From NCBI GenBank assembly GCA_947626285.1, contig CANQRR010000008.1, positions 1 through 64,000 of the forward strand: DNA of 64,000 bases, read 5' to 3'. Under the pieces are notes generated by a model. That model was given only the letters and a program-made list of their open reading frames with translations, searched no databases and was not told the origin of the DNA. The DNA is from an uncultured Lachnospiraceae bacterium (GTDB lineage: Bacteria; Bacillota; Clostridia; Lachnospirales; Lachnospiraceae). Each line of letters starts with the position of its first letter. Within the stretch, counting starts at the first letter, position 1. The position numbers and the translations under genes are program-made. Below are positions 1 to 64,000 of the stretch, one piece after another.

Positions 1-2
1 TT

Positions 3-599
3 ATGGAAGAAAAGCGAAAAGACGACCGGCGCAGCAGATACACCCGCCAGACGATCAAGAATATTTTTCTCGAAGAACTGAAAGCAAAGCCTTATAACAA
101 AATCACAGTGACAGAAATCTGTAAAAAGGCAGAGATGAACCGCGGCACGTTCTATCTCCATTACTACGATATAGATGATGTGCTGAACGATATTTTTGAA
201 GATTTCCTCTCCAATACCTCAAGTGTTTTCGATCATGTGCTATGCCCGAATAAGCAGAACTGCACCTATCCGTTCTGCGAAAAAATACAGTCCTCTCCCC
301 GGTATCAGATACTCTTTTCCGACGACGTCGTCTCCGCCCGGATGCTGGAAAAGCTTTCTGATACGGGTAAGGAAAGCTTCATCACAAACCTGATGCAGAA
401 AAGCCTCCTGACCTTTGAACAGGCGGAGGCAGTTTTCTGGTTTCAAATGAACGGCTGTCTTGCGATCAACCGAATGATGCTGAAAAACAAATGCACGGAC
501 TGGAGCCGGATCCAGCAGACCATCGATCAGTTCATCCGGGCCGGCCTGGAAACCTTCCTGATTCATGACCAGCGCGAAGAAGCCTGCAGCGGCCAATGA
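3..599 (+). CDS. TetR/AcrR family transcriptional regulator
   Basis: This 198-residue protein has a classic TetR N-terminal helix-turn-helix at about residues 12-58, with the pattern ITVTEICKKAEMNRGTFYLHY. The C-terminal ligand-binding half is divergent, as is usual for the family, and resembles the TetR_C regulators found next to catabolic or stress genes. The ATG lies only two bases inside the window, so the ribosome binding site cannot be judged. The target is unknown because the natural divergent or downstream partner would lie outside the window; the next gene converges on it. A 15-bp palindrome, GACAAAT-A-ATTTGTC, overlaps the stop region at 600-614. The family call is firm; the function is unknown. 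Confidence 0.9.
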   Translation: MEEKRKDDRRSRYTRQTIKNIFLEELKAKPYNKITVTEICKKAEMNRGTFYLHYYDIDDVLNDIFEDFLSNTSSVFDHVLCPNKQNCTYPFCEKIQSSPRYQILFSDDVVSARMLEKLSDTGKESFITNLMQKSLLTFEQAEAVFWFQMNGCLAINRMMLKNKCTDWSRIQQTIDQFIRAGLETFLIHDQREEACSGQ

Positions 600-614
600 G
601 ACAAATAATTTGTC
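600..614. repeat. 15-bp perfect palindrome between converging genes
   Basis: The sequence GACAAAT-A-ATTTGTC is a perfect inverted repeat with a one-base centre. It starts at the base just after the TetR stop codon and overlaps the last codons of the converging small gene. It has the shape of an operator half-site pair, but its position between two gene ends is unusual for one. It may be chance in AT-rich DNA. Confidence 0.35.
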
Positions 615-786
615 AATCGCGGTAATTCTCCGCACATTTGGCGCAGGCCGCGTTTCGACTGCAGGAAAAGGAAAGGATCGTGTCCTCAAACACCCGGACC
701 TGATCTGCCTTCTCGAAAGTAATGGTATGGGTGACGGGCGTCCAGTCGACCGGACATTTATATTTAAATTCTTCTGTATAGGTCAT
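613..786 (-). CDS. Small unrecognised protein, 57 residues
   Basis: I do not recognise this protein. It starts MTYTEEFKYKCPVDW and ends with a Cys-rich tail (C-x5-AACAKC), so it has three to four cysteines that could bind metal. I chose the ATG at 786 because GGAGG sits 5-9 bases upstream; that GGAGG is itself part of an upstream in-frame ATG (798), which therefore makes a poor start. It lies 14 bp downstream of another short reading frame (801-980) on the same strand, so the two may be the tail of one operon. The ribosome binding site and composition make it a plausible real gene, but no function can be assigned. Confidence 0.5.
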   Translation of the reverse strand: MTYTEEFKYKCPVDWTPVTHTITFEKADQVRVFEDTILSFSCSRNAACAKCAENYRD

Positions 787-800
787 AGGAGCCTCCATGC

Positions 801-980
801 TTACAGAGTCTGTGATACTTTTCTCATAATCTGCATGTCCTCCGTCTCGTTATTCACACCCGCCTTTTGGCGGTAAGTGTCGATGATATCCTGCAGGGTG
901 ATGGCACTCATCCGGGCTTCGGCAGCCTTTTGTATCTCGTCGTAATAGTCCCGCAGGGCCAGCTGGATGTTCACGCCCAC
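801..980 (-). pseudogene. Possible 5'-truncated gene remnant upstream of the 57-residue gene
   Basis: In this frame 59 codons are open, starting at a GTG at 980 that follows an in-frame TGA. The product reads like real protein, with an amphipathic stretch LRDYYDEIQKAAEARMSA followed by LQDIIDTYRQKAG. There is no ribosome binding site at the GTG, so it looks like the 3' end of a gene that lost its beginning; a frameshift from the neighbouring frame is also possible. Just upstream, an 8-bp inverted repeat (981-988 with 1006-1013, GCCTCAGA/TCTGAGGC, 17-base loop) separates it from the hydrolase gene. I do not recognise the family. It stops 14 bp before the small gene 613-786. Confidence 0.4.
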
Positions 981-1030
981 GCCTCAGACAGTCATTTGCG
1001 GCATATCTGAGGCTTCTTTTATCCATGGAT

Positions 1031-1786
1031 TTATAGCAAAAGCTGTTCCCCGTTTTTCGGTACATATAAATTATCCAGTCCATGATTTCGCGCAAAGTTT
1101 TTTACATCACGGCTGGTGATCAGAGCATGGTTTACACTGTCTAAATGCGTTGCGACCACAAGTGCCTTCGGTGCTTGCCTGCAAACCGTTTCCACATCCG
1201 AAAGATTCATAATCAGCCGTCCCTGAGGCGTGGTCGCTTCGCAGCAATTCACGGCAATCACATCCGGGGTATATTTTTTCAGCGTTTCCTCGACCGCGCT
1301 GCAATACACCGTGTCTCCGGCGATGTACAGCGTTTTGTTTTCTCCACACAGGATGTATCCGCTGCCGATTCCCATCCATTTCACAAGTTCTTCGTTATCC
1401 CCATGAATGGCAGGCACTTTGGTAATCGTGACAGAACTGATATCCATTGTATCTCGTTCAAAGGCCGAAACATTTTCAAAGCCCATAGACTCCATTTCCT
1501 GCCGGTCTTCCTCGTTTTGAACGATGATTTTCATCTCCTTGGGCAGATAATCCGCCGTGAAGTGATCCGGGTGAATGTGCGTTACAAGGCAGAAATCCAC
1601 CTCGGCAAGAATTTCGTCCGGCATCATCGGCAGAGCGTTCAGCGGACTGCGAACACCGTTCATATCCGGTCTTACTGCGCTTGCAGAAAATCCCGTTCCC
1701 TGATCTTGCAGCCAGGGGTCGAGAAGAATCGTCTGATCACCGTATTTTATTTTAAGCGTTGCATTTCGTATCTGCTGAATCTTCAT
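1031..1786 (-). CDS. Metallo-beta-lactamase-fold hydrolase (UlaG-like)
   Basis: This 251-residue cytoplasmic protein has the metallo-beta-lactamase fold. The metal motif THIHPDH (H-x-H-x-D-H) is at about residues 90-96, followed by an IHGDNEE segment and a metal-bridging aspartate in IAGDTVY, with a late histidine in VATHLDS. The short, single-domain form matches the UlaG/YtnP-like branch of metal-dependent hydrolases rather than true beta-lactamases; the substrate is unknown. GAGG lies eight bases before the ATG. The next upstream gene on the same strand (1841-2251) ends 54 bp away, so the two probably form an operon. Confidence 0.88.
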   Translation of the reverse strand: MKIQQIRNATLKIKYGDQTILLDPWLQDQGTGFSASAVRPDMNGVRSPLNALPMMPDEILAEVDFCLVTHIHPDHFTADYLPKEMKIIVQNEEDRQEMESMGFENVSAFERDTMDISSVTITKVPAIHGDNEELVKWMGIGSGYILCGENKTLYIAGDTVYCSAVEETLKKYTPDVIAVNCCEATTPQGRLIMNLSDVETVCRQAPKALVVATHLDSVNHALITSRDVKNFARNHGLDNLYVPKNGEQLLL

Positions 1787-1840
1787 GGCAATATCCTCAT
1801 AAACAAAAAGTTTTACGTTTGAAATTACGAATTTGCAAAA

Positions 1841-2251
1841 TCAGCCCGTATAAGCATCCTCGGCTAAATTGGTAAAATCCCGCTTTTCCAACCACGCCTG
1901 TTCCTCATCATTTTCCGGTATATCGATTCGTTCTATCTTAAAGATGACGGGTCTTGTGCCATCGTTGCAGCAGGCGATCATCATTCGGTCATCATTCGTC
2001 CAACCCTTCATGATGGAGCCGCCCTGAAGGGCAGTATAAACATATCGGCTTACGGCGTCCCATGCTTCGCCACAAAATCTTCCGTTCATCAAGTGATAGA
2101 AGTCATCCTGCTGTGGGGTGCGTTTCAGTAAGAATGTATCGCCAGCCTTAAAGAAAGGGCAAGGCCCGGATTTGGGATCAGCCAAAAATTTCTCCTGAAG
2201 CTCCGGAAAGCATTTTGTTTCGAGAACAGTAATCTTACATTCGTATTTCAT
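1841..2251 (-). CDS. TIGR04076 family protein
   Basis: This 136-residue protein matches the small TIGR04076 family, whose role is unknown. Family-like landmarks are the N-terminal KITVLETKC, a central CPFFKAGDTFLL, and a C-terminal half with paired cysteines (MMIACCNDG) that could bind metal. An in-frame TTG at 2269 would add six residues, but those bases contain the AAAGGAG ribosome binding site that serves the ATG at 2251, so I place the start there. It probably shares a transcript with the downstream metallo-hydrolase gene. Function cannot be inferred from the context. Confidence 0.8.
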   Translation of the reverse strand: MKYECKITVLETKCFPELQEKFLADPKSGPCPFFKAGDTFLLKRTPQQDDFYHLMNGRFCGEAWDAVSRYVYTALQGGSIMKGWTNDDRMMIACCNDGTRPVIFKIERIDIPENDEEQAWLEKRDFTNLAEDAYTG

Positions 2252-2300
2252 AAAGAGATCTCCTTTCAACCAGATTTGACCGAGCGAGGCGGGGGATTTT

Positions 2301-2666
2301 TCAGTGAATCAGCATGGATAGTTTTTTCCCGCAAAAAACACCTGCCAGGCAGCATACAACACTTAAAAATATGTAAATTCCTCCAGACAGATAGGCCTTG
2401 TTTTCGAACAACGTAAATGCTTCAAGTGAAAAAGTAGAAAAGGTTGTAAATCCTCCGCATACACCTGTTTTCCAAAACAAGACCATATTCGGAGATACTT
2501 CATTATTATCACTCACAATACCTGCAATAAATCCTATCATCGCCGCACCTATGATATTTGTGAGCAAAGTTAATATTGGAAAACCTGTTTTAACCGGCAA
2601 AAGGCTCATCGCATATCTTCCTGCTGCGCCCAAAGCACCACCAAGTGAGACAAATAAAAATTCCAT
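2301..2666 (-). CDS. crcB: Fluoride channel FluC/CrcB
   Basis: This 121-residue protein has four hydrophobic segments and the family signatures GGALGAAGRY near the N-terminus, NIIGAAMIGF, and GGFTTFSTFS around the third segment, which hold the polar track residues of Fluc channels. These channels are dual-topology dimers that export fluoride. Many Gram-positive genomes carry two crcB genes in tandem; only one is seen here. I chose the ATG at 2666 because GGAGG lies four bases before it; upstream frame extension runs into the repeat at 2690-2739. No fluoride riboswitch is visible in the short upstream stretch. Confidence 0.92.
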   Translation of the reverse strand: MEFLFVSLGGALGAAGRYAMSLLPVKTGFPILTLLTNIIGAAMIGFIAGIVSDNNEVSPNMVLFWKTGVCGGFTTFSTFSLEAFTLFENKAYLSGGIYIFLSVVCCLAGVFCGKKLSMLIH

Positions 2667-2689
2667 GATACCTCCGTTTAATAACTCGT

Positions 2690-2739
2690 TTTCTTTGAGT
2701 ATATCAAAAATACCCCCTGCATTCAACCACGCAAATGCA
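2690..2739. repeat. Dispersed 50-bp repeat, copy A
   Basis: This stretch is nearly the same as 7880-7936, running from TTTTCTTTGA to CAAATGCA in both copies. The other copy has a 6-base insertion (a local TTTTGA duplication), one extra C and a few substitutions. Both copies lie in the same orientation and each abuts a truncated gene. Here it separates the Sir2 remnant from crcB. Confidence 0.7.
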
Positions 2740-2743
2740 TTCC

Positions 2744-2974
2744 CTAAATGTATATACCCATATCCACTAATACATTTCCAATATCTCCGTCAATGCAAAT
2801 TGACTGCCTCTCAATCTCTTTGGGAGAGACAGCCTCACCATAGTTGATACACGCATAAGCTGTCGCTTTATTCTGCGTGGTCATACGCCAGAATGGATAT
2901 TTGATAATGACCGGCGTATTGTAGCCAACGCCCAGCTCTAAAAACAAAATCAAAAACCTGTTGATAAACAGGCT
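2744..2974 (-). pseudogene. 3' remnant of a Sir2-family (SirTM-type) gene
   Basis: The readable product contains LFLELGVGYNTP, IIKYPFWRMT, YACINYGEA and SICIDGDIG, which closely matches the C-terminal end of Sir2-family proteins, in particular the SirTM type that pairs with macrodomain proteins and a lipoylated GcvH-like partner in Firmicutes. Only about 75 codons remain. The frame closes with a TGA at 2975-2977, and the NAD-binding Rossmann core, catalytic histidine and zinc cysteines are all missing. No start codon with a ribosome binding site is present. It is flanked by the 50-bp repeat and the radical SAM pair, which fits an insertion or deletion having removed the rest. Confidence 0.75.
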
Positions 2975-3000
2975 TCATTGCATCCACAGCTAATCTGTTC

Positions 3001-3921
3001 TCATGCCTTTTTCGAATTCCGTTTCCCGGTATTTTCAGATCCCCGGATTTCCTCATGATAAAAGTAATCTACGATAACGGGATGACCCTGCGGAACATGT
3101 CCGTATGGCATTTCATTGTCTACAAACGGACAGTCATATTTCTTTGCCATTTCCTCCGCCTTCTTTTCCAACGCTTCAAAATAACTACGGTCATGCCGGT
3201 CGTAGATTTCTTGATACAATGGGAAAAGCGAAGGATATTTTTCCGCGATATAATCCATGATGGTCTTTTTGAACCCGCCGCGAAGATTGAGGTTTTCCAG
3301 CCAGAACAGATCACACTGGTTCCTGACCCGTTCAAAAATCGCCTCAAAATCCGTAATTTCCGGAAATACGGGAGACACAAAGCAGACGGTACGGATATCG
3401 GCGTCATAGACCTGTTTCATGGCGGAAAGACGCCGCTTGATACTGACAGCATTATCCATATCATTCTTGAAGCCCTCGTCCAGCGTATTGATCGACCAGG
3501 ACACTGTCACCCGCCCCAGCTCTTTCAAAAGGTTAATATCCCGCAGGACAAGGTCAGATTTTGTGCAGATCAGAATATCCGCATCGCTGCCGCGAAGCTG
3601 TTCAAGCAATCTGCGGGTTGCCCCGAATATCTCCTCCTGTGGGTTATATCCGTCCGTCACCGAGCCGATCACCACCCGCTGCCCGGCGTACTTCTTCGGA
3701 TTTTTGATCTCCGGCCAGTGCTTCACATCAAGGAATGTCCCCCATTCCTCCGTATGCCCGGTAAACCGCTTCATAAACGAGGCATAACAATATTTGCAGG
3801 CGTGGGTACAGCCCACATAAGGATTGACAGAATATCCACCCACCGGGAGGCTGGATTTCGTCATGACATTTTTTGTTTCCACATCCGCGATCCGGATATT
3901 GTTTTCTATGATCTGTGCCAT
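3001..3921 (-). CDS. Radical SAM mobile pair protein B
   Basis: This 306-residue radical SAM protein resembles spore-photoproduct-lyase-like (SPL/Rv2578c-type) enzymes. The [4Fe-4S] motif CTHACKYC lies at residues 38-45, and the following text (GSVTDGYNPQEE, SWSINTLDE) fits the SPL branch. It is the second half of the radical SAM mobile pair, a two-gene unit found on mobile DNA in Firmicutes and of unknown function. The frame is open upstream for 67 codons, but that text is out-of-frame protein A; the ATG at 3921 has GGAGG upstream and overlaps the end of protein A by 16 bp, so the two are translationally coupled. Confidence 0.88.
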   Translation of the reverse strand: MAQIIENNIRIADVETKNVMTKSSLPVGGYSVNPYVGCTHACKYCYASFMKRFTGHTEEWGTFLDVKHWPEIKNPKKYAGQRVVIGSVTDGYNPQEEIFGATRRLLEQLRGSDADILICTKSDLVLRDINLLKELGRVTVSWSINTLDEGFKNDMDNAVSIKRRLSAMKQVYDADIRTVCFVSPVFPEITDFEAIFERVRNQCDLFWLENLNLRGGFKKTIMDYIAEKYPSLFPLYQEIYDRHDRSYFEALEKKAEEMAKKYDCPFVDNEMPYGHVPQGHPVIVDYFYHEEIRGSENTGKRNSKKA

Positions 3922-4595
3922 TTCTTTTGTTCCTCCAAAACTCTGTTGAAAGCGTCGGGCAACTCCTGTACCATATCTTCGCCCATGATCGGAACAAGAT
4001 CCTCTTTCCAAAATACAGGAATCCCCTGCGCGTGCGCCTGTTCCGTCAGGGAATGCACCCATTCCGGCGCTGTCCGCACTTTCCTGCTCTGCGCTCCGGT
4101 CATGGTTCCGATGACCACCCAATCGATACCACGGAAATCCACCTCGCCCGGATCATCAAACAACGGCTCAAACGTCACATGATAATGCTTTGCCCGCACA
4201 TTTTTTCTAAGCGCGTCGACCCGCCATAATTCCGATTTCCTTGTGACCGTCACGCCAAACCAGGCATTTTCAAGGTCAGTATCGATGTCAAGCAGATCCG
4301 GCCGTTTTGACAGGAACAAAAACTGGTGCTGGGGATTTTCCGCCATCTTCGCAAATACCTGCCCCCGCCATTTTGTTTCCCACCCGGCAAGATCGCTCAT
4401 GCCGGTCAGCAGAAAATTCTGCGGTTTCTCTTTTTCCATCAAACGCAGCTTACCCGGAAAAAACTCCGGCTTTGAGAAGTCGTCAATCATGTGATACCGC
4501 CGCACGTTGTTCCGCGCATAGCAATAGGGGCAGCCCACCGTACAGCCGATCACCAGGTTCATATTCTGGATCTGGTCTTTGATACAAACATACAT
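3906..4595 (-). CDS. Radical SAM mobile pair protein A
   Basis: This 229-residue protein has a radical SAM cluster motif CTVGCPYC at residues 18-25, very close to the N-terminus, and a compact body with FLLTGMSDLAGW and FGVTVTRKSE. It resembles DUF5131/phage-Gp37-like radical SAM proteins. Together with the overlapping downstream gene it makes the radical SAM mobile pair. The chemistry and substrate are not known. The ATG at 4595 is preceded only by a run of G residues, a weak ribosome binding site. A 51-codon Cys-rich reading frame (4559-4714) overlaps its start. Confidence 0.86.
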   Translation of the reverse strand: MYVCIKDQIQNMNLVIGCTVGCPYCYARNNVRRYHMIDDFSKPEFFPGKLRLMEKEKPQNFLLTGMSDLAGWETKWRGQVFAKMAENPQHQFLFLSKRPDLLDIDTDLENAWFGVTVTRKSELWRVDALRKNVRAKHYHVTFEPLFDDPGEVDFRGIDWVVIGTMTGAQSRKVRTAPEWVHSLTEQAHAQGIPVFWKEDLVPIMGEDMVQELPDAFNRVLEEQKKWHRS

Positions 4596-4770
4596 TTTAT
4601 CATTCCCCCCCTATTGTCTGGAAGACCATTACATATATCATTATATCTGCAACAATCATTCCCGCAAGTACGCACTTTAAGTTGGGTAACGCACCTCTTG
4701 GTAACTACCCCCATTATCATTTCTTAGAATATACTTGTACCTGTTGCCATAACTGAAATGCAGCAGTATA

Positions 4771-5340
4771 TCACAGATAAAACAGCATACCCATAATCCC
4801 CGAAAGCAGCAGCAAAAGAATCGGAGAAAATGGTTTTCTGCGAAATTTCGGATACACTGTCGCCGATACAGCAAGAATCGCAAAAATGATGCCCGCTTTC
4901 CAATCCAGTAAAACAGCGTCGTGAACGGTTTGAATATTGGCTATGGTACTCAAAAGCAGGATAAGTGCCGTCCCTAAAATCAGTCCTGTGATTACCGGGC
5001 GTATTCCGTTTAATGCGGACTGCACACCGGCGTATTTCATTACTTTTTTAAAAAGCGCCGCAATCAGCAGGATCACAATAAAGGACGGCAGGACTACCCC
5101 GAAGGTGGCGACAAGCGCGCCTGTAAATCCCGCCCGGGAGGAACCGATAAAGGTCGCCATATTGACGGCAATTGGCCCCGGAGTGCTTTCGGATACAGCA
5201 ATGAAACGGAGAAGCTGTTCTTCCGTCAGCCAATCGTGCGACAGAACTTCTTCCCGTATCAGCGAGATCATCCCATATCCGCCGCCGAAGGATACGGCGC
5301 CGATTTTTAAGAAAGTCAGGAAAAGCTGAAAGAGAATCAT
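4771..5340 (-). CDS. Chromate transporter, second half subunit
   Basis: This 189-residue membrane protein belongs to the short-chain chromate ion transporter (CHR) family. It carries FGGGYGM near residue 18 and the signature ESTPGPIAVN at about residues 46-55, followed by five to six hydrophobic segments. Short CHR proteins work as heteromeric pairs, with each gene encoding one half; the upstream gene supplies the other. Its ATG overlaps the upstream stop codon (ATGA), which indicates coupling. The true substrate may be an oxyanion other than chromate. The frame is open further upstream, but that text is out-of-frame partner sequence. Confidence 0.9.
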   Translation of the reverse strand: MILFQLFLTFLKIGAVSFGGGYGMISLIREEVLSHDWLTEEQLLRFIAVSESTPGPIAVNMATFIGSSRAGFTGALVATFGVVLPSFIVILLIAALFKKVMKYAGVQSALNGIRPVITGLILGTALILLLSTIANIQTVHDAVLLDWKAGIIFAILAVSATVYPKFRRKPFSPILLLLLSGIMGMLFYL

Positions 5341-5918
5341 TTTCTCACCTCCGCTTTTCCGTGTTCGAACAGCCGTTTCATAAAATAAACGCTCAGACCG
5401 ATCACCGCGCCGATGAGAATATAGAAAACGGACGAAAAGTTGATGCCAAACAGCGAGCATAACACAAGACAAGTCATCGTCAGACCTGCGCACAGCACAT
5501 TATAAATCGTTTTTTGCATTTGCCATAGCATTTTCAGTCCCGCCGACAGAATCAGAACGACTACGCCAATCTGGATTCCCTTGAAAGCCGCTGCCACCCA
5601 TTGTATCTGCTGAAACGCGTCGAAGAACAGAGAAATCAAAAAGATGATTCCAAAGGACGGAATACAGACGCCCACAGTAGCGGCAATCGAACCAGGGACG
5701 CCGTTTTGCTGATAGCCGATATAGGTGGCGGCATTGATAGCGATCGGTCCGGGTGTGGATTCTGCAATGGCGACCATATCCGCAAATTCATCTGTTTGCA
5801 TCCAGCGGCGTTTGGAGACAAATTCGCTTTCCAAAAGCGCGATCATAGCATAGCCGCCTCCAAAAGTAAAGAGACCGATCTTCACCATAATAAGAAACAG
5901 CTTAAATAATTTTCTCAT
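5337..5918 (-). CDS. Chromate transporter, first half subunit
   Basis: This 193-residue short-chain CHR protein has FGGGYAMIALLE near the N-terminus and ESTPGPIAINAAT at about residues 54-66, then several membrane spans. It is the partner of the gene at 4771-5340. I chose the ATG at 5918 (MRKLFKLF), where GGTGG lies about nine bases upstream; an in-frame ATG at 5948 would add ten residues that do not look like family sequence. It is transcribed divergently from a LysR regulator at 6043, the usual arrangement for a regulator and its target. Confidence 0.88.
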   Translation of the reverse strand: MRKLFKLFLIMVKIGLFTFGGGYAMIALLESEFVSKRRWMQTDEFADMVAIAESTPGPIAINAATYIGYQQNGVPGSIAATVGVCIPSFGIIFLISLFFDAFQQIQWVAAAFKGIQIGVVVLILSAGLKMLWQMQKTIYNVLCAGLTMTCLVLCSLFGINFSSVFYILIGAVIGLSVYFMKRLFEHGKAEVRK

Positions 5919-5971
5919 TCGATTTTCCACCCACATACCTCGTAACATAAGATTCGTTCACAGCATACCGC

Positions 5972-6005
5972 TTGACGCTTCATAAGTAAAATAGTATAGT
6001 CTTAT
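5972..6005 (+). promoter_or_regulatory. LysR promoter with overlapping LysR-type dyad
   Basis: TTGACG (5972-5977) and TATAGT (5995-6000) are spaced by 17 bases and point to the LysR gene 43 bp downstream. A dyad ATAAG-N14-CTTAT (5982-5986 and 6001-6005) covers the -10 element, as expected for an autorepressing LysR regulator that also controls the divergent chromate transporter genes. The promoter fit is good; the operator is inferred. Confidence 0.55.
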
Positions 6006-6042
6006 CAGGATCATAAGGGAAAGGTTATGGGTTTATGAGGCT

Positions 6043-6942
6043 ATGACAGTGCGGCATCTGAAAACTTTTATAGCTGTCTGTGAAGCAGGCGGAATCACAA
6101 AGGCGGCAAGCACCCTTTACGTTGCCCAGCCCGCGGTAAGTCAAACCATAGCGGAGATTGAAAAATACTACAATGTGATATTGTTTGACCGCATCGGAAA
6201 TCGGCTTGTTTTGACGGACAGCGGAAAACGCTTGCTTGCGAAAGCGAAGGAAACCATTGCTTCCTTCGATGACTTTGAGCAGCTCGCGCGAGAAAGTGAA
6301 ACGAATACCGATTTGCACATCGGCACATCTCTCACCATCGGCAGATTATTTGTTCCGCAAATGGCTGCGGCAATCAGCCGGGAACTGCCTCAAATTCGGT
6401 TATCCGTCATGATTCAGCAGACTTCAGTGATCGAGGGATTACTCGTGAATGGAAATCTTGACTTTGCGTTTGTGGAAGGCAGCATTCATTCCAGGCATCT
6501 TATAACACAGGCCGTGTTTCAGGACCGCCTGACGGCAGTTTCTTCCTGTGAATTTGCAGTCCCGGAGCAGATCACTTTAGAGGAGCTGACAAAGTATCCT
6601 CTGCTTTTAAGGGAACCCGGAAGTGCGTCAAGAGATTTACTTGACGCAACACTTTCGGTCAACCGTCTCAGCGCAGCGCCGATGATAGAATCTGCAAGCA
6701 ACCAGGCGTTGATTTCCTGTGCCATGGCCGGAAACGGAATCGCTGTCCTGCCGCAAAATCTGATCAGAGAATGGACCGAACAAGGGAATTTGAAAACGAT
6801 CACAATAACCGACTGTGATTTTGACCGTGATTACCTTCTTGCATATCACAAAAACAAACGGTTTTATTCTTTGCAAGAGCAGGCATTGTCGATTTGCAAA
6901 GAGCATTTTATACCAAACGAAGTAAAATATGATGATTACTAA
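6043..6942 (+). CDS. LysR family regulator, divergent from chromate transporter
   Basis: This 299-residue LysR-type regulator has an N-terminal winged helix-turn-helix (residues 1-60, with GGITKAASTLYVAQPAVSQTI) and a periplasmic-binding-like effector domain (about 88-290). The ATG at 6043 follows GAGG by two bases, with another weak GGTT element before it. Its position, divergent from the two chromate transporter genes and behind a dyad, suggests that it controls them. The effector is unknown. The C-terminus NEVKYDDY is ordinary and shows no truncation. Confidence 0.92.
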   Translation: MTVRHLKTFIAVCEAGGITKAASTLYVAQPAVSQTIAEIEKYYNVILFDRIGNRLVLTDSGKRLLAKAKETIASFDDFEQLARESETNTDLHIGTSLTIGRLFVPQMAAAISRELPQIRLSVMIQQTSVIEGLLVNGNLDFAFVEGSIHSRHLITQAVFQDRLTAVSSCEFAVPEQITLEELTKYPLLLREPGSASRDLLDATLSVNRLSAAPMIESASNQALISCAMAGNGIAVLPQNLIREWTEQGNLKTITITDCDFDRDYLLAYHKNKRFYSLQEQALSICKEHFIPNEVKYDDY

Positions 6943-7052
6943 GCTGACTTCAAAATATAGATAACGCCGCTTTCTGGTATAGTATTTCCTTACAGCTCAC
7001 ATAGTATCTATATCGTCCCTTTGGGACCAATCTTAAAATGTTGCCAAAACGC

Positions 7053-7081
7053 TTGACATTGTAAACCAAAACACATACAAT
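7053..7081 (+). promoter_or_regulatory. Strong promoter for the RelB/YafQ operon
   Basis: TTGACA (7053-7058), a 17-base spacer and TACAAT (7076-7081) form a near-consensus sigma-A promoter. Transcription would start about 22 bases before the antitoxin ATG at 7110, where GGAGATG provides the ribosome binding site. Confidence 0.75.
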
Positions 7082-7109
7082 AAAAGCAAAGTCGAAAGGA
7101 GATGATTAC

Positions 7110-7382
7110 ATGGCCACCACTCCAACACAAATTCGTATTGATTCGAATATTAAACGTGAAGTAACAGCTCTATTTTCAAACCTTGGTTTGGATATGTCAA
7201 GCGCAGTAAATCTTTTTCTGCATCAATGCATCCTACGCGGCGGTTTGCCTTTTGCTGTAGAGGTTCCGCAATACAGCGACAAAACGCTCAACGCAATGGC
7301 CGAAGCCAAAAAAATATCCCGAGATCCTGACATCAAGGGGTACAACAGCATGGAAGAACTAAAGGCGGCACTTGACGACTGA
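7110..7382 (+). CDS. RelB/DinJ family antitoxin
   Basis: This 90-residue antitoxin has an N-terminal ribbon-helix-helix domain (TQIRIDSNIKREVTALFSNLG, then DMSSAVNLFLHQCI) and a C-terminal toxin-wrapping tail. By family, it binds its own promoter and neutralises a YafQ/RelE-type nuclease. Its TGA stop overlaps the ATG of the toxin by one base (TGATG), so translation is coupled. It has its own near-consensus promoter. AT content is higher than in the housekeeping part of the window, which fits acquisition by transfer. Confidence 0.92.
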   Translation: MATTPTQIRIDSNIKREVTALFSNLGLDMSSAVNLFLHQCILRGGLPFAVEVPQYSDKTLNAMAEAKKISRDPDIKGYNSMEELKAALDD

Positions 7383-7672
7383 TGTACCAGATCAAATTTA
7401 CCACTGCTTACAAGAAAAGCTATAAACTAATGAAAAAGCGCGGTCTCGATATTTCTCTTTTGGACGATGTTGTTGATCTGCTGCGTCAGGGCAGGCAGCT
7501 CGATGAAAAATATCGGGATCATGGTCTATCTGGAAACTTTGCCGGTTTTCGCGAATGCCACATTAAGCCTGATTGGCTTCTTGTCTATCTGATCGAGGAC
7601 GATGTATTGACCTTGACTCTTGTAGATACGGGCTCTCGTTCTGACATTTTTAAAAATAAATCACTTCAGTAA
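7382..7672 (+). CDS. YafQ/RelE family toxin with altered active site
   Basis: This 96-residue protein has the YafQ mRNA interferase fold. Landmarks align with E. coli YafQ: H47 in DHGLSG, and H60, D64 and W65 in RECHIKPDWLLVY. The last catalytic position, a histidine in the family motif TGSHSDLF, is arginine here (R86 in TGSRSDIF). In E. coli YafQ the equivalent His87 is needed for RNA cleavage, so this toxin may be weak or inactive. It is coupled to the antitoxin upstream. Length is normal for the family and the frame is intact. Confidence 0.9.
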   Translation: MYQIKFTTAYKKSYKLMKKRGLDISLLDDVVDLLRQGRQLDEKYRDHGLSGNFAGFRECHIKPDWLLVYLIEDDVLTLTLVDTGSRSDIFKNKSLQ

Positions 7673-7697
7673 TGGAAAATGGTAACTACTCCATTTA

Positions 7698-7895
7698 TCA
7701 TTTGCGGATTCTTTTTTCTAATGAATTTACAAAATTTATTATCTCTTTACACATCTCATCACTTTTATAGTGATGAATATAATGCCCGCAATCATAAAAA
7801 ATCAACTTGGCATTCAGTATCCCTGCAAATTCCATTAATTTTATCTTCTTTTCCACTATTTCTTTTGTAAATATACGATTTTCTTTGATTTTGAG
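7698..7895 (-). pseudogene. 3' remnant of an alpha/beta-hydrolase gene
   Basis: The reading frame ends with the text IFYDCGHYIHHYKSDE, which is the C-terminal histidine loop of alpha/beta-fold hydrolases (catalytic His in DCGHY), followed by a final helix. Only the last 60 or so codons remain; the nucleophile elbow and acid are missing, and no start site is present. Upstream the frame continues into the 57-bp repeat copy at 7880-7936, whose translation (AWLKAGDIFDIL) also appears, slightly changed, in front of crcB. It therefore looks like a gene tail joined to a repeat. Confidence 0.6.
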
Positions 7896-7936
7896 TATAT
7901 CAAAAATATCCCCTGCTTTCAACCACGCCAAATGCA
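7880..7936. repeat. Dispersed repeat, copy B
   Basis: This is the second copy of the repeat at 2690-2739, in the same orientation, with a 6-base TTTTGA duplication and an extra C. It ends 16 bp before the stop codon of the LysR gene at 7953. Again it abuts a truncated gene. Confidence 0.7.
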
Positions 7937-7952
7937 GCCGCCGGTTTCGCTG

Positions 7953-8837
7953 TTATGATGTTTTTCGGTACTGCAGATATTCGATAAACCGTCTGACCGC
8001 CAGCGAGATCGTCTTTTTGCTCCGGAACGCAAGTCCAATCCTGCGATACGCCGGGACGTCAAGCTCTTTCGCAATGATTTTATAGGGCACTCTTTTCAGG
8101 ATGAGCTGCGGCAATATACTGATGCCGAGTCCGCTTTCCACCATCGACATGATCGCGTAGTCGTCCCATGTAGTGAAGCGAACCTTCGGCGTCAGCTGGT
8201 TTCTCTCAAATATCTCCGATATCTCAGCCTTTGCGCCTTTCTCCAACAGCATGAACGGTTCATTGCAAAGCGCCGTTACAGGGAATCTCTCACGGTCCGC
8301 AAGCGGATGATTTTCCGGAATGATCGCCATGAGCTTATCCTGCTCCAAAAATATCGTTTCCAGCTCCGGACGTGTCGGCAGGCGCAGGAATCCGCAGTCC
8401 ACCCGTCCTTCCAGTATCCACTCCTCGATCTCCGTGTAGTCGCCGAGCAGCAGTTCATAATCCATGTTCGGATAATCCTTCTGAAACTCCCGGATGATAT
8501 TCGGCAGCCAGTGCGTCGCCACGCTTGAAAAGGTGCCAATACGGATCAATCCGGACTGCAGGCCGCTCAGCTCGTCAATCTCCATCTGCAGCTTTTCAAA
8601 TTCCGCGACCAGGCTCTTCGCATACAGCAGCAGCTTCATCCCGTCTGAAGTCAGCCTCACCCCGCCTGAATTGCGTTCAAGGAGCGATACCTTCCATTCT
8701 TTCTCAAGGTCGCTTATCATCCTGCTGATGCTTGCCTGAGAGTAATTCAGCAGCTCCGCCGCCTTTGTAAAGCTTCCGCATTCCGCCGTCTTGACAAAGG
8801 ACAAATATTTCTGAAGATTCATTTCCATGTCATTCAT
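7953..8837 (-). CDS. LysR family regulator, divergent from DMT exporter
   Basis: This 294-residue LysR-type regulator has an N-terminal helix-turn-helix (GSFTKAAELLNYSQASISRM, residues 21-40) and a C-terminal effector-binding domain (about 92-290). Three in-frame ATGs lie close together; I keep the first (8837), which follows GGAAAG. It reads away from an EamA-type exporter gene, with a perfect dyad between them, so it probably regulates both. The effector is unknown. Confidence 0.92.
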   Translation of the reverse strand: MNDMEMNLQKYLSFVKTAECGSFTKAAELLNYSQASISRMISDLEKEWKVSLLERNSGGVRLTSDGMKLLLYAKSLVAEFEKLQMEIDELSGLQSGLIRIGTFSSVATHWLPNIIREFQKDYPNMDYELLLGDYTEIEEWILEGRVDCGFLRLPTRPELETIFLEQDKLMAIIPENHPLADRERFPVTALCNEPFMLLEKGAKAEISEIFERNQLTPKVRFTTWDDYAIMSMVESGLGISILPQLILKRVPYKIIAKELDVPAYRRIGLAFRSKKTISLAVRRFIEYLQYRKTS

Positions 8838-8852
8838 TCGCTTTCCAAATAT

Positions 8853-8869
8853 AATTTATTTGATAAATT
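8853..8869. promoter_or_regulatory. Perfect LysR-type operator dyad
   Basis: AATTTAT-TTG-ATAAATT is a perfect inverted repeat that contains the LysR T-N11-A pattern (TTTATTTGATAAA). It lies 16 bp upstream of the LysR start and about 90 bp upstream of the exporter start, a typical site for autoregulation. A TACAAT hexamer at 8896-8901 may be the exporter -10, but no clear -35 at the right spacing was found. Confidence 0.6.
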
Positions 8870-8958
8870 TGTTTTTCAGATTCACAGCTCAATGATACAA
8901 TAAAAAAAGTCCGGAATCAAGACCGGCCGAAAACTGTTTGAGGGAGTTTGATCTGAAT

Positions 8959-9810
8959 ATGAAAAAATCATACTTGAAATACCTTGCAGGGCTCCTGCTC
9001 TTCGGCTCAAACGGAGTCGTCGCAAGCTATATCCACCTGTCCAGCTACGAGATCGTACTTCTGCGCTCGGTGCTGGGCGCAGCCCTGCTGCTAGGATTGT
9101 TCCTGATCACAGGACATCGTTTTACCGCGCGCAGGCACAAAAAAGATTTCCTGTTTATCGCTGTTTCCGGCATCGCGATGGCGACGGACTGGCTGTTTTT
9201 GTTTGAGGCCTATGCGCAGATCGGCGTCAGCCTCGGCATGCTGATCAACTATACCGGCCCCGCGATCGTGGTCGCGCTTTCACCATTGCTCCTCAAAGAA
9301 AGGATCACGTCTGCAAAGATAATTGCCCTTGCTTCCGCCCTGTTGGGCGCATTCTTTATCAGCGGTCAGGCCGCGGCGTCCGGGATAAATCTGTGGGGGC
9401 TGCTCTGCGCCGGGCTGTCGGCGATCGCCTATGCCGTCATGGTGTTATCAAACAAGCTGTCAAAGGAGATCACCGGGACAGAAAACGCAGCGATACAGCT
9501 TCTCTGTACCGCTGTTGTCGTAACGCTCTTTGTCGGCTGCAGGCAGGGTCTCTCCATGGAGATCGCCTCACGCGACTGGCCTCCCATCCTGCTGCTTGGC
9601 CTGGTGAATACGGGCGTCGGCTGCTATTGCTACTTCTCCTCAATCGGTGATCTCCCCGCACAGTCCGTCGCAATATGCGGCTATCTGGAGCCGCTGTCCG
9701 CGGTGCTGCTGTCCGTGCTGATCCTGCATGAGACAATGGCCCCGCTGCAAATACTGGGAGCTGTTCTGATCATTGGCGGCGCTGTTTTCGGAGAATGCTG
9801 TAAAGTATAA
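8959..9810 (+). CDS. EamA/DMT family exporter
   Basis: This 283-residue inner-membrane protein has ten hydrophobic segments arranged as two five-helix EamA repeats, the drug/metabolite transporter pattern, with the internal motif LINYTGPAIVVALSPLLLKE ending the first repeat and GYLEPLSAVLLSVLILHE the second. Members export metabolites or amino acids; the substrate here is unknown. The start is the ATG at 8959, with AGGGAG 12-17 bases upstream; a TTG at 8938 would place the start before that site. It is divergent from the LysR regulator. Confidence 0.9.
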   Translation: MKKSYLKYLAGLLLFGSNGVVASYIHLSSYEIVLLRSVLGAALLLGLFLITGHRFTARRHKKDFLFIAVSGIAMATDWLFLFEAYAQIGVSLGMLINYTGPAIVVALSPLLLKERITSAKIIALASALLGAFFISGQAAASGINLWGLLCAGLSAIAYAVMVLSNKLSKEITGTENAAIQLLCTAVVVTLFVGCRQGLSMEIASRDWPPILLLGLVNTGVGCYCYFSSIGDLPAQSVAICGYLEPLSAVLLSVLILHETMAPLQILGAVLIIGGAVFGECCKV

Positions 9811-9839
9811 TATTTCTCAAAACCGCTGTAACAGTATCT

Positions 9840-12110
9840 TTACATCATTGTGTCATCTCTCAGCACCTCGGCCAGACTGATCTTCCGTACATTCCGCCAT
9901 GCCAGATAATATGCCAGTGCTACAGAACCTAAAATTGCCAGCATAAACAGAAGGATCGGAATGAGCGGCGCTTCACCCCAAAAAGTACCAACTTCCATAT
10001 AACTTGTCCGCAGCATAAATCCGGTCGCGACGACCACGATCGGAAGACTGATCAAAATCGGACGGGCAGCGATTACAAGCGCTTCGGTACAAAACATTTT
10101 TTTGAGTCCCTTCGGCGTCAGTCCTACCGATATATACCTTGCAAATTCCCGCTTTCTTTGACGCACGAATCCAAATGTATTGGAGAATACATTGCCAATG
10201 CCGATGATCGCAAGCAAAACGCAAAAAGCCCCAAAGACAGCCATCATCCCCTGTATCTGTCTGTTGTTTGTTTCATACTCCCGGATGCGGTTTTCCTGTT
10301 CTATGGAATATTTCCCATCTACAAGCTGCGCGATCTCATCCTGTATGGTATTCAATTCCTCCAGTGTGGCGTTTTCTCTTCCGCGGACGCAGACGTAGCT
10401 GTCTTCCTCTGCTCCTCCGATCCGCCCTTTGATCTCTTTCCACAAGGACACAGGAATGAAATGCACCAACTCATAATAATCAAGCTTTGCATATTCCTCT
10501 CTCAACACAGGTGTTTCCTGCGTGTATGCCAGAACAGGAACTTTTGCCGCCGTTTCCTCATTATTGCCGGATGGCATAGAGATATCTCCGGAGGGAGCCT
10601 CCTCATTCCCGGAATGTCTCAAAACGCTCACCGCATCTTCGTCAGTGCCAGACGTCTTTATATACGGCATAAAAACAGGATGCCGGAAATCAGGGTTTGT
10701 CACGTCACGGATCTGATTTAAGACCACTGCCCCGTCAAGTCGCGGCGCAATACCAAGCTGCTCGCAATACGCGGCAAAGCTATGGTCATCCATGATCACG
10801 ATCGGGGCATTTACCAGCCATCCGCCCTCCACCTGCGACACATAGTTCGCAGGAGCCCCGGAAAAGCCGCCAAAGGATTTCATATCTTCGCTCATCTCTT
10901 CTTCGGCGATGATTCTTTTCGCGGAAGCCTTCTGATAGACAATGGCGCTTTTTATGCCCTCAAGTTTCCGGATGGATGCTGCTTCTTCAAAGTTATCTGC
11001 ATCGGTGTCTTTGACTGTAGTCATGATATCCCATACGTCCTGATACCGTTCAAAATAGGTCTCCCTTGTGCTGATCTGGGAAAGGGAGAAAAAGCACTGC
11101 ATGAGCGCGAACGCAAGAAATGAAAAGATGAGCGACAGGGATGCTGTCCGCAACGCTCTTCTCTGCGCTTTCAGTGCGTTGCCGGCCAATTCTCCTTCTA
11201 TTCCGAACAGCAGCGAGAGCAGACGGGAATTCTTTTGACGTTTTAACCGCAGTTCTCCGGTGTTTTTAATTGCTTCAAGCGGTGTCAGCTTACTTAATTT
11301 TCTGGCCGGAAGCCATGCGGAAATCCATATTGTCAGGATCGTTACAAGCAATGTCAGCACCAGAACCAGCGGGTGATAGCCAAAGGACGCCTCATGCCGT
11401 CCGGGAACATCGCTGCCCAACATTGCGTTGCTCAGATAGGTGAGTCCCGCGCTGCCTGCAATGCCCATCGCATTCCCTGCTATGACCGGCCCCGCGCAGA
11501 GAACAGCCGCCTCCTGCAAAAGACATGTCCGGATCTGTTTCGGCGTGGCTCCGATACTGGAAAAAATGCCAAACTGATGAATTCTTGCGTTCATGGATAC
11601 CGCAAAAGCATTATGGATAATGACGATCAAAGAGAAAGAGGCCGCCAGCGTGATCAGCAGGAACAGCGGGAACAGCAGCCGTGGAGCCGTATCGCCGAAA
11701 TCGCGGATCAGATACATGGCAAGAAGCTCATAGTTGTAAACGACCCTGTCCTGCGGGATGCCGAGCTGTTCCGCAATATGCGGCGTATCTGAAAAAACAG
11801 TTTTCTTATCGTTGAAATAGAGATCTACTGTCGGTTCTGTCCCTTTCAGCCCGTTCTCGTTTATCGCAGCGTCCTCTACATTTGCAAAGTTTTTGATCGT
11901 TTCGATATCCTCTGCAGAGAGTTCACCGATGATACGGCTGTGCCAGTCGCCCTCCTCTGATTCGATCCGCTCCACTTCATATTTCCACGCATTGTAAAAC
12001 AATCCGCAAAGCAGAGATAAGAGCAGGGAAGAAATGAACGCCGCAATCATCACAGAAAAACCGGAAAATCGATTATTTTTGATATAGTTTGATGAATATT
12101 CTTTCCACAT
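9840..12110 (-). CDS. FtsX-family ABC transporter permease (Vex/BceB-like)
   Basis: This 756-residue permease has an N-terminal membrane span (about 18-40), an extracellular segment, a first FtsX domain of three or four spans (about 145-290), a second membrane block beginning near 320, a large extracellular domain with a disordered stretch around residues 500-530, and a C-terminal FtsX domain (about 625-750). This layout is that of MacB/Vex/BceB-type mechanotransmission or peptide-efflux permeases. It starts five bases after the ATPase stop codon, with its ribosome binding site inside that gene. Together with the ATPase and the kinase-regulator pair it forms a self-contained module, probably for defence against or export of an antimicrobial peptide (inference). 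Confidence 0.88.
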   Translation of the reverse strand: MWKEYSSNYIKNNRFSGFSVMIAAFISSLLLSLLCGLFYNAWKYEVERIESEEGDWHSRIIGELSAEDIETIKNFANVEDAAINENGLKGTEPTVDLYFNDKKTVFSDTPHIAEQLGIPQDRVVYNYELLAMYLIRDFGDTAPRLLFPLFLLITLAASFSLIVIIHNAFAVSMNARIHQFGIFSSIGATPKQIRTCLLQEAAVLCAGPVIAGNAMGIAGSAGLTYLSNAMLGSDVPGRHEASFGYHPLVLVLTLLVTILTIWISAWLPARKLSKLTPLEAIKNTGELRLKRQKNSRLLSLLFGIEGELAGNALKAQRRALRTASLSLIFSFLAFALMQCFFSLSQISTRETYFERYQDVWDIMTTVKDTDADNFEEAASIRKLEGIKSAIVYQKASAKRIIAEEEMSEDMKSFGGFSGAPANYVSQVEGGWLVNAPIVIMDDHSFAAYCEQLGIAPRLDGAVVLNQIRDVTNPDFRHPVFMPYIKTSGTDEDAVSVLRHSGNEEAPSGDISMPSGNNEETAAKVPVLAYTQETPVLREEYAKLDYYELVHFIPVSLWKEIKGRIGGAEEDSYVCVRGRENATLEELNTIQDEIAQLVDGKYSIEQENRIREYETNNRQIQGMMAVFGAFCVLLAIIGIGNVFSNTFGFVRQRKREFARYISVGLTPKGLKKMFCTEALVIAARPILISLPIVVVATGFMLRTSYMEVGTFWGEAPLIPILLFMLAILGSVALAYYLAWRNVRKISLAEVLRDDTMM

Positions 12111-12115
12111 ATCTG

Positions 12116-12796
12116 TTACCTCCGCCGGGCGTCACGAATAATGCGCCCATCCTCAAGCGTAATGATACGTTCCGCTTCCATAGCCACCTTTTCATCATGG
12201 GTGATCAAAAGGATCGTCTGCTCCAGGTTGCGATTAGAAAGCTTCAGCATATCGATCACTTCTTTGGAATTTTTCTGATCCAGGTTTCCGGTCGGTTCGT
12301 CCGCAAGAAGAAGGGCCGGCCGATAGATCAGGGAACGCGCGATTGCCACCCGCTGCTGCTGTCCGCCGGAAAGCTGATTCGGCATAGCGTCCAGTTTCTC
12401 CGCAATTCCAAGAGACTTCACAATCTTCTCAAAATATTCCTGATTCGGCCTTTTCTTATCCAAAGACAGAGGCATAAGAATATTTTTTCTCACCGTGAGG
12501 GTCGGAATCAGATTATAAAACTGATATACCAGCCCCACCTTTCTGCGCCGGAAGATTGCCGCCTGTGTCCGGTTCAGTTTGGAGAGGTCGGTTCCGTCTA
12601 TGATGACCTTTCCGCTTGTAGGCTTGTCCACGCTGCCAAGAATATGCAGCAAGGTAGACTTCCCAGACCCGGAAGCACCAAGGATCGCCACAAATTCGCC
12701 CCTGTTTACAGACAGAGCGATTCCGTCAAGCGCTGTTACCTGGTTATCGCCGGAGCCATATACTTTTCTGACCCCTTCACATTTTAAGATTTCCAT
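12116..12796 (-). CDS. ABC transporter ATPase (Vex/MacB/BceA type)
   Basis: This 226-residue ATPase has a Walker A motif GASGSGKST (about 35-43), Q-loop YQFYNL, signature LSGGQQQRVAIA, Walker B ALLLADEPTGNLD and a switch histidine in LITHD. It fits the lipoprotein-release/MacB/BceA subfamily that partners FtsX-type permeases. It precedes its permease with a 5-bp gap. Its promoter has a two-part operator (12900-12916) that matches one upstream of the response regulator gene, so it is probably controlled by the neighbouring two-component system. Confidence 0.93.
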   Translation of the reverse strand: MEILKCEGVRKVYGSGDNQVTALDGIALSVNRGEFVAILGASGSGKSTLLHILGSVDKPTSGKVIIDGTDLSKLNRTQAAIFRRRKVGLVYQFYNLIPTLTVRKNILMPLSLDKKRPNQEYFEKIVKSLGIAEKLDAMPNQLSGGQQQRVAIARSLIYRPALLLADEPTGNLDQKNSKEVIDMLKLSNRNLEQTILLITHDEKVAMEAERIITLEDGRIIRDARRR

Positions 12797-12883
12797 CCTG
12801 ATCTTCTCCTTTCCTCTGCGTGCCCGGTTTTGGCATAAAGGTACACTCCCTGTGGTGTTTCCTCTGCTTGCCTGTCAATCAGC

Positions 12884-12916
12884 AGTATAGCAAATGAAAG
12901 TTACAGCTCAGTGACT
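12884..12916 (-). promoter_or_regulatory. OmpR-type direct-repeat operator and -10 for the ABC operon
   Basis: Read on the + strand, GTTACA (12900-12905) and GTGACT (12911-12916) are half-sites spaced 11 bp apart, one helical turn. Exactly ten bases further on, on the minus strand, lies TATACT (12884-12889) as the -10. The same geometry, with 14 of 19 bases alike, occurs at 15011-15043 before the response regulator. This is the layout of activator sites for OmpR/PhoB regulators, which replace the -35 element. Confidence 0.65.
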
Positions 12917-12948
12917 GCATCCTGCATTTTACATGTTTTGTATCAGTT

Positions 12949-14286
12949 TCATGCATTATAAAAGCGGATTTCAAAAAGAGCTCCGCCTTCCGCCCTGTTT
13001 TTTGCTCGTATCGTCCCATTTTGGCGTTCAATGATCTCTCTTGCCAGAGCCAGTCCGATCCCAATGCCTTCTTCACCGGCATTTTCTCCTCTATAAAACC
13101 GTTCAAACAAATGGGGAATGTCTTCTCTTGCAAACCCTGCGCCTTCATCCCAGATCAAGATTTCCGTATATAACGGATTCCGGGCATAGGAACAGTGGAC
13201 AGTTCCACCCTTATTGTGTTCCATGCAGTTTTTCATCAAGTTCATGATCGCTTCCATTGTCCAGTCCATGTCAGCGATGATCATCATCTCTCCATCTTCC
13301 GGTATATCAATGGAAGTGCCGAAGCTTGAGAGCAACTCCTGCAGGTTATCCGCGGCGAGGACAAGAAGGGTAAAAACATCGGTTTCCTCTTTCTGCAGAG
13401 ATAAGGTCCCGGCGTCAAGCCGCGATAAAACCAGCAAAGCTTCCTCCAGACGAGTCAGCCGGGATAACTGCTTCTCCATCTGTTCCAGTGTCTTACCGTC
13501 AAAGCCCTGCCTCATTCTTTGTACGGACAGGGACATCGCCGTGATCGGCGTTTTGATCTGATGTGCGATATTCGACAGATTTTCAGCAAAACCATTCTTC
13601 GCCTGTACTGCCTGCTCCTTTGTCTGATAGAGGAAGGTCACTGTTTTATAAATTTCATCTTCCAGCTTGGAAAAATCATCCTCCCCGGAGGTGGAAAGGA
13701 TCAACGCTTTTCCGCTGTTCACCTGTTCCAGATACGAGGCAAGCGCGCGAATCCGCCGGGCCTCTGCGGTATTCCGATACAGAAATGTAAAAAAGAAAAG
13801 GACAATGCCTATTAGGGAAGCGATCATCACGAGAAGAACGTTCTGTCCGGAACCTGCTTTGGCAAAATCGTCTGCGCGATATCCCAGGGAAGGCAGCAGA
13901 TCCATCGACGGTATATCCGCTATCCCGACTGTGTTTTCTCTTATGTGTTCTCCTGCATTTTCTTCTTCGCCTTCACTTATGTTTTCACCTGTATTTTCTC
14001 CTGTACTTTCACTTGCAAATTTCTCTGTACGTTCTCCTGCATCTCCACCTCCGCGCCTGCTCAAATCGGCATTTGCCACGTGTTCCGTATAATCCTTCAA
14101 CACAGCGGAAACGATTCCCCGCGTTTCCGGGCCCCGCTCTACTACTTCAGAACACACCGTATTCAGCAGATCAAACGAAAGTCTGCTGTAATGCCTTGAG
14201 ACAAGCATAGTTGCGGCCGAGGACGAAATCAGGGTGGTCGACAGGATCAAACCGAACAGAATCAGCAAATTTTTCCGGGTATTCAT
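12949..14286 (-). CDS. Sensor histidine kinase (VncS/BceS-like)
   Basis: This 445-residue kinase has two membrane spans (about 5-27 and 148-169) around an extracellular domain of about 120 residues, then a HAMP-like linker, a HisKA domain with H242 in NIAHQIKTP, and an HATPase domain ending with GIGIGLALAREII. The loop holds a Glu/Asn/Gly-rich imperfect repeat at residues 82-119 (SESTGENTGENISEG and similar). The ATG at 14286 overlaps the stop of the response regulator (ATGA), so the two are coupled; the open frame upstream is out-of-frame regulator sequence. The ABC operon follows 150 bp downstream with its own promoter. Confidence 0.92.
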   Translation of the reverse strand: MNTRKNLLILFGLILSTTLISSSAATMLVSRHYSRLSFDLLNTVCSEVVERGPETRGIVSAVLKDYTEHVANADLSRRGGGDAGERTEKFASESTGENTGENISEGEEENAGEHIRENTVGIADIPSMDLLPSLGYRADDFAKAGSGQNVLLVMIASLIGIVLFFFTFLYRNTAEARRIRALASYLEQVNSGKALILSTSGEDDFSKLEDEIYKTVTFLYQTKEQAVQAKNGFAENLSNIAHQIKTPITAMSLSVQRMRQGFDGKTLEQMEKQLSRLTRLEEALLVLSRLDAGTLSLQKEETDVFTLLVLAADNLQELLSSFGTSIDIPEDGEMMIIADMDWTMEAIMNLMKNCMEHNKGGTVHCSYARNPLYTEILIWDEGAGFAREDIPHLFERFYRGENAGEEGIGIGLALAREIIERQNGTIRAKNRAEGGALFEIRFYNA

Positions 14287-14954
14287 AAGGTATCCTCCAT
14301 GCGATATCCCACGCTTCTTATAGTCTTCAGGCATGTCGGCTGCGAAAGCTTATCTCGCAGGCGTTTTATTGTGACAGTCAGGGTATTATCGTTTACATAA
14401 TTTCCTCTCACATCCCAAACGCGTTCCAGAATCTGTTCTCTGGTCACAGTTCTGCCCTTATTCTGTATCAGATACAAGAGCAGCTGATATTCTGCCATAC
14501 TAAGGGAAATTTCCTGCGAATCACAGAATACCGCATGACGGTTTTGATCGATCACGATCCCGTCGCAGGAAAGATATCGCTCATCCATGTTTCCGCTTCT
14601 TCGGAGTATCGCCCGGATCCGGGAGTACAATACCTCAAGTTCAAACGGCTTCACCACATAGTCGTCCGCGCCGCTTTGAAAGCCGGTGACGATATCCGGA
14701 CTGTCCCCGCGAACCGTGAGGAAAACGACAGGCAGATCCTTCCATCTGCTGCGGATCCACCGACACAAATCGGCTCCTTGTCCATCCGGCATGTTCCAGT
14801 CCAGAAGAACACAGGATGGGATATGCACTTCTATCAGCAGTTTCGCCCTTGCAAGCGTTTCACAGACAGTCACCCGGAAATCCTTCTGCTCCAGGTATTC
14901 CTTCACAGACAAAGCGATATTGCGATCGTCCTCGACATAATATAGTTCAATCAT
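14283..14954 (-). CDS. OmpR-family response regulator (VncR-like)
   Basis: This 223-residue regulator has a receiver domain (1-115, phospho-acceptor D52 in VLLDWNMPDG, with acidic pocket E8, D9, D10) and a C-terminal winged-helix domain (about 125-220, with VTREQILERVWDVRG and VTIKRLRDKL). The start is the ATG at 14954, with AGGAA upstream; a TTG at 14975 is less likely. It overlaps the kinase gene by four bases. A direct-repeat site upstream (15027-15043) resembles that before the ABC operon, suggesting that it activates both. Length, context and sequence fit the VncR group. Confidence 0.93.
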   Translation of the reverse strand: MIELYYVEDDRNIALSVKEYLEQKDFRVTVCETLARAKLLIEVHIPSCVLLDWNMPDGQGADLCRWIRSRWKDLPVVFLTVRGDSPDIVTGFQSGADDYVVKPFELEVLYSRIRAILRRSGNMDERYLSCDGIVIDQNRHAVFCDSQEISLSMAEYQLLLYLIQNKGRTVTREQILERVWDVRGNYVNDNTLTVTIKRLRDKLSQPTCLKTIRSVGYRMEDTL

Positions 14955-15010
14955 GGTCGGTTCCTGCCTTTCCAAATGATTTTGATGCAGTCGAAAATTT
15001 TATTAGAAAT

Positions 15011-15043
15011 ATCTTACCATAAGTAAGTGACAGTTTCGTGACA
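15011..15043 (-). promoter_or_regulatory. OmpR-type direct-repeat operator and -10 for the regulator-kinase operon
   Basis: GTGACA occurs twice on the + strand (15027-15032 and 15038-15043), spaced 11 bp. Ten bases away on the minus strand is TAAGAT (15011-15016) as the -10 of the response regulator gene. The same spacing and near-identical half-sites appear before the ABC operon. Confidence 0.65.
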
Positions 15044-15096
15044 AATTTTATTCGTGAATTATATATCATTATGTCGATCATTCGAAGAGTTTTACA

Positions 15097-15125
15097 TTGA
15101 CACACGTGCTCACACGTATTACAAT
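15097..15125 (+). promoter_or_regulatory. HicB promoter with palindromic operator in the spacer
   Basis: TTGACA (15097-15102), a 17-base spacer and TACAAT (15120-15125) form a near-consensus promoter. The spacer contains ACGTG-CTCA-CACGT (15104-15117), a perfect dyad in the place expected of a self-repressing antitoxin operator. The start codon follows about 22 bases after the predicted transcript start. Confidence 0.7.
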
Positions 15126-15154
15126 ACATACGATTTAAACGGAGGGATATTATA

Positions 15155-15550
15155 ATGGCAAAATATGTTTATCCGGCTGTTTTTACACCAGAAAAGAATG
15201 GAGCGTTTTCTGTCAATTTCCCGGATTTGGAAGGATGTTATACTTGTGGAGACAATTTGGAAGACGGTCTCGAAATGGCTGAAGATGTCCTTGCTCTTGT
15301 TTTATACGGATATGAAAAGGATCACCGACTGATTCCCGTCCCCTCAAGACGTAATGACTTGAAAGTCTCCGGGGAAGAATTTGTAAATTACATTTCCTGC
15401 GATACAATGGCCTATCGGCGAAAATTCAATAACAAAGCCGTTAAGAAAACGCTTACGATTCCCGAATGGATGAATGAAGAGGCAATCGCACTCGGCTTGA
15501 ATTTTTCGCAAGTTTTGCAGGATGCTTTGCTTCAAAAAATGCATATATAG
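15155..15550 (+). CDS. HicB-family antitoxin-like protein, no HicA partner
   Basis: This 131-residue protein has the HicB partial RNase H-like fold (YPAVFTPEKNGAFSVNFPDLEGCYTCGD, then a helix with ALVLYGYE) and a C-terminal ribbon-helix-helix-like segment (KKTLTIPEWMNEEAIALGLNFSQ) that would bind DNA. HicB normally neutralises HicA, a small double-stranded-RNA-binding toxin encoded next to it. No HicA-like frame lies on either side: upstream is the two-component operon, and the lipid kinase begins 42 bp downstream. It may be an orphan regulator. A good promoter and a GGAGGG ribosome binding site show that it is a real gene. Confidence 0.88.
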   Translation: MAKYVYPAVFTPEKNGAFSVNFPDLEGCYTCGDNLEDGLEMAEDVLALVLYGYEKDHRLIPVPSRRNDLKVSGEEFVNYISCDTMAYRRKFNNKAVKKTLTIPEWMNEEAIALGLNFSQVLQDALLQKMHI

Positions 15551-15592
15551 ATATTTCCAAACTATAAAATACGAAAACGGCAGGAAGAATCA

Positions 15593-16519
15593 ATGTACCA
15601 TGTGATCGTAAATCCGGCATCCCGTTCCGGAAAAGGGCTCCAAATCTGGCAGGAACAGGTCGAACCTGTACTGAAGAGAGAAAATTTACTATATGAAGCG
15701 CACTTTTCCAAAGAGAAAGGAAACGTCACAAAAATCGCGACAGAACTGTGCCGTCATGATGACAGACCTTTTTCGCTGATCGTCCTGGGCGGCGACGGCA
15801 CCATGAACGAGGTCATTCAGGCTCTTCCGCCGGACGGCTCGGTGACGCTTGGCTATATTCCCACCGGATCCAGCAACGACCTTGCAAGGGATCTTGGCAT
15901 ACCGCGCGATCCGGCGGCAGCTCTGGATGTGATCCTGCACAGCGGAAAGCCGCGGCCAATGGATCTCGGGCTTCTCTCCTGCTCGGAGGGTGGGGAACGA
16001 CGCTTCTGCGTCAGCTGCGGGCTTGGCTATGACGCGGCTGTCTGCGAGGAGGTGCAGCGTTCCCGGATCAAGACATTCTTCAATCGAATCGGATTAGGGA
16101 AACTATCCTATCTCGGTATCGCCCTAAAGCAGCTGTTCTCGACGAAAGCGATATCCGGCAGGCTGATTCTGGACGGGGACACGTCCATTGACATCGGTAC
16201 CATGCTGTTTGTCGCAGGCATGATCCATCGTTTCGAGGGCGGCGGGTTCATGTTCTGCCCGAAGGCGGACGACTCCGATGGGCTGCTGGATCTGTGTGCT
16301 GTGGGCGACCTTCCGAAATTACTTGTGCTGTTTGCCCTGCCGACCGCTTTTCACGGAAAACATTATCGTTTTAAGGGCATCGCGCCTTACCGCGCCAAAC
16401 GGTTTATCCTGGAGGCGGACGCGCCTCTCTGGGTGCACACGGACGGCGAGGTGAACTGCAGATCGCAGAAGATCATGGTATCCTGTCTGCGCCATGCCGT
16501 GCAGATCATAAGACCATGA
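15593..16519 (+). CDS. Diacylglycerol/lipid kinase (YegS/BmrU family)
   Basis: This 308-residue protein has the DAGK catalytic fold: IVNPASRSGKG near the N-terminus, the nucleotide-binding motif VLGGDGTMNEVI at about residues 64-75, and GYIPTGSSNDLARDLG. The C-terminal beta-domain carries HTDGE, with the conserved acidic residue. Members phosphorylate diacylglycerol or related lipids at the inner face of the membrane, recycling lipid for phospholipid synthesis. It follows HicB by 42 bp with its own AGGAAG ribosome binding site and may share its transcript. It converges on yajC. Confidence 0.92.
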   Translation: MYHVIVNPASRSGKGLQIWQEQVEPVLKRENLLYEAHFSKEKGNVTKIATELCRHDDRPFSLIVLGGDGTMNEVIQALPPDGSVTLGYIPTGSSNDLARDLGIPRDPAAALDVILHSGKPRPMDLGLLSCSEGGERRFCVSCGLGYDAAVCEEVQRSRIKTFFNRIGLGKLSYLGIALKQLFSTKAISGRLILDGDTSIDIGTMLFVAGMIHRFEGGGFMFCPKADDSDGLLDLCAVGDLPKLLVLFALPTAFHGKHYRFKGIAPYRAKRFILEADAPLWVHTDGEVNCRSQKIMVSCLRHAVQIIRP

Positions 16520-16524
16520 AAATA

Positions 16525-16558
16525 GAGAAGAGACGCCAAATTATATGCATCTCTTCTC
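16525..16558. terminator. Possible bidirectional terminator hairpin
   Basis: GAGAAGAGA (16525-16533) pairs perfectly with TCTCTTCTC (16550-16558) across a 16-base loop, between the ends of the converging lipid kinase and yajC genes. There is no clean T-run on either side, so the call is tentative. Confidence 0.4.
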
Positions 16559-16613
16559 ATGTCTTTCCAACTCATCAATTAGGTTTTTCTCACTCGCCTA
16601 CACCCTTTTTAGT

Positions 16614-16937
16614 TCACTCCTGCCCCGGCTTTTCCACCTCGGCGATCGCGGCCTTGCGCATCGGGATGCGGCAGTTCTTGTTGCTGCCGAACTCGACGAT
16701 GCAGTCCTCGTCCGTGATGTCGATCACAACGCCGTAGAAGCCGCTTGTCGTCACGACCGTATCGCCGACCTCCATCGCAGACAAGAGCGCCTGCATCCGC
16801 TTCTGCTCCTTCTTCTGCGGGCGGATCGCGAAAAAGTACATCGCGGCGCCGATCACCACAATGTACATGATCATCAGCAGCATTCCGCCTCCGGCACTGC
16901 CTGCCGCCGCGGCACCTTCACTCATTAAGTTAAGCAT
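16614..16937 (-). CDS. yajC: Preprotein translocase subunit YajC
   Basis: This 107-residue protein has a single membrane span near residues 15-36 (MLLMIMYIVVIGAAMYFFAI) directly followed by the YajC signature RPQKKEQKRM and a beta-rich cytoplasmic domain with VGDTVVTTSGFYG. It is an accessory of the SecDF-YajC complex; secD and secF are not in the window. Two in-frame ATGs are possible. I prefer 16937, eight bases after AAAGGAGG; the ATG at 16943 is only two bases from it. The N-terminus is rich in Ala and Gly. Confidence 0.93.
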   Translation of the reverse strand: MLNLMSEGAAAAGSAGGGMLLMIMYIVVIGAAMYFFAIRPQKKEQKRMQALLSAMEVGDTVVTTSGFYGVVIDITDEDCIVEFGSNKNCRIPMRKAAIAEVEKPGQE

Positions 16938-17152
16938 ATGCATGTCCTCCTTTTGTCATAGAGCGGTCGCAAACGATCTGCCGGAAACCCATTCATCTCT
17001 CCGCCGTTTCCGCGACTGCTTTGCCATTCATTCAGTTATTTTAAGCCCGGCCTTCAGCCGTCTTTTACCATAATACACAATTCATACAATTTTAGCAAGC
17101 TGTTTTTCCGAAAAGTTTGTCCGCGTATGATCGAATGCGACAGACACATCAA

Positions 17153-20100
17153 TTATCGTTCGAAGCAGAACCATGAAAAGTCGAAATTTGAGCCCGGCAG
17201 GAATACAAAACGCACCGTGCCCCTGCCGCAGAGCTTTTCGATTGAAAAAGTCTGCTCGTTTGATCCCTTTGTGAATTCCAGTATCCGGCGCTCTTCTCTT
17301 CCGTCGCAGAGAAAACTCAGAATGATCGTATTCTTCTCCAGCGGAGTGCTTCCACAGACCGTAACCTGCCGGGCGCCCTCAGAGCCAAAGTCTATACGGG
17401 CAAATTCGATCGACACATTGTTGCCGATGCCGCGGATCTGATCCTGTTCTTTCCGGAAGCTGTCCCCGTAGATCTCGTCGCACTCTGTAGCGTTTATCCT
17501 TTCAAACGTGAGGCTTTGCTTGAAGGAAAAGCCTTTCAAATGAAGCTTCTTCTCCGTCACAAAGCTGATGCTTGTCACGCCCCTCAGTTTTTTGTTCAGA
17601 CGATACGTTTCTTCCTGGTACACACTCCAGATGGAAGGTTTCTGATAGATCACATCACCGATCAGCTCCGCGCCCTCCTGATCCGCCATCCCTTCATAGA
17701 TACGGATGCGGTACGGCTCGTCATTCAGCGCAAAGATTGGCAGACAGATCTCATCCGAACCGCGCGGGCCGAAATCGATCCCGTGATAGCCAAATACCCC
17801 ATCCGGACCGGAAGGAGTCGCCACGCCGCGCTCGTTTCCGTTGCCGACGTCCCCGCGGCTGTAATCATAAAGCCCGCCGGTAATGAAGCCGTAGGGATCC
17901 AGAAACGCCGGGCCCAGTCCCCGTACCTGAAACTCCAGCTGGGACAGAATGCGCGGCTTATTCGTGCCGCAGAGGGACATACAGCGCAGGCGAAACGCGC
18001 CGTCGCCTTTAGCTACCACATGCGCATTCCGTCCGTCCGCCTCCACCTCAGCGATCGGAATCTGGATGCCCTTGTCGTCCACCACGCTCCAGATCAGCTC
18101 GCGGTCGCTTGCGTTTGCTGGAAGGAGCTCCGCCGTTACCGTTGTTTCCCGATGATCCGCATCCAGTTCTCTGCTGCCATCACAGCTCAGCGATATCTTG
18201 CGCACCGGAATATCTATAGTCGTCTCACCAGGAGCACAGCCCTCCGGATTTTGTAGAACGCCCGCAAGATTGGTCTGGCCCAGGGCCTTTTCACGCAGAT
18301 CCACTCGCCCACTCACTCCGGCAAGGTAAGCCAGCGGACTGACGCCTTCTCTTTTCACAGCATCCGTCACCGGGATCGTAAGCACAGCGTCTGCAAGCCC
18401 GTCAGACGATACCGTAATTCGCAGTTCGCCGGGTGTCACATCCGCCTTGAAAACGGCAAGCAGCTTTCCGCTGAAGAGACGGCGGCAGTCACATTTATAA
18501 GAGTCCGTATCGGTGCTGTCTCCGTTGTCCATGCCCACAAGCGCTCCGGCGCCTTCTGCTGTCACCGTCACCCGGTTGTTGGCGTTTTCCACGGGATAGC
18601 CGTCCGTGTCCACCATGAAGATCTCCACAAACAGCAGGTCCTCCCCGTCGGCGGACAGACTCTTTTTCTCCGGCTTCAACACGATCTTTGCCACATCCCC
18701 GAAAGAGTGCCGCATCTGCCGCGCAACTTCATTACCGTTCTCATCGCGCGCCACGGCAAGCAGTTCTCCCGGCGCGTAAGGAATCTGCCAGTATCCGACA
18801 AGCTCCTGTCCGTGCGCATGGTCGATCGCGCACGTTCCCATACTCTTTCCGTTGAAAAAGAGCTCCACGGACGGAGCGTTTGTGCAGGCGCGCACGTCGA
18901 TCCGCTGTCCGTTGTTGAAATCCCAGTACGGGAACAGATGTACCATTGGTTTCGTGTGATAGTCAGTCCAGTTCGACTGGTAAATATAATAGGAATCTTT
19001 CGGAAATCCGGCCGTGTCAATCTGCCCGAAATAGGAATTCTTCGTGTGGTAGGGCGTCGGCTCTCCGATGTAGTCGAAGCCGGTCCACAGAAACTGCCCA
19101 CAGGAGTATGGGTGGTCGCGCTCCGCAATGACGCACGCCTCCGGCGACTTCGCGCCCCAGCCTGTCGTGGAGTTTCCCAGAGACGAGCACTGTTCGTCCT
19201 CATCCGCCAGCACAGATTCCCGGTATGGGAAATGATAGATCCCGCGGCTTTGCACCACGGACGCCGTCTCACTGCCGTAGATGATCCAGTCCGGATGCGC
19301 GTTATGGTGCTCGTCATAGCAGCGCTCCCCGTAATTGTAGCCGATCAGTTTCAGCACGTCCGCGCATTTTTGCGTATTTTCCCACGGCATGTAGTTTGAG
19401 CCGATGGTGGGGCGCGCGTTGCCCTTCGGATCGTGTCTCAAAACCTCGTCAAACAGCCGCTTCATACACTCCAGGCCGTGCGCTCCGTCGTGTGTGTCGT
19501 AAATTTCGTTTCCCATGCTCCACATGATCACGCAGGGATGATTTCGGTCGCGGCGAATCCAGCTCGCCACGTCTCTTTTGTACCAGTCCGGGAAGAAACG
19601 CGCGTAATCGTATTTCGTCTTCGGCATCTCCCACATGTCGAACGCCTCGTCGACGATCAGAAGCCCCATCTCATCCGCGAGATCCAGAAGCTCTGCAGCC
19701 GGCATGTTGTGCGAAGTGCGCACGGCGTTTACACCCATTTCCTTTAAGATGCGAAACTTTCTGCGCATCGCCTGCACATGGAACGCGCTGCCGAGGCAGC
19801 CAAGGTCGTGATGTTCGCAGACGCCGTTCAGCTTCCGCTTGCGCCCGTTTAAGAGAAATCCCTCGTCCGGCGAAAATTCGACCGTGCGAAACCCTACGTT
19901 CTGCTCAACGGCATCAAGCGTCTGCCCGCCCCTGCGAAGCGTGGTCCGCAGTCGATAGACATATGGGCGATCCACATCCCAGCAGATCGGATCCTCGACC
20001 TTCGCCAGGAAACGGTGACGGCATTTGCCGTCTGAGTGAGCATATTCCAGACGAACGTTTTTCAGTGGCACCGGTATGCCCTCTGCGAACAGCGTGTATT

Positions 20101-20641
20101 CCAGCTGCGCATGCCCGCCGTCCACCTCTGTCTCAATGTCGATGTCCCAGAGCTTTCCTTCCGCTTTCTGCGCGTGGAAATAGACGCCGTCCGACGCCAG
20201 ATGACAGAACGGCACTTCTCTCAGCCAGACATTTCGGAAAATCCCGGCGCCGGAATACCAGCGGCTGTTCGGATCCTGATGGTTCACCGATACCAGAATC
20301 TCATTTTCTCCCGCACGCAGAAACGGCGTGAGCTCCACCTCAAACGCGGAGTAGCCGTACTTCCACTCTCCTGCTTGAATCCCGTTTACATAGATTCGGC
20401 TGTCCATGTAGATACCGTCAAAGCGCAGGAAGACCAGCGTTTCCTCTTCCTTTGGCTCCCAAGATAAAATTCGGCGGTACCAGCCCGTGCCATCCGCGTA
20501 CAGGTCCTTCGCGTCATAGATCAGCCAGTCATGCGGCAGGCCAACCGGAAGGAACGCATCCTTTTCGGCCCGGATCGCATCAAGTCCTGTATGCAGCGGC
20601 TGCAGGCTGAACTCCCAGCCATCGTTGAATAATCTCATCAT
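17153..20641 (-). CDS. Glycoside hydrolase family 2 enzyme (beta-galactosidase-like)
   Basis: This 1162-residue enzyme has no signal peptide. It shows the GH2 order: sugar-binding jelly roll (1-165), Ig-like domain (about 165-275), TIM barrel (275-590) with acid/base E379 in WSMGNEIYD and nucleophile E458 in YGSETASV, then a DUF4982-like domain (about 600-700) and a further Ig-like domain. The C-terminal 350 residues form two beta-rich modules, probably carbohydrate-binding. It probably releases non-reducing-end beta-galactose or a related sugar from oligosaccharides already taken up. It starts 25 bp after tgt on the same strand; no sugar transporter lies nearby. TTGGAG precedes the paired ATGs. 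Confidence 0.9.
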   Translation of the reverse strand: MMRLFNDGWEFSLQPLHTGLDAIRAEKDAFLPVGLPHDWLIYDAKDLYADGTGWYRRILSWEPKEEETLVFLRFDGIYMDSRIYVNGIQAGEWKYGYSAFEVELTPFLRAGENEILVSVNHQDPNSRWYSGAGIFRNVWLREVPFCHLASDGVYFHAQKAEGKLWDIDIETEVDGGHAQLEYTLFAEGIPVPLKNVRLEYAHSDGKCRHRFLAKVEDPICWDVDRPYVYRLRTTLRRGGQTLDAVEQNVGFRTVEFSPDEGFLLNGRKRKLNGVCEHHDLGCLGSAFHVQAMRRKFRILKEMGVNAVRTSHNMPAAELLDLADEMGLLIVDEAFDMWEMPKTKYDYARFFPDWYKRDVASWIRRDRNHPCVIMWSMGNEIYDTHDGAHGLECMKRLFDEVLRHDPKGNARPTIGSNYMPWENTQKCADVLKLIGYNYGERCYDEHHNAHPDWIIYGSETASVVQSRGIYHFPYRESVLADEDEQCSSLGNSTTGWGAKSPEACVIAERDHPYSCGQFLWTGFDYIGEPTPYHTKNSYFGQIDTAGFPKDSYYIYQSNWTDYHTKPMVHLFPYWDFNNGQRIDVRACTNAPSVELFFNGKSMGTCAIDHAHGQELVGYWQIPYAPGELLAVARDENGNEVARQMRHSFGDVAKIVLKPEKKSLSADGEDLLFVEIFMVDTDGYPVENANNRVTVTAEGAGALVGMDNGDSTDTDSYKCDCRRLFSGKLLAVFKADVTPGELRITVSSDGLADAVLTIPVTDAVKREGVSPLAYLAGVSGRVDLREKALGQTNLAGVLQNPEGCAPGETTIDIPVRKISLSCDGSRELDADHRETTVTAELLPANASDRELIWSVVDDKGIQIPIAEVEADGRNAHVVAKGDGAFRLRCMSLCGTNKPRILSQLEFQVRGLGPAFLDPYGFITGGLYDYSRGDVGNGNERGVATPSGPDGVFGYHGIDFGPRGSDEICLPIFALNDEPYRIRIYEGMADQEGAELIGDVIYQKPSIWSVYQEETYRLNKKLRGVTSISFVTEKKLHLKGFSFKQSLTFERINATECDEIYGDSFRKEQDQIRGIGNNVSIEFARIDFGSEGARQVTVCGSTPLEKNTIILSFLCDGREERRILEFTKGSNEQTFSIEKLCGRGTVRFVFLPGSNFDFSWFCFER

Positions 20642-20666
20642 CTTCGCTCCAAGCCTCCCTATTTAA

Positions 20667-21809
20667 TCACGATGCGGCCGTCTGTCCCTGTGTATACCGG
20701 TCGATCTTCTGTTTTTTGTACTGCTGATAACGCCCCTGTTCGATCGCTTCGCGGATCTCCTCCATCATGTGATTGTAAAAGTACAGGTTGTGAAGGACGC
20801 ACAGCCGCATGCCGAGCATCTCCTTCGCCTTGAGCAGATGGCGGATGTAAGCGCGGCTGTAGCTCCGGCACGTCGGGCAGCCGCAGCCCTCCTCGATCGG
20901 GCGCTCGTCCAGCTCATACTTCGCGTTAAACAGATTCAGCTTGCCGTCGTTCGTGTAGACGTGCCCGTGGCGGCCGTTGCGGCTCGGGTAGACACAGTCG
21001 AAAAAATCGACGCCCCGGTCCACCGCCTCAAGGATGTTGACCGGCGTGCCCACGCCCATCAGATAAGTCGGTTTGTCCTCCGGCAGCTCCGGCACGACCG
21101 CATCCAGGATCCGGTACATCTCCTCGTGCGTCTCGCCGACCGCCAGCCCGCCGATCGCATAGCCGTCCAGGTCAAGCGCGGAGATCTGCCGCGCGTGTTC
21201 GATCCGGATATCATCGTAAATTGCACCCTGGTTGATGCCGAACAGAAGCTGATGCGGGTTGATCGTGTCACCCAGACTGTTCAGACGGCGCATTTCGTCC
21301 TTGCAACGCACGAGCCAGCGCGTCGTTCGATCCACCGAGTGTTGCACGTAATCACGCTCCGCCACACTCGACGGGCACTCATCGAACGCCATCGCGATCG
21401 TCGAGGCCAGATTCGACTGGATCTGCATGCTCTGTTCCGGCCCCATAAAAATCTTTCGCCCATCGATGTGCGATTGGAAATAGACACCCTCCTCCTTGAT
21501 CTTTCGCAGACTCGCGAGCGAGAATACCTGAAATCCGCCCGAGTCCGTAAGGATCGGCCGATCCCAATTCATAAAGCGATGCAGACCGCCAAGCTTCTTC
21601 ACGATGTGATCGCCCGGCCGCACATGCAGGTGGTAGGTGTTCGAGAGCTGCACCTGCGTCCCGATCTCCTTTAAGTCCGTCGTCGCCACAGCGCCCTTGA
21701 TCGCGGCTACCGTCCCGACATTCATGAACAGCGGCGTCTGCACCGTGCCGTGTACCGTCTGAAATTCCGCTCGCTTCGCCCTGCCGTCCCTCTTCAATAT
21801 CCGATACAT
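20667..21809 (-). CDS. tgt: tRNA-guanine transglycosylase
   Basis: This 380-residue enzyme exchanges guanine for preQ1 at position 34 of GUN-anticodon tRNAs in queuosine synthesis. It has the general acid/base Asp in ILTDSGGFQVFS, the base-binding strand LFGINQGAIYDD, the nucleophile Asp in FFDCVYPSRNGRHG, and the zinc site CGCPTCRSYS with a distal His in VLHNLYFYNHMM. The last catalytic loop reads YPSRNGRHG rather than the common MPTRNARNG, a variation to note. The ATG at 21809 follows GGGGAG; upstream frame extension is not homologous. queA is not in the window. Confidence 0.92.
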   Translation of the reverse strand: MYRILKRDGRAKRAEFQTVHGTVQTPLFMNVGTVAAIKGAVATTDLKEIGTQVQLSNTYHLHVRPGDHIVKKLGGLHRFMNWDRPILTDSGGFQVFSLASLRKIKEEGVYFQSHIDGRKIFMGPEQSMQIQSNLASTIAMAFDECPSSVAERDYVQHSVDRTTRWLVRCKDEMRRLNSLGDTINPHQLLFGINQGAIYDDIRIEHARQISALDLDGYAIGGLAVGETHEEMYRILDAVVPELPEDKPTYLMGVGTPVNILEAVDRGVDFFDCVYPSRNGRHGHVYTNDGKLNLFNAKYELDERPIEEGCGCPTCRSYSRAYIRHLLKAKEMLGMRLCVLHNLYFYNHMMEEIREAIEQGRYQQYKKQKIDRYTQGQTAAS

Positions 21810-21898
21810 GCCTTCTCCCCTTTTTAAGAAAATAGACCATTTCGTCTTTTCATACAACGCTTCTTTCGGAATATAAGTATAAATGGAAATTTTTAATC

Positions 21899-21928
21899 TT
21901 GCAACCACCAAGATAAATGTCGTATAAT
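21899..21928 (+). promoter_or_regulatory. Promoter of the activase leader
   Basis: TTGCAA (21899-21904) and TATAAT (21923-21928) with an 18-base spacer. The predicted transcript start, near 21935, falls just before the outer stem of the folded leader, so the whole structure would be transcribed. Confidence 0.6.
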
Positions 21929-21937
21929 GTCCGCGTA

Positions 21938-22125
21938 AGCAATGAGCCATGCAAAGACAGCGGAGCGTGAAACGTCTGCTCGCAGACAGTTTCACGGGAC
22001 GATGGATTTATAGGGCGAATGCCCGTGACAGTGGAAAGCCGACAGGCTTTTCACTGTCGGCATGGCTCAATGAACCGCTCACGAGCATCTGTACTTTGGC
22101 GACGGATGATAGGGCGAATGCCCGC
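21938..22125 (+). ncRNA. Multi-hairpin structured leader upstream of the acyl-CoA dehydratase activase
   Basis: This part of the 358-bp gap between tgt and the activase is densely self-complementary. An outer 10-bp stem joins 21943-21952 to 22060-22069 (TGAGCCATGC/GCATGGCTCA). Inside are a 13-bp hairpin at 21966-21996 (CGTGAAAC+GTCTG, loop CTCG, one bulged A), a GGGC-GAAT-GCCC hairpin at 22013-22024, and a 14-bp hairpin at 22027-22058 with loop GACA and one G-U pair. A second GGGC-GAAT-GCCC lies at 22112-22123, 45 bases before the TTG start. It could be a cis-acting RNA, a separate small RNA or an inserted palindromic repeat. I cannot match it to a known riboswitch. Confidence 0.6.
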
Positions 22126-22167
22126 ACTTATTTTCATTTCCTGCGAATTTATAAGGAGGCATTTACT

Positions 22168-25100
22168 TTGTCTACGAATACATCAGCAGTAAATACGATC
22201 CATACTCTTGGGATCGATATCGGCTCCACGACGGTCAAGCTAGCTGTGTTAAGCCCTTCCCGGGAGCTTTTATTCTCTGACTATAAACGTCACTTTGCGA
22301 ACATCCGGGAGACGCTGTCCGATCTGATCAGCGAGGCGGCGAAGCTGCTCGGCAATCTGCGGGTATCCCCCGTCATCACCGGCTCCGGCGGACTCGCGCT
22401 CGCGAATCATCTCGAGATTCCCTTCGTTCAGGAGGTGATTGCGGTCGCGTCTTCTCTGGAGCAGTACATACCCCAGACGGACGTAGCGATCGAGCTGGGC
22501 GGTGAGGACGCGAAGATCATCTATTTTGAGAACGGCAACGTCGAGCAGCGCATGAACGGTATCTGCGCGGGCGGCACCGGCTCCTTTATCGACCAGATGG
22601 CCTCTCTTCTGCAGACGGATGCGGCAGGGCTGAATGAATATGCGAAGAATTACTCTTCCCTGTATTCCATCGCTGCGCGCTGCGGCGTGTTCGCGAAGTC
22701 CGATATCCAGCCTTTGATCAACGACGGCGCCACCAAGGAAGACCTCTCCGCTTCCATTTTTCAGGCGGTCGTAAACCAGACCATCAGCGGCCTGGCCTGT
22801 GGCAAACCGATTCGCGGGCACGTCACCTTCCTCGGCGGTCCGCTCCACTTCCTGTCTGAGCTTAGGCAGGCGTTTATCCGCACGCTGAATCTCGACGACG
22901 AGCATGCGATCGAGCCGGAGAACTCCCATCTGTTTGCCGCGATCGGTTCCGCGCTGAACGCGAAGCCGGAGACGACAACAACGCTTGGCGCGCTGCAGGA
23001 AAAACTCTCCGGGCCGATCCATATGGAGTTTGAGGTCGCGCGCATGGAGCCGCTGTTCGCCTCCCAGGAGGACTACGATCACTTCATCGCGCGCCAAAGC
23101 TGTCACCGCGTGGCGACCGGCAGCCTTGCCGAATATAAGGGCAACTGCTACCTCGGCATTGACGCAGGATCTACGACGACCAAAGCCGCGCTGGTCAGCG
23201 AAGACGGCACGCTTTTGTACTCTTTCTACAGCAACAACAACGGCAATCCTCTGCGCACGACGATCACAGCAGTTCAGGACATCTACCGACAGCTGCCGAA
23301 GGACGCGCGCATTGCCTGGTCCTGTTCGACAGGCTATGGCGAGGCGCTCATCAAGGCCGCGCTGCTGCTCGACGAGGGAGAGGTAGAGACGGTCTCGCAC
23401 TACTACGCCGCTTCGTTCTTTGACCCGGAGGTCGACTGTATCCTCGACATCGGCGGCCAGGACATGAAATGCATCAAGATCAAGAATCACACGGTCGACA
23501 GCGTCCAGCTCAACGAGGCCTGTTCCTCAGGCTGCGGTTCGTTCATCGAGACGTTCGCGAAGTCATTGAATTATTCCGTGCAGGATTTCGCGAAAGCGGC
23601 GCTTTTCGCAAAGCATCCGATCGATCTCGGCACGCGCTGCACCGTGTTCATGAATTCCAAGGTCAAGCAGGCGCAGAAGGAAGGCGCGGAGGTCTCCGAT
23701 ATCTCGGCCGGACTTGCCTATTCTGTCATTAAAAACGCCTTATATAAAGTCATCAAAGTATCTGACGCCTCCGAGCTCGGACGCCACATTGTGGTGCAGG
23801 GCGGCACCTTCTACAACGACGGCGTCCTTAGAAGCTTCGAGCGCATCGCGGGCTGTGAGGCGATCCGTCCGGACATCGCCGGCATCATGGGCGCGTTCGG
23901 CGCGGCGCTGATCGCGCGCGAGCGCTACCAGGAAGGCGCGCAGACGATGATGCTTTCCAGCGAGCGCATCGACGCGCTGCAGTACACGACGACGATGGCG
24001 AAGTGCAAGGGCTGCACGAATCAGTGCCGTCTGACGATCAACCGCTTCTCCGGCGGACGCCAGTATGTCAGCGGCAACCGCTGCGAGCGCGGCATCGGCA
24101 AGGAGCGCAACAAAGATCATGTGCCGAATCTGTTTGAGTTTAAAAACAAGCTGCTCTTCTCCTACGAGCCTCTCCCGGAGGACGAGGCGGAGCGCGGCAT
24201 TGTCGGCATCCCGCGCGTACTGAATATGTACGAAAACTACCCGTTCTGGTTCCGCTTCTTCACGGAGCTGAAATACCGGGTGATCCTCTCGCCGCCGAGC
24301 ACGCGCAAGATCTACGAACTCGGCATCGAATCGATCCCCAGTGAATCGGAGTGCTATCCGGCCAAGCTTGCGCACGGACATGTGGAGTGGCTGCTGCGCA
24401 AGGGCATCAAGTACATATTTTATCCGTGCATCCCGTATGAACGCACGGAGTTTTCGGACGCTCCGAATCACTACAACTGCCCGATCGTTACTTCCTACGC
24501 GGAGAACATCAAGAACAACGTCGAAGGGCTGCGCGACCCGTCGATCCGCTTCGAGAATCCGTTCATCGCGTTCACGAACCTGGACACCGTGACGAGCCGC
24601 CTGAAGGACGCGTTCCCGGATATTCCGGCGAACGAGGTCATCGCCGCGGCGAAAGCCGGCTGGGAGGAGCTCGCCCACACGCGTGAGGCGATGTACCAAA
24701 AAGGTCAGGAAACTTTGAAATATCTTGAGGAGACCGGCCGCCACGGCATCGTGCTCGCAGGCCGCCCCTACCATATCGACGGAGAGATCAACCACGGCAT
24801 CCCGGAGCTAATCAATTCCTTCGGCATGGCGGTGCTGACCGAGGATTCGATTTCCAACCTAAGTCCGGTGGAGCGCCCGCTGATGGTGCTCGACCAGTGG
24901 ATGTACCACAGCCGTCTCTATGCGGCGGCAAATTTTGTCAAGACGCGCGAAGACCTCGACCTGATCCAGCTGAATTCCTTCGGCTGCGGTCTGGACGCCG
25001 TCACGACGGACGAGGTCAACGATATCCTCTCAAATTCCGGCAAGATCTACACCTGCCTGAAGATCGACGAGGTCAACAATCTGGGCGCCGCCAGGATCCG

Positions 25101-26469
25101 CGTGCGCTCTCTCATCGCGGCGATTCGTGTGCGCACACAGCATGATCTGGAACCGCGCAGGATCGTCCCAGCGAACATCAACCGCGTCATTTTCACAAAG
25201 GAGATGCGCAAAGAATACACGATCCTCTGCCCGCAGATGTCTCCGATCCACTTCCATATGCTGGAGGCGGCGATGAACGCGAGCGGATACCACATTGAAT
25301 TGCTGCGAAATGATAACCGCAAAGCGATCGATACCGGATTGAAGTACGTCAACAACGACGCCTGCTATCCGTCTCTGATGGTAGTCGGACAGGTGATGGA
25401 CGCCCTGCTCTCCGGGAAGTATGACTTAAGCCGCACCGCCGTGATCATGACACAGACCGGCGGCGGCTGCCGTGCGTCCAACTATGTCGGTTTCATCCGC
25501 CGCGCATTGCAGAAGGCGGGTATCCTGAACGTCCCGGTCATCTCGCTGAATCTGAGCAGCCTCGAGAGCAATCCCGGCTTCACGCTCAGCTATCAGCTCA
25601 TCAAGCGCTGTATGTTCGCGCTGGTATTCGGCGATATCTTCATGCGCTGCCTTTACCGCATGCGCCCCTATGAGAAGGAGCCGGGTTCCGCGAATGCGCT
25701 CTTCCACCGCTGGGAGGACCGCTGTTGCGAGTTTGTATCGGGCAAGCCCTCCTACACCGCGTTCAAGAAGATGTGCCGCGAGATCGTCCACGATTTCGAC
25801 AATCTTCCGATCACCGACGAGCAGAAGCCAAAGGTCGGCGTGGTCGGCGAGATCCTCGTGAAGTTCATGCCGGCGGCAAACAACCATCTGGTCGATCTTC
25901 TGGAATCGGAAGGCGCGCAGGCGGTCGTTCCGGATCTGATGGACTTCCTGCTCTACTGCTTCTACAACCAGAATTTTAAGAGCGAATATCTCGGGACAAA
26001 GAAAAAGTCCGCGATGATCGCGAACTTCGGCATCTATGTTCTGGAGAAGCTGCGCTCAGCGGCAGCCGCTGAACTGGAGAAGAGCGTTCACTTCGATCCG
26101 CCTACCCAGATCTGGCGCCTGGGCGACATGGCGAAGGACATCGTCTCACTCGGCAACCAAACCGGCGAGGGCTGGTTCCTGACCGGCGAGATGCTGGAGC
26201 TCATCCACTCCGGTGTCAACAATATCGTCTGTACGCAGCCGTTCGCCTGCCTGCCGAATCATGTGGTCGGCAAGGGCGTCATCAAGGAACTGCGCCGCCA
26301 ATACCCGCTGTCGAACATCGTTGCGATCGACTATGATCCGGGCGCCAGCGAGGTCAACCAGCTCAACCGCATCAAGCTGATGCTCTCCACCGCGCAGAAG
26401 CGCCTGAAAGAAGCTGACGCGGCGGCGGAATCCGAAGCGAAAGCTGAAGCCGCAGTTTCAAACGCGTAA
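22168..26469 (+). CDS. Giant 2-hydroxyacyl-CoA dehydratase activase-related protein
   Basis: This 1433-residue protein has two tandem BcrAD/BadFG ASKHA ATPase domains: the first at about 12-265 ([33 protein letters not shown]), the second at about 325-585 ([33 protein letters not shown]). A Cys-rich linker (CKGCTNQC) follows, then a DUF2229 domain (about 680-900) and a C-terminal HgdB-like region with [13 protein letters not shown]. Activases use ATP to push an electron onto dehydratases through a [4Fe-4S] cluster; in this fused class the substrate is unknown. I place the start at the TTG, eight bases after AAGGAGG; the frame is open further upstream, but that crosses the folded leader. No separate dehydratase subunits are near. 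Confidence 0.88.
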
Positions 26470-26513
26470 CCGGATGCAATGAGACAGTTTTAAAAAATAT
26501 TTGAATCAAAGAA

Positions 26514-26549
26514 GAGGAGCCGGGCTGTTATTTCACAGCTCGGTTCCTC
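26514..26549 (+). terminator. Terminator after the activase gene
   Basis: A 15-bp stem (26514-26528 with 26535-26549, two G-U pairs, loop TATTTC) lies 45 bp after the stop codon and is followed by a T-rich stretch (AGTTTGTT). It would separate this gene from the converging nitroreductase gene. Confidence 0.65.
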
Positions 26550-26587
26550 AGTTTGTTCCGCTTTGTTTGGGAATGAGCTCATTCAAT

Positions 26588-27109
26588 TCACAGCATCGTC
26601 ACATGGCTGTCCCAATCATACGTATGCGGCTCCTTGCTCGTCGCCTTGTGGCCGAAGGCGATCGCGATCTCGTACTGATAGCCCTCCGGATACTTCAACG
26701 CCTTCGCGAAATAATCCTTCTTCTCGCCGCGTAGAGTGTCCTTGATGCAGCCGATGATCAGGCTGCCGAGGCCGAGGCCTTCCGCTGCCAGAGCCATGTT
26801 CTCCACCGCGATCCCGGCGTCCACCGGGCTCCAGTAGAAATTGCTGTCGCCGCTCAAGATCATCACGACCGGCGCGTCATAATAGAAATTGGCCGGCGCG
26901 CTCTTTCCAGCATTCTTGGTGTCCTCGATCTCCTTAAGCACCGGGTTGCCCTTCTCGATGACTGTAATGTGGATCTCCTGCCTGTTCGCGGCGGTCGGCG
27001 CCTGCAGCCCTGCTTTCACCAGTGTCTCAATCTCCTCTTTTGTCAGCTTTTCATCGCTGTAGCCGCGCGTGGAAAAGCGCTCGTCGATTGCTTTTAAAAC
27101 ATCTGTCAT
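26588..27109 (-). CDS. Nitroreductase family protein
   Basis: This 173-residue FMN-binding protein has the nitroreductase N-terminal RFSTRGYSDEKL, the QAPTAANRQ segment that contacts FMN, and a C-terminal GLGLGSLIIGCI core. It would reduce nitro compounds, quinones or similar electron acceptors with NAD(P)H; the true substrate is unknown. The ATG at 27109 is preceded by AGGAGGG; an upstream in-frame start at 27136 lacks such a site. It lies at the end of a leftward run with ung and ybaK, each separately spaced. Confidence 0.9.
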   Translation of the reverse strand: MTDVLKAIDERFSTRGYSDEKLTKEEIETLVKAGLQAPTAANRQEIHITVIEKGNPVLKEIEDTKNAGKSAPANFYYDAPVVMILSGDSNFYWSPVDAGIAVENMALAAEGLGLGSLIIGCIKDTLRGEKKDYFAKALKYPEGYQYEIAIAFGHKATSKEPHTYDWDSHVTML

Positions 27110-27277
27110 AATAGCATTCCCTCCTGTTTCTTTCATTACATATAAAATAAGTTATACCATATTTTAAACATCAATCCTCCGTCCGTCAACCCAATTTACA
27201 GGACATGTTCTATCCTCCTTGAAGTTTCACATTTCCCTTTCACAAATATCTCCCTCGCGCAGAAACAAACGGAATGA

Positions 27278-27952
27278 CTATACATTCTCGATCTGCCAGT
27301 CGATCGGCGCGATCCCGTGCTGTTCCAGGAATTTGTTTGTCCTGGAGAATGGACGACTCCCGAAAAATCCGCGGTACGCGGACAGAGGACTTGGATGCGG
27401 CGCCTCCAGGATCAGGTGCTTCGGATTGTTCAGCATGGCTTTCTTCATCTGCGCCGGGCGTCCCCAGAGGATGAATACGAGTGGGCGATCGATCTCATTC
27501 AGAATGCGGATCGCCGCGTCGGTGAACTCCTCCCAGCCGATGCCTCTGTGCGAATTTGCCTGATGTGCGCGCACCGTGAGCACTGTGTTCAGAAGCAGTA
27601 CGCCCTGCTTCGCCCACTTTGTCAGATAACCGTTGTTCGGGATGTAACAGCCGCAGTCCTCGTGCAGCTCCTGGTAAATGTTGACGAGCGACGGCGGGAT
27701 CTCTACATCCGGCTTCACAGAGAAACACAGCCCGTGCGCCTGTCCGGGTTCGTGATACGGATCCTGCCCGAGGATCACGGCCTTCACCTCAGAGAGCGGA
27801 GTGAACGCGAACGCGTTAAAAATATCGTCCGCAGGCGGGTAGATCACCGCTGTCCGATACTCTTCGATCACCTTTTTGTATAACTTCGCATAATATGGTT
27901 TGCTGAATTCCGGTTTCAGCGGTGCAAGCCAGTCATTTGAAATCGGCGGCAT
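27278..27952 (-). CDS. ung: Uracil-DNA glycosylase
   Basis: This 224-residue protein is family-1 UNG. It has the water-activating loop [14 protein letters not shown] (catalytic Asp in GQDPY), the uracil-binding segment [16 protein letters not shown], and the DNA-intercalation loop [13 protein letters not shown] with the catalytic His. It removes uracil from DNA in base excision repair. Length is normal and GGAGAG precedes the ATG. Neighbours on the same strand are ybaK upstream and the nitroreductase gene downstream. Confidence 0.96.
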
Positions 27953-28041
27953 AGCTATCTCTCCCTTCTTGCCTTTATCCTTTGTTCGCGTATTTTATCT
28001 GTTAAAACATTCTAAATATCTGACCCTGTTTTGATCAATGA

Positions 28042-28515
28042 TCACTCTTTCGTCAGATCTGCCAGTCTGAACGCAACTACTTTCTCCATGTCCTCAAACG
28101 CGATCTCCACCTGGAATCCGACCTTTCCGCCGCTGAACAGGATTCTGTCCAATTTCCCGGCGCTCTCATCGACAAAGGTAGGAAAGCTTTTCTTCATCCC
28201 GATCGGGGAACAGCCTCCGTGCACGTATCCGGTCAGCGGAAGCAGCTCCTTCTGTTTTATCATCGCGATATTTTTCTCCCCGGCTGCCGTGGCTGCTTTC
28301 TTCAGATCCAGCTCCTCTGCCACCGGGATCACGAACACATAGTGCTGTTTCGAGCCACCGACCGCGACCAGCGTCTTAAAGACCTGTCGTACGTCCTCGC
28401 CCAGCAGACGCGCCACCTCGACGCCGTTCGTCTCTCCGCTCGCGGAGTAGTCGTGCGCCGTATACGCGATCTTCCTCTGCTCCAGCACGCGCATCACGTT
28501 TGTTTTCTGTGCCAT
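28042..28515 (-). CDS. ybaK: Cys-tRNA(Pro)/Cys-tRNA(Cys) deacylase YbaK
   Basis: This 157-residue protein belongs to the YbaK/EbsC editing family. Landmarks are KTNVMRVLEQRKIAY at the N-terminus, DVRQVFKTLVAVG with the conserved lysine, and LTGYVHGGCSPIGMKK near residues 98-113. It hydrolyses Cys mischarged onto tRNA-Pro. I use the ATG at 28515, preceded by AAAGGA; the longer open frame upstream has no homology. It lies between ung and the iron transporter gene on the same strand. Confidence 0.93.
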   Translation of the reverse strand: MAQKTNVMRVLEQRKIAYTAHDYSASGETNGVEVARLLGEDVRQVFKTLVAVGGSKQHYVFVIPVAEELDLKKAATAAGEKNIAMIKQKELLPLTGYVHGGCSPIGMKKSFPTFVDESAGKLDRILFSGGKVGFQVEIAFEDMEKVVAFRLADLTKE

Positions 28516-28662
28516 TTTACCGGATCCTTTCTGTACATCGTATATTGTACTCTCATGTAGTTGAACCAGCAACCAACGCGCTCTTTTTAAACAAATCAAC
28601 AATTCCACGCAGCCATCTTACCCTGAGCGACGATTTAATATCTCCTGCGCAGCTATGCCAGA

Positions 28663-31035
28663 TCACAGCGCAAGTACCATGCCGCCGACCAGATGCACGA
28701 GGAAGGCGCAGGCCCACGCGATCGCGCATTGCAGCAGGACGATCCGCAGCGCCCATTTCGCGCCGAGCTCACGCTTCACCGAGGCGATCGCCGCCACGCA
28801 GGGCGTGTACAGCAGGCAGAACACGAGAAGCGACACGGCCGAAAGCGGTGTCAGCACCGCCTGCAGCTTCGCCGTGCTCCCGAACAGCACCGTCATCGTG
28901 GAGACCACGCTCTCCTTCGCCATAAAGCCGGCAATCAGGGATGTGGAGATCCTCCAGTCGCCGAAACCGAGCGGCGCAAAGATCGGGGCAATGTGCCCTG
29001 CGATCACAGCCAGGATACTCTCCTGGGAGTTGGTCACCATACCGAGCTGCAGGTTGAAATTCTGCAGCAGCCAGATCACGATCGTCGCGACAAAGATCAC
29101 AGTGAACGCTCTCTGCAGGAAATCCTTCGCCTTATCCCAGAGGAGCTGGGCCACGTTTTTGATACCCGGCATACGGTAGTTCGGGAGCTCCATGACAAAC
29201 GGCACGGCCTCCCCTTTGAACACCGTATTCTTTGAGATCATCGCCACGATGATGCCAACAAGGATTCCAAGGAAATACAGCCCTACCATCACGAGCGCGG
29301 CGTACTGCGGACAGAAGACCGCCGTGAAGAAACCATAGATCGGCAGCTTGGCCGTGCAGCTCATGAACGGCGTCATCATGATCGTCATCTTTCGGTCACG
29401 CTCCGAAGGCAGCGTCCGGCTCGCCATGACGCCCGGCACCGTACAGCCGAAACCGATCAGCATCGGCACGATACTGCGCCCGGACAGGCCGATCTTTCGC
29501 AGCAGCTTGTCCATGACAAACGCGACGCGCGCCATATATCCGGTATCCTCCAGCAGTGAGAGGAAGAAAAACAGTGTCACGATGATCGGCAGGAAGCTCA
29601 ACACCGTCCCCACACCGTTGAATATCCCATCGATCACGAGCGAATGGATCGCCGCGTTGATATGCCAGGACGTCAGCAGCGCGTCCGTCGCCTGCGTGAG
29701 CCATTCGATAAACGTCTCCAGAATTCCCTGCAGCCAGAGACCGACCACATTGAAAGTCAAATAAAAGATCAGCGCCATGATGGCGACAAACGCCGGGATC
29801 GCCGTGTATTTCCCGGTCAGGACGCGATCGATGCGGCTGCTGCGCAGATGTTCCTTGCTCTCCCGCGGCTTGACGACCGTCTCCGCCACCAGCTTGCGGA
29901 TAAAATCGAAACGCATATCCGCGATCGCCGCCGAGCGGTCCAGCCCGCGCTCCTCCTCCATCTGGCTGATGATGTGCTCGATCATCTCCTGCTCATTCTG
30001 CGAGAGATCAAGCAACTTTAGAACGCGCTCATCGCCTTCGGCAAGCTTGGTCGCCGCGAAGCGTACCGGGATCCCGGCCGCCTTCGCGTGGTCCTCGATC
30101 AGATGCATGATGCCGTGCAGACAGCGGTGCACCGCGCCGCCATCCTCATCCTGACTGCAGAAATCCGTCCGCCCCGGGCGCTCCTGATACTGCGCCACGT
30201 GGACCGCGTGCCGGATGAGTTCGTCCACACCCTCGTTCTTCGCCGCTGAAATCGGAACTACCGGAATACCCAGCATGCGCTCCATATCGTTAATATAGAT
30301 CGATCCGCCGTTTCCGCGCACCTCATCCATCATATTCAACGCCAGCACCATTGGCGTGTCCAGCTCCATGAGCTGCATCGTCAGATAGAGGTTCCGCTCA
30401 ATGTTCGTCGCGTCGACGATGTTGATGATGCCGGTCGGCTTCGAGCCGATGATGTACTGTCTGCTCACGATCTCCTCGCTTGTGTACGGAGAAAGTGAGT
30501 AAATTCCCGGAAGATCCGTGATCTCCGTGTTTGGATAACCTTTGATCACTCCACTCTTGCGGTCCACGGTCACGCCGGGGAAATTGCCGACGTGCTGATT
30601 TGACCCGGTGAGCTGGTTGAAGAGCGTCGTCTTGCCGCAGTTCTGATTGCCCGCCAGCGCGAAGGTCAGCACAGCGCCTTCCGGGAGCGGATTCTCGTCA
30701 GCCTTTACGTGGTAGCGGCCGCCCTCGCCGAGGCCCGGATGTTCCGCGTAGCGATGCGCGCCGCGCTTCTTTCCGTCCGCTGCTCCCGCTGTGCTCTCCG
30801 GAAGCAGCTCAATCTCGATATTCTCCGCATCCGCCAGACGCAGCGTCAACTCATATCCGTGAATCAGAAGCTCCATTGGGTCGCCCATCGGGGCAAACTT
30901 TACCAGTGTGATCTCCGCGCCCGGGATCACGCCCATATCCAAAAAATGCTGTCGCAGCGCGCCCTCGCCGCCCACGGCAGTGATCCGTGCGCTCTTTCCA
31001 ATGCCAAGTTCCCTTAATGTCATGTCTGCTGTCAT
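28663..31035 (-). CDS. feoB: Fused FeoA-FeoB ferrous iron transporter
   Basis: This 790-residue protein joins an N-terminal FeoA SH3-like domain (about 1-78) to FeoB. A His- and Gly-rich linker (80-118) leads to the G-domain with G1 GNQNCGKT, G3 DLPGIYSL and G4 NMMDE, then a GDI-like helical domain and the membrane channel with two gate-type repeats (FGCTVPGVMASR and FMSCTAKLPIYGFF). It imports Fe(II) driven by its GTPase cycle. The start may be 31035 or 31023; GGAG lies just before the first and 12 bases before the second. It begins 31 bp after hisF on the same strand, so it may be read from the hisHF transcript. Confidence 0.93.
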   Translation of the reverse strand: MTADMTLRELGIGKSARITAVGGEGALRQHFLDMGVIPGAEITLVKFAPMGDPMELLIHGYELTLRLADAENIEIELLPESTAGAADGKKRGAHRYAEHPGLGEGGRYHVKADENPLPEGAVLTFALAGNQNCGKTTLFNQLTGSNQHVGNFPGVTVDRKSGVIKGYPNTEITDLPGIYSLSPYTSEEIVSRQYIIGSKPTGIINIVDATNIERNLYLTMQLMELDTPMVLALNMMDEVRGNGGSIYINDMERMLGIPVVPISAAKNEGVDELIRHAVHVAQYQERPGRTDFCSQDEDGGAVHRCLHGIMHLIEDHAKAAGIPVRFAATKLAEGDERVLKLLDLSQNEQEMIEHIISQMEEERGLDRSAAIADMRFDFIRKLVAETVVKPRESKEHLRSSRIDRVLTGKYTAIPAFVAIMALIFYLTFNVVGLWLQGILETFIEWLTQATDALLTSWHINAAIHSLVIDGIFNGVGTVLSFLPIIVTLFFFLSLLEDTGYMARVAFVMDKLLRKIGLSGRSIVPMLIGFGCTVPGVMASRTLPSERDRKMTIMMTPFMSCTAKLPIYGFFTAVFCPQYAALVMVGLYFLGILVGIIVAMISKNTVFKGEAVPFVMELPNYRMPGIKNVAQLLWDKAKDFLQRAFTVIFVATIVIWLLQNFNLQLGMVTNSQESILAVIAGHIAPIFAPLGFGDWRISTSLIAGFMAKESVVSTMTVLFGSTAKLQAVLTPLSAVSLLVFCLLYTPCVAAIASVKRELGAKWALRIVLLQCAIAWACAFLVHLVGGMVLAL

Positions 31036-31066
31036 CTCCGTCTCACTTGCTATGATCGATCCTCGC

Positions 31067-31828
31067 TCACAAACGCACCGACACGCCGCGCCCGCGCAGA
31101 TAACGCTTCACCTCGCGGATCTCCAGCTCCTTGTAGTGGAACAGCGAGGCCGCCAGTGCCGCGTCCGCCTTCCCCTCCGTCAGCGCGTCGTAGAAATGCT
31201 CCATCGTCCCGGCGCCCCCGGAGGCGATGACCGGCACGGAAACGCGCTCCGCGATCGTGCTGGTCAGCTCGATGTCGTACCCGGCTTTCGTGCCGTCGCA
31301 GTCCATGCTGGTGAGCAGGATCTCACCCGCGCCGAGCCGGTCCGCCTGCACTGCCCATGCGACCGCGTCGATCCCCATGTCGACGCGTCCGCCGTTTTTA
31401 TAGATGTTCCATCCGCTCCCGTCCGCACGCCGCTTCGCGTCAATCGCAACGACAACGCACTGGCGCCCGAACTTCTCCGCCGCCTGCCGGATCAGCTCCG
31501 GGTTCTGGATCGCGGCCGAATTGATCGAGATCTTGTCCGCCCCCTCGCGCAGCAGCATACGGAAATCGTCTACCGTGCGAATACCTCCGCCCACGGTAAA
31601 CGGGATAAAGACCTTCTTCGCCACCTCGCGCACCATATCCACGACGGTGTTCCGCGCGTCGGAGGACGCCGTGATGTCGAGAAACACCAGCTCGTCCGCC
31701 CCGGCCTTGTCGTATGCGGCAGCGATCTCGACCGGATCTCCCGCATCCTTCAGATCCACAAAATTAACTCCCTTCACCACGCGCCCGCCATGCACGTCGA
31801 GACAGGGAATGATCCTTTTGGTAAACAT
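31067..31828 (-). CDS. hisF: Imidazole glycerol phosphate synthase cyclase subunit HisF
   Basis: This 253-residue TIM barrel makes imidazole glycerol phosphate and AICAR using ammonia from HisH. The catalytic Asp in [13 protein letters not shown] near residue 11 and the second Asp in [13 protein letters not shown] (about 130) are both present, as are the two phosphate-binding motifs FTVGGGIRT and VIASGGAG. It lies 82 bp after hisH on the same strand. These two genes are separated from the main his cluster at 44.7-50.1 kb. Confidence 0.97.
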
Positions 31829-31910
31829 ATCTTCACTCCCATATCCGGCTCTTCGCAGAGAAGAACCCGCCTGTACTCATTATAGTTTTCTTACGCCTTC
31901 CTTATCATTC

Positions 31911-32531
31911 TTATCGCGCTTCACGCGGTATCCCGATAAAATTCTTCAGGATCGTCAGTCCGACATCCCCGCTCTTCTCCGGATGGAACTGGCAGGCGAA
32001 CAAATTGCCCTGCTCGATCGATGCGTGAATGTCCACCGCATACTGCGTGGACGCCTTTACGATCTCCGAATCCTCCGCCTGCAGATAGTAGGAATGCACA
32101 AAGTATACATAGGCTCCTTCCGGAATCCCGGCGAACAGCCTGCCCGGGTGATCGTATTTCAGAGAATTCCAGCCCATGTGCGGAATCTTAAGCCCCGGCG
32201 TTTCCGGAATGTGCACGATCTTTCCCCTGCAAAGGCCTAGCCCTTCCACTCCCGGCGACTCCTCGCTCGACCCAAAGAGAAGCTGAAGTCCAAGGCAGAT
32301 GCCGAGCAGCGGAATCTGCTCTGCGGCCGCCTCGCGGATCACCTCGACCAGCCCATATTGATGCAGCTTTTCCATCGCGTCGCCGAACGCGCCTACGCCG
32401 GGGAGAACGATTCTGTCCGCGGACAGGATCTCATTCCTGTCACGCGTGATCTTCGCATCCTCTCCGAGATAATCAAACGCCTTCTCCACACTTTTCAGGT
32501 TTCCGGCGTCATAGTCAATGATCGCTACCAT
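31911..32531 (-). CDS. hisH: Imidazole glycerol phosphate synthase glutaminase subunit HisH
   Basis: This 206-residue class-I glutamine amidotransferase feeds ammonia to HisF. The nucleophile Cys is in LGICLGLQLLF (about residue 80), and the catalytic His and Glu are in CQFHPEKSG near residues 183-188. The ATG at 32531 is preceded by GGAGG; the open frame upstream has no ribosome binding site. It is the first gene of the hisHF unit. Confidence 0.96.
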   Translation of the reverse strand: MVAIIDYDAGNLKSVEKAFDYLGEDAKITRDRNEILSADRIVLPGVGAFGDAMEKLHQYGLVEVIREAAAEQIPLLGICLGLQLLFGSSEESPGVEGLGLCRGKIVHIPETPGLKIPHMGWNSLKYDHPGRLFAGIPEGAYVYFVHSYYLQAEDSEIVKASTQYAVDIHASIEQGNLFACQFHPEKSGDVGLTILKNFIGIPREAR

Positions 32532-32631
32532 TTTCTCCTCCGTCCCTTCTGTTTCCGAACCGCTCCCATAGAATAAGCAATCCAAAAGGAATCTGCAGAT
32601 CGATCCGGTTTCATTTCAGCACATAAAAGGT

Positions 32632-32668
32632 CCCGTGTATGGTACCGACTGATTATACCATACACGGG
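32632..32668 (-). terminator. Terminator after the polysaccharide deacetylase gene
   Basis: A perfect 13-bp stem (32632-32644 with 32656-32668, CCCGTGTATGGTA and its complement) with an 11-base loop lies 38 bp beyond the deacetylase stop codon. On the minus strand it is followed by ACCTTTTATG. It separates this gene from hisH. Confidence 0.75.
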
Positions 32669-32706
32669 GCTTACTTTCCACCTTTTTCAAAAACGACAGT
32701 ATTTTT

Positions 32707-33462
32707 TTAAAAACGATAATAGGTCTTCCCCTTGCGCGGCTTTGTCTTTCCTTTGTATTTCGCGAGCTGGCTCACCGTCACGAGCTGATATCCCCGCTTT
32801 CTAAGCGCCGGAATGATCTTCTCTGCCGCCACGATCGTCGAATAATGAATGTCGTGCATCAGAATGATATCCCCACTTCTGACGTGATCCAGTACCGCGC
32901 TGACCGTGTGCCCCGGATTTCCGGTATTGGCCCAGTCTCTTGTGTCGATCGACCAGTAGACGGACGGAAGTCCGATCGCAGAGAGTACCCTGCTGTTTGC
33001 CGCTCCGTCCCCGTAGGGGAGTCGGAGCAAAGTCGGCCCACGACCGGCGGCGTTTTTGATATTCCGGCTCGTCCGGGATACCTCAGAGGCGATCGAGGAA
33101 TTGGACAGAGTGCTGAACGCCGCATGGCTGTAAGAGTGATTCCCCAACTCACAGCCCATCTTCGCCATCTTCTTTACCGTTGATTTATGGCTGGGGACAT
33201 TGGACCCCACCATGAAAAAGGTCGCCGTGGCGTGATTCTTTTTCAGGCAGTTCAGAAGACGGTCGGTATACCTCCCGGGTCCGTCGTCAAAAGTAAGCGC
33301 GACCATCGGTTTTTTGGGATTGATCGATGGCTTACTCTCCGATTCACTCTTTTTGTTCTTCGCCTGCGCGGACAGAGGAAGTATAAAAACAATTCCGCAC
33401 AGAAGGGCGATCTTCAGGATCTTATACCACTTTTTCATGATTTTCTCACACAGATTCCTCAT
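32707..33462 (-). CDS. Secreted polysaccharide (peptidoglycan) deacetylase
   Basis: This 251-residue protein has an N-terminal signal or anchor segment (ILKIALLCGIVFILPLSAQA) and a NodB domain. Motif 1 is LTFDDGPGRYT (about 54-64), motif 2 is GNHSYSHAAF (metal-binding H-x3-H), motif 3 is LRLPYGDG, and a late motif is LMHDIHYS. It removes acetyl groups from cell-wall amino sugars outside the membrane, as in lysozyme resistance or spore cortex maturation; which one cannot be told. Two ATGs (33462 and 33438) are possible, neither with a strong ribosome binding site. Confidence 0.92.
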   Translation of the reverse strand: MRNLCEKIMKKWYKILKIALLCGIVFILPLSAQAKNKKSESESKPSINPKKPMVALTFDDGPGRYTDRLLNCLKKNHATATFFMVGSNVPSHKSTVKKMAKMGCELGNHSYSHAAFSTLSNSSIASEVSRTSRNIKNAAGRGPTLLRLPYGDGAANSRVLSAIGLPSVYWSIDTRDWANTGNPGHTVSAVLDHVRSGDIILMHDIHYSTIVAAEKIIPALRKRGYQLVTVSQLAKYKGKTKPRKGKTYYRF

Positions 33463-33505
33463 ACAGATTTAAGCTTCCGCTGTGCGTATCTTCACAGCTT
33501 CGATA

Positions 33506-34147
33506 CTACAGTTTTGAATAGCCGAAGCTGTTCACGATCGCATCGATCTTCTCCTTGCGCGCACACATCGGGCAGTTCGCCGCTTCGTATGTTTTGTAGC
33601 CCGGCAGATCGTCCCCACCGAAAATGTAGTTGACTTCGATTCCCTGCACATGATCGCTCGCGCTGAAGATCGCGGATACGCCGTCCACGATGCCGCCGTA
33701 GTACTGCACACACTCGACCGCCCTTGCGATCGTGCGCCCGGTCGTCGCGGAAGCAAGGAGCAGAATACAGTGTTTTCCGTCGATCATCATCTGCATATTG
33801 TCGCGGAAGATGAGCTGCCCGCCCGGATTCATCTCCGGCGTGACGATGTACATGGTCTGGTGCTGATTCAGCGACATGATGCCGGACGCCGTCAGATCAT
33901 CCGCGAGATAGGCCCCGATGACCTCGCAGCCGTCCATACAGATGATCGTGTCGATGTAGGTGCTCGTCGAATACTTCCTGGCAAGCACGGAAGCTGCGGC
34001 CGCCGCTTCACTCTTTCTGGATTTCATGATCGTCATATCCACATAGTAATTGATGTGGGAGTGGTTGGTCGCGAAATGTCCAGGAATCACACGGATGATC
34101 GCATTTTTGTTGATCTGTGAATGAATCTTCGTCGCTCTGCTTTCCAT
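33506..34147 (-). CDS. Phosphoribosyltransferase-like protein (OPRT-like)
   Basis: This 213-residue protein looks like a type-I phosphoribosyltransferase of the orotate PRTase-like group. It has the strand and loop IDTIICMDGCEVIGAYLADDL in place of the usual PRPP loop and a later CILLLASATTGRTIARAVE segment at the place of the VDDVITTG-type PRPP motif, but without the standard acidic pair. A Cys-x2-Cys near the end (NCPMCARKEK) suggests metal binding. The substrate is unknown and catalysis may be lost or altered. The ATG at 34147 follows CGGAGG by eight bases. It stands alone between the deacetylase and the NlpC/P60 gene. Confidence 0.65.
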   Translation of the reverse strand: MESRATKIHSQINKNAIIRVIPGHFATNHSHINYYVDMTIMKSRKSEAAAAASVLARKYSTSTYIDTIICMDGCEVIGAYLADDLTASGIMSLNQHQTMYIVTPEMNPGGQLIFRDNMQMMIDGKHCILLLASATTGRTIARAVECVQYYGGIVDGVSAIFSASDHVQGIEVNYIFGGDDLPGYKTYEAANCPMCARKEKIDAIVNSFGYSKL

Positions 34148-34233
34148 AAAAGATACCTCCGAAATTTTAGTCACCTGCACAGCTTTCGGGTGCGGCGCCG
34201 TTTCTGTATATCGTTATGTCTATCATACACAAT

Positions 34234-34267
34234 ATAGCCTGAAAATTCAAGGAAATTTTCAGGCTAT
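34234..34267 (-). terminator. Terminator-like hairpin after the NlpC/P60 gene
   Basis: A perfect 14-bp stem (34234-34247 with 34254-34267, ATAGCCTGAAAATT and its complement) with the loop CAAGGA lies 38 bp past the NlpC/P60 stop codon. There is no T-run on the minus strand, so it may also act as an mRNA-stabilising end. Confidence 0.6.
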
Positions 34268-34304
34268 TGCACAAAATTTTGGAAAAATGTATCGCGAAAC
34301 TTTC

Positions 34305-35399
34305 CTATCGCGAGCGGAACAGATTCCGCAGGATCTGATTCGCAGACTTGTTTCGGTAGCGCTCCGGGTCCGACATGACCACCTTTCCGGAGAGGTCCCA
34401 GCGCATCTGGCTGTAATCAGTCAGATAAGAAGTTCCCCGCGAACAGTCCGGAAACTTCTGGTACCACTCCGGAAAATATTTCTGCATATAGTTTCTGGCG
34501 AGCGCGACCGCCTGGCTTTCCTGTCTGCCGCCCGGCGTGGACGTCCCCATAAGCTGTACCCCTGGCGGGCTTGCGTGAAGGAGGACGACGCTTCCGTCGC
34601 TGCACGCGCCTACGACCATCCAGACATGTCCTGCCGAGGTGCTCATGATATCGCCGGCCCGATAGTTTTTCACCTTGCCCGCCGGTGTGAAGCTGCCCCA
34701 GCCGCGTGACGCATAGTTCTGTGCCATCCGCTGCGCGAGCATGACGTATCCCGGCTGCTTCCCGCTTTCAACCTCAAGGATGTTGTAAATGCACCAGCCG
34801 ATGTAGCCGGAGCAGTCCAGACCGTTCCGAATCTGGAAACGGGTCGTCCTGTAGTCGTAGCTGCTATCCTGCTTTTTGAAAAACTCCGCCCAGCGGGGAC
34901 TGACCCCCAGCGTCAGCGCATCCCCTCCGGCCCCGGTATCCTCGTCATTCCAGCCTCCGCCCCAGACATACATCGTACTGCCGACCGGCTGAAGTGCGGT
35001 CAGCAGGAGCTTTTTCAGTGTCGATTTCCGGTAGGAAGTCACATTCAGCACCTTGCTGTACCTTGTGTAGAACGTTTCCCCGTTCTTCTTTTGATATCCG
35101 CGAACAACATAATAGCGGGTGCTGCCCTCTTCCAGGCCTTTCAATTTCACCTTGCAGGAGGACGTTTCCTGGACAAGCGTGCGCTCCTTTCCGTTTTCGT
35201 TGCAGGAAAACAGCAGATAGCCGTTCAGATCCTTCCGCTTCGGCCATTGAATGGTCGCCTTCTTTCCCCGGACCTGAACCGTCGGCTTGGGCGCCTTTTT
35301 GGAAAAAGAAGCGGCCTGGACCGGCATGGAGCACAGGAGCAGGATCAGAATCACAAGCAGCACAGTGTCCATAGCGTAAACTTTCCTCAGTCTTTTCAT
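34305..35399 (-). CDS. Secreted NlpC/P60-like cell-wall hydrolase with Fn3-type domain
   Basis: This 364-residue protein has a signal peptide (hydrophobic core TVLLVILILLLCSMPVQA), a fibronectin-III-like beta domain (about 35-125) and a papain-like NlpC/P60 domain (about 130-360). The catalytic Cys lies in NGLDCSGYIGW and the His in AGHVWMVVG. It would cut peptide links in peptidoglycan. The catalytic domain carries long inserts relative to the usual NlpC/P60 family. GGATG precedes the ATG. It is transcribed away from a membrane-anchored deacetylase-like gene. Confidence 0.82.
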   Translation of the reverse strand: MKRLRKVYAMDTVLLVILILLLCSMPVQAASFSKKAPKPTVQVRGKKATIQWPKRKDLNGYLLFSCNENGKERTLVQETSSCKVKLKGLEEGSTRYYVVRGYQKKNGETFYTRYSKVLNVTSYRKSTLKKLLLTALQPVGSTMYVWGGGWNDEDTGAGGDALTLGVSPRWAEFFKKQDSSYDYRTTRFQIRNGLDCSGYIGWCIYNILEVESGKQPGYVMLAQRMAQNYASRGWGSFTPAGKVKNYRAGDIMSTSAGHVWMVVGACSDGSVVLLHASPPGVQLMGTSTPGGRQESQAVALARNYMQKYFPEWYQKFPDCSRGTSYLTDYSQMRWDLSGKVVMSDPERYRNKSANQILRNLFRSR

Positions 35400-35542
35400 A
35401 ATAACATCCTTTCCCTACTGCATGATTCGATAGAAATGCAATGGATTTATCGTCTCTATCTTATCATATTTATCCCGGCACGTCGAGTTAATCCTTTTTC
35501 CTTTTGTTTCCGAACAGCAGAGGCCTTCCGTGCAAAAACCGT

Positions 35543-35571
35543 TTGCCACACTCTCATGAGTGTGCTAGACT
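35543..35571 (+). promoter_or_regulatory. Promoter with dyad in the spacer
   Basis: TTGCCA (35543-35548), 17-base spacer and TAGACT (35566-35571), 53 bp before the ATG at 35624. The spacer holds CACACTC-TCAT-GAGTGTG (35547-35564), a perfect 7-bp dyad that overlaps the end of the -35 and would suit a repressor. Confidence 0.6.
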
Positions 35572-35623
35572 AATGGCAGGAAAACATATGAAATATCTGA
35601 ATGAAACAAAGGAGTAAGCTGCA

Positions 35624-37216
35624 ATGAATGACAATTATGAACCGGAGTATGACTATGAGCCGGAAACGAACCCGGAGGCGGAAACCAGGCGGCTGCGCCG
35701 CAGGAAGCGCAGGCGTCAGGTGGCGATCCAGAGGGGCGTATTCTTCTGTCTTCTGCTTCTGATCGTTGCGGCGGCGGTCTTTGTCGCGCTGTACGTTCTG
35801 CCGGGCGGAACGCTGTTCCCTGGCAGGGGAACGGTCTCTTCCGGAAACCAGACGCCGGACGGGCAGGACGTGGTCGTCGTGGAACCTGCCACAGAAGCGG
35901 AGACCGTCCCTGAGACGGCTCCCGCGCAGACGGAACCCATGACCCCTGCGACTGAAACTCCGACTGAAAGCGCGCAGACCGCCGAGCTGATCGAACAGGC
36001 GAAGCTTCTGGCAGCCGGCTACGATTATGACGGGGCAATCGCCCTTCTGCAGAGCGTGCCGGGCTATGAGTCAGACGCACAGCTCACAGCTGAGATCAGT
36101 GGCTATGAAGAGGCGAAAAACGCCTGCGTGGCGGTCGACGTGACGACGGTTCCCCATATCTTCTACCATTCCCTGATCAACGACACCGACCGGGCGTTCA
36201 ACGTGGAGGTGCTCGGGCAGGGCGCGGTGGACGGCATGAACGCCTGGATGACAACGGTTGAGGAGTTTGACAAGATCACGCAGACCATGTACGACAACGG
36301 CTATGTCTTCGTGCGGCTGCGCGACCTCGTCGTGCAGTCCACCGATGAAAACGGCAACGTGCGCTTCGCCCCGAATACGGATCTGATGCTTCCGCCCGGG
36401 AAAAAACCGGTCGTCCTATCCGTCGACGACCTGAGCTACTATCACTCCTACGAGCCTGCAGGCTACCCGGACAAGCTGGTTTTGGATGAAAGCGGGAATG
36501 TTAAATGCCATTATGTCGCGGCGGACGGCACGGAGCAGATCGGCGATTTCGACGTCGTGCCGCGCCTGAACACTTTTCTGGAGGCGCATCCGGACGGCGC
36601 GTACAAGGGCGCTCGCGGCCTGATCGCGCTCACCGGTTACAATGGAGTTTTCGGCTACCGCACGGACGCGGACTATGAGCTGCAGGAAAACCTGATGTCC
36701 GACCAGAGTCAGTGGCTTTCAGAGCATCCGGACTTCGACCGCCAAAATGAGATCGCGGAGGCGACAAAGATCGCGGAGGCCATCAAGGCGGACGGCTGGG
36801 AGTTCGCCAGCCACACCTGGGGACACTTGAGCGTCACAAACAAGACGGTGGACGAACTTCGCGTCGACAATGAAAAGTGGGTGAACAACGTGCAGAACAT
36901 CGTCGGCCCGGTCGACACGATCATCTTTGCGCATGGCAACGACATCGGCGACTGGCAGGATTACAGTCCGGACAACGAGAAATACCAGTATTTCAAGAGC
37001 GCCGGATACAATTTCTTCTGCAACGTGGACGGCTCCCAGCCCTACTGGGTGCAGATCCGGGACAGCTATGTGCGGCAGGGCCGCATCGATCTCGACGGCT
37101 ATATGCTCTACCGCTCCAGTCTGGGTGAGACGACCGTGATCGACGACATGTTCCTCGCCTCACAGGTGTTCGACTCCCGACGCCCGACGCCGGTCGTAGC
37201 AAACGGGGAAGCCTGA
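35624..37216 (+). CDS. Membrane-anchored polysaccharide deacetylase-like protein
   Basis: This 530-residue protein has a charged cytoplasmic head (residues 1-36, Glu-rich then Arg-rich), one membrane span (about 38-60), an extracellular Thr/Glu/Pro-rich linker (about 70-125) and a helical hairpin before a NodB-like domain (about 165-510). The NodB pattern is divergent: SVDDLSYYHSY in place of TFDDG, and FASHTWGHLSV as the metal-binding His pair. It probably acts on cell-wall or exopolysaccharide sugars. AAAGGAG precedes the ATG. The family is seen in Lachnospiraceae; activity is inferred only. Confidence 0.8.
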   Translation: MNDNYEPEYDYEPETNPEAETRRLRRRKRRRQVAIQRGVFFCLLLLIVAAAVFVALYVLPGGTLFPGRGTVSSGNQTPDGQDVVVVEPATEAETVPETAPAQTEPMTPATETPTESAQTAELIEQAKLLAAGYDYDGAIALLQSVPGYESDAQLTAEISGYEEAKNACVAVDVTTVPHIFYHSLINDTDRAFNVEVLGQGAVDGMNAWMTTVEEFDKITQTMYDNGYVFVRLRDLVVQSTDENGNVRFAPNTDLMLPPGKKPVVLSVDDLSYYHSYEPAGYPDKLVLDESGNVKCHYVAADGTEQIGDFDVVPRLNTFLEAHPDGAYKGARGLIALTGYNGVFGYRTDADYELQENLMSDQSQWLSEHPDFDRQNEIAEATKIAEAIKADGWEFASHTWGHLSVTNKTVDELRVDNEKWVNNVQNIVGPVDTIIFAHGNDIGDWQDYSPDNEKYQYFKSAGYNFFCNVDGSQPYWVQIRDSYVRQGRIDLDGYMLYRSSLGETTVIDDMFLASQVFDSRRPTPVVANGEA

Positions 37217-37282
37217 GTCCTGCGCCGCCTGAGATCACCGGACGCGATAAGCCTGGCGCATACGATTTCTGCATAAAAAAGC

Positions 37283-37350
37283 GCCCTCTGGGCATTCTGT
37301 ATTGAAAGGACCGATCCAGTTACAAATACAGAGGCACGGAGGGCATTTTT
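37283..37350 (+). promoter_or_regulatory. Imperfect hairpin that holds the SpoVAF ribosome binding site
   Basis: Two stem blocks, GCCCTC/GAGGGC (37283-37288 with 37339-37344) and TCTGTATT/AATACAGA (37296-37303 with 37325-37332), are joined by an internal loop. The 3' arm contains the GGAGGG ribosome binding site of the gene at 37351 and is followed by TTTTT just before the ATG; the 5' side is preceded by a run of six A. It could be a terminator for the upstream gene, a translation block, or both. Confidence 0.55.
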
Positions 37351-38721
37351 ATGGACAATACCCAGACAGTTCCAACGATCGGCGCGGCCATCGGCGAAAA
37401 CCGGCAGAATATGAGCGCTCTTCTCCCGATTCAGGAAAGCTTCGACCTGATCCAGCGCGACGTCCGGATCGGCGGACGCGACTGTTCGCTCTACTTTATA
37501 GATGGGATGATGAAGGATGAAGTGATGTTCAAGATCCTCGATTCCTTCCAGAAGATCAAGGACAGCGACATGCCGCAGGACGCGACCGGCTTTTCCCAGC
37601 AGCTGATCCCCTACGCGGAAGTCGACATCTACGGGGATTTCGACCAGATCCTGAGGAACGTACTCTCCGGCGTGCCGGTGTTGTTTGTCGATGGGTACGA
37701 GGCCGGGATCGCGATCGACTGCCGGACCTACCCCGCGCGGAATGTCGACGAACCGGAGAAAGACAAATCCCTGCGCGGCTCCAAGGACGGCTTCGTGGAG
37801 ACCGTCGTGTTCGACACCGCGCTGATCCGCCGGAGGATCCGCGACCCGCACCTTGTCATGGAGATGCTTGAGGTGGGCGACTCCTCGCGCTCCGACGTCG
37901 TCCTTGGCTACATGAGCAATCTGGTCGATCCGAACATGCTGTCGAATCTGAGAGAACGTATCAAGGCGTTGAAGGTATCCGATCTGTGCATGAACCAGCA
38001 GAGCCTGGCGGAGGCGCTGATCGGAACCAAATGGTACAACCCGTTCCCCAAATTCAAGTTTACGGAGCGGCCGGACACGACCGCGGCCTGTCTCATGGAG
38101 GGGAAGATTGCGATCCTTGTGGACAACTCTCCATCCGCGATGATCCTTCCGACCTCGATCTTTGACATGATCGAGGAGGCCAACGACTATTACTTCCCCG
38201 CATGGACCGCCCTTTACCTCAAGCTTTCGCGCATACTCATCCTACTTTTGACGGTCTTTCTGACGCCGACCTTCCTGCTTCTGATGAATCACCCGCAGTG
38301 GCTCCCGGCGTCCCTGGAGTTTATCGCCGTCAAGGATACGGTCAACATCCCGCTCGTCTGCCAGTTCCTGATCCTCGAGGTCGCGATCGACGGCCTGCGG
38401 CTCGCGGCCCTGAACACGCCCAGCATGCTCAGCACCCCGCTCAGCATCTTCGCCGGTCTGGTGCTCGGCGAATTTGCCGTCAACTCCGGCTGGTTCAACG
38501 CGGAGGTCATGCTGTATATGGCGTTCGTGGCGATCGCCAATTACACAGAGCCAAACTTTGAACTCGGTTATGCGTTGAAATTCATGCGCATCATCCTCCT
38601 GCTCCTGACCGCGGCGTTCGGGCTGTTCGGCTTTTTGGCCGGGTGCGCTTTCCTTGTGATCCTGTTATGCACGAACCGCACGCTCACCGGGAGAAGCTAT
38701 CTGAATATAACGCTTCCGTGA
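37351..38721 (+). CDS. spoVAF: SpoVAF/GerA family spore protein
   Basis: This 456-residue protein has a soluble N-terminal domain of about 280 residues (ESFDLIQRDVRIGG, YFIDGMMKDEVM) and a C-terminal membrane domain of five or so spans from about 285 onward, with EVAIDGLRLAALNTPS. It belongs to the GerA A-subunit/SpoVAF family of the spore inner membrane; SpoVAF works in germination with the SpoVA dipicolinate channel. The other spoVA genes are not in the window. The ATG follows GGAGGG, but this site is paired in a hairpin. It converges on the RNase E/G gene. Confidence 0.82.
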   Translation: MDNTQTVPTIGAAIGENRQNMSALLPIQESFDLIQRDVRIGGRDCSLYFIDGMMKDEVMFKILDSFQKIKDSDMPQDATGFSQQLIPYAEVDIYGDFDQILRNVLSGVPVLFVDGYEAGIAIDCRTYPARNVDEPEKDKSLRGSKDGFVETVVFDTALIRRRIRDPHLVMEMLEVGDSSRSDVVLGYMSNLVDPNMLSNLRERIKALKVSDLCMNQQSLAEALIGTKWYNPFPKFKFTERPDTTAACLMEGKIAILVDNSPSAMILPTSIFDMIEEANDYYFPAWTALYLKLSRILILLLTVFLTPTFLLLMNHPQWLPASLEFIAVKDTVNIPLVCQFLILEVAIDGLRLAALNTPSMLSTPLSIFAGLVLGEFAVNSGWFNAEVMLYMAFVAIANYTEPNFELGYALKFMRIILLLLTAAFGLFGFLAGCAFLVILLCTNRTLTGRSYLNITLP

Positions 38722-38772
38722 AATTCGACAAAAGTTTTCCGGGCGTCAAAATCTCCTGATTACACAAAAACC

Positions 38773-38800
38773 GCTGCATGCTCGAAAAAAAGCATGCAGC
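38773..38800 (-). terminator. Terminator of the RNase E/G operon
   Basis: A perfect 10-bp stem (GCTGCATGCT 38773-38782 with AGCATGCAGC 38791-38800, 8-base loop) is followed on the minus strand by GGTTTTTG. It also lies just past the converging SpoVAF gene. Confidence 0.8.
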
Positions 38801-38804
38801 GAAG

Positions 38805-40091
38805 CTATACTGCTCTCACACATTCCGCCAGAGGGCGCTCGCGCTTCTGACGGGTGATCTCGACAAGCGAGAGCTTCGTCATATCCACGAGAACGGTGTG
38901 AACCGGATCCCGGCGAAGCTCCTCCTCCAGCTCTGAGAGAAGGATCCGGCGGGATTCCTCTTTTTCCATGTTGATAAAATCCACGACGATGATCCCGCTC
39001 AGGTTGCGCAGTCTCAGCTGGCGCGCGATCTCTGCGGCCGCCTCACGGTTGATCTTCAAAAAGGCGGCTTCGCGCTCTCTTCCGCCCTCAAACTTTCCGG
39101 TATTGACATCGATCACCGTGAGCGCTTCCGTCTGCTGGATCACAAGATAGCCTCCCGACTTCAGCCAGACGCGCTCCTGCAGCGCCTGCGCGAGCTGGGA
39201 TTCCAGCGAATACAGCTTTTGCATTGGCAAAAGATCGTCCTGATACAGGGAGAGCTTTCTCAAGTCTTCCGGCTGGCGTTCGGAGAGATATTCACGGATC
39301 TCACGGTACAATTCTTCCTCGTCAGTCAAGATCTGCTCCGCCTCCGAATCGTAGAGATTGGACAATCGGTGCAGATACGCGGGAGGCTCCTCATACAAAC
39401 AGGAAAAACAGGGACGGTACTGCGCGTGAGCCATCAGTCTTTTATAGCGTTCTTCCAGCTGCGCCATGTCCCGGAGAAGATAATCCTCCGGTGCACCGCC
39501 TGCATTCGTACGAAAGAGCCAGCTGTATCTGCCTGCCGCGCGATCGCCCGCTTCCGCTTCGTTTGTCATATTTCGGTCTCCTGCTTCCCTTTCAGGATCT
39601 GGCCCGATCGAGTGCCGACCGGAATTCCCTGCATTCGTTCCATATGCGGCTGCGAGAGACAAAAGCCTTTCCTTCTCTCCCCTGGGAAGCTTTGCGGAGA
39701 CGGAATTCCGGTCCTTTCCGGTCGTAAGAAGCACATATTTCCCATGCAGTGCCAGATTGGTCGTCACAGAAGGGTATTTTGTCTTCATGCCCTCCCGCGC
39801 GATCTGCACCAGAAGTTCGTCTCCGGCCTGCGGAAGTTTGGAAGCGCCCTTTTTCATGTAAACAGGGCGCTTTATGTCGTCCAACGCCAGATGGCACAAC
39901 ACGCCCGGCGCGATCTCCACAAAAGCCGCCCCTATGTTCTTTGCGATGTTTTTGATCCTGCCGATGTAAATGCTGCCGAGCACATATTTGGCCTGAGGAG
40001 GATCGCAGTGGATCTCCAGCGCTCTCTGCCCATCCAGCAGGAAGGAACAGATCTTTCCATTCATGCGGGTGATCAGATATTTTTTGTCCAT
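38805..40091 (-). CDS. rng: Ribonuclease E/G family protein
   Basis: This 428-residue enzyme has an S1-like RNA-binding N-terminal domain (about 35-125, with GSIYIGRIKNIAKNIGAAFVE) and the RNase E/G catalytic domain, where the metal-binding acids lie in VIDVNTGKFEG and VVDFINME. It cleaves single-stranded RNA in rRNA and mRNA processing. A low-complexity insert occupies about residues 150-190. Its ATG overlaps the stop of the TIGR03936 gene by one base (TGATG). In many Clostridia, rplU-ysxB-rpmA follow this gene; here a terminator follows instead. Confidence 0.9.
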   Translation of the reverse strand: MDKKYLITRMNGKICSFLLDGQRALEIHCDPPQAKYVLGSIYIGRIKNIAKNIGAAFVEIAPGVLCHLALDDIKRPVYMKKGASKLPQAGDELLVQIAREGMKTKYPSVTTNLALHGKYVLLTTGKDRNSVSAKLPRGEKERLLSLAAAYGTNAGNSGRHSIGPDPEREAGDRNMTNEAEAGDRAAGRYSWLFRTNAGGAPEDYLLRDMAQLEERYKRLMAHAQYRPCFSCLYEEPPAYLHRLSNLYDSEAEQILTDEEELYREIREYLSERQPEDLRKLSLYQDDLLPMQKLYSLESQLAQALQERVWLKSGGYLVIQQTEALTVIDVNTGKFEGGREREAAFLKINREAAAEIARQLRLRNLSGIIVVDFINMEKEESRRILLSELEEELRRDPVHTVLVDMTKLSLVEITRQKRERPLAECVRAV

Positions 40092-40963
40092 CACAGAATC
40101 TCCCTGCCGAGCGCGCCAAGCGGTGTCAGTCTGCGCGTTTCTCCGGCGCACATGACAGTCACGCTTTCGTCCGTTTTTTGAGCCGTGTCACTTGTCGTAT
40201 CCGCGTAGAGTTCGCAGCGGTTGATCTCATACGCAAAAGGCGACGCTTCCACACCGTACGACCCAAGCAGCGCATCCATCACAAGCTCCGGTTTGAGGTT
40301 TGCCGCGCTGCCCGACGCGAGCCGCAGAAAGACGGCTCCGGGATTCGCGGCTGTCTTCTCCTCTTCTGCGTCCGACTCCGCCTTCGCCTTGCTCTGCTCC
40401 ATGACAGGCACATAACGCATCTCGTATATCATCGGGCGGATATCCACTTCTCTTTCTGATTTTTTCGTTTTTTTCCACACGGGGATCTCTCTCCGTGCGC
40501 AGAATGACTCCACCGCCGATGCCAGATCTATCCTTTCTTCCGCACAGGCCGCAGCTTCTTTTTCCTGCACACTTCTTTGCAGACGCTCCGGCTCATATCC
40601 CGCCCGAAACCGCACGATATAGTCCGCCGCGGCCACGAGCGTCATGGCCTTATTCGCCTTGCCCTCCGGAACCTCATAGAATCCCGTCACGCTGATTCCC
40701 TCGACGCCGACGCGATTCAGCGCGTCAATTGCCGCGCGGGATGAGATTGGCGTGCGCAGCTCGATATCCATGTACTCCGCATCGCTCGTCAGTCCCACGC
40801 CGAGCGGGGACGCGAACGACATGATCATATGCGGGCTTAAGCCTTCCGTGTACGCGATATCGATGCCTGCGCGCCGGATCGCCTTCTGGAAATAGCGCAT
40901 CACGTCGAGATGCCCGATAAATTTCATATTTCCCTGCTTAGAGAATTTCACTCTTACCTTCAA
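40091..40963 (-). CDS. TIGR03936 family radical-SAM-associated protein (DUF2344)
   Basis: This 290-residue protein is the usual partner of TIGR03960 radical SAM proteins. It opens with KVRVKFSKQGNMKFIGHLD and carries the family landmark YTEGLSPHMIMSFASPLG. I place the start at a TTG (40963), seven bases after AAGGAG; no ATG fits the homology, and the frame is open far upstream only because of G+C-rich codons. Its stop overlaps the RNase E/G start. The role is unknown, though the gene order with RNase G suggests RNA or ribosome maturation. Confidence 0.88.
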   Translation of the reverse strand: MKVRVKFSKQGNMKFIGHLDVMRYFQKAIRRAGIDIAYTEGLSPHMIMSFASPLGVGLTSDAEYMDIELRTPISSRAAIDALNRVGVEGISVTGFYEVPEGKANKAMTLVAAADYIVRFRAGYEPERLQRSVQEKEAAACAEERIDLASAVESFCARREIPVWKKTKKSEREVDIRPMIYEMRYVPVMEQSKAKAESDAEEEKTAANPGAVFLRLASGSAANLKPELVMDALLGSYGVEASPFAYEINRCELYADTTSDTAQKTDESVTVMCAGETRRLTPLGALGREIL

Positions 40964-41046
40964 AGCCGAAACTCCTTCCGAATCCGGTTTTCGCCGGCGT
41001 GTGTTTCCGTTTCCCGTTTCTGTTTTCCATTCCCTCGCCGGCAGGC

Positions 41047-42912
41047 TCAGGCGCGCTTCATCGTACACACGCCGCCATGGTACGCCGCCGCTCCGCAGCC
41101 GGAGCACTGTTCGCGGCAGTTCGGCGTCACGGTCTCCTCGTGCGCCTTCTTCCATTCCTTTTTCAGAAATTCCTTGGACACGCCGACGCGGATAAAATCC
41201 CAGGGCAAAATCTCATCCAGGCTCCGCTCCCGCATCGTGTAGAAATCCATGTCAACGCCGACCGCCTCAAACGCCTGCAGCCAGCGGTCATAATCCCAGC
41301 ACTCCGTCCAGGCGTCGTACAACGCCCCGCGCCGGTAGGCATCCAGAATCACGTCACAGATCCGGCGGTCCCCGCGCGCAAACACGCCTTCCAGCAGGGT
41401 CACATCCGCGTGGTGCCAGTTGTAGCGGATGCTCTTCTGGTTCAGCATTGCCTTGATCTCATGGTTGACCGTCTTCGCGAAGCCGAGATAATCGCCCGGC
41501 TGGAACATCGAAGCCCACTGGAGCGGCGTGAACGGCTTCGGGACAAAAAAGGAGGTGCTGACGGTGATCTGGCACTTTCCGTTTCTCTGCTCCTTCGGGA
41601 TCTCATAATATTTTTCGGCGATCCGCTCCGCCAGGTGCGCGATCTCCCTGCGATCCTCCTCCGTCTCAGTCGGAAGCCCCAGCATGAAATACAGCTTGAC
41701 TTTGTTCCAACCGCCGTGGAATGCCTCGTCCGCGCCTTGCAAGATCACTTCTTCCGTCAATCCCTTGTTGATCACGTTGCGCAATCGCTGTGAACCCGCC
41801 TCCGGCGCAAATGTCAGGCTGCTCTTCCGCACGTCCTGCACCTTGCTCATGACGTCGAGCGAGAATGCGTCGATGCGCAGGGAAGGCAGGGAAATATTGA
41901 TCTTTTTATCCTGGTACTCTTCAATCAGATAGTTGACGATCCCCGGCAGTTCACTGTAGTCGCTGGAACTCAAGGAGCTTAAGGAGATCTCCTCATGTCC
42001 GGTGCTTGCAAGCATCCGATCCGCGTGTTCTTTCAGGCAGGAGAGGCTGCGCTCTCTGGTCGGACGGTAGATCATCCCCGCCTGGCAGAAGCGGCAACCG
42101 CGGATGCAGCCGCGCTGGATCTCAAGAACGACGCGGTCCTGCGTCACCTTGATAAACGGAACGATCGGCGCGTCCGGGTACGGCGCATCCGTCATATCCA
42201 TCTGTACCTGTTTTTCAACAACGGCCGGGATATCCGCCTCAAGCGGCGTAAAAGCCGCGATCGTTCCGTCCTCATGGTAAGTCGTCTCATAGAGGGACGG
42301 TACATAGATGCCCGGTATCCGCGCGGCTCTGCGAAGGAACTCCTGCCGTGGCACTCCTTCCTTTTTGCATGCTTTGTACAGATCGAACAGCGCGTCGTAG
42401 ACCGTCTCGCCCTCTCCAATGTAAAACAGATCAAAGAACGCCGCGAGCGGCTCCGGATTGTACGCGCACGGGCCGCCGCCGATCACAATCGGGCAGTCCT
42501 CTTGCCGCTCCTTTGAAAGCAGCGGGATCCCGCTTAAGTCCAGCACCTGCAGAACGTTTGTGTAGCACATCTCATACTGCAGGGTGATTCCCAGGAAGTC
42601 GAACGCCCGGATCGGATCCTGAGACTCCAGGGCAAACAGCGGAATCTTCTTATCGCGCATGATCTTGTCCAGGTCCACCCACGGCGAATAGACGCGCTCG
42701 CACCAGACATCCTCTCTGCGGTTGAACATGTCGTACAGGATCTGAATCCCGAGGTGGGACATCCCGATCTCATAAACGTCCGGGAAGCACATCGCGAAGC
42801 GGATCGCCACCTCATCTTTTTTCTTCATTACTGAGTTGACCTCCCCGCCGATGTAGCGGGCAGGCTTCTCAATGCTCAGCAGGATCTCATCGCTCAACGC
42901 AAGTTTTCTCAT
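41047..42912 (-). CDS. TIGR03960 family B12-binding-like radical SAM protein
   Basis: This 621-residue protein has an N-terminal B12-binding-like Rossmann domain (about 20-190, IGGGPCAYNPEPLAAFFD) and a radical SAM barrel with the cluster motif CIRGCRFC (C269, C273, C276). The C-terminal tail holds four or five Cys (CREQCSGCGAAAYHGGVC) that could bind another cluster. It is the first gene of a three-gene set with TIGR03936 and RNase E/G. The reaction is not established. AGAGG lies upstream of the ATG. Confidence 0.92.
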   Translation of the reverse strand: MRKLALSDEILLSIEKPARYIGGEVNSVMKKKDEVAIRFAMCFPDVYEIGMSHLGIQILYDMFNRREDVWCERVYSPWVDLDKIMRDKKIPLFALESQDPIRAFDFLGITLQYEMCYTNVLQVLDLSGIPLLSKERQEDCPIVIGGGPCAYNPEPLAAFFDLFYIGEGETVYDALFDLYKACKKEGVPRQEFLRRAARIPGIYVPSLYETTYHEDGTIAAFTPLEADIPAVVEKQVQMDMTDAPYPDAPIVPFIKVTQDRVVLEIQRGCIRGCRFCQAGMIYRPTRERSLSCLKEHADRMLASTGHEEISLSSLSSSDYSELPGIVNYLIEEYQDKKINISLPSLRIDAFSLDVMSKVQDVRKSSLTFAPEAGSQRLRNVINKGLTEEVILQGADEAFHGGWNKVKLYFMLGLPTETEEDRREIAHLAERIAEKYYEIPKEQRNGKCQITVSTSFFVPKPFTPLQWASMFQPGDYLGFAKTVNHEIKAMLNQKSIRYNWHHADVTLLEGVFARGDRRICDVILDAYRRGALYDAWTECWDYDRWLQAFEAVGVDMDFYTMRERSLDEILPWDFIRVGVSKEFLKKEWKKAHEETVTPNCREQCSGCGAAAYHGGVCTMKRA

Positions 42913-43007
42913 GCAATCATCAACCTCTGTCCGAATGTCTTACCGTTTTCCCTTTATCATACGACGGATCAGGAAACCGCTCCCTGATCCGCCGCAGCAT
43001 ATCCGTC

Positions 43008-44642
43008 TTATCCGCGCACCCGCAGCGCGTCGATGTTTCTCGTCTCAACGCCGTTGGCCGCGGACATCCATGTGACCTCGACGACCTGTCCCACGCGTGG
43101 TGAACCGGACATCTCAAGGTCCGTGTTCGAAATGTCAAACGTGCGGTAGACGCCGTCTGATCCGGAGAGCTCCAGCTTCGAGGAAGTGCATGCCGTCACG
43201 ACGCCCTCCACACTGTACGACCGCTCCTCCACGCCCTCGTGCCGCGTATCGTCGACGACCTTGTTCGCCGTGTACGGCGCGCCCGCTCCTGAGTAACTGA
43301 CCACGACCCGGTCGCCCGTGCAGATCGTATCCGCAAGCTGCATCTCCGCGTACATCGTGTTGAAGCTGACGTCGCCCCGCCCGTCGTCGCAACGCACCAG
43401 CAGAGAACCGTAGGAAGCGTCCAGGACCGTGCCGCTCACCGTCGCGTTCGACACGTAGCTGTCTGTCACCGGCTTCGCCCACGACAGATACTCCGCGTAG
43501 ACATAGCCGATATTTCCAAAAAGTTTCACACGGATCCAGCCGTTATCGGTAGCGCCCGTGACCTCGACCACCTGCCCTTTGGCAAGACCGCCCAGGATCG
43601 CGGAGTCGGACGAATGGTCCGCCCGCACATTGACACCGACCGTCGCGTACATGGTTCCGTTCATATTTTTGGTGAGCACCGGCTTCTTCGTGCTGACGTA
43701 GTCGCCCCAGATATAGCCGGTAGTTCCGTCGTTGTACTGGATCTGGATCCAGCCGTCGCTCGTATACCCGGTCTGCGTGACGCCGGAACCGGCGTACAGG
43801 CCGCCCAGAACCGCGGCGCTCAGATTTCCGGCCGCGCGCACGTTGACATCCGCCGTCGCGTAGACGGTGCGGACAAGCGGCGTGATCGTCATAACCGGCT
43901 CCTCCGGCTCCGGCTCTTTGTAATCGGACAGGTCCGGGAGATCGATCGTCACGCCATCCTCATTCGAATGGAACTGTGCGAGCGCCTGCGTGAAAAAGGT
44001 CTCCGCGTGGTCTTCGGAGGAGACCGTATAGATGATCTGAAGGCGTCTCTGCACCACATGCCCATCCTTGTCCGTGTCCATGGTGCCCTGCAGAGAGTCG
44101 ATCGTGACGCCCTCGTCGGGCCCGACTCCGGTCAGCAGCTTCTTCGCGTAATCGCCGAGCGTCTCAGCCGTGGCGCCGAAGTAATAGGTCGTCCCGGCCC
44201 CGTCGCTTTTCGAGTAGAGCATTTTCAGATAATTGCTCGTCATATCCAGATAGATCTCCGAATTGATCATCGTCCAGATATCTTCGCGCTCCATCGCGCG
44301 CTTCTGCTTGCCATCCGCGGATGCCGTGTAGTAGTATCCGTCCAGATAATAACTGGTCGAAGAGCTCTCGTCCGTAAGCGTCTCTATGGACGCTTTCAGG
44401 AAATTGCTCTTGATCCCGGACAGCTTCAACTGCACTTTTTTCTCAGAGGACAGGTTCGTCTCAGAAGACACCGTCGTCTCGCTGACGCTCACATCCAGGC
44501 CGTCCAGCGCGTCCTGTCCCTGCACCGCGGTATTGTAGGAGGTTTCCACCTCCGGGGCAAACGCGGCCTGCACGCCTGCGCCCCCGAAAGCCGCCATGCA
44601 CAGCGCGCACAGCGCTCCTAAGATCCATCTTTTCTGTCTCAT
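43008..44642 (-). CDS. Secreted protein with two bacterial SH3 domains
   Basis: This 544-residue protein has a signal peptide (LGALCALCMAAFGGAGVQAA), a novel lipoprotein-carrier-like domain (about 45-265, LKLSGIKSNFLKASIE), an acidic Pro/Glu hinge (EPEPEEP), two SH3b repeats (about 283-345 and 353-415, each with VNVRA, AVLGGL/AILGGL and GYIWGDYVS/GYVYAEYLS), and a C-terminal beta domain without a family name known to me. SH3b pairs usually bind cell-wall peptides. The ATG at 44642 follows GGAG; an earlier in-frame start lacks a signal peptide directly after it. No catalytic domain is seen, so it may be an adaptor. Confidence 0.82.
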   Translation of the reverse strand: MRQKRWILGALCALCMAAFGGAGVQAAFAPEVETSYNTAVQGQDALDGLDVSVSETTVSSETNLSSEKKVQLKLSGIKSNFLKASIETLTDESSSTSYYLDGYYYTASADGKQKRAMEREDIWTMINSEIYLDMTSNYLKMLYSKSDGAGTTYYFGATAETLGDYAKKLLTGVGPDEGVTIDSLQGTMDTDKDGHVVQRRLQIIYTVSSEDHAETFFTQALAQFHSNEDGVTIDLPDLSDYKEPEPEEPVMTITPLVRTVYATADVNVRAAGNLSAAVLGGLYAGSGVTQTGYTSDGWIQIQYNDGTTGYIWGDYVSTKKPVLTKNMNGTMYATVGVNVRADHSSDSAILGGLAKGQVVEVTGATDNGWIRVKLFGNIGYVYAEYLSWAKPVTDSYVSNATVSGTVLDASYGSLLVRCDDGRGDVSFNTMYAEMQLADTICTGDRVVVSYSGAGAPYTANKVVDDTRHEGVEERSYSVEGVVTACTSSKLELSGSDGVYRTFDISNTDLEMSGSPRVGQVVEVTWMSAANGVETRNIDALRVRG

Positions 44643-44731
44643 ATGCTCACCACTCCTTTCATCCTGCGAAGAATGCTCCCTATTGTCCTGCGCTTTTTCC
44701 GCCATAATTTTTGAAGGTCCGACCGGTCGAA

Positions 44732-46048
44732 TCAGCGCCGTGCCAGCTCCTCCGTGATATCCTCCCAGCTGACGCCCTTTTCCGCCATCAGCACCATCAC
44801 ATGGTAGAGGAAATCGGAAATCTCATACTTGATCTCCTCCGGGTCCGGGTTCTTGGCCGCGATTACGATCTCAGTCGCCTCCTCGCCCACCTTCTTGAGG
44901 ATCTTGTCGATCCCCTTGTCAAAGAGATAATTGGTATAGGAACCTTCTTTCGGATGAAGCCTGCGATCCTCGATCACTGCGAACACATCCTCAAACACCT
45001 TCAGCGGATTGGCCGCATCGTACTCCTTCTTCAGGATCGTGCGGTAGAAACAGCTCCGGTTCCCGGTATGGCAGGCCGCGCCCACCTGGGCCACCTTCGC
45101 GAGCAGCGTGTCGTTGTCGCAGTCGATGCGCAGCTCTTTCACATACTGGAAATGCCCGGAGGTCAGCCCCTTGATCCAAAGCTCCTGACGGCTGCGGCTG
45201 TAATAGGTCATCCTTCCGCTCGCGACGGTCGTCTCGAACGCCTCCCGATTCATATAGGCCACCATCAGCACTTCCTGGGTCTTGTAGCCCTGCACGACTA
45301 CCGGGAGCAGGCCGTCGCTGTTTGTCTTGACCTCTTCCCAGGAAAGGGCGGATTCAAACAGGTTGACCGGAATCCCCTGCTCTTTCAGCGCGTGTTTCAG
45401 CTCCATCAATGGATAGTCCGGCTCCATGAACTTCCGCGCGCAGAGCGCTGTGACACTGTCAGAGGAAGCGATCGGACAGAAGCGTCCCCTTTCGTCCGTA
45501 TCCCCTGTTTCCTTCGCCTCTTCGCACATGCAGATGCGCTCTTCGAAAGTCATATCCTCAGCGTTCACCGCAGATCCGTCGGAGAGAAATCCTTCCGGAA
45601 ATATGACGCCGCCAAGCAGTGCGGCTTGTGCCTTCGCCTGCGCAAACTCCCGATCCGTCCGCACGCAGGCAAGGATCTTCTCCCTGCCGAAGCGCTTTGA
45701 GACCTCCCCCGCCAGGCTGACATTGCCCTCCTTCGCGTAATTCAGGAAAACCCTGCGGCAGCCGGCGTAGAGAAGCTTCTTCACGTCCTCCGCGCGCCGA
45801 ATGTTTCCGCCTCCGTACACCGGGATGTCGGTCGCGCGCACCATCTCCTTGATCAACCCGATCGACCGGTCATGTTCGGCGTCGCCCTCCGACAGGTCAA
45901 ATACCAGAAGTGCATCCGCCCCAGCGTGGTCGTAGGCCTCCGCCAGCGCGACCGCATCGCCGGAGGCAAACGACCCCGGATCCATCCGGTCTTTCACTGC
46001 CCGTCCTGCTTTTAAGTAAAGCGGTACGATCATTTCTTTCTTTTTCAT
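44732..46048 (-). CDS. hisIE: HisIE with N-terminal degenerate HisA/HisF-like barrel
   Basis: This 438-residue protein has three parts. Residues 1-220 resemble a HisA/HisF barrel ([28 protein letters not shown]), but the catalytic Asp of HisA/HisF is replaced by Tyr in PLYLK and the second catalytic Asp is absent too. Residues about 225-335 are HisI, phosphoribosyl-AMP cyclohydrolase, with metal residues in [13 protein letters not shown] and [12 protein letters not shown]. Residues 340-438 are HisE, phosphoribosyl-ATP pyrophosphatase ([15 protein letters not shown]). It performs steps 2 and 3 of histidine synthesis. It ends the hisZGDB operon. This fusion occurs in Lachnospiraceae; the barrel's role is unknown. 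Confidence 0.92.
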
Positions 46049-46073
46049 ATCATCTCATCCATTCTGCATTTTT

Positions 46074-46664
46074 TCAGGCAAGCGTTCCCTTGGTCGACAG
46101 AACATCTGTGATGCGCGGATCCAGTCCGACCGCCTCATCCAGCGCTTTCGCGAAAGCTTTGAACATCGCCTCCGCCATGTGGTGACTGTTTCCTCCGCTC
46201 AGCATTTTGAAATGCAGGTTCATCGCCGCAGAATAGGAAACGGCATAGAAAAATTCCCGCACCATCTCTGTGTCCAGATCCCCAATCCGTTCAGTCTGGA
46301 ACGCGACATCCGAACCAAAGTATGGACGGCCGCCGAGATCCAGAGCGCACAGCATCAGCGTCTCATCCATCGGGAGAATACTGCTCCCGTATCTGCGGAT
46401 GCCCTTTTTCTCACCGAGTGCTTCCCGGATCGCCTGCCCGAGCGCGATGCCGGTATCCTCCACCGTGTGGTGACAGTCCACCTTGAGATCTCCCTTTACA
46501 TCGACCTCTAGATCAAACAGTCCGTGGCGCGCGAAGCCTTCCAGCATATGGTCGAAAAATCCCACGCCGGTGCTTATCTTGTATGCGCCTGTCCCATCCA
46601 GATTTAGCCGGATGCGGATCTGCGTCTCTTTCGTATTTCTCACTACTTCCGCCTGTCTTCCCAT
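46074..46664 (-). CDS. hisB: Imidazoleglycerol-phosphate dehydratase HisB
   Basis: This 196-residue monofunctional enzyme dehydrates imidazole glycerol phosphate. It shows the two half-repeats with metal ligands: FFDHMLEGFARHG and DCHHTVEDTGI in the first, and NSHHMAEAMFKAFAKAL in the second. Ribosome binding site AAGGAG precedes the ATG. It follows hisD after 151 bp in which I see no clear terminator and lies 25 bp before the HisIE gene. Confidence 0.97.
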   Translation of the reverse strand: MGRQAEVVRNTKETQIRIRLNLDGTGAYKISTGVGFFDHMLEGFARHGLFDLEVDVKGDLKVDCHHTVEDTGIALGQAIREALGEKKGIRRYGSSILPMDETLMLCALDLGGRPYFGSDVAFQTERIGDLDTEMVREFFYAVSYSAAMNLHFKMLSGGNSHHMAEAMFKAFAKALDEAVGLDPRITDVLSTKGTLA

Positions 46665-46815
46665 ATCGTTCTCCTTATCTGTCTACCCTTGCCGACAATA
46701 TCCGTAATCCATTTTGAATAATCCATGCGTCTCGCTGTAATCCGTCTGTCTCTCTGTGTTCCATGTATCAGCTTTGTCTGCTCCTACCCGGACCGCTCTC
46801 CGCCGCGCGTACGCG

Positions 46816-48114
46816 TCAGTCCTGCTCCTCAAAACGCACCCGGATCGAGTTCGCGTGCGCAGTCAGCTGCTCCGCCTCGGCAAAGGCGATAATATCCCGA
46901 TGGATCGGCTCCAGCGCCTCGCGCGAATAGTAGACGATGCTCGATTTCTTGATAAAGTCGTCCACAGACAGCGCCGAGAAAAATTTCGCGGTACCGTTCG
47001 TCGGAAGCACATGGTTCGGTCCGGCGAAGTAATCGCCCAGCGGCTCGCTGCTGTACTCCCCGATGAAGATCGCGCCCGCGTTGCGAATCCTGGTCATCAC
47101 TTGAAACGCGTCCTTCGTCACGATCTCCAGATGCTCGGAGGCGATCTCATTGACCGTCTCGACCGCGTCGTCCAGACTGTCCGCAAGCAGGATAAATCCA
47201 TACTGTTCCAGCGATTTCCGGATGATTTCCGCGCGGGAGAGCGTCTTCAGGAAACCCTCGATCTCCTCCGCCACCGCTTTCGCGAGCGTCTCGCTCGTCG
47301 TCACGAGGATCGCCGACGCCATCTCGTCGTGCTCCGCCTGTGAGAGCAGATCGGCCGCCACATAGCGCGGGTTCGCCGTCTCGTCGGCCAGCACAAGGAT
47401 CTCGCTCGGCCCGGCCACGGAGTCAATGCTGACGTGGCCGAAGACCGCTTTCTTCGCGAGCGCCACATAAATATTTCCCGGGCCTGTGATCTTGTCCGCC
47501 TTCGGAATACTCTCCGTCCCAAACGCGAGCGCCGCGATCGCCTGCGCGCCTCCGACCTTGTAAATCTCGTCGACGCCCGCCTCGTTGGCCGCGATCAGCG
47601 TGTTCACCGGAATCTTTCCATCTTTTCCGGGCGGCGTCGTCATCACGATGCGCGGCACCCCGGCCACCTTCGCCGGCACGACGTTCATCAGCACGGACGA
47701 CGGGTAGACCGCTTTCCCGCCCGGCACATAGACGCCGACCGTGGCAAGCGGCGTGATCTTCTGTCCGAGCATCGTACCATTCTCCGTGCTGTCAAACCAA
47801 CTGTATTTCCGCTGCTTTTCATGATAGCCGCGGATGTTGACGAGCGCTTTTCTCACCACGTCGAGAAAGCCGGGCTCAACGTGCCGATAGGCCTCGTCGA
47901 TCTCCACCTGTGTGACGCGCACAGTCTGTGCGGAGACCTCCACGCCGTCGAACTGCTTCGTATATCCGAACACCGCTTCATCGCCTTTTTCGCGCACCTG
48001 CTCCACGATCGCGTTCACGCGTTCCTCATAGCCCTGGTAACTGGACGGGCTGCGTTTTAAGAGCTGATCCAGAATATTTTTCCTCGTCTCTTCCGTCAGT
48101 TTTATGATCTGCAT
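46816..48114 (-). CDS. hisD: Histidinol dehydrogenase HisD
   Basis: This 432-residue NAD-dependent zinc enzyme oxidises histidinol to histidine. Landmarks are VGVYVPGGKAVYPSSVLM, the SIDSVAGPSEILVLAD segment with catalytic residues nearby, and DLLSQAEHDEMA with the zinc His. The ATG at 48114 gives the usual family length; the frame is open 39 codons further upstream without homology. A 113-bp gap separates it from hisG. Confidence 0.97.
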   Translation of the reverse strand: MQIIKLTEETRKNILDQLLKRSPSSYQGYEERVNAIVEQVREKGDEAVFGYTKQFDGVEVSAQTVRVTQVEIDEAYRHVEPGFLDVVRKALVNIRGYHEKQRKYSWFDSTENGTMLGQKITPLATVGVYVPGGKAVYPSSVLMNVVPAKVAGVPRIVMTTPPGKDGKIPVNTLIAANEAGVDEIYKVGGAQAIAALAFGTESIPKADKITGPGNIYVALAKKAVFGHVSIDSVAGPSEILVLADETANPRYVAADLLSQAEHDEMASAILVTTSETLAKAVAEEIEGFLKTLSRAEIIRKSLEQYGFILLADSLDDAVETVNEIASEHLEIVTKDAFQVMTRIRNAGAIFIGEYSSEPLGDYFAGPNHVLPTNGTAKFFSALSVDDFIKKSSIVYYSREALEPIHRDIIAFAEAEQLTAHANSIRVRFEEQD

Positions 48115-48227
48115 GTCATTTGCCTCTCTTGTCTGTTTTGATCTGATCTCCGGATAATCCTTTCTCCCCTGCATTTCCGTTCGCAATGGGAATAGGGCTG
48201 TCTGCCCCGGCGCCGCAGCGCTCAGGA

Positions 48228-48884
48228 TCATTGCTTCTGGATCGCCTCATTCAGCCGCGACAGCAGTCCGGCGATCCGCTCCTGCTCCATCCGCATGCTG
48301 ACCGGATTCACGACGACGCGTGCGGATAAAGGACACACTTCCTCGAGCACAGTCAAACCGTTCTCCCGCAGCGTACTGCCGGTCTCCACGATATCGACGA
48401 TCACCTCGGAGAGTCCGACGATCGGCGCGAGCTCTATGGAACCGTTGAGCTTGATGATCTCCACGGTCTGATTTTTCTGATTATAAAAATAATCCTTCGC
48501 GATGCGCGGGTATTTCGTCGCCACGCGGATCAGTTCCTGCCCTTTCAAGAGCTCGCGCGCGGATTCCGGTCCGCACACGCACATCCTGCATTTTCCGAAG
48601 CCGAGATCCAGCACCTCATAGATCTTCCGGCCTTCCTCCTGGATCGTATCCCGGCCGACGATCCCGATATCCGCCGCCCCGTACTCTACATAGGTCGGCA
48701 CATCCGGTCCCTTCGCCAGGAAAAAACGAAGCTTCTGTTCTTCATTCACAAAGATCAGCTTCCGCGAATCCGGATCCTTCATCTCCTCACAGGTGAGCCC
48801 GATCCGTTCAAACAATTCCATCGTTTTACTCGCCAAACGTCCCTTCGTGAGCGCGAATGTCAGATATCTCTCCTGTCTCTCCAT
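48228..48884 (-). CDS. hisG: ATP phosphoribosyltransferase HisG, short form
   Basis: This 218-residue protein lacks the C-terminal regulatory domain, so it is the short form that needs HisZ. It has YLTFALTKGRLA at the N-terminus, ADIGIVGRDTI, and the PRPP loop DIVETGSTLRENGL. It catalyses the first committed step of histidine synthesis. I prefer the ATG at 48884, where the protein begins as family members do; an ATG at 48902 is also in frame. It starts 23 bp after hisZ. Confidence 0.96.
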   Translation of the reverse strand: MERQERYLTFALTKGRLASKTMELFERIGLTCEEMKDPDSRKLIFVNEEQKLRFFLAKGPDVPTYVEYGAADIGIVGRDTIQEEGRKIYEVLDLGFGKCRMCVCGPESARELLKGQELIRVATKYPRIAKDYFYNQKNQTVEIIKLNGSIELAPIVGLSEVIVDIVETGSTLRENGLTVLEEVCPLSARVVVNPVSMRMEQERIAGLLSRLNEAIQKQ

Positions 48885-48907
48885 AGATAGATCATTCCTC
48901 ATAGTTT

Positions 48908-50089
48908 TTAAAATAGTTCGATCACATTCTCGCAGTCCGCCGAACGGGCGTAATTCCGGCAGTCCTCCTGTGTACGTCCCGACGTGACCCGGACAAGCTC
49001 CGCATTTTTCCCGGAAGCCCGTAGCCCGGAAGCCCTCTGCACCGCCTCAGCCTGATGCGCTTTGTCATAAAAGATCATACAGCGGTCCGCCGCCGTTTCC
49101 TGCACAGCCTTCTGCCTGGAAAGCGCGCTTAAGAGCTGGTCGACGACCACCACGAATCCGACCGCCGGGGCGTCCTGTCCGAAATACCCGAGCAGATCAT
49201 CGTAGCGTCCGCCCTTGATGACCGCGTCCCCGATCCCGTAAGTATACCCGCGGAAAATGATACCGGTGTAATACATATAACGGCTCAGCATGCCGAGGTC
49301 GAACGACACGTACTTTTCAACTCCGTAAAGCTTCAGCGTCTCCCAGACCTCGCGCAGACGGGCAACCGCCGAGAGCGCCTGGGGATTGTCGGTCAGCGCT
49401 TCCGCGCGAGCGAGCATCTCCTCCGTGCCGAACAGCCCGGTAAGCGCCGTGAACGCTTTCGCGAGGGGTTCCCCGACGGTCTGCTCTGAGACCAGCTTGT
49501 CCACACCAAACGTATTTTTGCTCGTGATCAGCTCCTTGAGCTCCGCGACGACCGGTGCGTCGAACCCCGCCTCCTTCGCGAGCGCGTGAAAAAAGCCCGC
49601 GTGTCCGAGCGTGATCTGGAATTCCTTCAGTCCGGACGCAAGCATCATCTGCACGGCGAGCGCGACGATCTCCGCATCCGCGTCCACACTGTCTTCCCCC
49701 ATGAGTTCGCCGCCAATCTGCGTCGTCTCCTTTAGACGCCCCTGATAGCTTGAATTGTTGACAAACGCCTGCCCGAGATAGGTCAGGCGCACCGGCATGT
49801 TGTTGTTCAGAAAATACTTTGACGCGGCGCGCGCGACGGGCGGCGTGAAATCCGGGCGCAGCACCAGCGTGTTGCCCTCCCGGTCAAAAAACTTGTAGAG
49901 CTCCGCCGAAGGGATCGTCCCGATCTCCTTGCTGAACACGTCGAAGAACTCAAACGTCGGCGTCTCGATGTCACGGTACCCGTAAGAGCGGATGACCGCG
50001 TGCAGTCTGTCCTGCAGCGCAAGCTTCTGCTCGCACTCCCTGCTGTATATGTCCCGCACGCCCTCCGGCGTGTGTAAGATCCTCTGCAT
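48908..50089 (-). CDS. hisZ: ATP phosphoribosyltransferase regulatory subunit HisZ
   Basis: This 393-residue protein is a HisRS-like paralogue. It has motif-2-like FDREGNTLVLRPDFTPPVAR, and KGGRYDDLLGYFG, with EFFDVF near the N-terminus, but the tRNA-binding C-terminal domain of true HisRS is missing or replaced. With short HisG it forms the hetero-octameric enzyme that binds histidine for feedback inhibition. GGGGAG precedes the ATG. It is the first gene of the main his operon; its 107-bp upstream gap shows no T-box leader. Confidence 0.94.
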   Translation of the reverse strand: MQRILHTPEGVRDIYSRECEQKLALQDRLHAVIRSYGYRDIETPTFEFFDVFSKEIGTIPSAELYKFFDREGNTLVLRPDFTPPVARAASKYFLNNNMPVRLTYLGQAFVNNSSYQGRLKETTQIGGELMGEDSVDADAEIVALAVQMMLASGLKEFQITLGHAGFFHALAKEAGFDAPVVAELKELITSKNTFGVDKLVSEQTVGEPLAKAFTALTGLFGTEEMLARAEALTDNPQALSAVARLREVWETLKLYGVEKYVSFDLGMLSRYMYYTGIIFRGYTYGIGDAVIKGGRYDDLLGYFGQDAPAVGFVVVVDQLLSALSRQKAVQETAADRCMIFYDKAHQAEAVQRASGLRASGKNAELVRVTSGRTQEDCRNYARSADCENVIELF

Positions 50090-50196
50090 AGATTTCTCTC
50101 CCCTGACAGATTTTGTTACGGATATATCTTAATATCAACGGGCGCGGCTGTCAAATCTTTCTTTTCTCTCCTGTATTCTCGTATAAGACCTGATCT

Positions 50197-50733
50197 TTAC
50201 TCCTCCCGCGCCTCCAGATCCGTCTGGAGCGCGTCCAGATACGGGACGAAAAAACCGTGATGCGGCTCGATGTAGTAGTCCTGGTCGAGCTCCTCGTAGC
50301 GGAAGCTCTTGCGCCCGCCCTCCTGCGCGCGCGTCCAGAAGCGCATCATATCCCGGTAAGGCAGATAAAACAGTTCGTTGCGCGCCGTATAGAAAAGAAT
50401 CAGGAAGGAGACGCCCCCCTGCTTCTCAAACTGCGTCATGAACTCCACCTGATGCGGATGGATGTTCTGCAGCGCAAAGGTGTCCGACGTGCACTCCTTC
50501 GCGTCGAAACAGACCGGAATCCCCTGCACCGCGCCGATGTAGTCAACCGTACTCTTCTGATCGAAGTAGGCGAGCGTGATGTGCCGGCTGTCCTTGTCGA
50601 TCTGGAGCGGCGTGATCGGCGTCGGCACCTTCTGGATCAGCGCCAGTCCCTTCTCCAGATACAGCTCGTTTGTCCGATTGATCAGTTCTTCCAGCGTGGA
50701 CCCCCTCAGCCCCCGCGTCTTCCATGTCGCCAT
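50197..50733 (-). CDS. recU: Holliday junction resolvase RecU
   Basis: This 178-residue nuclease has the RecU/PDDEXK core. The metal-binding acids lie in STVDYIGAVQGIPVCFDAKEC (D-x9-10-D-x-K pattern, about 60-80), followed by HPHQVEFMTQFEKQGGVSFLI, a conserved RecU segment. It cuts four-way DNA junctions in repair and recombination. RecU is usually next to a penicillin-binding protein gene; here it stands alone between hisZ and the sensor kinase. Confidence 0.85.
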   Translation of the reverse strand: MATWKTRGLRGSTLEELINRTNELYLEKGLALIQKVPTPITPLQIDKDSRHITLAYFDQKSTVDYIGAVQGIPVCFDAKECTSDTFALQNIHPHQVEFMTQFEKQGGVSFLILFYTARNELFYLPYRDMMRFWTRAQEGGRKSFRYEELDQDYYIEPHHGFFVPYLDALQTDLEAREE

Positions 50734-50828
50734 AGCTTTCCCCTCATCCTTCAGGTCGTCAACCTTATCATTTCTCTATTATGCCTTTCCCGCCTGTTTT
50801 CGTCAAGCCGAAAAGAACCCGCTTTTTG

Positions 50829-50857
50829 TTGTAAAATCCGTACGGGTATACTATAAT
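50829..50857 (+). promoter_or_regulatory. Promoter of the GHKL kinase gene
   Basis: TTGTAA (50829-50834), a 17-base spacer and TATAAT (50852-50857). The transcript would have a 5' leader of about 110 bases before the ATG at 50975, in which I see no strong hairpin. Confidence 0.65.
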
Positions 50858-50974
50858 GTCGATGTGTGCGTCTTACAGAAAATACGGTTTCGTGAACGGA
50901 TGCAAAGACAGGGCGGACTGGCTTCCCGTCCTTGTGAGCAGATGCGAATCGCAAGATCAGAAGGGGAACTTACT

Positions 50975-52957
50975 ATGCGGAAAAAACGCTCGGAATATCA
51001 GACGCAGTATGTAATCGGACTCGTTTTCATCGTGATCACAGTCCTTGTGTTTCTTAATATCCTCTGGGGGCTTGCCCGCACCGACAAGGCGGATTTCTAT
51101 CTGCGGGATACCTCTTCCCTGAATTTCGGCTGGAAGTATGAAGTCCTCTCAGGCGGGAAAGTGACGGTCGAGACGCCGGTATTCGGCGAGTACGACGCGA
51201 TATCCTTTCCGGCAGACGCGCCCATACAGGCTGTGAGCATCTCGCGCGTCATGACGGAGGAAATAAAAGCTATGGCAGAGATCGAGACCGTACAATACGA
51301 AAACAAGCTGGTCGAGATCTATCTGGACAACCTTCTGCTCTTCTCCGAGCTTCCGGACGGAGAACGGAACGAGGAAGGGTTCCTGCTCCTTGAGGAGACA
51401 AATCCGGAAATCCGGAAAAGAACTGCGCTGAAAAACGAATTTTTCCCGTACGGCAGCACGGTGCGGCTTTCCCTGCCGGATGACTGCCGCGGTAAAACTC
51501 TGAGGATCACCACCTACTTTTTCGGAGAAGTGCCGAATTATGAACCTGTCTACCCGTCTCTGGGAAGCTATGAGTCCAGATACGCCCCATACCTGGCGGA
51601 TCTTGTGATGCCGATCACTCTTTTGATCCTCTGCGCCATCTGCTTTCTCCTCCTGATCATGGTATTCGTGCTGGATATCCCGAACGGTAAAAAGGATCCC
51701 CGTATCTTTCTTCTGGCCCTGTACTTTCTGTTCTTGTTTGTGTCCACACTGACCGGGTCGACCGTCAGTGTCGTCGGCGAGGTGGAGGAACACGCCGCGA
51801 TCCAGATCCTGGGCGAATATTATATTCTCCCGCTGTGTCTGTATCTCGCGTTTCTTCTGCACGGTTGGAGACGTCTGGTGCTCCTTGGCGGCACAGCCGT
51901 CTGGAGCGTGTATATCGGCGTCCAGCTCTTTATGAGCTCCAGGGACGGCTATCTCGCGGCGGATGTCGTCGGGCAGGGAACCTTCCTGCTTGCGCTGCTG
52001 TTTATAGCGGTCTTTCTCTTCGACTTCATTGTCCGCGGGAGAAAACAGAGCGACCGCAAACGCGTTCTCATGTATACGGCGCTGACGGCGACGGTCTTTG
52101 TCCTCTGTGTTTTCTCGGAGGCGAACCGCGCATATGACGGCAATGCGCTCGAGTGTCTCGAGTTCATCATTTCCATGGCATTTAGCGGATATTTTGTCAC
52201 GCTTATGGCGCTGATACAGGATACCTGCGCGGCGATGGCAGTCATCATCCTCGTGGTGGAATTTCTGCGGAGGAGCACGGAGACCCGTACCATGGTCACC
52301 GTGCTGGAGGAGCGCGGCCGCGCTACCCTGGAAGAATACAACCGCATGCTGGACGCGGAGGGCGAGACCCATTCCCTGCGGCACGAGATGTCGCATCACC
52401 TGACGGCACTCCTCGGATTTCTCCGGGAAGGAGAAACCGGGCGCGCGGAAGAATACATCACATCAGTGGAAAAAGAGCTGAACGGACTGCCCGTGTTCCG
52501 CTACAGCCAGAATACGATCGTGAATGTGATCGCCGGATCCTATCTGAACCGTGCGGCAAAAGAGGGCATTCAGGTGAAACACAGCCTGTCTGTCCCTGAA
52601 GAGCTGACGATCCAGGATGAAGACCTCAGCGTTTTCCTCTCCAACATGCTCCAGAATGCCCTGGAGGCCTGCGAGCGCATGGATCCTGCGTCGGAGCGCT
52701 ACATCCACGTCAATATGAACGTGCACGGCAATTATCTGGCGATCGGCTGCACGAACAGCATGTCCCCGGAACAGGAAAAAGCTTCCGACGCCGCACAGCA
52801 GCGCCGAAAGCTTAGGAGCCGCACCCATGGATACGGTCTGAAAGCGATGTCAAACATCGCAGAGAAATATGACAGCCTCCTGAAGATAGAAAAAAACGCC
52901 TTCGAATTCTCTGTAAAGACGGTTCTGAATCTGCGGTCCGGCGCCAGCCATGCATGA
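50975..52957 (+). CDS. 7TM GHKL sensor histidine kinase (LytS/AgrC-like)
   Basis: This 660-residue protein has one N-terminal span (about 13-33), an extracellular domain of about 180 residues, a block of seven membrane spans (about 215-430) like 7TMR-DISM receptors, and a cytoplasmic kinase core with phospho-acceptor H470 in LRHEMSHHLTALLG and a GHKL ATPase domain (N-box LSNMLQNALEACE; GYGLKAM). Kinases of this core pair with LytTR regulators; the nearest is 6.2 kb downstream (59173), same strand. AAGGGG precedes the ATG; the frame is open upstream only by chance through recU. It converges on the hybrid kinase gene. Confidence 0.88.
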   Translation: MRKKRSEYQTQYVIGLVFIVITVLVFLNILWGLARTDKADFYLRDTSSLNFGWKYEVLSGGKVTVETPVFGEYDAISFPADAPIQAVSISRVMTEEIKAMAEIETVQYENKLVEIYLDNLLLFSELPDGERNEEGFLLLEETNPEIRKRTALKNEFFPYGSTVRLSLPDDCRGKTLRITTYFFGEVPNYEPVYPSLGSYESRYAPYLADLVMPITLLILCAICFLLLIMVFVLDIPNGKKDPRIFLLALYFLFLFVSTLTGSTVSVVGEVEEHAAIQILGEYYILPLCLYLAFLLHGWRRLVLLGGTAVWSVYIGVQLFMSSRDGYLAADVVGQGTFLLALLFIAVFLFDFIVRGRKQSDRKRVLMYTALTATVFVLCVFSEANRAYDGNALECLEFIISMAFSGYFVTLMALIQDTCAAMAVIILVVEFLRRSTETRTMVTVLEERGRATLEEYNRMLDAEGETHSLRHEMSHHLTALLGFLREGETGRAEEYITSVEKELNGLPVFRYSQNTIVNVIAGSYLNRAAKEGIQVKHSLSVPEELTIQDEDLSVFLSNMLQNALEACERMDPASERYIHVNMNVHGNYLAIGCTNSMSPEQEKASDAAQQRRKLRSRTHGYGLKAMSNIAEKYDSLLKIEKNAFEFSVKTVLNLRSGASHA

Positions 52958-53019
52958 CGCGGAACCGTTTGCACTCGCAGGGACATCGGCAGGCAAATAC
53001 GGACATCAGCCGGAATCTG

Positions 53020-56000
53020 TCACGGTGTCGGCTCCAGATAATTCCGGATATCCTCGAGAAGCTTCCGGTAATCTTCGATCAGCTTCCCGTGATGGCTCTT
53101 CACAAATTCATAGTCGCCTTCCCGTGTCGCCGTCTCAAGAGCAAAGGCCCGTCCGCCAAGCGCAATGGCTCCGATCGTGCGGGACGCGCTCTTCAGCGCG
53201 TGGACCTTCACCAGATAATTATCCCAGTCCTCTGCAGTTCTGTATCCGTCCAGCTCATCCGCCGTGCTGTCGGCGACATATTCCTCCAGCATCTCACGGT
53301 AAAACTCCTCATCATCCGCGCAGTAGGTGAGGCCGACGCTCATCTGGATCCCCGGGATCGGGCCGTCGTCCGTCTCCAGCTGCGCTCCGTCTTCTTCGCC
53401 GCCTGTCAGCCCGGCGCTTTCTTGGTTTTCCGCCTCCTGCGTCGAACGTTCCGTTTCCTTCTGTGCATCCTCCGCAGGCTGTGCTGGGCTTTCTGCTTCC
53501 TTCCATACTTCTCTCATCGGCTGCTGCGCAGACAATTCTTCTATGTCTGTCTGAGAGGACTGTCTCTGTGCGTTTGATCCGTCGGACGCGCCCGTCGCCT
53601 GTGCCTGCTCCGTCCGCCCCGCAGTCTTGCGGACCTCGCGATAGCTGACCAGCTCCGGCGGCAAATGCTTCGCAAGCATCTCCTCAAGCTGCTTGACCGC
53701 GATCGGCTTCGAAATGTAATCGGTGAATCCCTGCTTCAGGTACTCCTCCCGCACGCCCACGATCTCGTTCGCCGTCATCATGATCACGGCCGTATCGTCC
53801 GGCAGAAGCTTTTCGTCCCTGAGCCTTGCGAAGGTCTCGACCCCGTCCATCTGCGGCATCATATGATCCAGGAAAACGATATGGTAATGCGCGTTCTCAA
53901 CCTTCTCGATACACTCCATTCCGCTGGACACCGTGTCAAGCTGCACGCCGTTGCGTCCCAACAGATTGCGCACCACGCGCAGATTGACCGCCGTGTCGTC
54001 CACCACCAGGATGCGCGCGTCCGGGGCGTAGACATATTCCTCCTTCTGCTGCCTGCCCAGCAGCTTCTGGAAGCTCTGACGATAGTCGCCGATCTCCCGG
54101 GAGGACATCGCCTGCTGTACCAGCTCAAAGGAAAAGACGGAACCCTCCCCGTAGACGCTCTCGACTTTCAGTTCGCTCCCCATCATGTGCAGGAGATTCT
54201 GCACGATCGGGATCCCAAGGCCCGTGCCCTCGATGTTGCGGTTCTTCTCCTGGTCCAGCCGCTGGAACATGCCGAAGAGCCGTTCCATGTCCTCCTCGCG
54301 GATGCCGATGCCGGTGTCCTTCACCTCCACATAGAGAGTGATGTCGTCCCCCTCCCGGCGTCTGCCCTCGATCTTCAGGGTGACGCCGCCCTCCTGCGTG
54401 TATTTCACCGCGTTCGTCAGCAGGTTCGTGATGATCTGTCGCACGCGCACATCGTCCCCGTACAGCTCCTCCGGGAGCGTCGGATCGATCTCCAGGTTCA
54501 GCGCAAGCCCCTTTGACTGTGCCCTGTCCGTGATCAGGTTCACAAGGTTTAAGATCATCATACCCGTCTCGTACACCACGGGCTGGATCTCCATCCTGCC
54601 GCTTTCGATCTTCGTGAAATCGAGGATCCCGTTGATCAGCGTGAGCAGCGTGGAACCTGCGCTGCGGATCTGGGCCGCGTACTCCTGGATATTGGCGTCG
54701 TTGTTCTCGCGGAGGATCATCTCGTTCATGCCGAGCACCGCGTTGATCGGCGTGCGGATCTCGTGGCTCATCTGGGCCAGAAAGAGCGATTTCGCCTGAT
54801 CGGCCGCCCGCGCGGCGTCCGCCGCATCCTGCAGCTGCACGTCCGTCTCATGCTGCCAGCGCACCATATTGTTCATCAGCAGAACGACCGCGCCGATACA
54901 TGCGCCGAACAGGACGAGGAACAGCAGCGCGTACCGCAGCACATCCCCGTAGATCATCCAGAAATCGTTCACCACGATGACCTTGAAATTGGAAAGGCTC
55001 TCCTCCATGGAGCTGCAGGCCTTCAGCTTTCCGTCATAGTCGCGCAGGATCACAATCTTTGAGGAATTGTAGATCTTCTCATACACCAGGTCATGAATGT
55101 TCGGCGTGCCCTCCCCCGTGTACTGGTACTCCGGGTTCGGGTGGTTGATGATCCTGCCCTCTTTGTCCACGAGGAAGGCGTAGCCGGTTCCGGAATAACC
55201 GTCGCCTAATATCTCCATCAGCACATCCAGATAGAAATCGATGGCGAACACGCCCAGAAACTCGCCGCTGTCTGTCTCCACCTTCTTTGAGAAGGTGATA
55301 CAGTACTTGCCCGTGCGCGCGTCATAGTAAGGCTCCGTGATGTTGAAATCTTCCGCCTCCATCGCCCCGGTGTACCACACGCGCTCCTCCTCCACATAGT
55401 CCTCGTCCGGGACCCAGCCGTTGTTCATCACCATCGGATGGCCGTGCGGAAAATCGGGGTTCGCGATGTAGGTGGCAGAGATCCCGTTGTAATGCTTCGT
55501 GATCTGATCCAGAAAGTTCACCATGTCGTCGTAGTCGGAAAGCATCTCCGGCTGAGCCGCCACCGTATAGGAAAACAGATCCAGAATGCTCTTCTGCTCC
55601 AGGATCCATGCGCTCACCTCGTAATTGTATCCGCGCGCCTCCTCCTCCAGTCTGGAACGCCCCCAGCGCAACGTCATCATCGTCGTGATCGTAATCGTCA
55701 GGAGCATGGTCAGGGCCAGAGCCACGATGATCGAAGTCTCAAACCAGTGCCGTTCCTTTGCAGTGAGGATCGCACGCTTGCCGCCCCTCTTTTGCACAGG
55801 CTCTTTCTTCCCCTGCATATCGGCCATTTTCTCAAACGACACGCGGAAGGATTCCGGCATGGCGGACAGCAGCTCCTCTCTCGCCTCAAGCGTCTGCTCC
55901 ATGCGGAGACGCTGGCGGCAGGCGATCAGGTAGAGCACAAGAAAGACGATCACCACAATTATCATGACGATAAGATTGCACACGAACTGAATATAGCTGT

Positions 56001-56850
56001 CCCGGTAGAGCAGCCAGTTGTTGACCCGCAGCATCAAGTACCAGCCGTTCTCCGTGCGGTTGCAGAACACCGTGTCCTGTCCTTCCCTGGACACCATGCG
56101 GAACGACGCGTCGGAACCGCCGCTCGTCAGCGCTTTTGTGAAGACACTCTGATACTCCGGAAGCTTTGAGGAAAGCTTTTCGCCGAGCAGGGACGCGTCC
56201 TGATATCCGACGATCGTCCCATCCTTGTCCGCGATCAGCGCATCTGCCGATCCGTCCTCGCTCATCGACTCGACGGAGGACTGTATATCCGCGACGCTGT
56301 AGTCCACGCCGATGATCGTCTGGCCGTCGTCCAAGGTCTGGGCGACCGTGAAACACATATCATCCGTAAAGGCGTCGTCGTACACCTGCGAGATATACAC
56401 TTCCCCGCGGTCCAGCGCCATCAGCCCTTTGTACCAGTTTCTGTCCTGGAGCACGTACCCCTCCGGGATCTCCATATCAGAGATGTATACCTGGTTTCTG
56501 ATCACGCAGAAGACGTTCTTGCAGCTTCCGCCTGACAGCTCCCGCTCCATCGTCTTCTGCTCGCTCAGAAATTCGCGTATCTGTTCTTCCTCCGCGTCAT
56601 TTTCCAACAGCTCCGCTAGATTCGCACCCACACGGATGGCAGCGTTCTCCGTGCGCTTCAGCGTCTGCTCCAGATTCGTCACAATGTTCTCCATCCGCAT
56701 GCTGCCGATCTCCTCGGACTGTTTCGTCGCGACATTGTACATCAGACGCATGTTTACAAACATGACGGCGGCGAGCAGCGCAGCGGCTGCCGCGATCAGT
56801 ATGTAATATTTTTTTAGATTCAGCTTTTTCTGAGAATTCTGTCTGTTCAT
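53020..56850 (-). CDS. Hybrid sensor histidine kinase with two sensor modules, receiver and Hpt domain
   Basis: This 1276-residue protein has two membrane-sensor units in a row: span 1 (about 15-36), dCache-like domain (about 40-280), span 2 (about 285-310), a cytoplasmic linker, span 3 (about 363-390), a second dCache-like domain (about 395-635), span 4 (about 638-662). Then come HisKA with H696 (MSHEIRTPINAVLG), HATPase (GTGLGIPIVQNLL), a receiver with D995 (FLDHMMPQMDG), an acidic Gln/Glu-rich linker and an Hpt domain with H1217 (VHALKSASRTIGA). It is a full internal phosphorelay. Start ATG 56850, GGAG 11 bases upstream; a GTG at 56856 is equally possible. It lies 40 bp after the cyclic-di-GMP protein, same strand. 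Confidence 0.93.
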   Translation of the reverse strand: MNRQNSQKKLNLKKYYILIAAAAALLAAVMFVNMRLMYNVATKQSEEIGSMRMENIVTNLEQTLKRTENAAIRVGANLAELLENDAEEEQIREFLSEQKTMERELSGGSCKNVFCVIRNQVYISDMEIPEGYVLQDRNWYKGLMALDRGEVYISQVYDDAFTDDMCFTVAQTLDDGQTIIGVDYSVADIQSSVESMSEDGSADALIADKDGTIVGYQDASLLGEKLSSKLPEYQSVFTKALTSGGSDASFRMVSREGQDTVFCNRTENGWYLMLRVNNWLLYRDSYIQFVCNLIVMIIVVIVFLVLYLIACRQRLRMEQTLEAREELLSAMPESFRVSFEKMADMQGKKEPVQKRGGKRAILTAKERHWFETSIIVALALTMLLTITITTMMTLRWGRSRLEEEARGYNYEVSAWILEQKSILDLFSYTVAAQPEMLSDYDDMVNFLDQITKHYNGISATYIANPDFPHGHPMVMNNGWVPDEDYVEEERVWYTGAMEAEDFNITEPYYDARTGKYCITFSKKVETDSGEFLGVFAIDFYLDVLMEILGDGYSGTGYAFLVDKEGRIINHPNPEYQYTGEGTPNIHDLVYEKIYNSSKIVILRDYDGKLKACSSMEESLSNFKVIVVNDFWMIYGDVLRYALLFLVLFGACIGAVVLLMNNMVRWQHETDVQLQDAADAARAADQAKSLFLAQMSHEIRTPINAVLGMNEMILRENNDANIQEYAAQIRSAGSTLLTLINGILDFTKIESGRMEIQPVVYETGMMILNLVNLITDRAQSKGLALNLEIDPTLPEELYGDDVRVRQIITNLLTNAVKYTQEGGVTLKIEGRRREGDDITLYVEVKDTGIGIREEDMERLFGMFQRLDQEKNRNIEGTGLGIPIVQNLLHMMGSELKVESVYGEGSVFSFELVQQAMSSREIGDYRQSFQKLLGRQQKEEYVYAPDARILVVDDTAVNLRVVRNLLGRNGVQLDTVSSGMECIEKVENAHYHIVFLDHMMPQMDGVETFARLRDEKLLPDDTAVIMMTANEIVGVREEYLKQGFTDYISKPIAVKQLEEMLAKHLPPELVSYREVRKTAGRTEQAQATGASDGSNAQRQSSQTDIEELSAQQPMREVWKEAESPAQPAEDAQKETERSTQEAENQESAGLTGGEEDGAQLETDDGPIPGIQMSVGLTYCADDEEFYREMLEEYVADSTADELDGYRTAEDWDNYLVKVHALKSASRTIGAIALGGRAFALETATREGDYEFVKSHHGKLIEDYRKLLEDIRNYLEPTP

Positions 56851-56890
56851 GCTCACATCGGCTCCGTCTTCTGTCTCTGACCGCTTTTGG

Positions 56891-58936
56891 TCAGCTGCTC
56901 ACAACCATCGTCTGGATGTCGTAGGACAGCGTAACCCCGGCTCCCGCGTAGATCTTGTAGAACTGGTTCACCACACGATCCGCCACCATTCTCCCGTTCT
57001 CGATATTCGTATCGACCAGGATCACGATATACTGCAGACTGCTGTAGCGGCTGCCCACATCCACCATGCGCAGGGAGTACGCGGCCGCCACCTCCAGCGT
57101 CGACATGGCCTCCTCGCACACAGAATTGTCCAGATAGTCCTGGTTCTCGCTTCCAAGCGTAAAGAGGATCGTCTGAACCATCTGTCCTTTGCGCTTGACG
57201 CAGCGGGACAGATAACTGTAGAGATTCGGAAACTCCTCGTAGGGCACTTTGAAAAGCCCGCGCCCCTCGTCCATACTGCCCTCCAGCATCTGCCGGATAT
57301 GGTCGAGATCCGTGTCGGGTTTGCGCACCACAGTCGTTCCCGCGTCGCTGCTGTAAAAGCTGCAGGAATTTTTTCCGTTCTTCTTCACATAGTATAACGC
57401 TTTGTCCGCGTTGCTGTAAAGCATAGAAAAATTCTTTCCGTCTGCCGGACACAGGGCGATCCCCGCGGAGATATGCGTGAGGTTCTCGAACTCGATCTCT
57501 CTGAGACTCGCTGCAAAGGCCTCCATGATCAGATTCACTCTCCCGATCAGCTTTTCCCTGTCCGTATCGTCCGTTAAAAACGCGACGAACTCATCTCCGC
57601 CCAGGCGGCAGAGAACGTCCTTGTCCTCCACGTTGGCGGACAGCGCGGCCGCAAGCAGCCGGAGCACCTTATCGCCCATCAGATGGCCGTATGTATCATT
57701 TACATTCTTGAAATTGTCCAGATCCATGATCATCAGCGCGCCCTTGTGCGCTTCTGAGAGAAGCTGCTCGATCGCCTTCTCGCCGTAGCCGCGGTTGTGC
57801 AGGCCGGTCAGCGAATCCAGCGCGTTTTTCCCGGAGCCGTACTCCAAAAGAATGCGGTTGAGCAGGGCGCTGTTGTCATCCACGATGTTCCACTGCTCGT
57901 TCACGGCGTCGTCGCCCTCCCGCTTGGTCTCAGGCGGAAGATAGAAGCCTTCGTTCAGCATTCCGACAAACACATGCGCCAGATGCGGGTCAAACTGCGT
58001 CCCGGCGCAGCGCTCAAACTCCGCGACCACGCTCATATCCGGAAGCTTCGCGCGGTAGATGCGGTTCGACGTCATGGCGTCGTAGGCGTCTGCGATCGCG
58101 ATGATACGCGCGCAGTACGGGATCTCCTCCCCCGCCAGGCCAAACGGATAACCTTTTCCGTTGTATTTCTCGTGGTGATAGAGCGCGCCGTCGGCCACGC
58201 CCGGGATCATACGGATGTTTTTCAATATTTCGCCGCCGATCATCGGATGCTTCTTGATCTGCGCGAACTCCTCGTCGCTTAAGCGGCTCGGCTTGTTCAG
58301 AATGGAATCCGGCACGCCGATCTTGCCGATGTCGTGGAGCAGTCCGATGTGATAGATGTTGCGCACCTCCTCCTCGCTCCAGCCCAGCCGCTTCGCGATC
58401 TCCTCCGAACACTTGGCGACGCGCACCGAATGCCCGGAGGTGTAGGCGTCCTTGGCGTCGATCGTGTTCGCGATCGCCAGGATCGAGCTCAGCGAGACTT
58501 TTTCGAGCAGTCTGCTCTTCTCCTCCAGTTTCTCCTCGAGCTCCACGCGCAGGCCGTACAGCTCGATCATACGCCCGATCCGGCTTTTGACCGTCATCGG
58601 GACGAACGGTTTGACGATAAAGTCCGCCGCGCCCATCTCGAAGAATTCCTTTTCCGTCTCGGGCGCGGAATCCGCGGTCAGGATGACGACCGGAATCTTT
58701 TCCCAGGCCGGATTCGCCCGGATCTTCGCCATGGTCTCCGCGCCGTCCATCTCCGGCATGCGAAAATCGAGCAGGATCAGCTTCGGTTCGTATGATTCAA
58801 GCAATTCCAGCGCCCGGCGGCCGGAATCCGCCGTGAGAACACTGTACTCATCTTTGAGGATCCGCTCGGCGAATTTACGGTTGACGGCGCTGTCATCCAC
58901 TACAAGGACATCGATCTGTCTGGTTTGATCGCTCAT
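56891..58936 (-). CDS. Receiver / HD-GYP / GGDEF cyclic-di-GMP protein
   Basis: This 681-residue protein has a receiver domain (1-125, LLDFRMPEMDG), an HD-GYP phosphodiesterase domain (about 150-340, HD at 201-202 in LLHDIGKIG, and HHEKYNGKGYP), and a diguanylate cyclase domain (about 385-545, GGDEF at 446-450). The product-inhibition RxxD site before GGDEF reads EDKD, so it seems lost. Residues about 560-681 look like a second, degenerate GGDEF domain with SSLQY at the signature place (RYSSLQYIVILVD). It probably both makes and breaks cyclic-di-GMP under control of the hybrid kinase that follows. Start ATG 58936 with GGGAGG upstream. Confidence 0.93.
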   Translation of the reverse strand: MSDQTRQIDVLVVDDSAVNRKFAERILKDEYSVLTADSGRRALELLESYEPKLILLDFRMPEMDGAETMAKIRANPAWEKIPVVILTADSAPETEKEFFEMGAADFIVKPFVPMTVKSRIGRMIELYGLRVELEEKLEEKSRLLEKVSLSSILAIANTIDAKDAYTSGHSVRVAKCSEEIAKRLGWSEEEVRNIYHIGLLHDIGKIGVPDSILNKPSRLSDEEFAQIKKHPMIGGEILKNIRMIPGVADGALYHHEKYNGKGYPFGLAGEEIPYCARIIAIADAYDAMTSNRIYRAKLPDMSVVAEFERCAGTQFDPHLAHVFVGMLNEGFYLPPETKREGDDAVNEQWNIVDDNSALLNRILLEYGSGKNALDSLTGLHNRGYGEKAIEQLLSEAHKGALMIMDLDNFKNVNDTYGHLMGDKVLRLLAAALSANVEDKDVLCRLGGDEFVAFLTDDTDREKLIGRVNLIMEAFAASLREIEFENLTHISAGIALCPADGKNFSMLYSNADKALYYVKKNGKNSCSFYSSDAGTTVVRKPDTDLDHIRQMLEGSMDEGRGLFKVPYEEFPNLYSYLSRCVKRKGQMVQTILFTLGSENQDYLDNSVCEEAMSTLEVAAAYSLRMVDVGSRYSSLQYIVILVDTNIENGRMVADRVVNQFYKIYAGAGVTLSYDIQTMVVSS

Positions 58937-59097
58937 GTTCGCATCCTCCCTTTCGTATGCCGGATGTCTCAGATTGATCCATTTCAATTGTCCGTACAAA
59001 TGCGCATAATATAAAAAATTATGGCACACTTTATAAGAAAAGACAATCTGATTACACGAATCGCCCTCAGGGAAACACGAATAGGAAAAGAGGCGGC

Positions 59098-59127
59098 TTG
59101 CATTCTGAATATTGAGCGTGGTAGGAT
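59098..59127 (+). promoter_or_regulatory. Candidate promoter of the LytTR regulator
   Basis: TTGCAT (59098-59103) and TAGGAT (59122-59127), 18-base spacer, ending 45 bp before the ATG at 59173. The match is moderate. Confidence 0.45.
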
Positions 59128-59172
59128 ATATATAAATCAAAATTTAAAAATGAAAGAAAGCAGGATAAAAAA

Positions 59173-59892
59173 ATGTATAAGATTGCTGTCTGCGACGACG
59201 ACACTGTTTTTCTGTCATCGTTCCGGCCTATGCTCGAGGAAGCCCTGGCGGCACGGAAAGTGTCCTGCCAGCTTTCCATCTTCCACGACCCGGCCGATCT
59301 GATGCATGCGATGAAAGCCGGTGAGCCATTCAGCCTTCTTTTTCTGGACATCTATTATGATACGGAAAAGGGGATCCGTTTCGCCCGCTCCTTGAGAAAA
59401 AAGAACGACCAGACGGATATCGTCTTTATGACGGCGCTTACAGACTATGCGGTGGAGAGCTACGACGCCGCTCCGCTCCACTATCTTCTAAAGCCGATCG
59501 AGCCCGAAAAGCTGGAGAACGCGGTGGATCGCTTCCTCGAAAAAAACGCCCCGCAGAAGCTTCACTTCATGACGACAAAGGGACATCTGTATACTCCGAT
59601 CACAAATATTCTCTTTTTTGAGATCTACGGCCATGAAATCGTCATCCATCTGACGAACGGCACAAAAGAGACTTGTATCGGAACGCTCAAAGGTCTGGAA
59701 CAGCTCCTGCCGGATCTGACGTTTGTGCGCCCGCACAGAAGTTATCTGGTGAATCTCGAGCACATCGCCGAGATCACGCGCTACCAGATCCGTCTTTCGT
59801 CCGAAGATATCGTCCCGGTCAGCAAAAACCTTTACAACGACATCCTGAACAGTTTCATCAACTACGCAAACCAGAGCAGCATCTCATTCTGA
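59173..59892 (+). CDS. LytTR-family response regulator
   Basis: This 239-residue regulator has a receiver domain (1-120, D59 in LLFLDIYYD, acidic triad D8-D10) and a LytTR DNA-binding domain (about 130-235, with FVRPHRSYLVNLEHI). LytTR regulators answer to GHKL kinases such as the one at 50975; the two are on the same strand but are separated by two leftward genes. A weak AGGA site precedes the ATG. Its last codons overlap the end of the RluA gene by nine bases, tail to tail. Confidence 0.92.
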   Translation: MYKIAVCDDDTVFLSSFRPMLEEALAARKVSCQLSIFHDPADLMHAMKAGEPFSLLFLDIYYDTEKGIRFARSLRKKNDQTDIVFMTALTDYAVESYDAAPLHYLLKPIEPEKLENAVDRFLEKNAPQKLHFMTTKGHLYTPITNILFFEIYGHEIVIHLTNGTKETCIGTLKGLEQLLPDLTFVRPHRSYLVNLEHIAEITRYQIRLSSEDIVPVSKNLYNDILNSFINYANQSSISF

Positions 59893-60900
59893 CAACAGCT
59901 TTTGAAAAAACTCCGGTTCCGGCGCAACAAATGCTTTTCCAGAGAGATAGTCGAATGATCCTTCCATCTGCGGGAATTCCAGGCGATACGCGTGCAGCAG
60001 CTGCGACTGGATCCCATGCGACGCTCTGTACTGACGATTGATTTCAACGTTCCCGTATTTCGGATCGCCGAGGATCGGGTGTCCGACGGAGGCCAAGTGC
60101 GCCCGGATCTGGTGGCTCCTGCCCGTGATCAGATGTACCTCGAGAAGCGTAAGTCCGTTCTTCGAGGCGATCGCACGGTACTCGGTCTCGATCGGCTGAC
60201 TGCCTGGCTCCTCCTCTTCTGTCACGCAGACGATATTGTTGTCGTTATCCTTCCTGAGATATCCTTTCAGATACCGATTTCCTGAAAGCTCCCCGACGAC
60301 CACACAGCGATAGAACTTTCGAATCGTCCGCTCCTTCAGCAGGCGGCTCATCGTCTGCAGTCCGGCCAGCGTCTTCCCCGCGATGACGATCCCGCTGGTG
60401 TTGCGGTCGAGGCGATTGCAGACTGCGGGGCGGAAGCCTGTAAGCTCCTCCGCGGTGAGCGCGCCGGAATCCAACAGATACGCAGCGAGATACTCCACCA
60501 GGGAAACATCCTGCGGCCGGGCTTTCTGAGAGAGCATTCCTGCCGGCTTGTTGAGCAGGAGGATATGCTCGTCTTCGTAGACGATATCCGGAAGCTTTTC
60601 GGACAGGCCGGACGTCGCCGCTGTGCGCGCATTCGCCGCGGCCGCATTTCCTGTCGACTCACTGGATAAATATGCATCTCCGCTCCGGAATTTCTCCAGC
60701 GTCTCCTCCGCCAAAAACAGCCGTATCTCATCTCCCGGCTGTACGATCTCATTCCCCTGCGCGCGTTTTCCGTTCAGCGTAATATTCTTTTTTCTCATCA
60801 TTTTGTAAAGGAAGCTCTTCGGCGCTTCGTTCAGATAGCGCGCAAGCAGCTTATCGAGGCGCTGCCCTGCCTCCCTTTTGGTCACTGTAATCCGTTTCAT
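59884..60900 (-). CDS. RluA-family RNA pseudouridine synthase
   Basis: This 338-residue enzyme has an N-terminal S4 RNA-binding domain (about 10-70), a short Ala-rich linker (80-100) and the RluA catalytic domain with the catalytic Asp in VCNRLDRNTSGIV and the RLU motif HLITGRSHQIRAHLASVGHPI. It makes pseudouridine in rRNA; the sequence fits the RluC/RluD type, target unproven. It is the last gene of a leftward run with a membrane protein and YgiQ. It overlaps the LytTR gene end by nine bases. Confidence 0.93.
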   Translation of the reverse strand: MKRITVTKREAGQRLDKLLARYLNEAPKSFLYKMMRKKNITLNGKRAQGNEIVQPGDEIRLFLAEETLEKFRSGDAYLSSESTGNAAAANARTAATSGLSEKLPDIVYEDEHILLLNKPAGMLSQKARPQDVSLVEYLAAYLLDSGALTAEELTGFRPAVCNRLDRNTSGIVIAGKTLAGLQTMSRLLKERTIRKFYRCVVVGELSGNRYLKGYLRKDNDNNIVCVTEEEEPGSQPIETEYRAIASKNGLTLLEVHLITGRSHQIRAHLASVGHPILGDPKYGNVEINRQYRASHGIQSQLLHAYRLEFPQMEGSFDYLSGKAFVAPEPEFFQKLLSE

Positions 60901-60955
60901 TTTTCCTCATTTTTACAGAGACGCGCCCCTTCACCGAGCGCCCACCTGTTATCAT

Positions 60956-61564
60956 TCACAGTGAGATTGCCAGCAGCGTATGGAAGATCAACTCCTCCCG
61001 GGACAGCTCTGGATAACGCTCATCCGGCGTGAATTCAATGCCTTCCCGATAGTGGTCCGCGCGATCCGCAATCTCCGACACACGCTGTAAATACCTGCGA
61101 AAATCTTTCATCACCTTCGGCTGTGCGGAGGCAAAGCCATTCAGTGTCAGGATGCGGGAGATGTGTTTTTCCATGTAAGAGAGATCCGCCTTCTCATCCG
61201 GCGTATAACAAACCACCTGATCGCCGCAGACGATGAGCGCGTTTACCGGCGTCGTGTGTTCATAGGCGGTGAAGACCAGCTCATATCCCGCCACAAGATC
61301 CCCGGCCGCTCTGCTCGCCTCCCGGTATTTGTCCTCCGGCATGGAGCGCTGCATCAGGATCATGATCAGCCCGACCAGAGACTTGCAGGCGGGCAGACAG
61401 CCCAGGATCGCCACAAACGTAAACAGATTCAGCCTTGACTTTGTCTGGATGTAACCCGTCACATAGATGACGAGCGGAATGGCGAACAAGACAAACGTGA
61501 CCAGGAACGTTTTGATCTTCGCGTATTTGATATAACCGTAACAGCCTTTCTTTACTTTTTTCAT
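60956..61564 (-). CDS. Unrecognised two-span membrane protein
   Basis: I do not recognise a named family. The 202-residue protein starts with a basic segment (MKKVKKGCYGYIKYAK), has two membrane spans (about 19-38 and 46-67) and a cytoplasmic domain of about 130 residues with ALIVCGDQVVCYTPDE and SYMEKHISRILTLNG. A helical tail follows. GGAGG lies five bases before the ATG at 61564; an earlier in-frame start has no site. It lies 55-63 bp from the genes on both sides, all leftward, so it is probably co-transcribed with YgiQ and the pseudouridine synthase. Confidence 0.75.
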   Translation of the reverse strand: MKKVKKGCYGYIKYAKIKTFLVTFVLFAIPLVIYVTGYIQTKSRLNLFTFVAILGCLPACKSLVGLIMILMQRSMPEDKYREASRAAGDLVAGYELVFTAYEHTTPVNALIVCGDQVVCYTPDEKADLSYMEKHISRILTLNGFASAQPKVMKDFRRYLQRVSEIADRADHYREGIEFTPDERYPELSREELIFHTLLAISL

Positions 61565-61627
61565 ACCAGCCTCCGTTCCGCCGCCTTCCCTATAGCGCGC
61601 ATCCACATTTCCTCTGTCCGGCAGCTC

Positions 61628-63511
61628 CTAAGATTTCTTTGGGTGGATGTTTCGAATCGTCCGTTTCTTTGGTTTCCGCGATGAGGCCGCCGCTCTCCCT
61701 TTCTTTCCCTTCATATCCCCGCGCGGACGAACCAGGCAATCCGCGCCATAGCCGATCAGATCTTCTCTCCCGGCAATGGTCAGCGCCTCGACGACCAGCT
61801 CATAGTTTTCCGGGCGACGGTACTGGATCAGAGCGCGTTGCAGCGCTTTGCGGTGCGGATTCTTCTCGACATAGACCGGCTCCATCGTCCGCGGGTCCAA
61901 TCCCGTATAGTACATGCAGGTCGATATCGTCGACGGCGTCGGATAAAAATCCTGCACCTGCTCCGGCATATGGCCGGACTTTTTCAGATAACAGGCAAGC
62001 TCTACCGCGTCTCGCATCTCACAGCCCGGGTGCGACGACATCAGGTACGGGACGAGGTATTGATTCATTCCGCATTCACGGTTGATCTTCTCATATCGCT
62101 CGACAAATTTCTGATAGACCTGATGCGGAGGCTTTCCCATCCGGGCAAGCACACGGTCGGAGACATGCTCCGGCGCGACCTTGAGCTGTCCGCTGACATG
62201 ATGCCTCACAAGCTCCCGGAAAAAGACGTCGGACTTGTCCTCCAGGAGATAGTCAAATCGAATCCCGGAGCGGATAAAGACCTTCTTCACATGCGGCAGT
62301 TCTCTCAGCTTCCGCAACAGGGCCACATAGTCGCTGTGATCCGCGCGCAGATTCTTACAGGGCGTCGGGAACAGGCACTGGCGATCCCTGCAGGCGCCGC
62401 TTGTGAGCTGCTTTTCGCAGGACGGCTGGCGAAAATTCGCGGTCGGTCCGCCGACGTCGTGGATATATCCCTTAAACCCCGGATCCTCCGTGAGAGAGCG
62501 CGCCTCCTTTAGAATCGAGGCATGGCTGCGCACCTGGACGATCCTGCCCTGGTGGAACGTGAGGGCGCAGAAATTGCATCCCCCAAAACAGCCCCGGTTG
62601 CTGACAAGGCTGAATTTCACTTCCGCGATGGCCGGAATTCCTCCCGCATCCTCGTACATCGGATGGTAAGTCCCGCAGTAGGGGAGATCGTAGATGTCGT
62701 CCATCTCCTGCACGCCAAGCGGCTTTGCCGGAGGATTCTGCACGACAAAGACTGTTCCGTATGGCTCCACCAGGCGCTTCCCGGAGAACGGGTCCGTGTT
62801 GCGGTACTGCATGTAAAAGCTCCTTGCGTAATTCGCCTTATCCCTGCACAGCTCCTCATAAGAGGGAAGAAGCTCATAATCATAGACTGCGTCCAAATTC
62901 TTCGTCCGGTAGCAGGTACCTTCCACAAAGGTGATATCGCGGACACCGATCCCCGCGTTCAGCGCGTCCGCGATCTCCACGATCGATCGTTCGCCCATCC
63001 CGTAGGAGACCAGATCCGCCGCGCTGTCCATCAGGATCGAGCGTTTCAGGGAATCCGACCAGTAGTCGTAATGCGCCAGCCTGCGCAGGCTGGCCTCAAT
63101 GCCGCCGACCACGATCGGCACATCCTTATATGCCTGTCGTATGAGATTGCAGTAGACGGTCGCGGCGCGATCCGGGCGTTTTCCCATCACTCCGCCGGGC
63201 GTATATGCGTCCTTTTGGCGTCTCCTGCGCGACACGGCATAGTGGTTCACCATGGAGTCCATGTTCCCGGCGCTCACCAGGAAGGCAAGCCTCGGCCGCC
63301 CCAGTGCCATGACGCTTGTCGTATCTCTCCAGTCCGGCTGCGGGATGATCCCCACCGTATATCCATGGGATTCCAGCACACGGCTGATGATCGCGTGCCC
63401 GAAAGAAGGATGATCCACGTACGCGTCCCCGATCACATACACAAAATCAAGCTGGCCGATGTTCTGTTCTTCAAGCTCCCGCTGTGTCGTCGGGAGAAAA
63501 CGTCTCTCCAT
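61628..63511 (-). CDS. YgiQ family radical SAM protein
   Basis: This 627-residue protein is the YgiQ type, with a long N-terminal cobalamin-binding-like region (YVIGDAYVDHPSFGHAII; RPRLAFLVSAGNMDSMVNHY), the radical SAM motif CFGGCNFC (C308, C312, C315) and a C-terminal domain ending in a Lys/Arg-rich tail (about 600-627). A second Cys group (CRDQCLFPTPC-like, in GACRDRQCLFPTPCK) follows the barrel. The function of this family is unknown. GGTGAG precedes the ATG. It follows a HAD gene by 55 bp. Confidence 0.93.
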   Translation of the reverse strand: MERRFLPTTQRELEEQNIGQLDFVYVIGDAYVDHPSFGHAIISRVLESHGYTVGIIPQPDWRDTTSVMALGRPRLAFLVSAGNMDSMVNHYAVSRRRRQKDAYTPGGVMGKRPDRAATVYCNLIRQAYKDVPIVVGGIEASLRRLAHYDYWSDSLKRSILMDSAADLVSYGMGERSIVEIADALNAGIGVRDITFVEGTCYRTKNLDAVYDYELLPSYEELCRDKANYARSFYMQYRNTDPFSGKRLVEPYGTVFVVQNPPAKPLGVQEMDDIYDLPYCGTYHPMYEDAGGIPAIAEVKFSLVSNRGCFGGCNFCALTFHQGRIVQVRSHASILKEARSLTEDPGFKGYIHDVGGPTANFRQPSCEKQLTSGACRDRQCLFPTPCKNLRADHSDYVALLRKLRELPHVKKVFIRSGIRFDYLLEDKSDVFFRELVRHHVSGQLKVAPEHVSDRVLARMGKPPHQVYQKFVERYEKINRECGMNQYLVPYLMSSHPGCEMRDAVELACYLKKSGHMPEQVQDFYPTPSTISTCMYYTGLDPRTMEPVYVEKNPHRKALQRALIQYRRPENYELVVEALTIAGREDLIGYGADCLVRPRGDMKGKKGRAAASSRKPKKRTIRNIHPKKS

Positions 63512-63566
63512 ATACTCACCATCGCACGCTTTGCCGCATCAGAAAAACCTTTCCGGTTTCCGCATG

Positions 63567-64000
63567 TCAATCAATCTTTTCGCCAAGCGTCTCATAGCTT
63601 TCACTCAGCACTTCGTCGTAAGACTTTATGTAATAGTCCGCAAGGCAGCGGATCCGCTCTCTCTGATCCGCAGAGAAGTCGTCCTCCACTGCGCAGACCT
63701 CCATGCCCGCATTCTTTGCAGCGAGAATTCCCATTGGAATGTCTTCAAACACAAGACATTCGTCCGGCGTCACCCGCAGCTTGTCCGCTGCGCTCAAGTA
63801 GATGTCCGGCGCCGGTTTTCCCTTTGCCACCTCACATGAGATCGTAATGACGTCAAAGCAATCCTCTACCCGGTTCGACGTCAGACACGCGCGGATCAGT
63901 TCCCGGCTGTTGCTGCTCGTAATGCCCGCAAGCAGCCCGCTGCGGCGAATCTCTTTGAGAAAACCATACGCCCCAGGCTTCAGCTTCACGCGTTTCGCGT
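63567..64000 (-). CDS. HAD-superfamily hydrolase, beta-phosphoglucomutase-like (partial)
   Basis: The frame is open to the window edge, so the N-terminus is missing. The visible 144 residues contain HAD motif II (AGITSSNSRE), the motif III lysine (AKGKPAPDIYL) and motif IV (LVFEDIPMGILAAKNAG), typical of the beta-phosphoglucomutase/phosphatase subgroup. The nucleophile DxD motif must lie beyond position 64000. It would act on a small phosphorylated metabolite. It is followed by ygiQ on the same strand. Confidence 0.88.
   Translation of the reverse strand, partial: AKRVKLKPGAYGFLKEIRRSGLLAGITSSNSRELIRACLTSNRVEDCFDVITISCEVAKGKPAPDIYLSAADKLRVTPDECLVFEDIPMGILAAKNAGMEVCAVEDDFSADQRERIRCLADYYIKSYDEVLSESYETLGEKID

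Follow-up and report, generated by a model that had tools for sequence, protein, structure and literature searches.

The window that we analysed is a stretch of 64,000 nucleotides from an uncultured Lachnospiraceae bacterium (GCA_947626285.1, contig CANQRR010000008.1, positions 1 to 64,000). It contains the gene for an activase of the 2-hydroxyacyl-CoA dehydratase type, which diverges from a tgt gene. The space between the two genes holds a promoter, a structured element with four stems (P1 to P4), the relic of a second module and a ribosome binding site (RBS) outside the element (Table 1).

Table 1. Features between tgt and the activase gene
Feature	Position	Strand	Basis
Divergent upstream gene, queuine tRNA-ribosyltransferase (tgt)	20667..21812	-	Pfam TGT
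Activase promoter, TTGCAA, 18 nt, TATAAT	21899..21928	+	Consensus scan
Conserved 5' end of the element, CGCGTAAGCAA	21932..21942	+	Common to copies across genera
Structured core; P1 = 21943-21952 with 22060-22069	21943..22069	+	Fold and covariation
P2 domain: AAA/UUU base, short helices, 13-bp CUCG-loop hairpin	21953..22009	+	Fold; model positions 16-72
P3, GGGC-GAAU-GCCC, sequence near-invariant between copies	22013..22024	+	Pattern search, alignments
P4, long GACA-loop hairpin	22026..22059	+	Fold
Relic, 3' part of a second (type B) module, with the second GGGC-GAAT-GCCC	22077..22125	+	blastn
Activase RBS, AAGGAGG	22153..22159	+	Sequence
Activase gene (CoA enzyme), TTG start 22168-22170	22168..26469	+	Pfam DUF2229, BcrAD_BadFG

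An earlier, sequence-only reading of this DNA had described a 10-bp stem that closes over three hairpins, and our folding calculations bear this out. The MFE fold of positions 21930-22130 has an energy of -92.4 kcal/mol (z -5.98), and none of 200 shuffled sequences folded as well (mean -62.62, sd 4.98). This fold contains the closing stem, the 13-bp CUCG-loop hairpin with one bulge in its stem, the 4-bp GGGC-GAAU-GCCC hairpin, and the GACA-loop hairpin, for which our model counts 15 pairs instead of the 14 counted before. The second copy of the small hairpin that had been pointed out downstream was found at 22112-22123; with its 5' flank, the pattern has two matches in the window at up to 3 mismatches, where 0.01 are expected. 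What had been missed is that this hairpin belongs, as its tail, to a 49-nt stretch (22077-22125) with 90% identity by blastn to part of another copy of the element in the home genome (G000:C40:10082-10130). Extra modules at the position of this relic also occur in the activase leaders of two relatives (G005 and G022).

The proposed promoter was likewise recovered by a consensus scan as a promoter-like TTGCAA-18-TATAAT, and its -10 box ends exactly 3 nt ahead of the element. Judging from this spacing, we infer that the transcript starts within positions 21932-21942. The promoter is intact, and a scan found no terminator between the element and the activase gene. The N-terminal part of the activase itself matches the Pfam model of the IS110 DEDD transposase at 31.5 bits (cut-off 29), which probably reflects a common fold and no transposase.

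P1 may bear a likeness to domain V of group II introns, for which the Rfam scans gave no family match. The sequence-only reading could not match the structure to a known riboswitch, and Rfam gave the same answer at three scales. The window had no match at the gathering threshold; a search of 351 bases at E<=10 returned two sub-threshold matches only, both on the opposite strand (E 0.28 and 1.3); and a scan of 20 element loci identified two T-boxes beside copies and no family inside the element. Five sequence stretches of the element had zero occurrences in the text of the open-licence PMC papers searched, and we recognised no description of it in the parts of these papers at hand, a body of text that leaves absence from print unproven.

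To find related sequences, we searched the 3.73-Mb home genome with positions 21930-22150 by blastn and obtained 35 matches at E<=10, spread over many contigs. The activase leader is one copy of a dispersed, four-stem element of approximately 135 nt. Its copies come in two inner layouts, type A as at the activase gene, and type B with another P2 domain. Full copies of both types start with CGCGAAAGCAATGAGCCGTGC and finish with GCACGGCTC, with variation, and one subfamily has an outer repeat TTCGTGTTTAG / CTAAACACGAA that is imperfect at the right end. A covariance model built from six type-A copies (R1) gave 30 matches in the home genome at E<=1 and 19 at E<=2e-4, the weaker of these 19 being partial. 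Five matches weaker than 2e-4 are antisense or partial and lie on or near the arms of strong copies.

Four copies in the home genome (L015, L018, L021, L033) carry a further hairpin module, GATGCCGCCCCGGCGAGGG, which is nested with its preceding stem in the P3 loop; the same module stands alone in the activase leader of G042 (L164). Tandem arrays of the element were seen at L081, L085, L143, L065 and L137, and in the last of these a -10-like TAAAAT or TATAAT lies in the spacer before each next copy. A tandem array of four copies with a period of 131 is present in G012:C4.

The genes that follow the copies in the home genome encode AspRS, HflX, SmpB, type I glutamine synthetase, glutamate racemase, glycogen/starch phosphorylase, a PcrA/UvrD-like helicase, an antiporter or NADH-dehydrogenase-like subunit, a DHHW protein, a beta-CASP nuclease, DUF1015, an acyl-ACP thioesterase, an alpha-amylase and a class I tRNA synthetase. 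We located fifteen genes downstream of copies and scanned 14 of them (L016 was left out). Among the activase and these 14 genes we found no common gene class.

The element is not confined to one genus. At E<=0.01, R1 matched 23 of 41 relatives, namely 21 of the 25 genomes of the same genus (0 to 45 matches each, with none in the other four) and 2 of 16 genomes from other families of the order. In a sample of 250 genomes that represents nearly every genus of the family once, 124 matched at E<=1e-6; since 13 candidates were scored per genome, copy numbers from this sample are lower bounds. A sample of the class gave 12 matching genomes out of 245: eight from the same family (including the home genome), one from another family of the order, and three from outside the order. 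The element is thus rare outside the family Lachnospiraceae. A 24-base pattern from P3-P4 gave 61 matching stretches in named genomes, with record titles that include Lachnospiraceae, Parablautia, Hungatella effluvii, Mediterraneibacter, Lachnoclostridium, Coprococcus, Ruminococcus and Eubacteriales; two cultivated carriers among these hits are Parablautia sp. Marseille-Q6255 and Hungatella effluvii DSM 24995. Weaker matches in other families of the class (L245-L249; E 3.5e-9 to 7.6e-15) keep the layout unchanged, and several of them lie directly 3' of terminator-like sequence.

The covariation check that the sequence-only reading had called for revealed strong compensatory change in two sets of copies. 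The six seed copies alone have double changes at 21 of 46 pairs. In a first set of 103 matches from 91 loci (of 174, apparent duplicates of one copy having been left out), 90.8% of cells are paired, compared to 69.2 in shuffles and 28-42 with slid partners, and double changes occur at 43 of 46 pairs (shuffles: 32.0). A second set, with 53 matches at 47 loci of which almost all belong to other genera, has 91.9% of cells paired (shuffles 60.5, slid 36-40) and again double changes at 43 of 46 pairs. Both alignments, which also underlie the G-U counts given below, were fitted to R1 and are biased towards it. P3 is conserved at the sequence level; in P2 and P4 the bases change and the pairing is retained.

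Two observations identify the strand that folds. In stem cells of the first set, G-U outnumbers A-C by 142:26 and G-A outnumbers C-U by 230:18; the corresponding ratios in the second set are 76:14 and 112:6. In addition, 83 of 84 copies form their more stable fold on the + strand (mean -66.5 kcal/mol vs -57.2 on the - strand). Together, these biases and energies show that the constrained molecule is the + strand, as RNA or as single-stranded DNA.

We then examined where the 5' ends of the copies lie. For this purpose we used 84 of the 103 first-set matches (the other 19 were cut off, antisense, further tandem copies or on a short array contig) and, from the second set, 40 copies of the family drawn from the best matches listed, one per genome except for two from G105. 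Seven copies from outside the family are included in the 47-locus alignment and excluded from these counts. When the 84 copies are aligned on their CGCGAA end, a TATAAT-like hexamer (5/6) ends exactly at -3 in 19 of them and at -2 or -1 in seven more; no other offset back to -70 has more than three. A run of at least five T ends at 0 or -1 in 18 of the 84, and position -2 is T in 73 of 83 copies. The second set has the hexamer at -3 in 8 of 40 copies and T at -2 in 33 of 40; T-runs of this length at 0/-1 are found in only 3 of 40.

A looser score, laxer than these strict counts, accepts as a landmark a -10 box (4/6) at -4 to -1, a T-run of four, or a same-strand stop codon that ends an open frame of at least 80 codons. 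Three copies had too little flank and were dropped (two of 84, one of 40). Of the remainder, 72 of 82 in the first set (-10 box 30, T-run 20, stop codon 22) and 31 of 39 in the second (13, 6 and 12, respectively) have a landmark immediately at their 5' end. Shifted control positions in the same flanks scored 10.1% of 1055 and 5.3% of 507. Because some copies are orthologous across species, these counts are not fully independent. Two results count against the reading that the element is placed by such landmarks: none of the three is present at 10 of 82 and 8 of 39 copies, and on the opposite strand at the 3' side a landmark occurs in 18 of 81 and 9 of 39 copies, which is above the shifted controls.

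By eye, several landmark-less copies appear to lie at terminators, tRNA 3' ends or rRNA spacer. Copies after tRNA ends were seen at L231, L236 and L242, and L121 and L111 lie in apparent rRNA spacer. Two copies are located 25-31 nt 3' of T-box leaders (L218, 50-269 +; L230, 466-726 -), where they sit between the T-box attenuator and the following sequence. According to rough gene calls that include short false ORFs, the downstream gene is on the strand of the element in 57 of 75 cases and on the other strand in 18 of 75; the upstream gene is on the other strand in 28 of 79.

Returning to the activase locus, we read 27 activase leaders of the genus and could recognise the element in four of them: it is present in the home genome (G000), G005 and G003, and as rearranged modules in G022, and the other 23 leaders have no recognisable element. 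The leaders of G005, G003 and G022 also contain R1 matches. A similar promoter stands ahead of the activase gene in most relatives, with or without the element (by reading). The orthologous leaders of G005 and G003 keep the fold through pair-preserving changes in P1 and P2, and P4 is rebuilt (again by reading); this could result from selection on structure or from gene conversion by other copies. Past the promoter, the 5' leader differs almost wholly between species of the genus (L145-L171), and unrelated other hairpins are frequent (e.g. L154, L152, L164), which makes this leader a hot spot for turnover.

Comparison of orthologous sites provided evidence for mobility. A search with eight flank pairs uncovered sites without the element at hflX (G009; also G012 and G016), the antiporter-like gene (G022), the amylase gene (G009), the helicase gene (G022, G012) and the phosphorylase gene (G012, G011). 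In several of 18 flank comparisons the place of the element is taken by remnants, a rearranged element (G005) or longer sequence of no relation to it, and one (L183) has no left flank. The element-free sites are unpolarised, and some of them may be losses. Conversely, G022 contains two copies that are identical over 132 nt and a third that is 99.2% identical, all with unrelated flanks; their likeness stops near TTCGTGTTTAG on the left and CACTAAAC(ACGAA) on the right. Since relatives have the same sites without the element and identical copies occupy different sites, the element is or was mobile.

The search for an enzyme that could move it, which covered Y1 transposase and group II maturase, identified no mobilising gene. 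The Y1 (RAYT) transposase had no match in the home genome, in a search whose control matched 5 of 14 named genomes, and none was found in G003, G016 and G022. Across the genus, Y1 is present in 16 of 30 genomes without relation to copy number, and G008 and G021 have Y1 and no copies. A group II maturase was found neither in the home genome nor in G022, the genome with the most copies. The genomes searched are drafts (90-97.6% complete) in which a gene may have been missed, and the mobiliser may have been lost from them. By eye, we saw no consistent target-site duplication in the flanks of the orthologous sites or of the G022 copies, a comparison without strain-level pairs.

These data allow several explanations to be weighed. 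A stable multi-helix junction between promoter and start codon would suit a riboswitch or another leader that regulates the activase specifically. We regard this as scarcely credible, as few activase leaders of the genus contain a recognisable copy, 14 other scanned copies precede unrelated genes, and no terminator was found before the gene; with the negative Rfam searches and no associated gene class, we rejected a riboswitch or known RNA. The cis-regulatory RNA of the sequence-only reading is not supported as a device of the activase, given 4 of 27 leaders and no neighbour class. What does stand is an RNA that covaries, is strand-specific and lies in sense at transcript boundaries, features not expected of a repeat that is blind to strand. 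Similarly, that reading had held that many copies at unrelated genes and on both strands would indicate a dispersed repeat: the unrelated genes are there, but the copies are not indifferent to strand, as their landmark lies upstream. Its third suggestion, a small RNA gene acting in trans, draws on the promoter directly upstream. We consider it extremely unlikely because no terminator was found between element and activase, relatives without the element have a similar promoter before the activase gene, and many other copies follow stop codons or terminators. The mobile palindromic repeat that it had also suggested fares best, with many copies at unrelated genes, element-free sites in relatives and identical copies elsewhere.

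As to the kind of mobile repeat, a palindromic and dispersed element that is partly found behind terminators might be a REP/REPIN moved by Y1 (RAYT), or a SINE-like passenger of a group II intron reverse transcriptase, an enzyme that also prefers terminators; an integron attC site was a further candidate considered. The first two are very improbable: Y1 was not found in four genomes (home genome, G003, G016, G022) and is present in the copy-free G008 and G021, and a maturase was not found in the home genome or G022. We rejected REP/RAYT on the grounds that the distribution of Y1 is unlinked to copy number, and copying driven by group II introns because these two drafts yielded no maturase.

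A stronger competitor is a functional RNA at transcript ends that is kept by selection and spreads only secondarily, such as an mRNA protector at the 5' end or between cistrons, a processing site, or the site of a global RNA-binding protein. In its favour are compensatory changes in the sense-strand structure over many genera, the near-invariant P3, the exact spacing behind -10 boxes in two sets, and the compensating changes read among the orthologous activase leaders of G000, G005 and G003. Sequence conservation of P3 far above the need of a decaying repeat points to function and against a passive repeat, and the fold kept at the activase locus of G005 and G003 could also be explained by selection for function. 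Nevertheless, we judge this explanation unlikely. Presence is patchy, as four of the 25 genus genomes and roughly one half of those sampled across the family have no match, and the same genes occur without the element in relatives. Furthermore, promoter-linked copies have CGCG upstream of the predicted start, and conservation there is not explained by RNA.

The nearest kind of known system is the BOX element of Streptococcus pneumoniae. BOX elements are described as small, interspersed, modular repeats with a tight predicted fold in which terminal repeats pair (PMC3049150); they are co-transcribed with genes, are likely parasitic with slow current movement, and in one case lie between T-box leaders (PMC3049150). 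Our element is, like BOX as portrayed in PMC3049150, modular with paired termini and even found beside T-boxes, a likeness of kind only. Its modules and host are different, a distinction by description and not by sequence comparison, and unlike BOX as there described its copies directly abut -10 boxes, T-tracts and stop codons on one strand, and its fold is strand-specific. The same paper reports that repeats are enriched between convergent genes in pneumococcus (PMC3049150); the same-strand downstream genes of our element, as far as rough calls tell, set it apart from these. REPINs, as described in PMC3116915, are non-autonomous, extragenic, form hairpins in ssDNA or mRNA, occur in tandem clusters and are moved by RAYTs. 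The element shares all but the last of these features with REPINs as described there (PMC3116915). REP sequences measure 20-40 bp according to PMC3733652; in contrast to short REP doublets, our element is a four-stem junction of ~135 nt, and Y1 was not found in the home genome. MITEs as a class have, according to PMC3049150, terminal inverted repeats, base-paired structure, mobility, target-site duplication, a high AT content and ends like those of a full transposon of the host. P1 pairs the ends of the element, which accordingly has terminal inverted repeats and a highly base-paired structure; sites with and without it and identical copies elsewhere indicate mobility, with the direction of change unpolarised; and the copies listed in the first set have a G+C content of 0.47-0.70, so that they are not AT-rich. 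Structured cis-regulatory RNAs in Rfam have conserved structure, compensatory change and often a place at the 5' end of transcripts in common with the element, which differs from them in having no family match (window, 20 loci) and no linked gene class. The constraint on the sense strand and the flush landmarks set this family apart from BOX and REPINs.

In our view, the activase leader is most likely a copy of a BOX-like, non-autonomous mobile repeat that was inserted behind a -10 box and became the predicted 5' end of the mRNA. The family consists of repeats, common in Lachnospiraceae, of ~135 nt (up to ~210 where modules are nested). Their 5' end CGCGAAAGC is conserved, P1 is formed by terminal inverted repeats, and the inner hairpins P2-P4 can be swapped or nested. 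The fold that is conserved belongs to the + strand, the sequence that a transcript would have, and the element is presumably transcribed. New copies, probably moved by an enzyme supplied in trans, would insert so that their 5' end comes immediately after a T-rich landmark of a same-strand transcription unit. At the activase locus this landmark would be an older promoter, with the insertion 3 nt behind TATAAT. Promoter-linked copies have predicted starts inside CGCGAAAG; the activase mRNA is predicted to start inside CGCGTAAG and to contain in order the folded element, the relic module, AAGGAGG and TTG, such that the insertion would have left the gene's own RBS intact downstream. Any effect on the activase would likely be incidental, through the influence of a stable 5' structure on the life of the mRNA, with no sensing of a ligand.

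A more far-reaching version, which we put forward tentatively and with a modest chance of being right, is that a SINE-like element with RNA structure is inserted by machinery acting in trans where transcription has opened the DNA (on the non-template strand of the -10/start region and at the T-tracts of terminators). It would then lie in sense exactly where transcripts start and end, and would reshape the 5' ends of housekeeping mRNAs throughout a major family of gut bacteria.

In this dominant gut family, about one half of the genera sampled carry a structured element that is absent from Rfam and is the predicted 5' end of many mRNAs. As long as it is uncatalogued, its copies are liable to be mistaken for riboswitches, as nearly happened at the activase gene. 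The exact spacing from -10 boxes and T-tracts is a clue to insertion coupled to transcription, or to a general role of the RNA at transcript ends.
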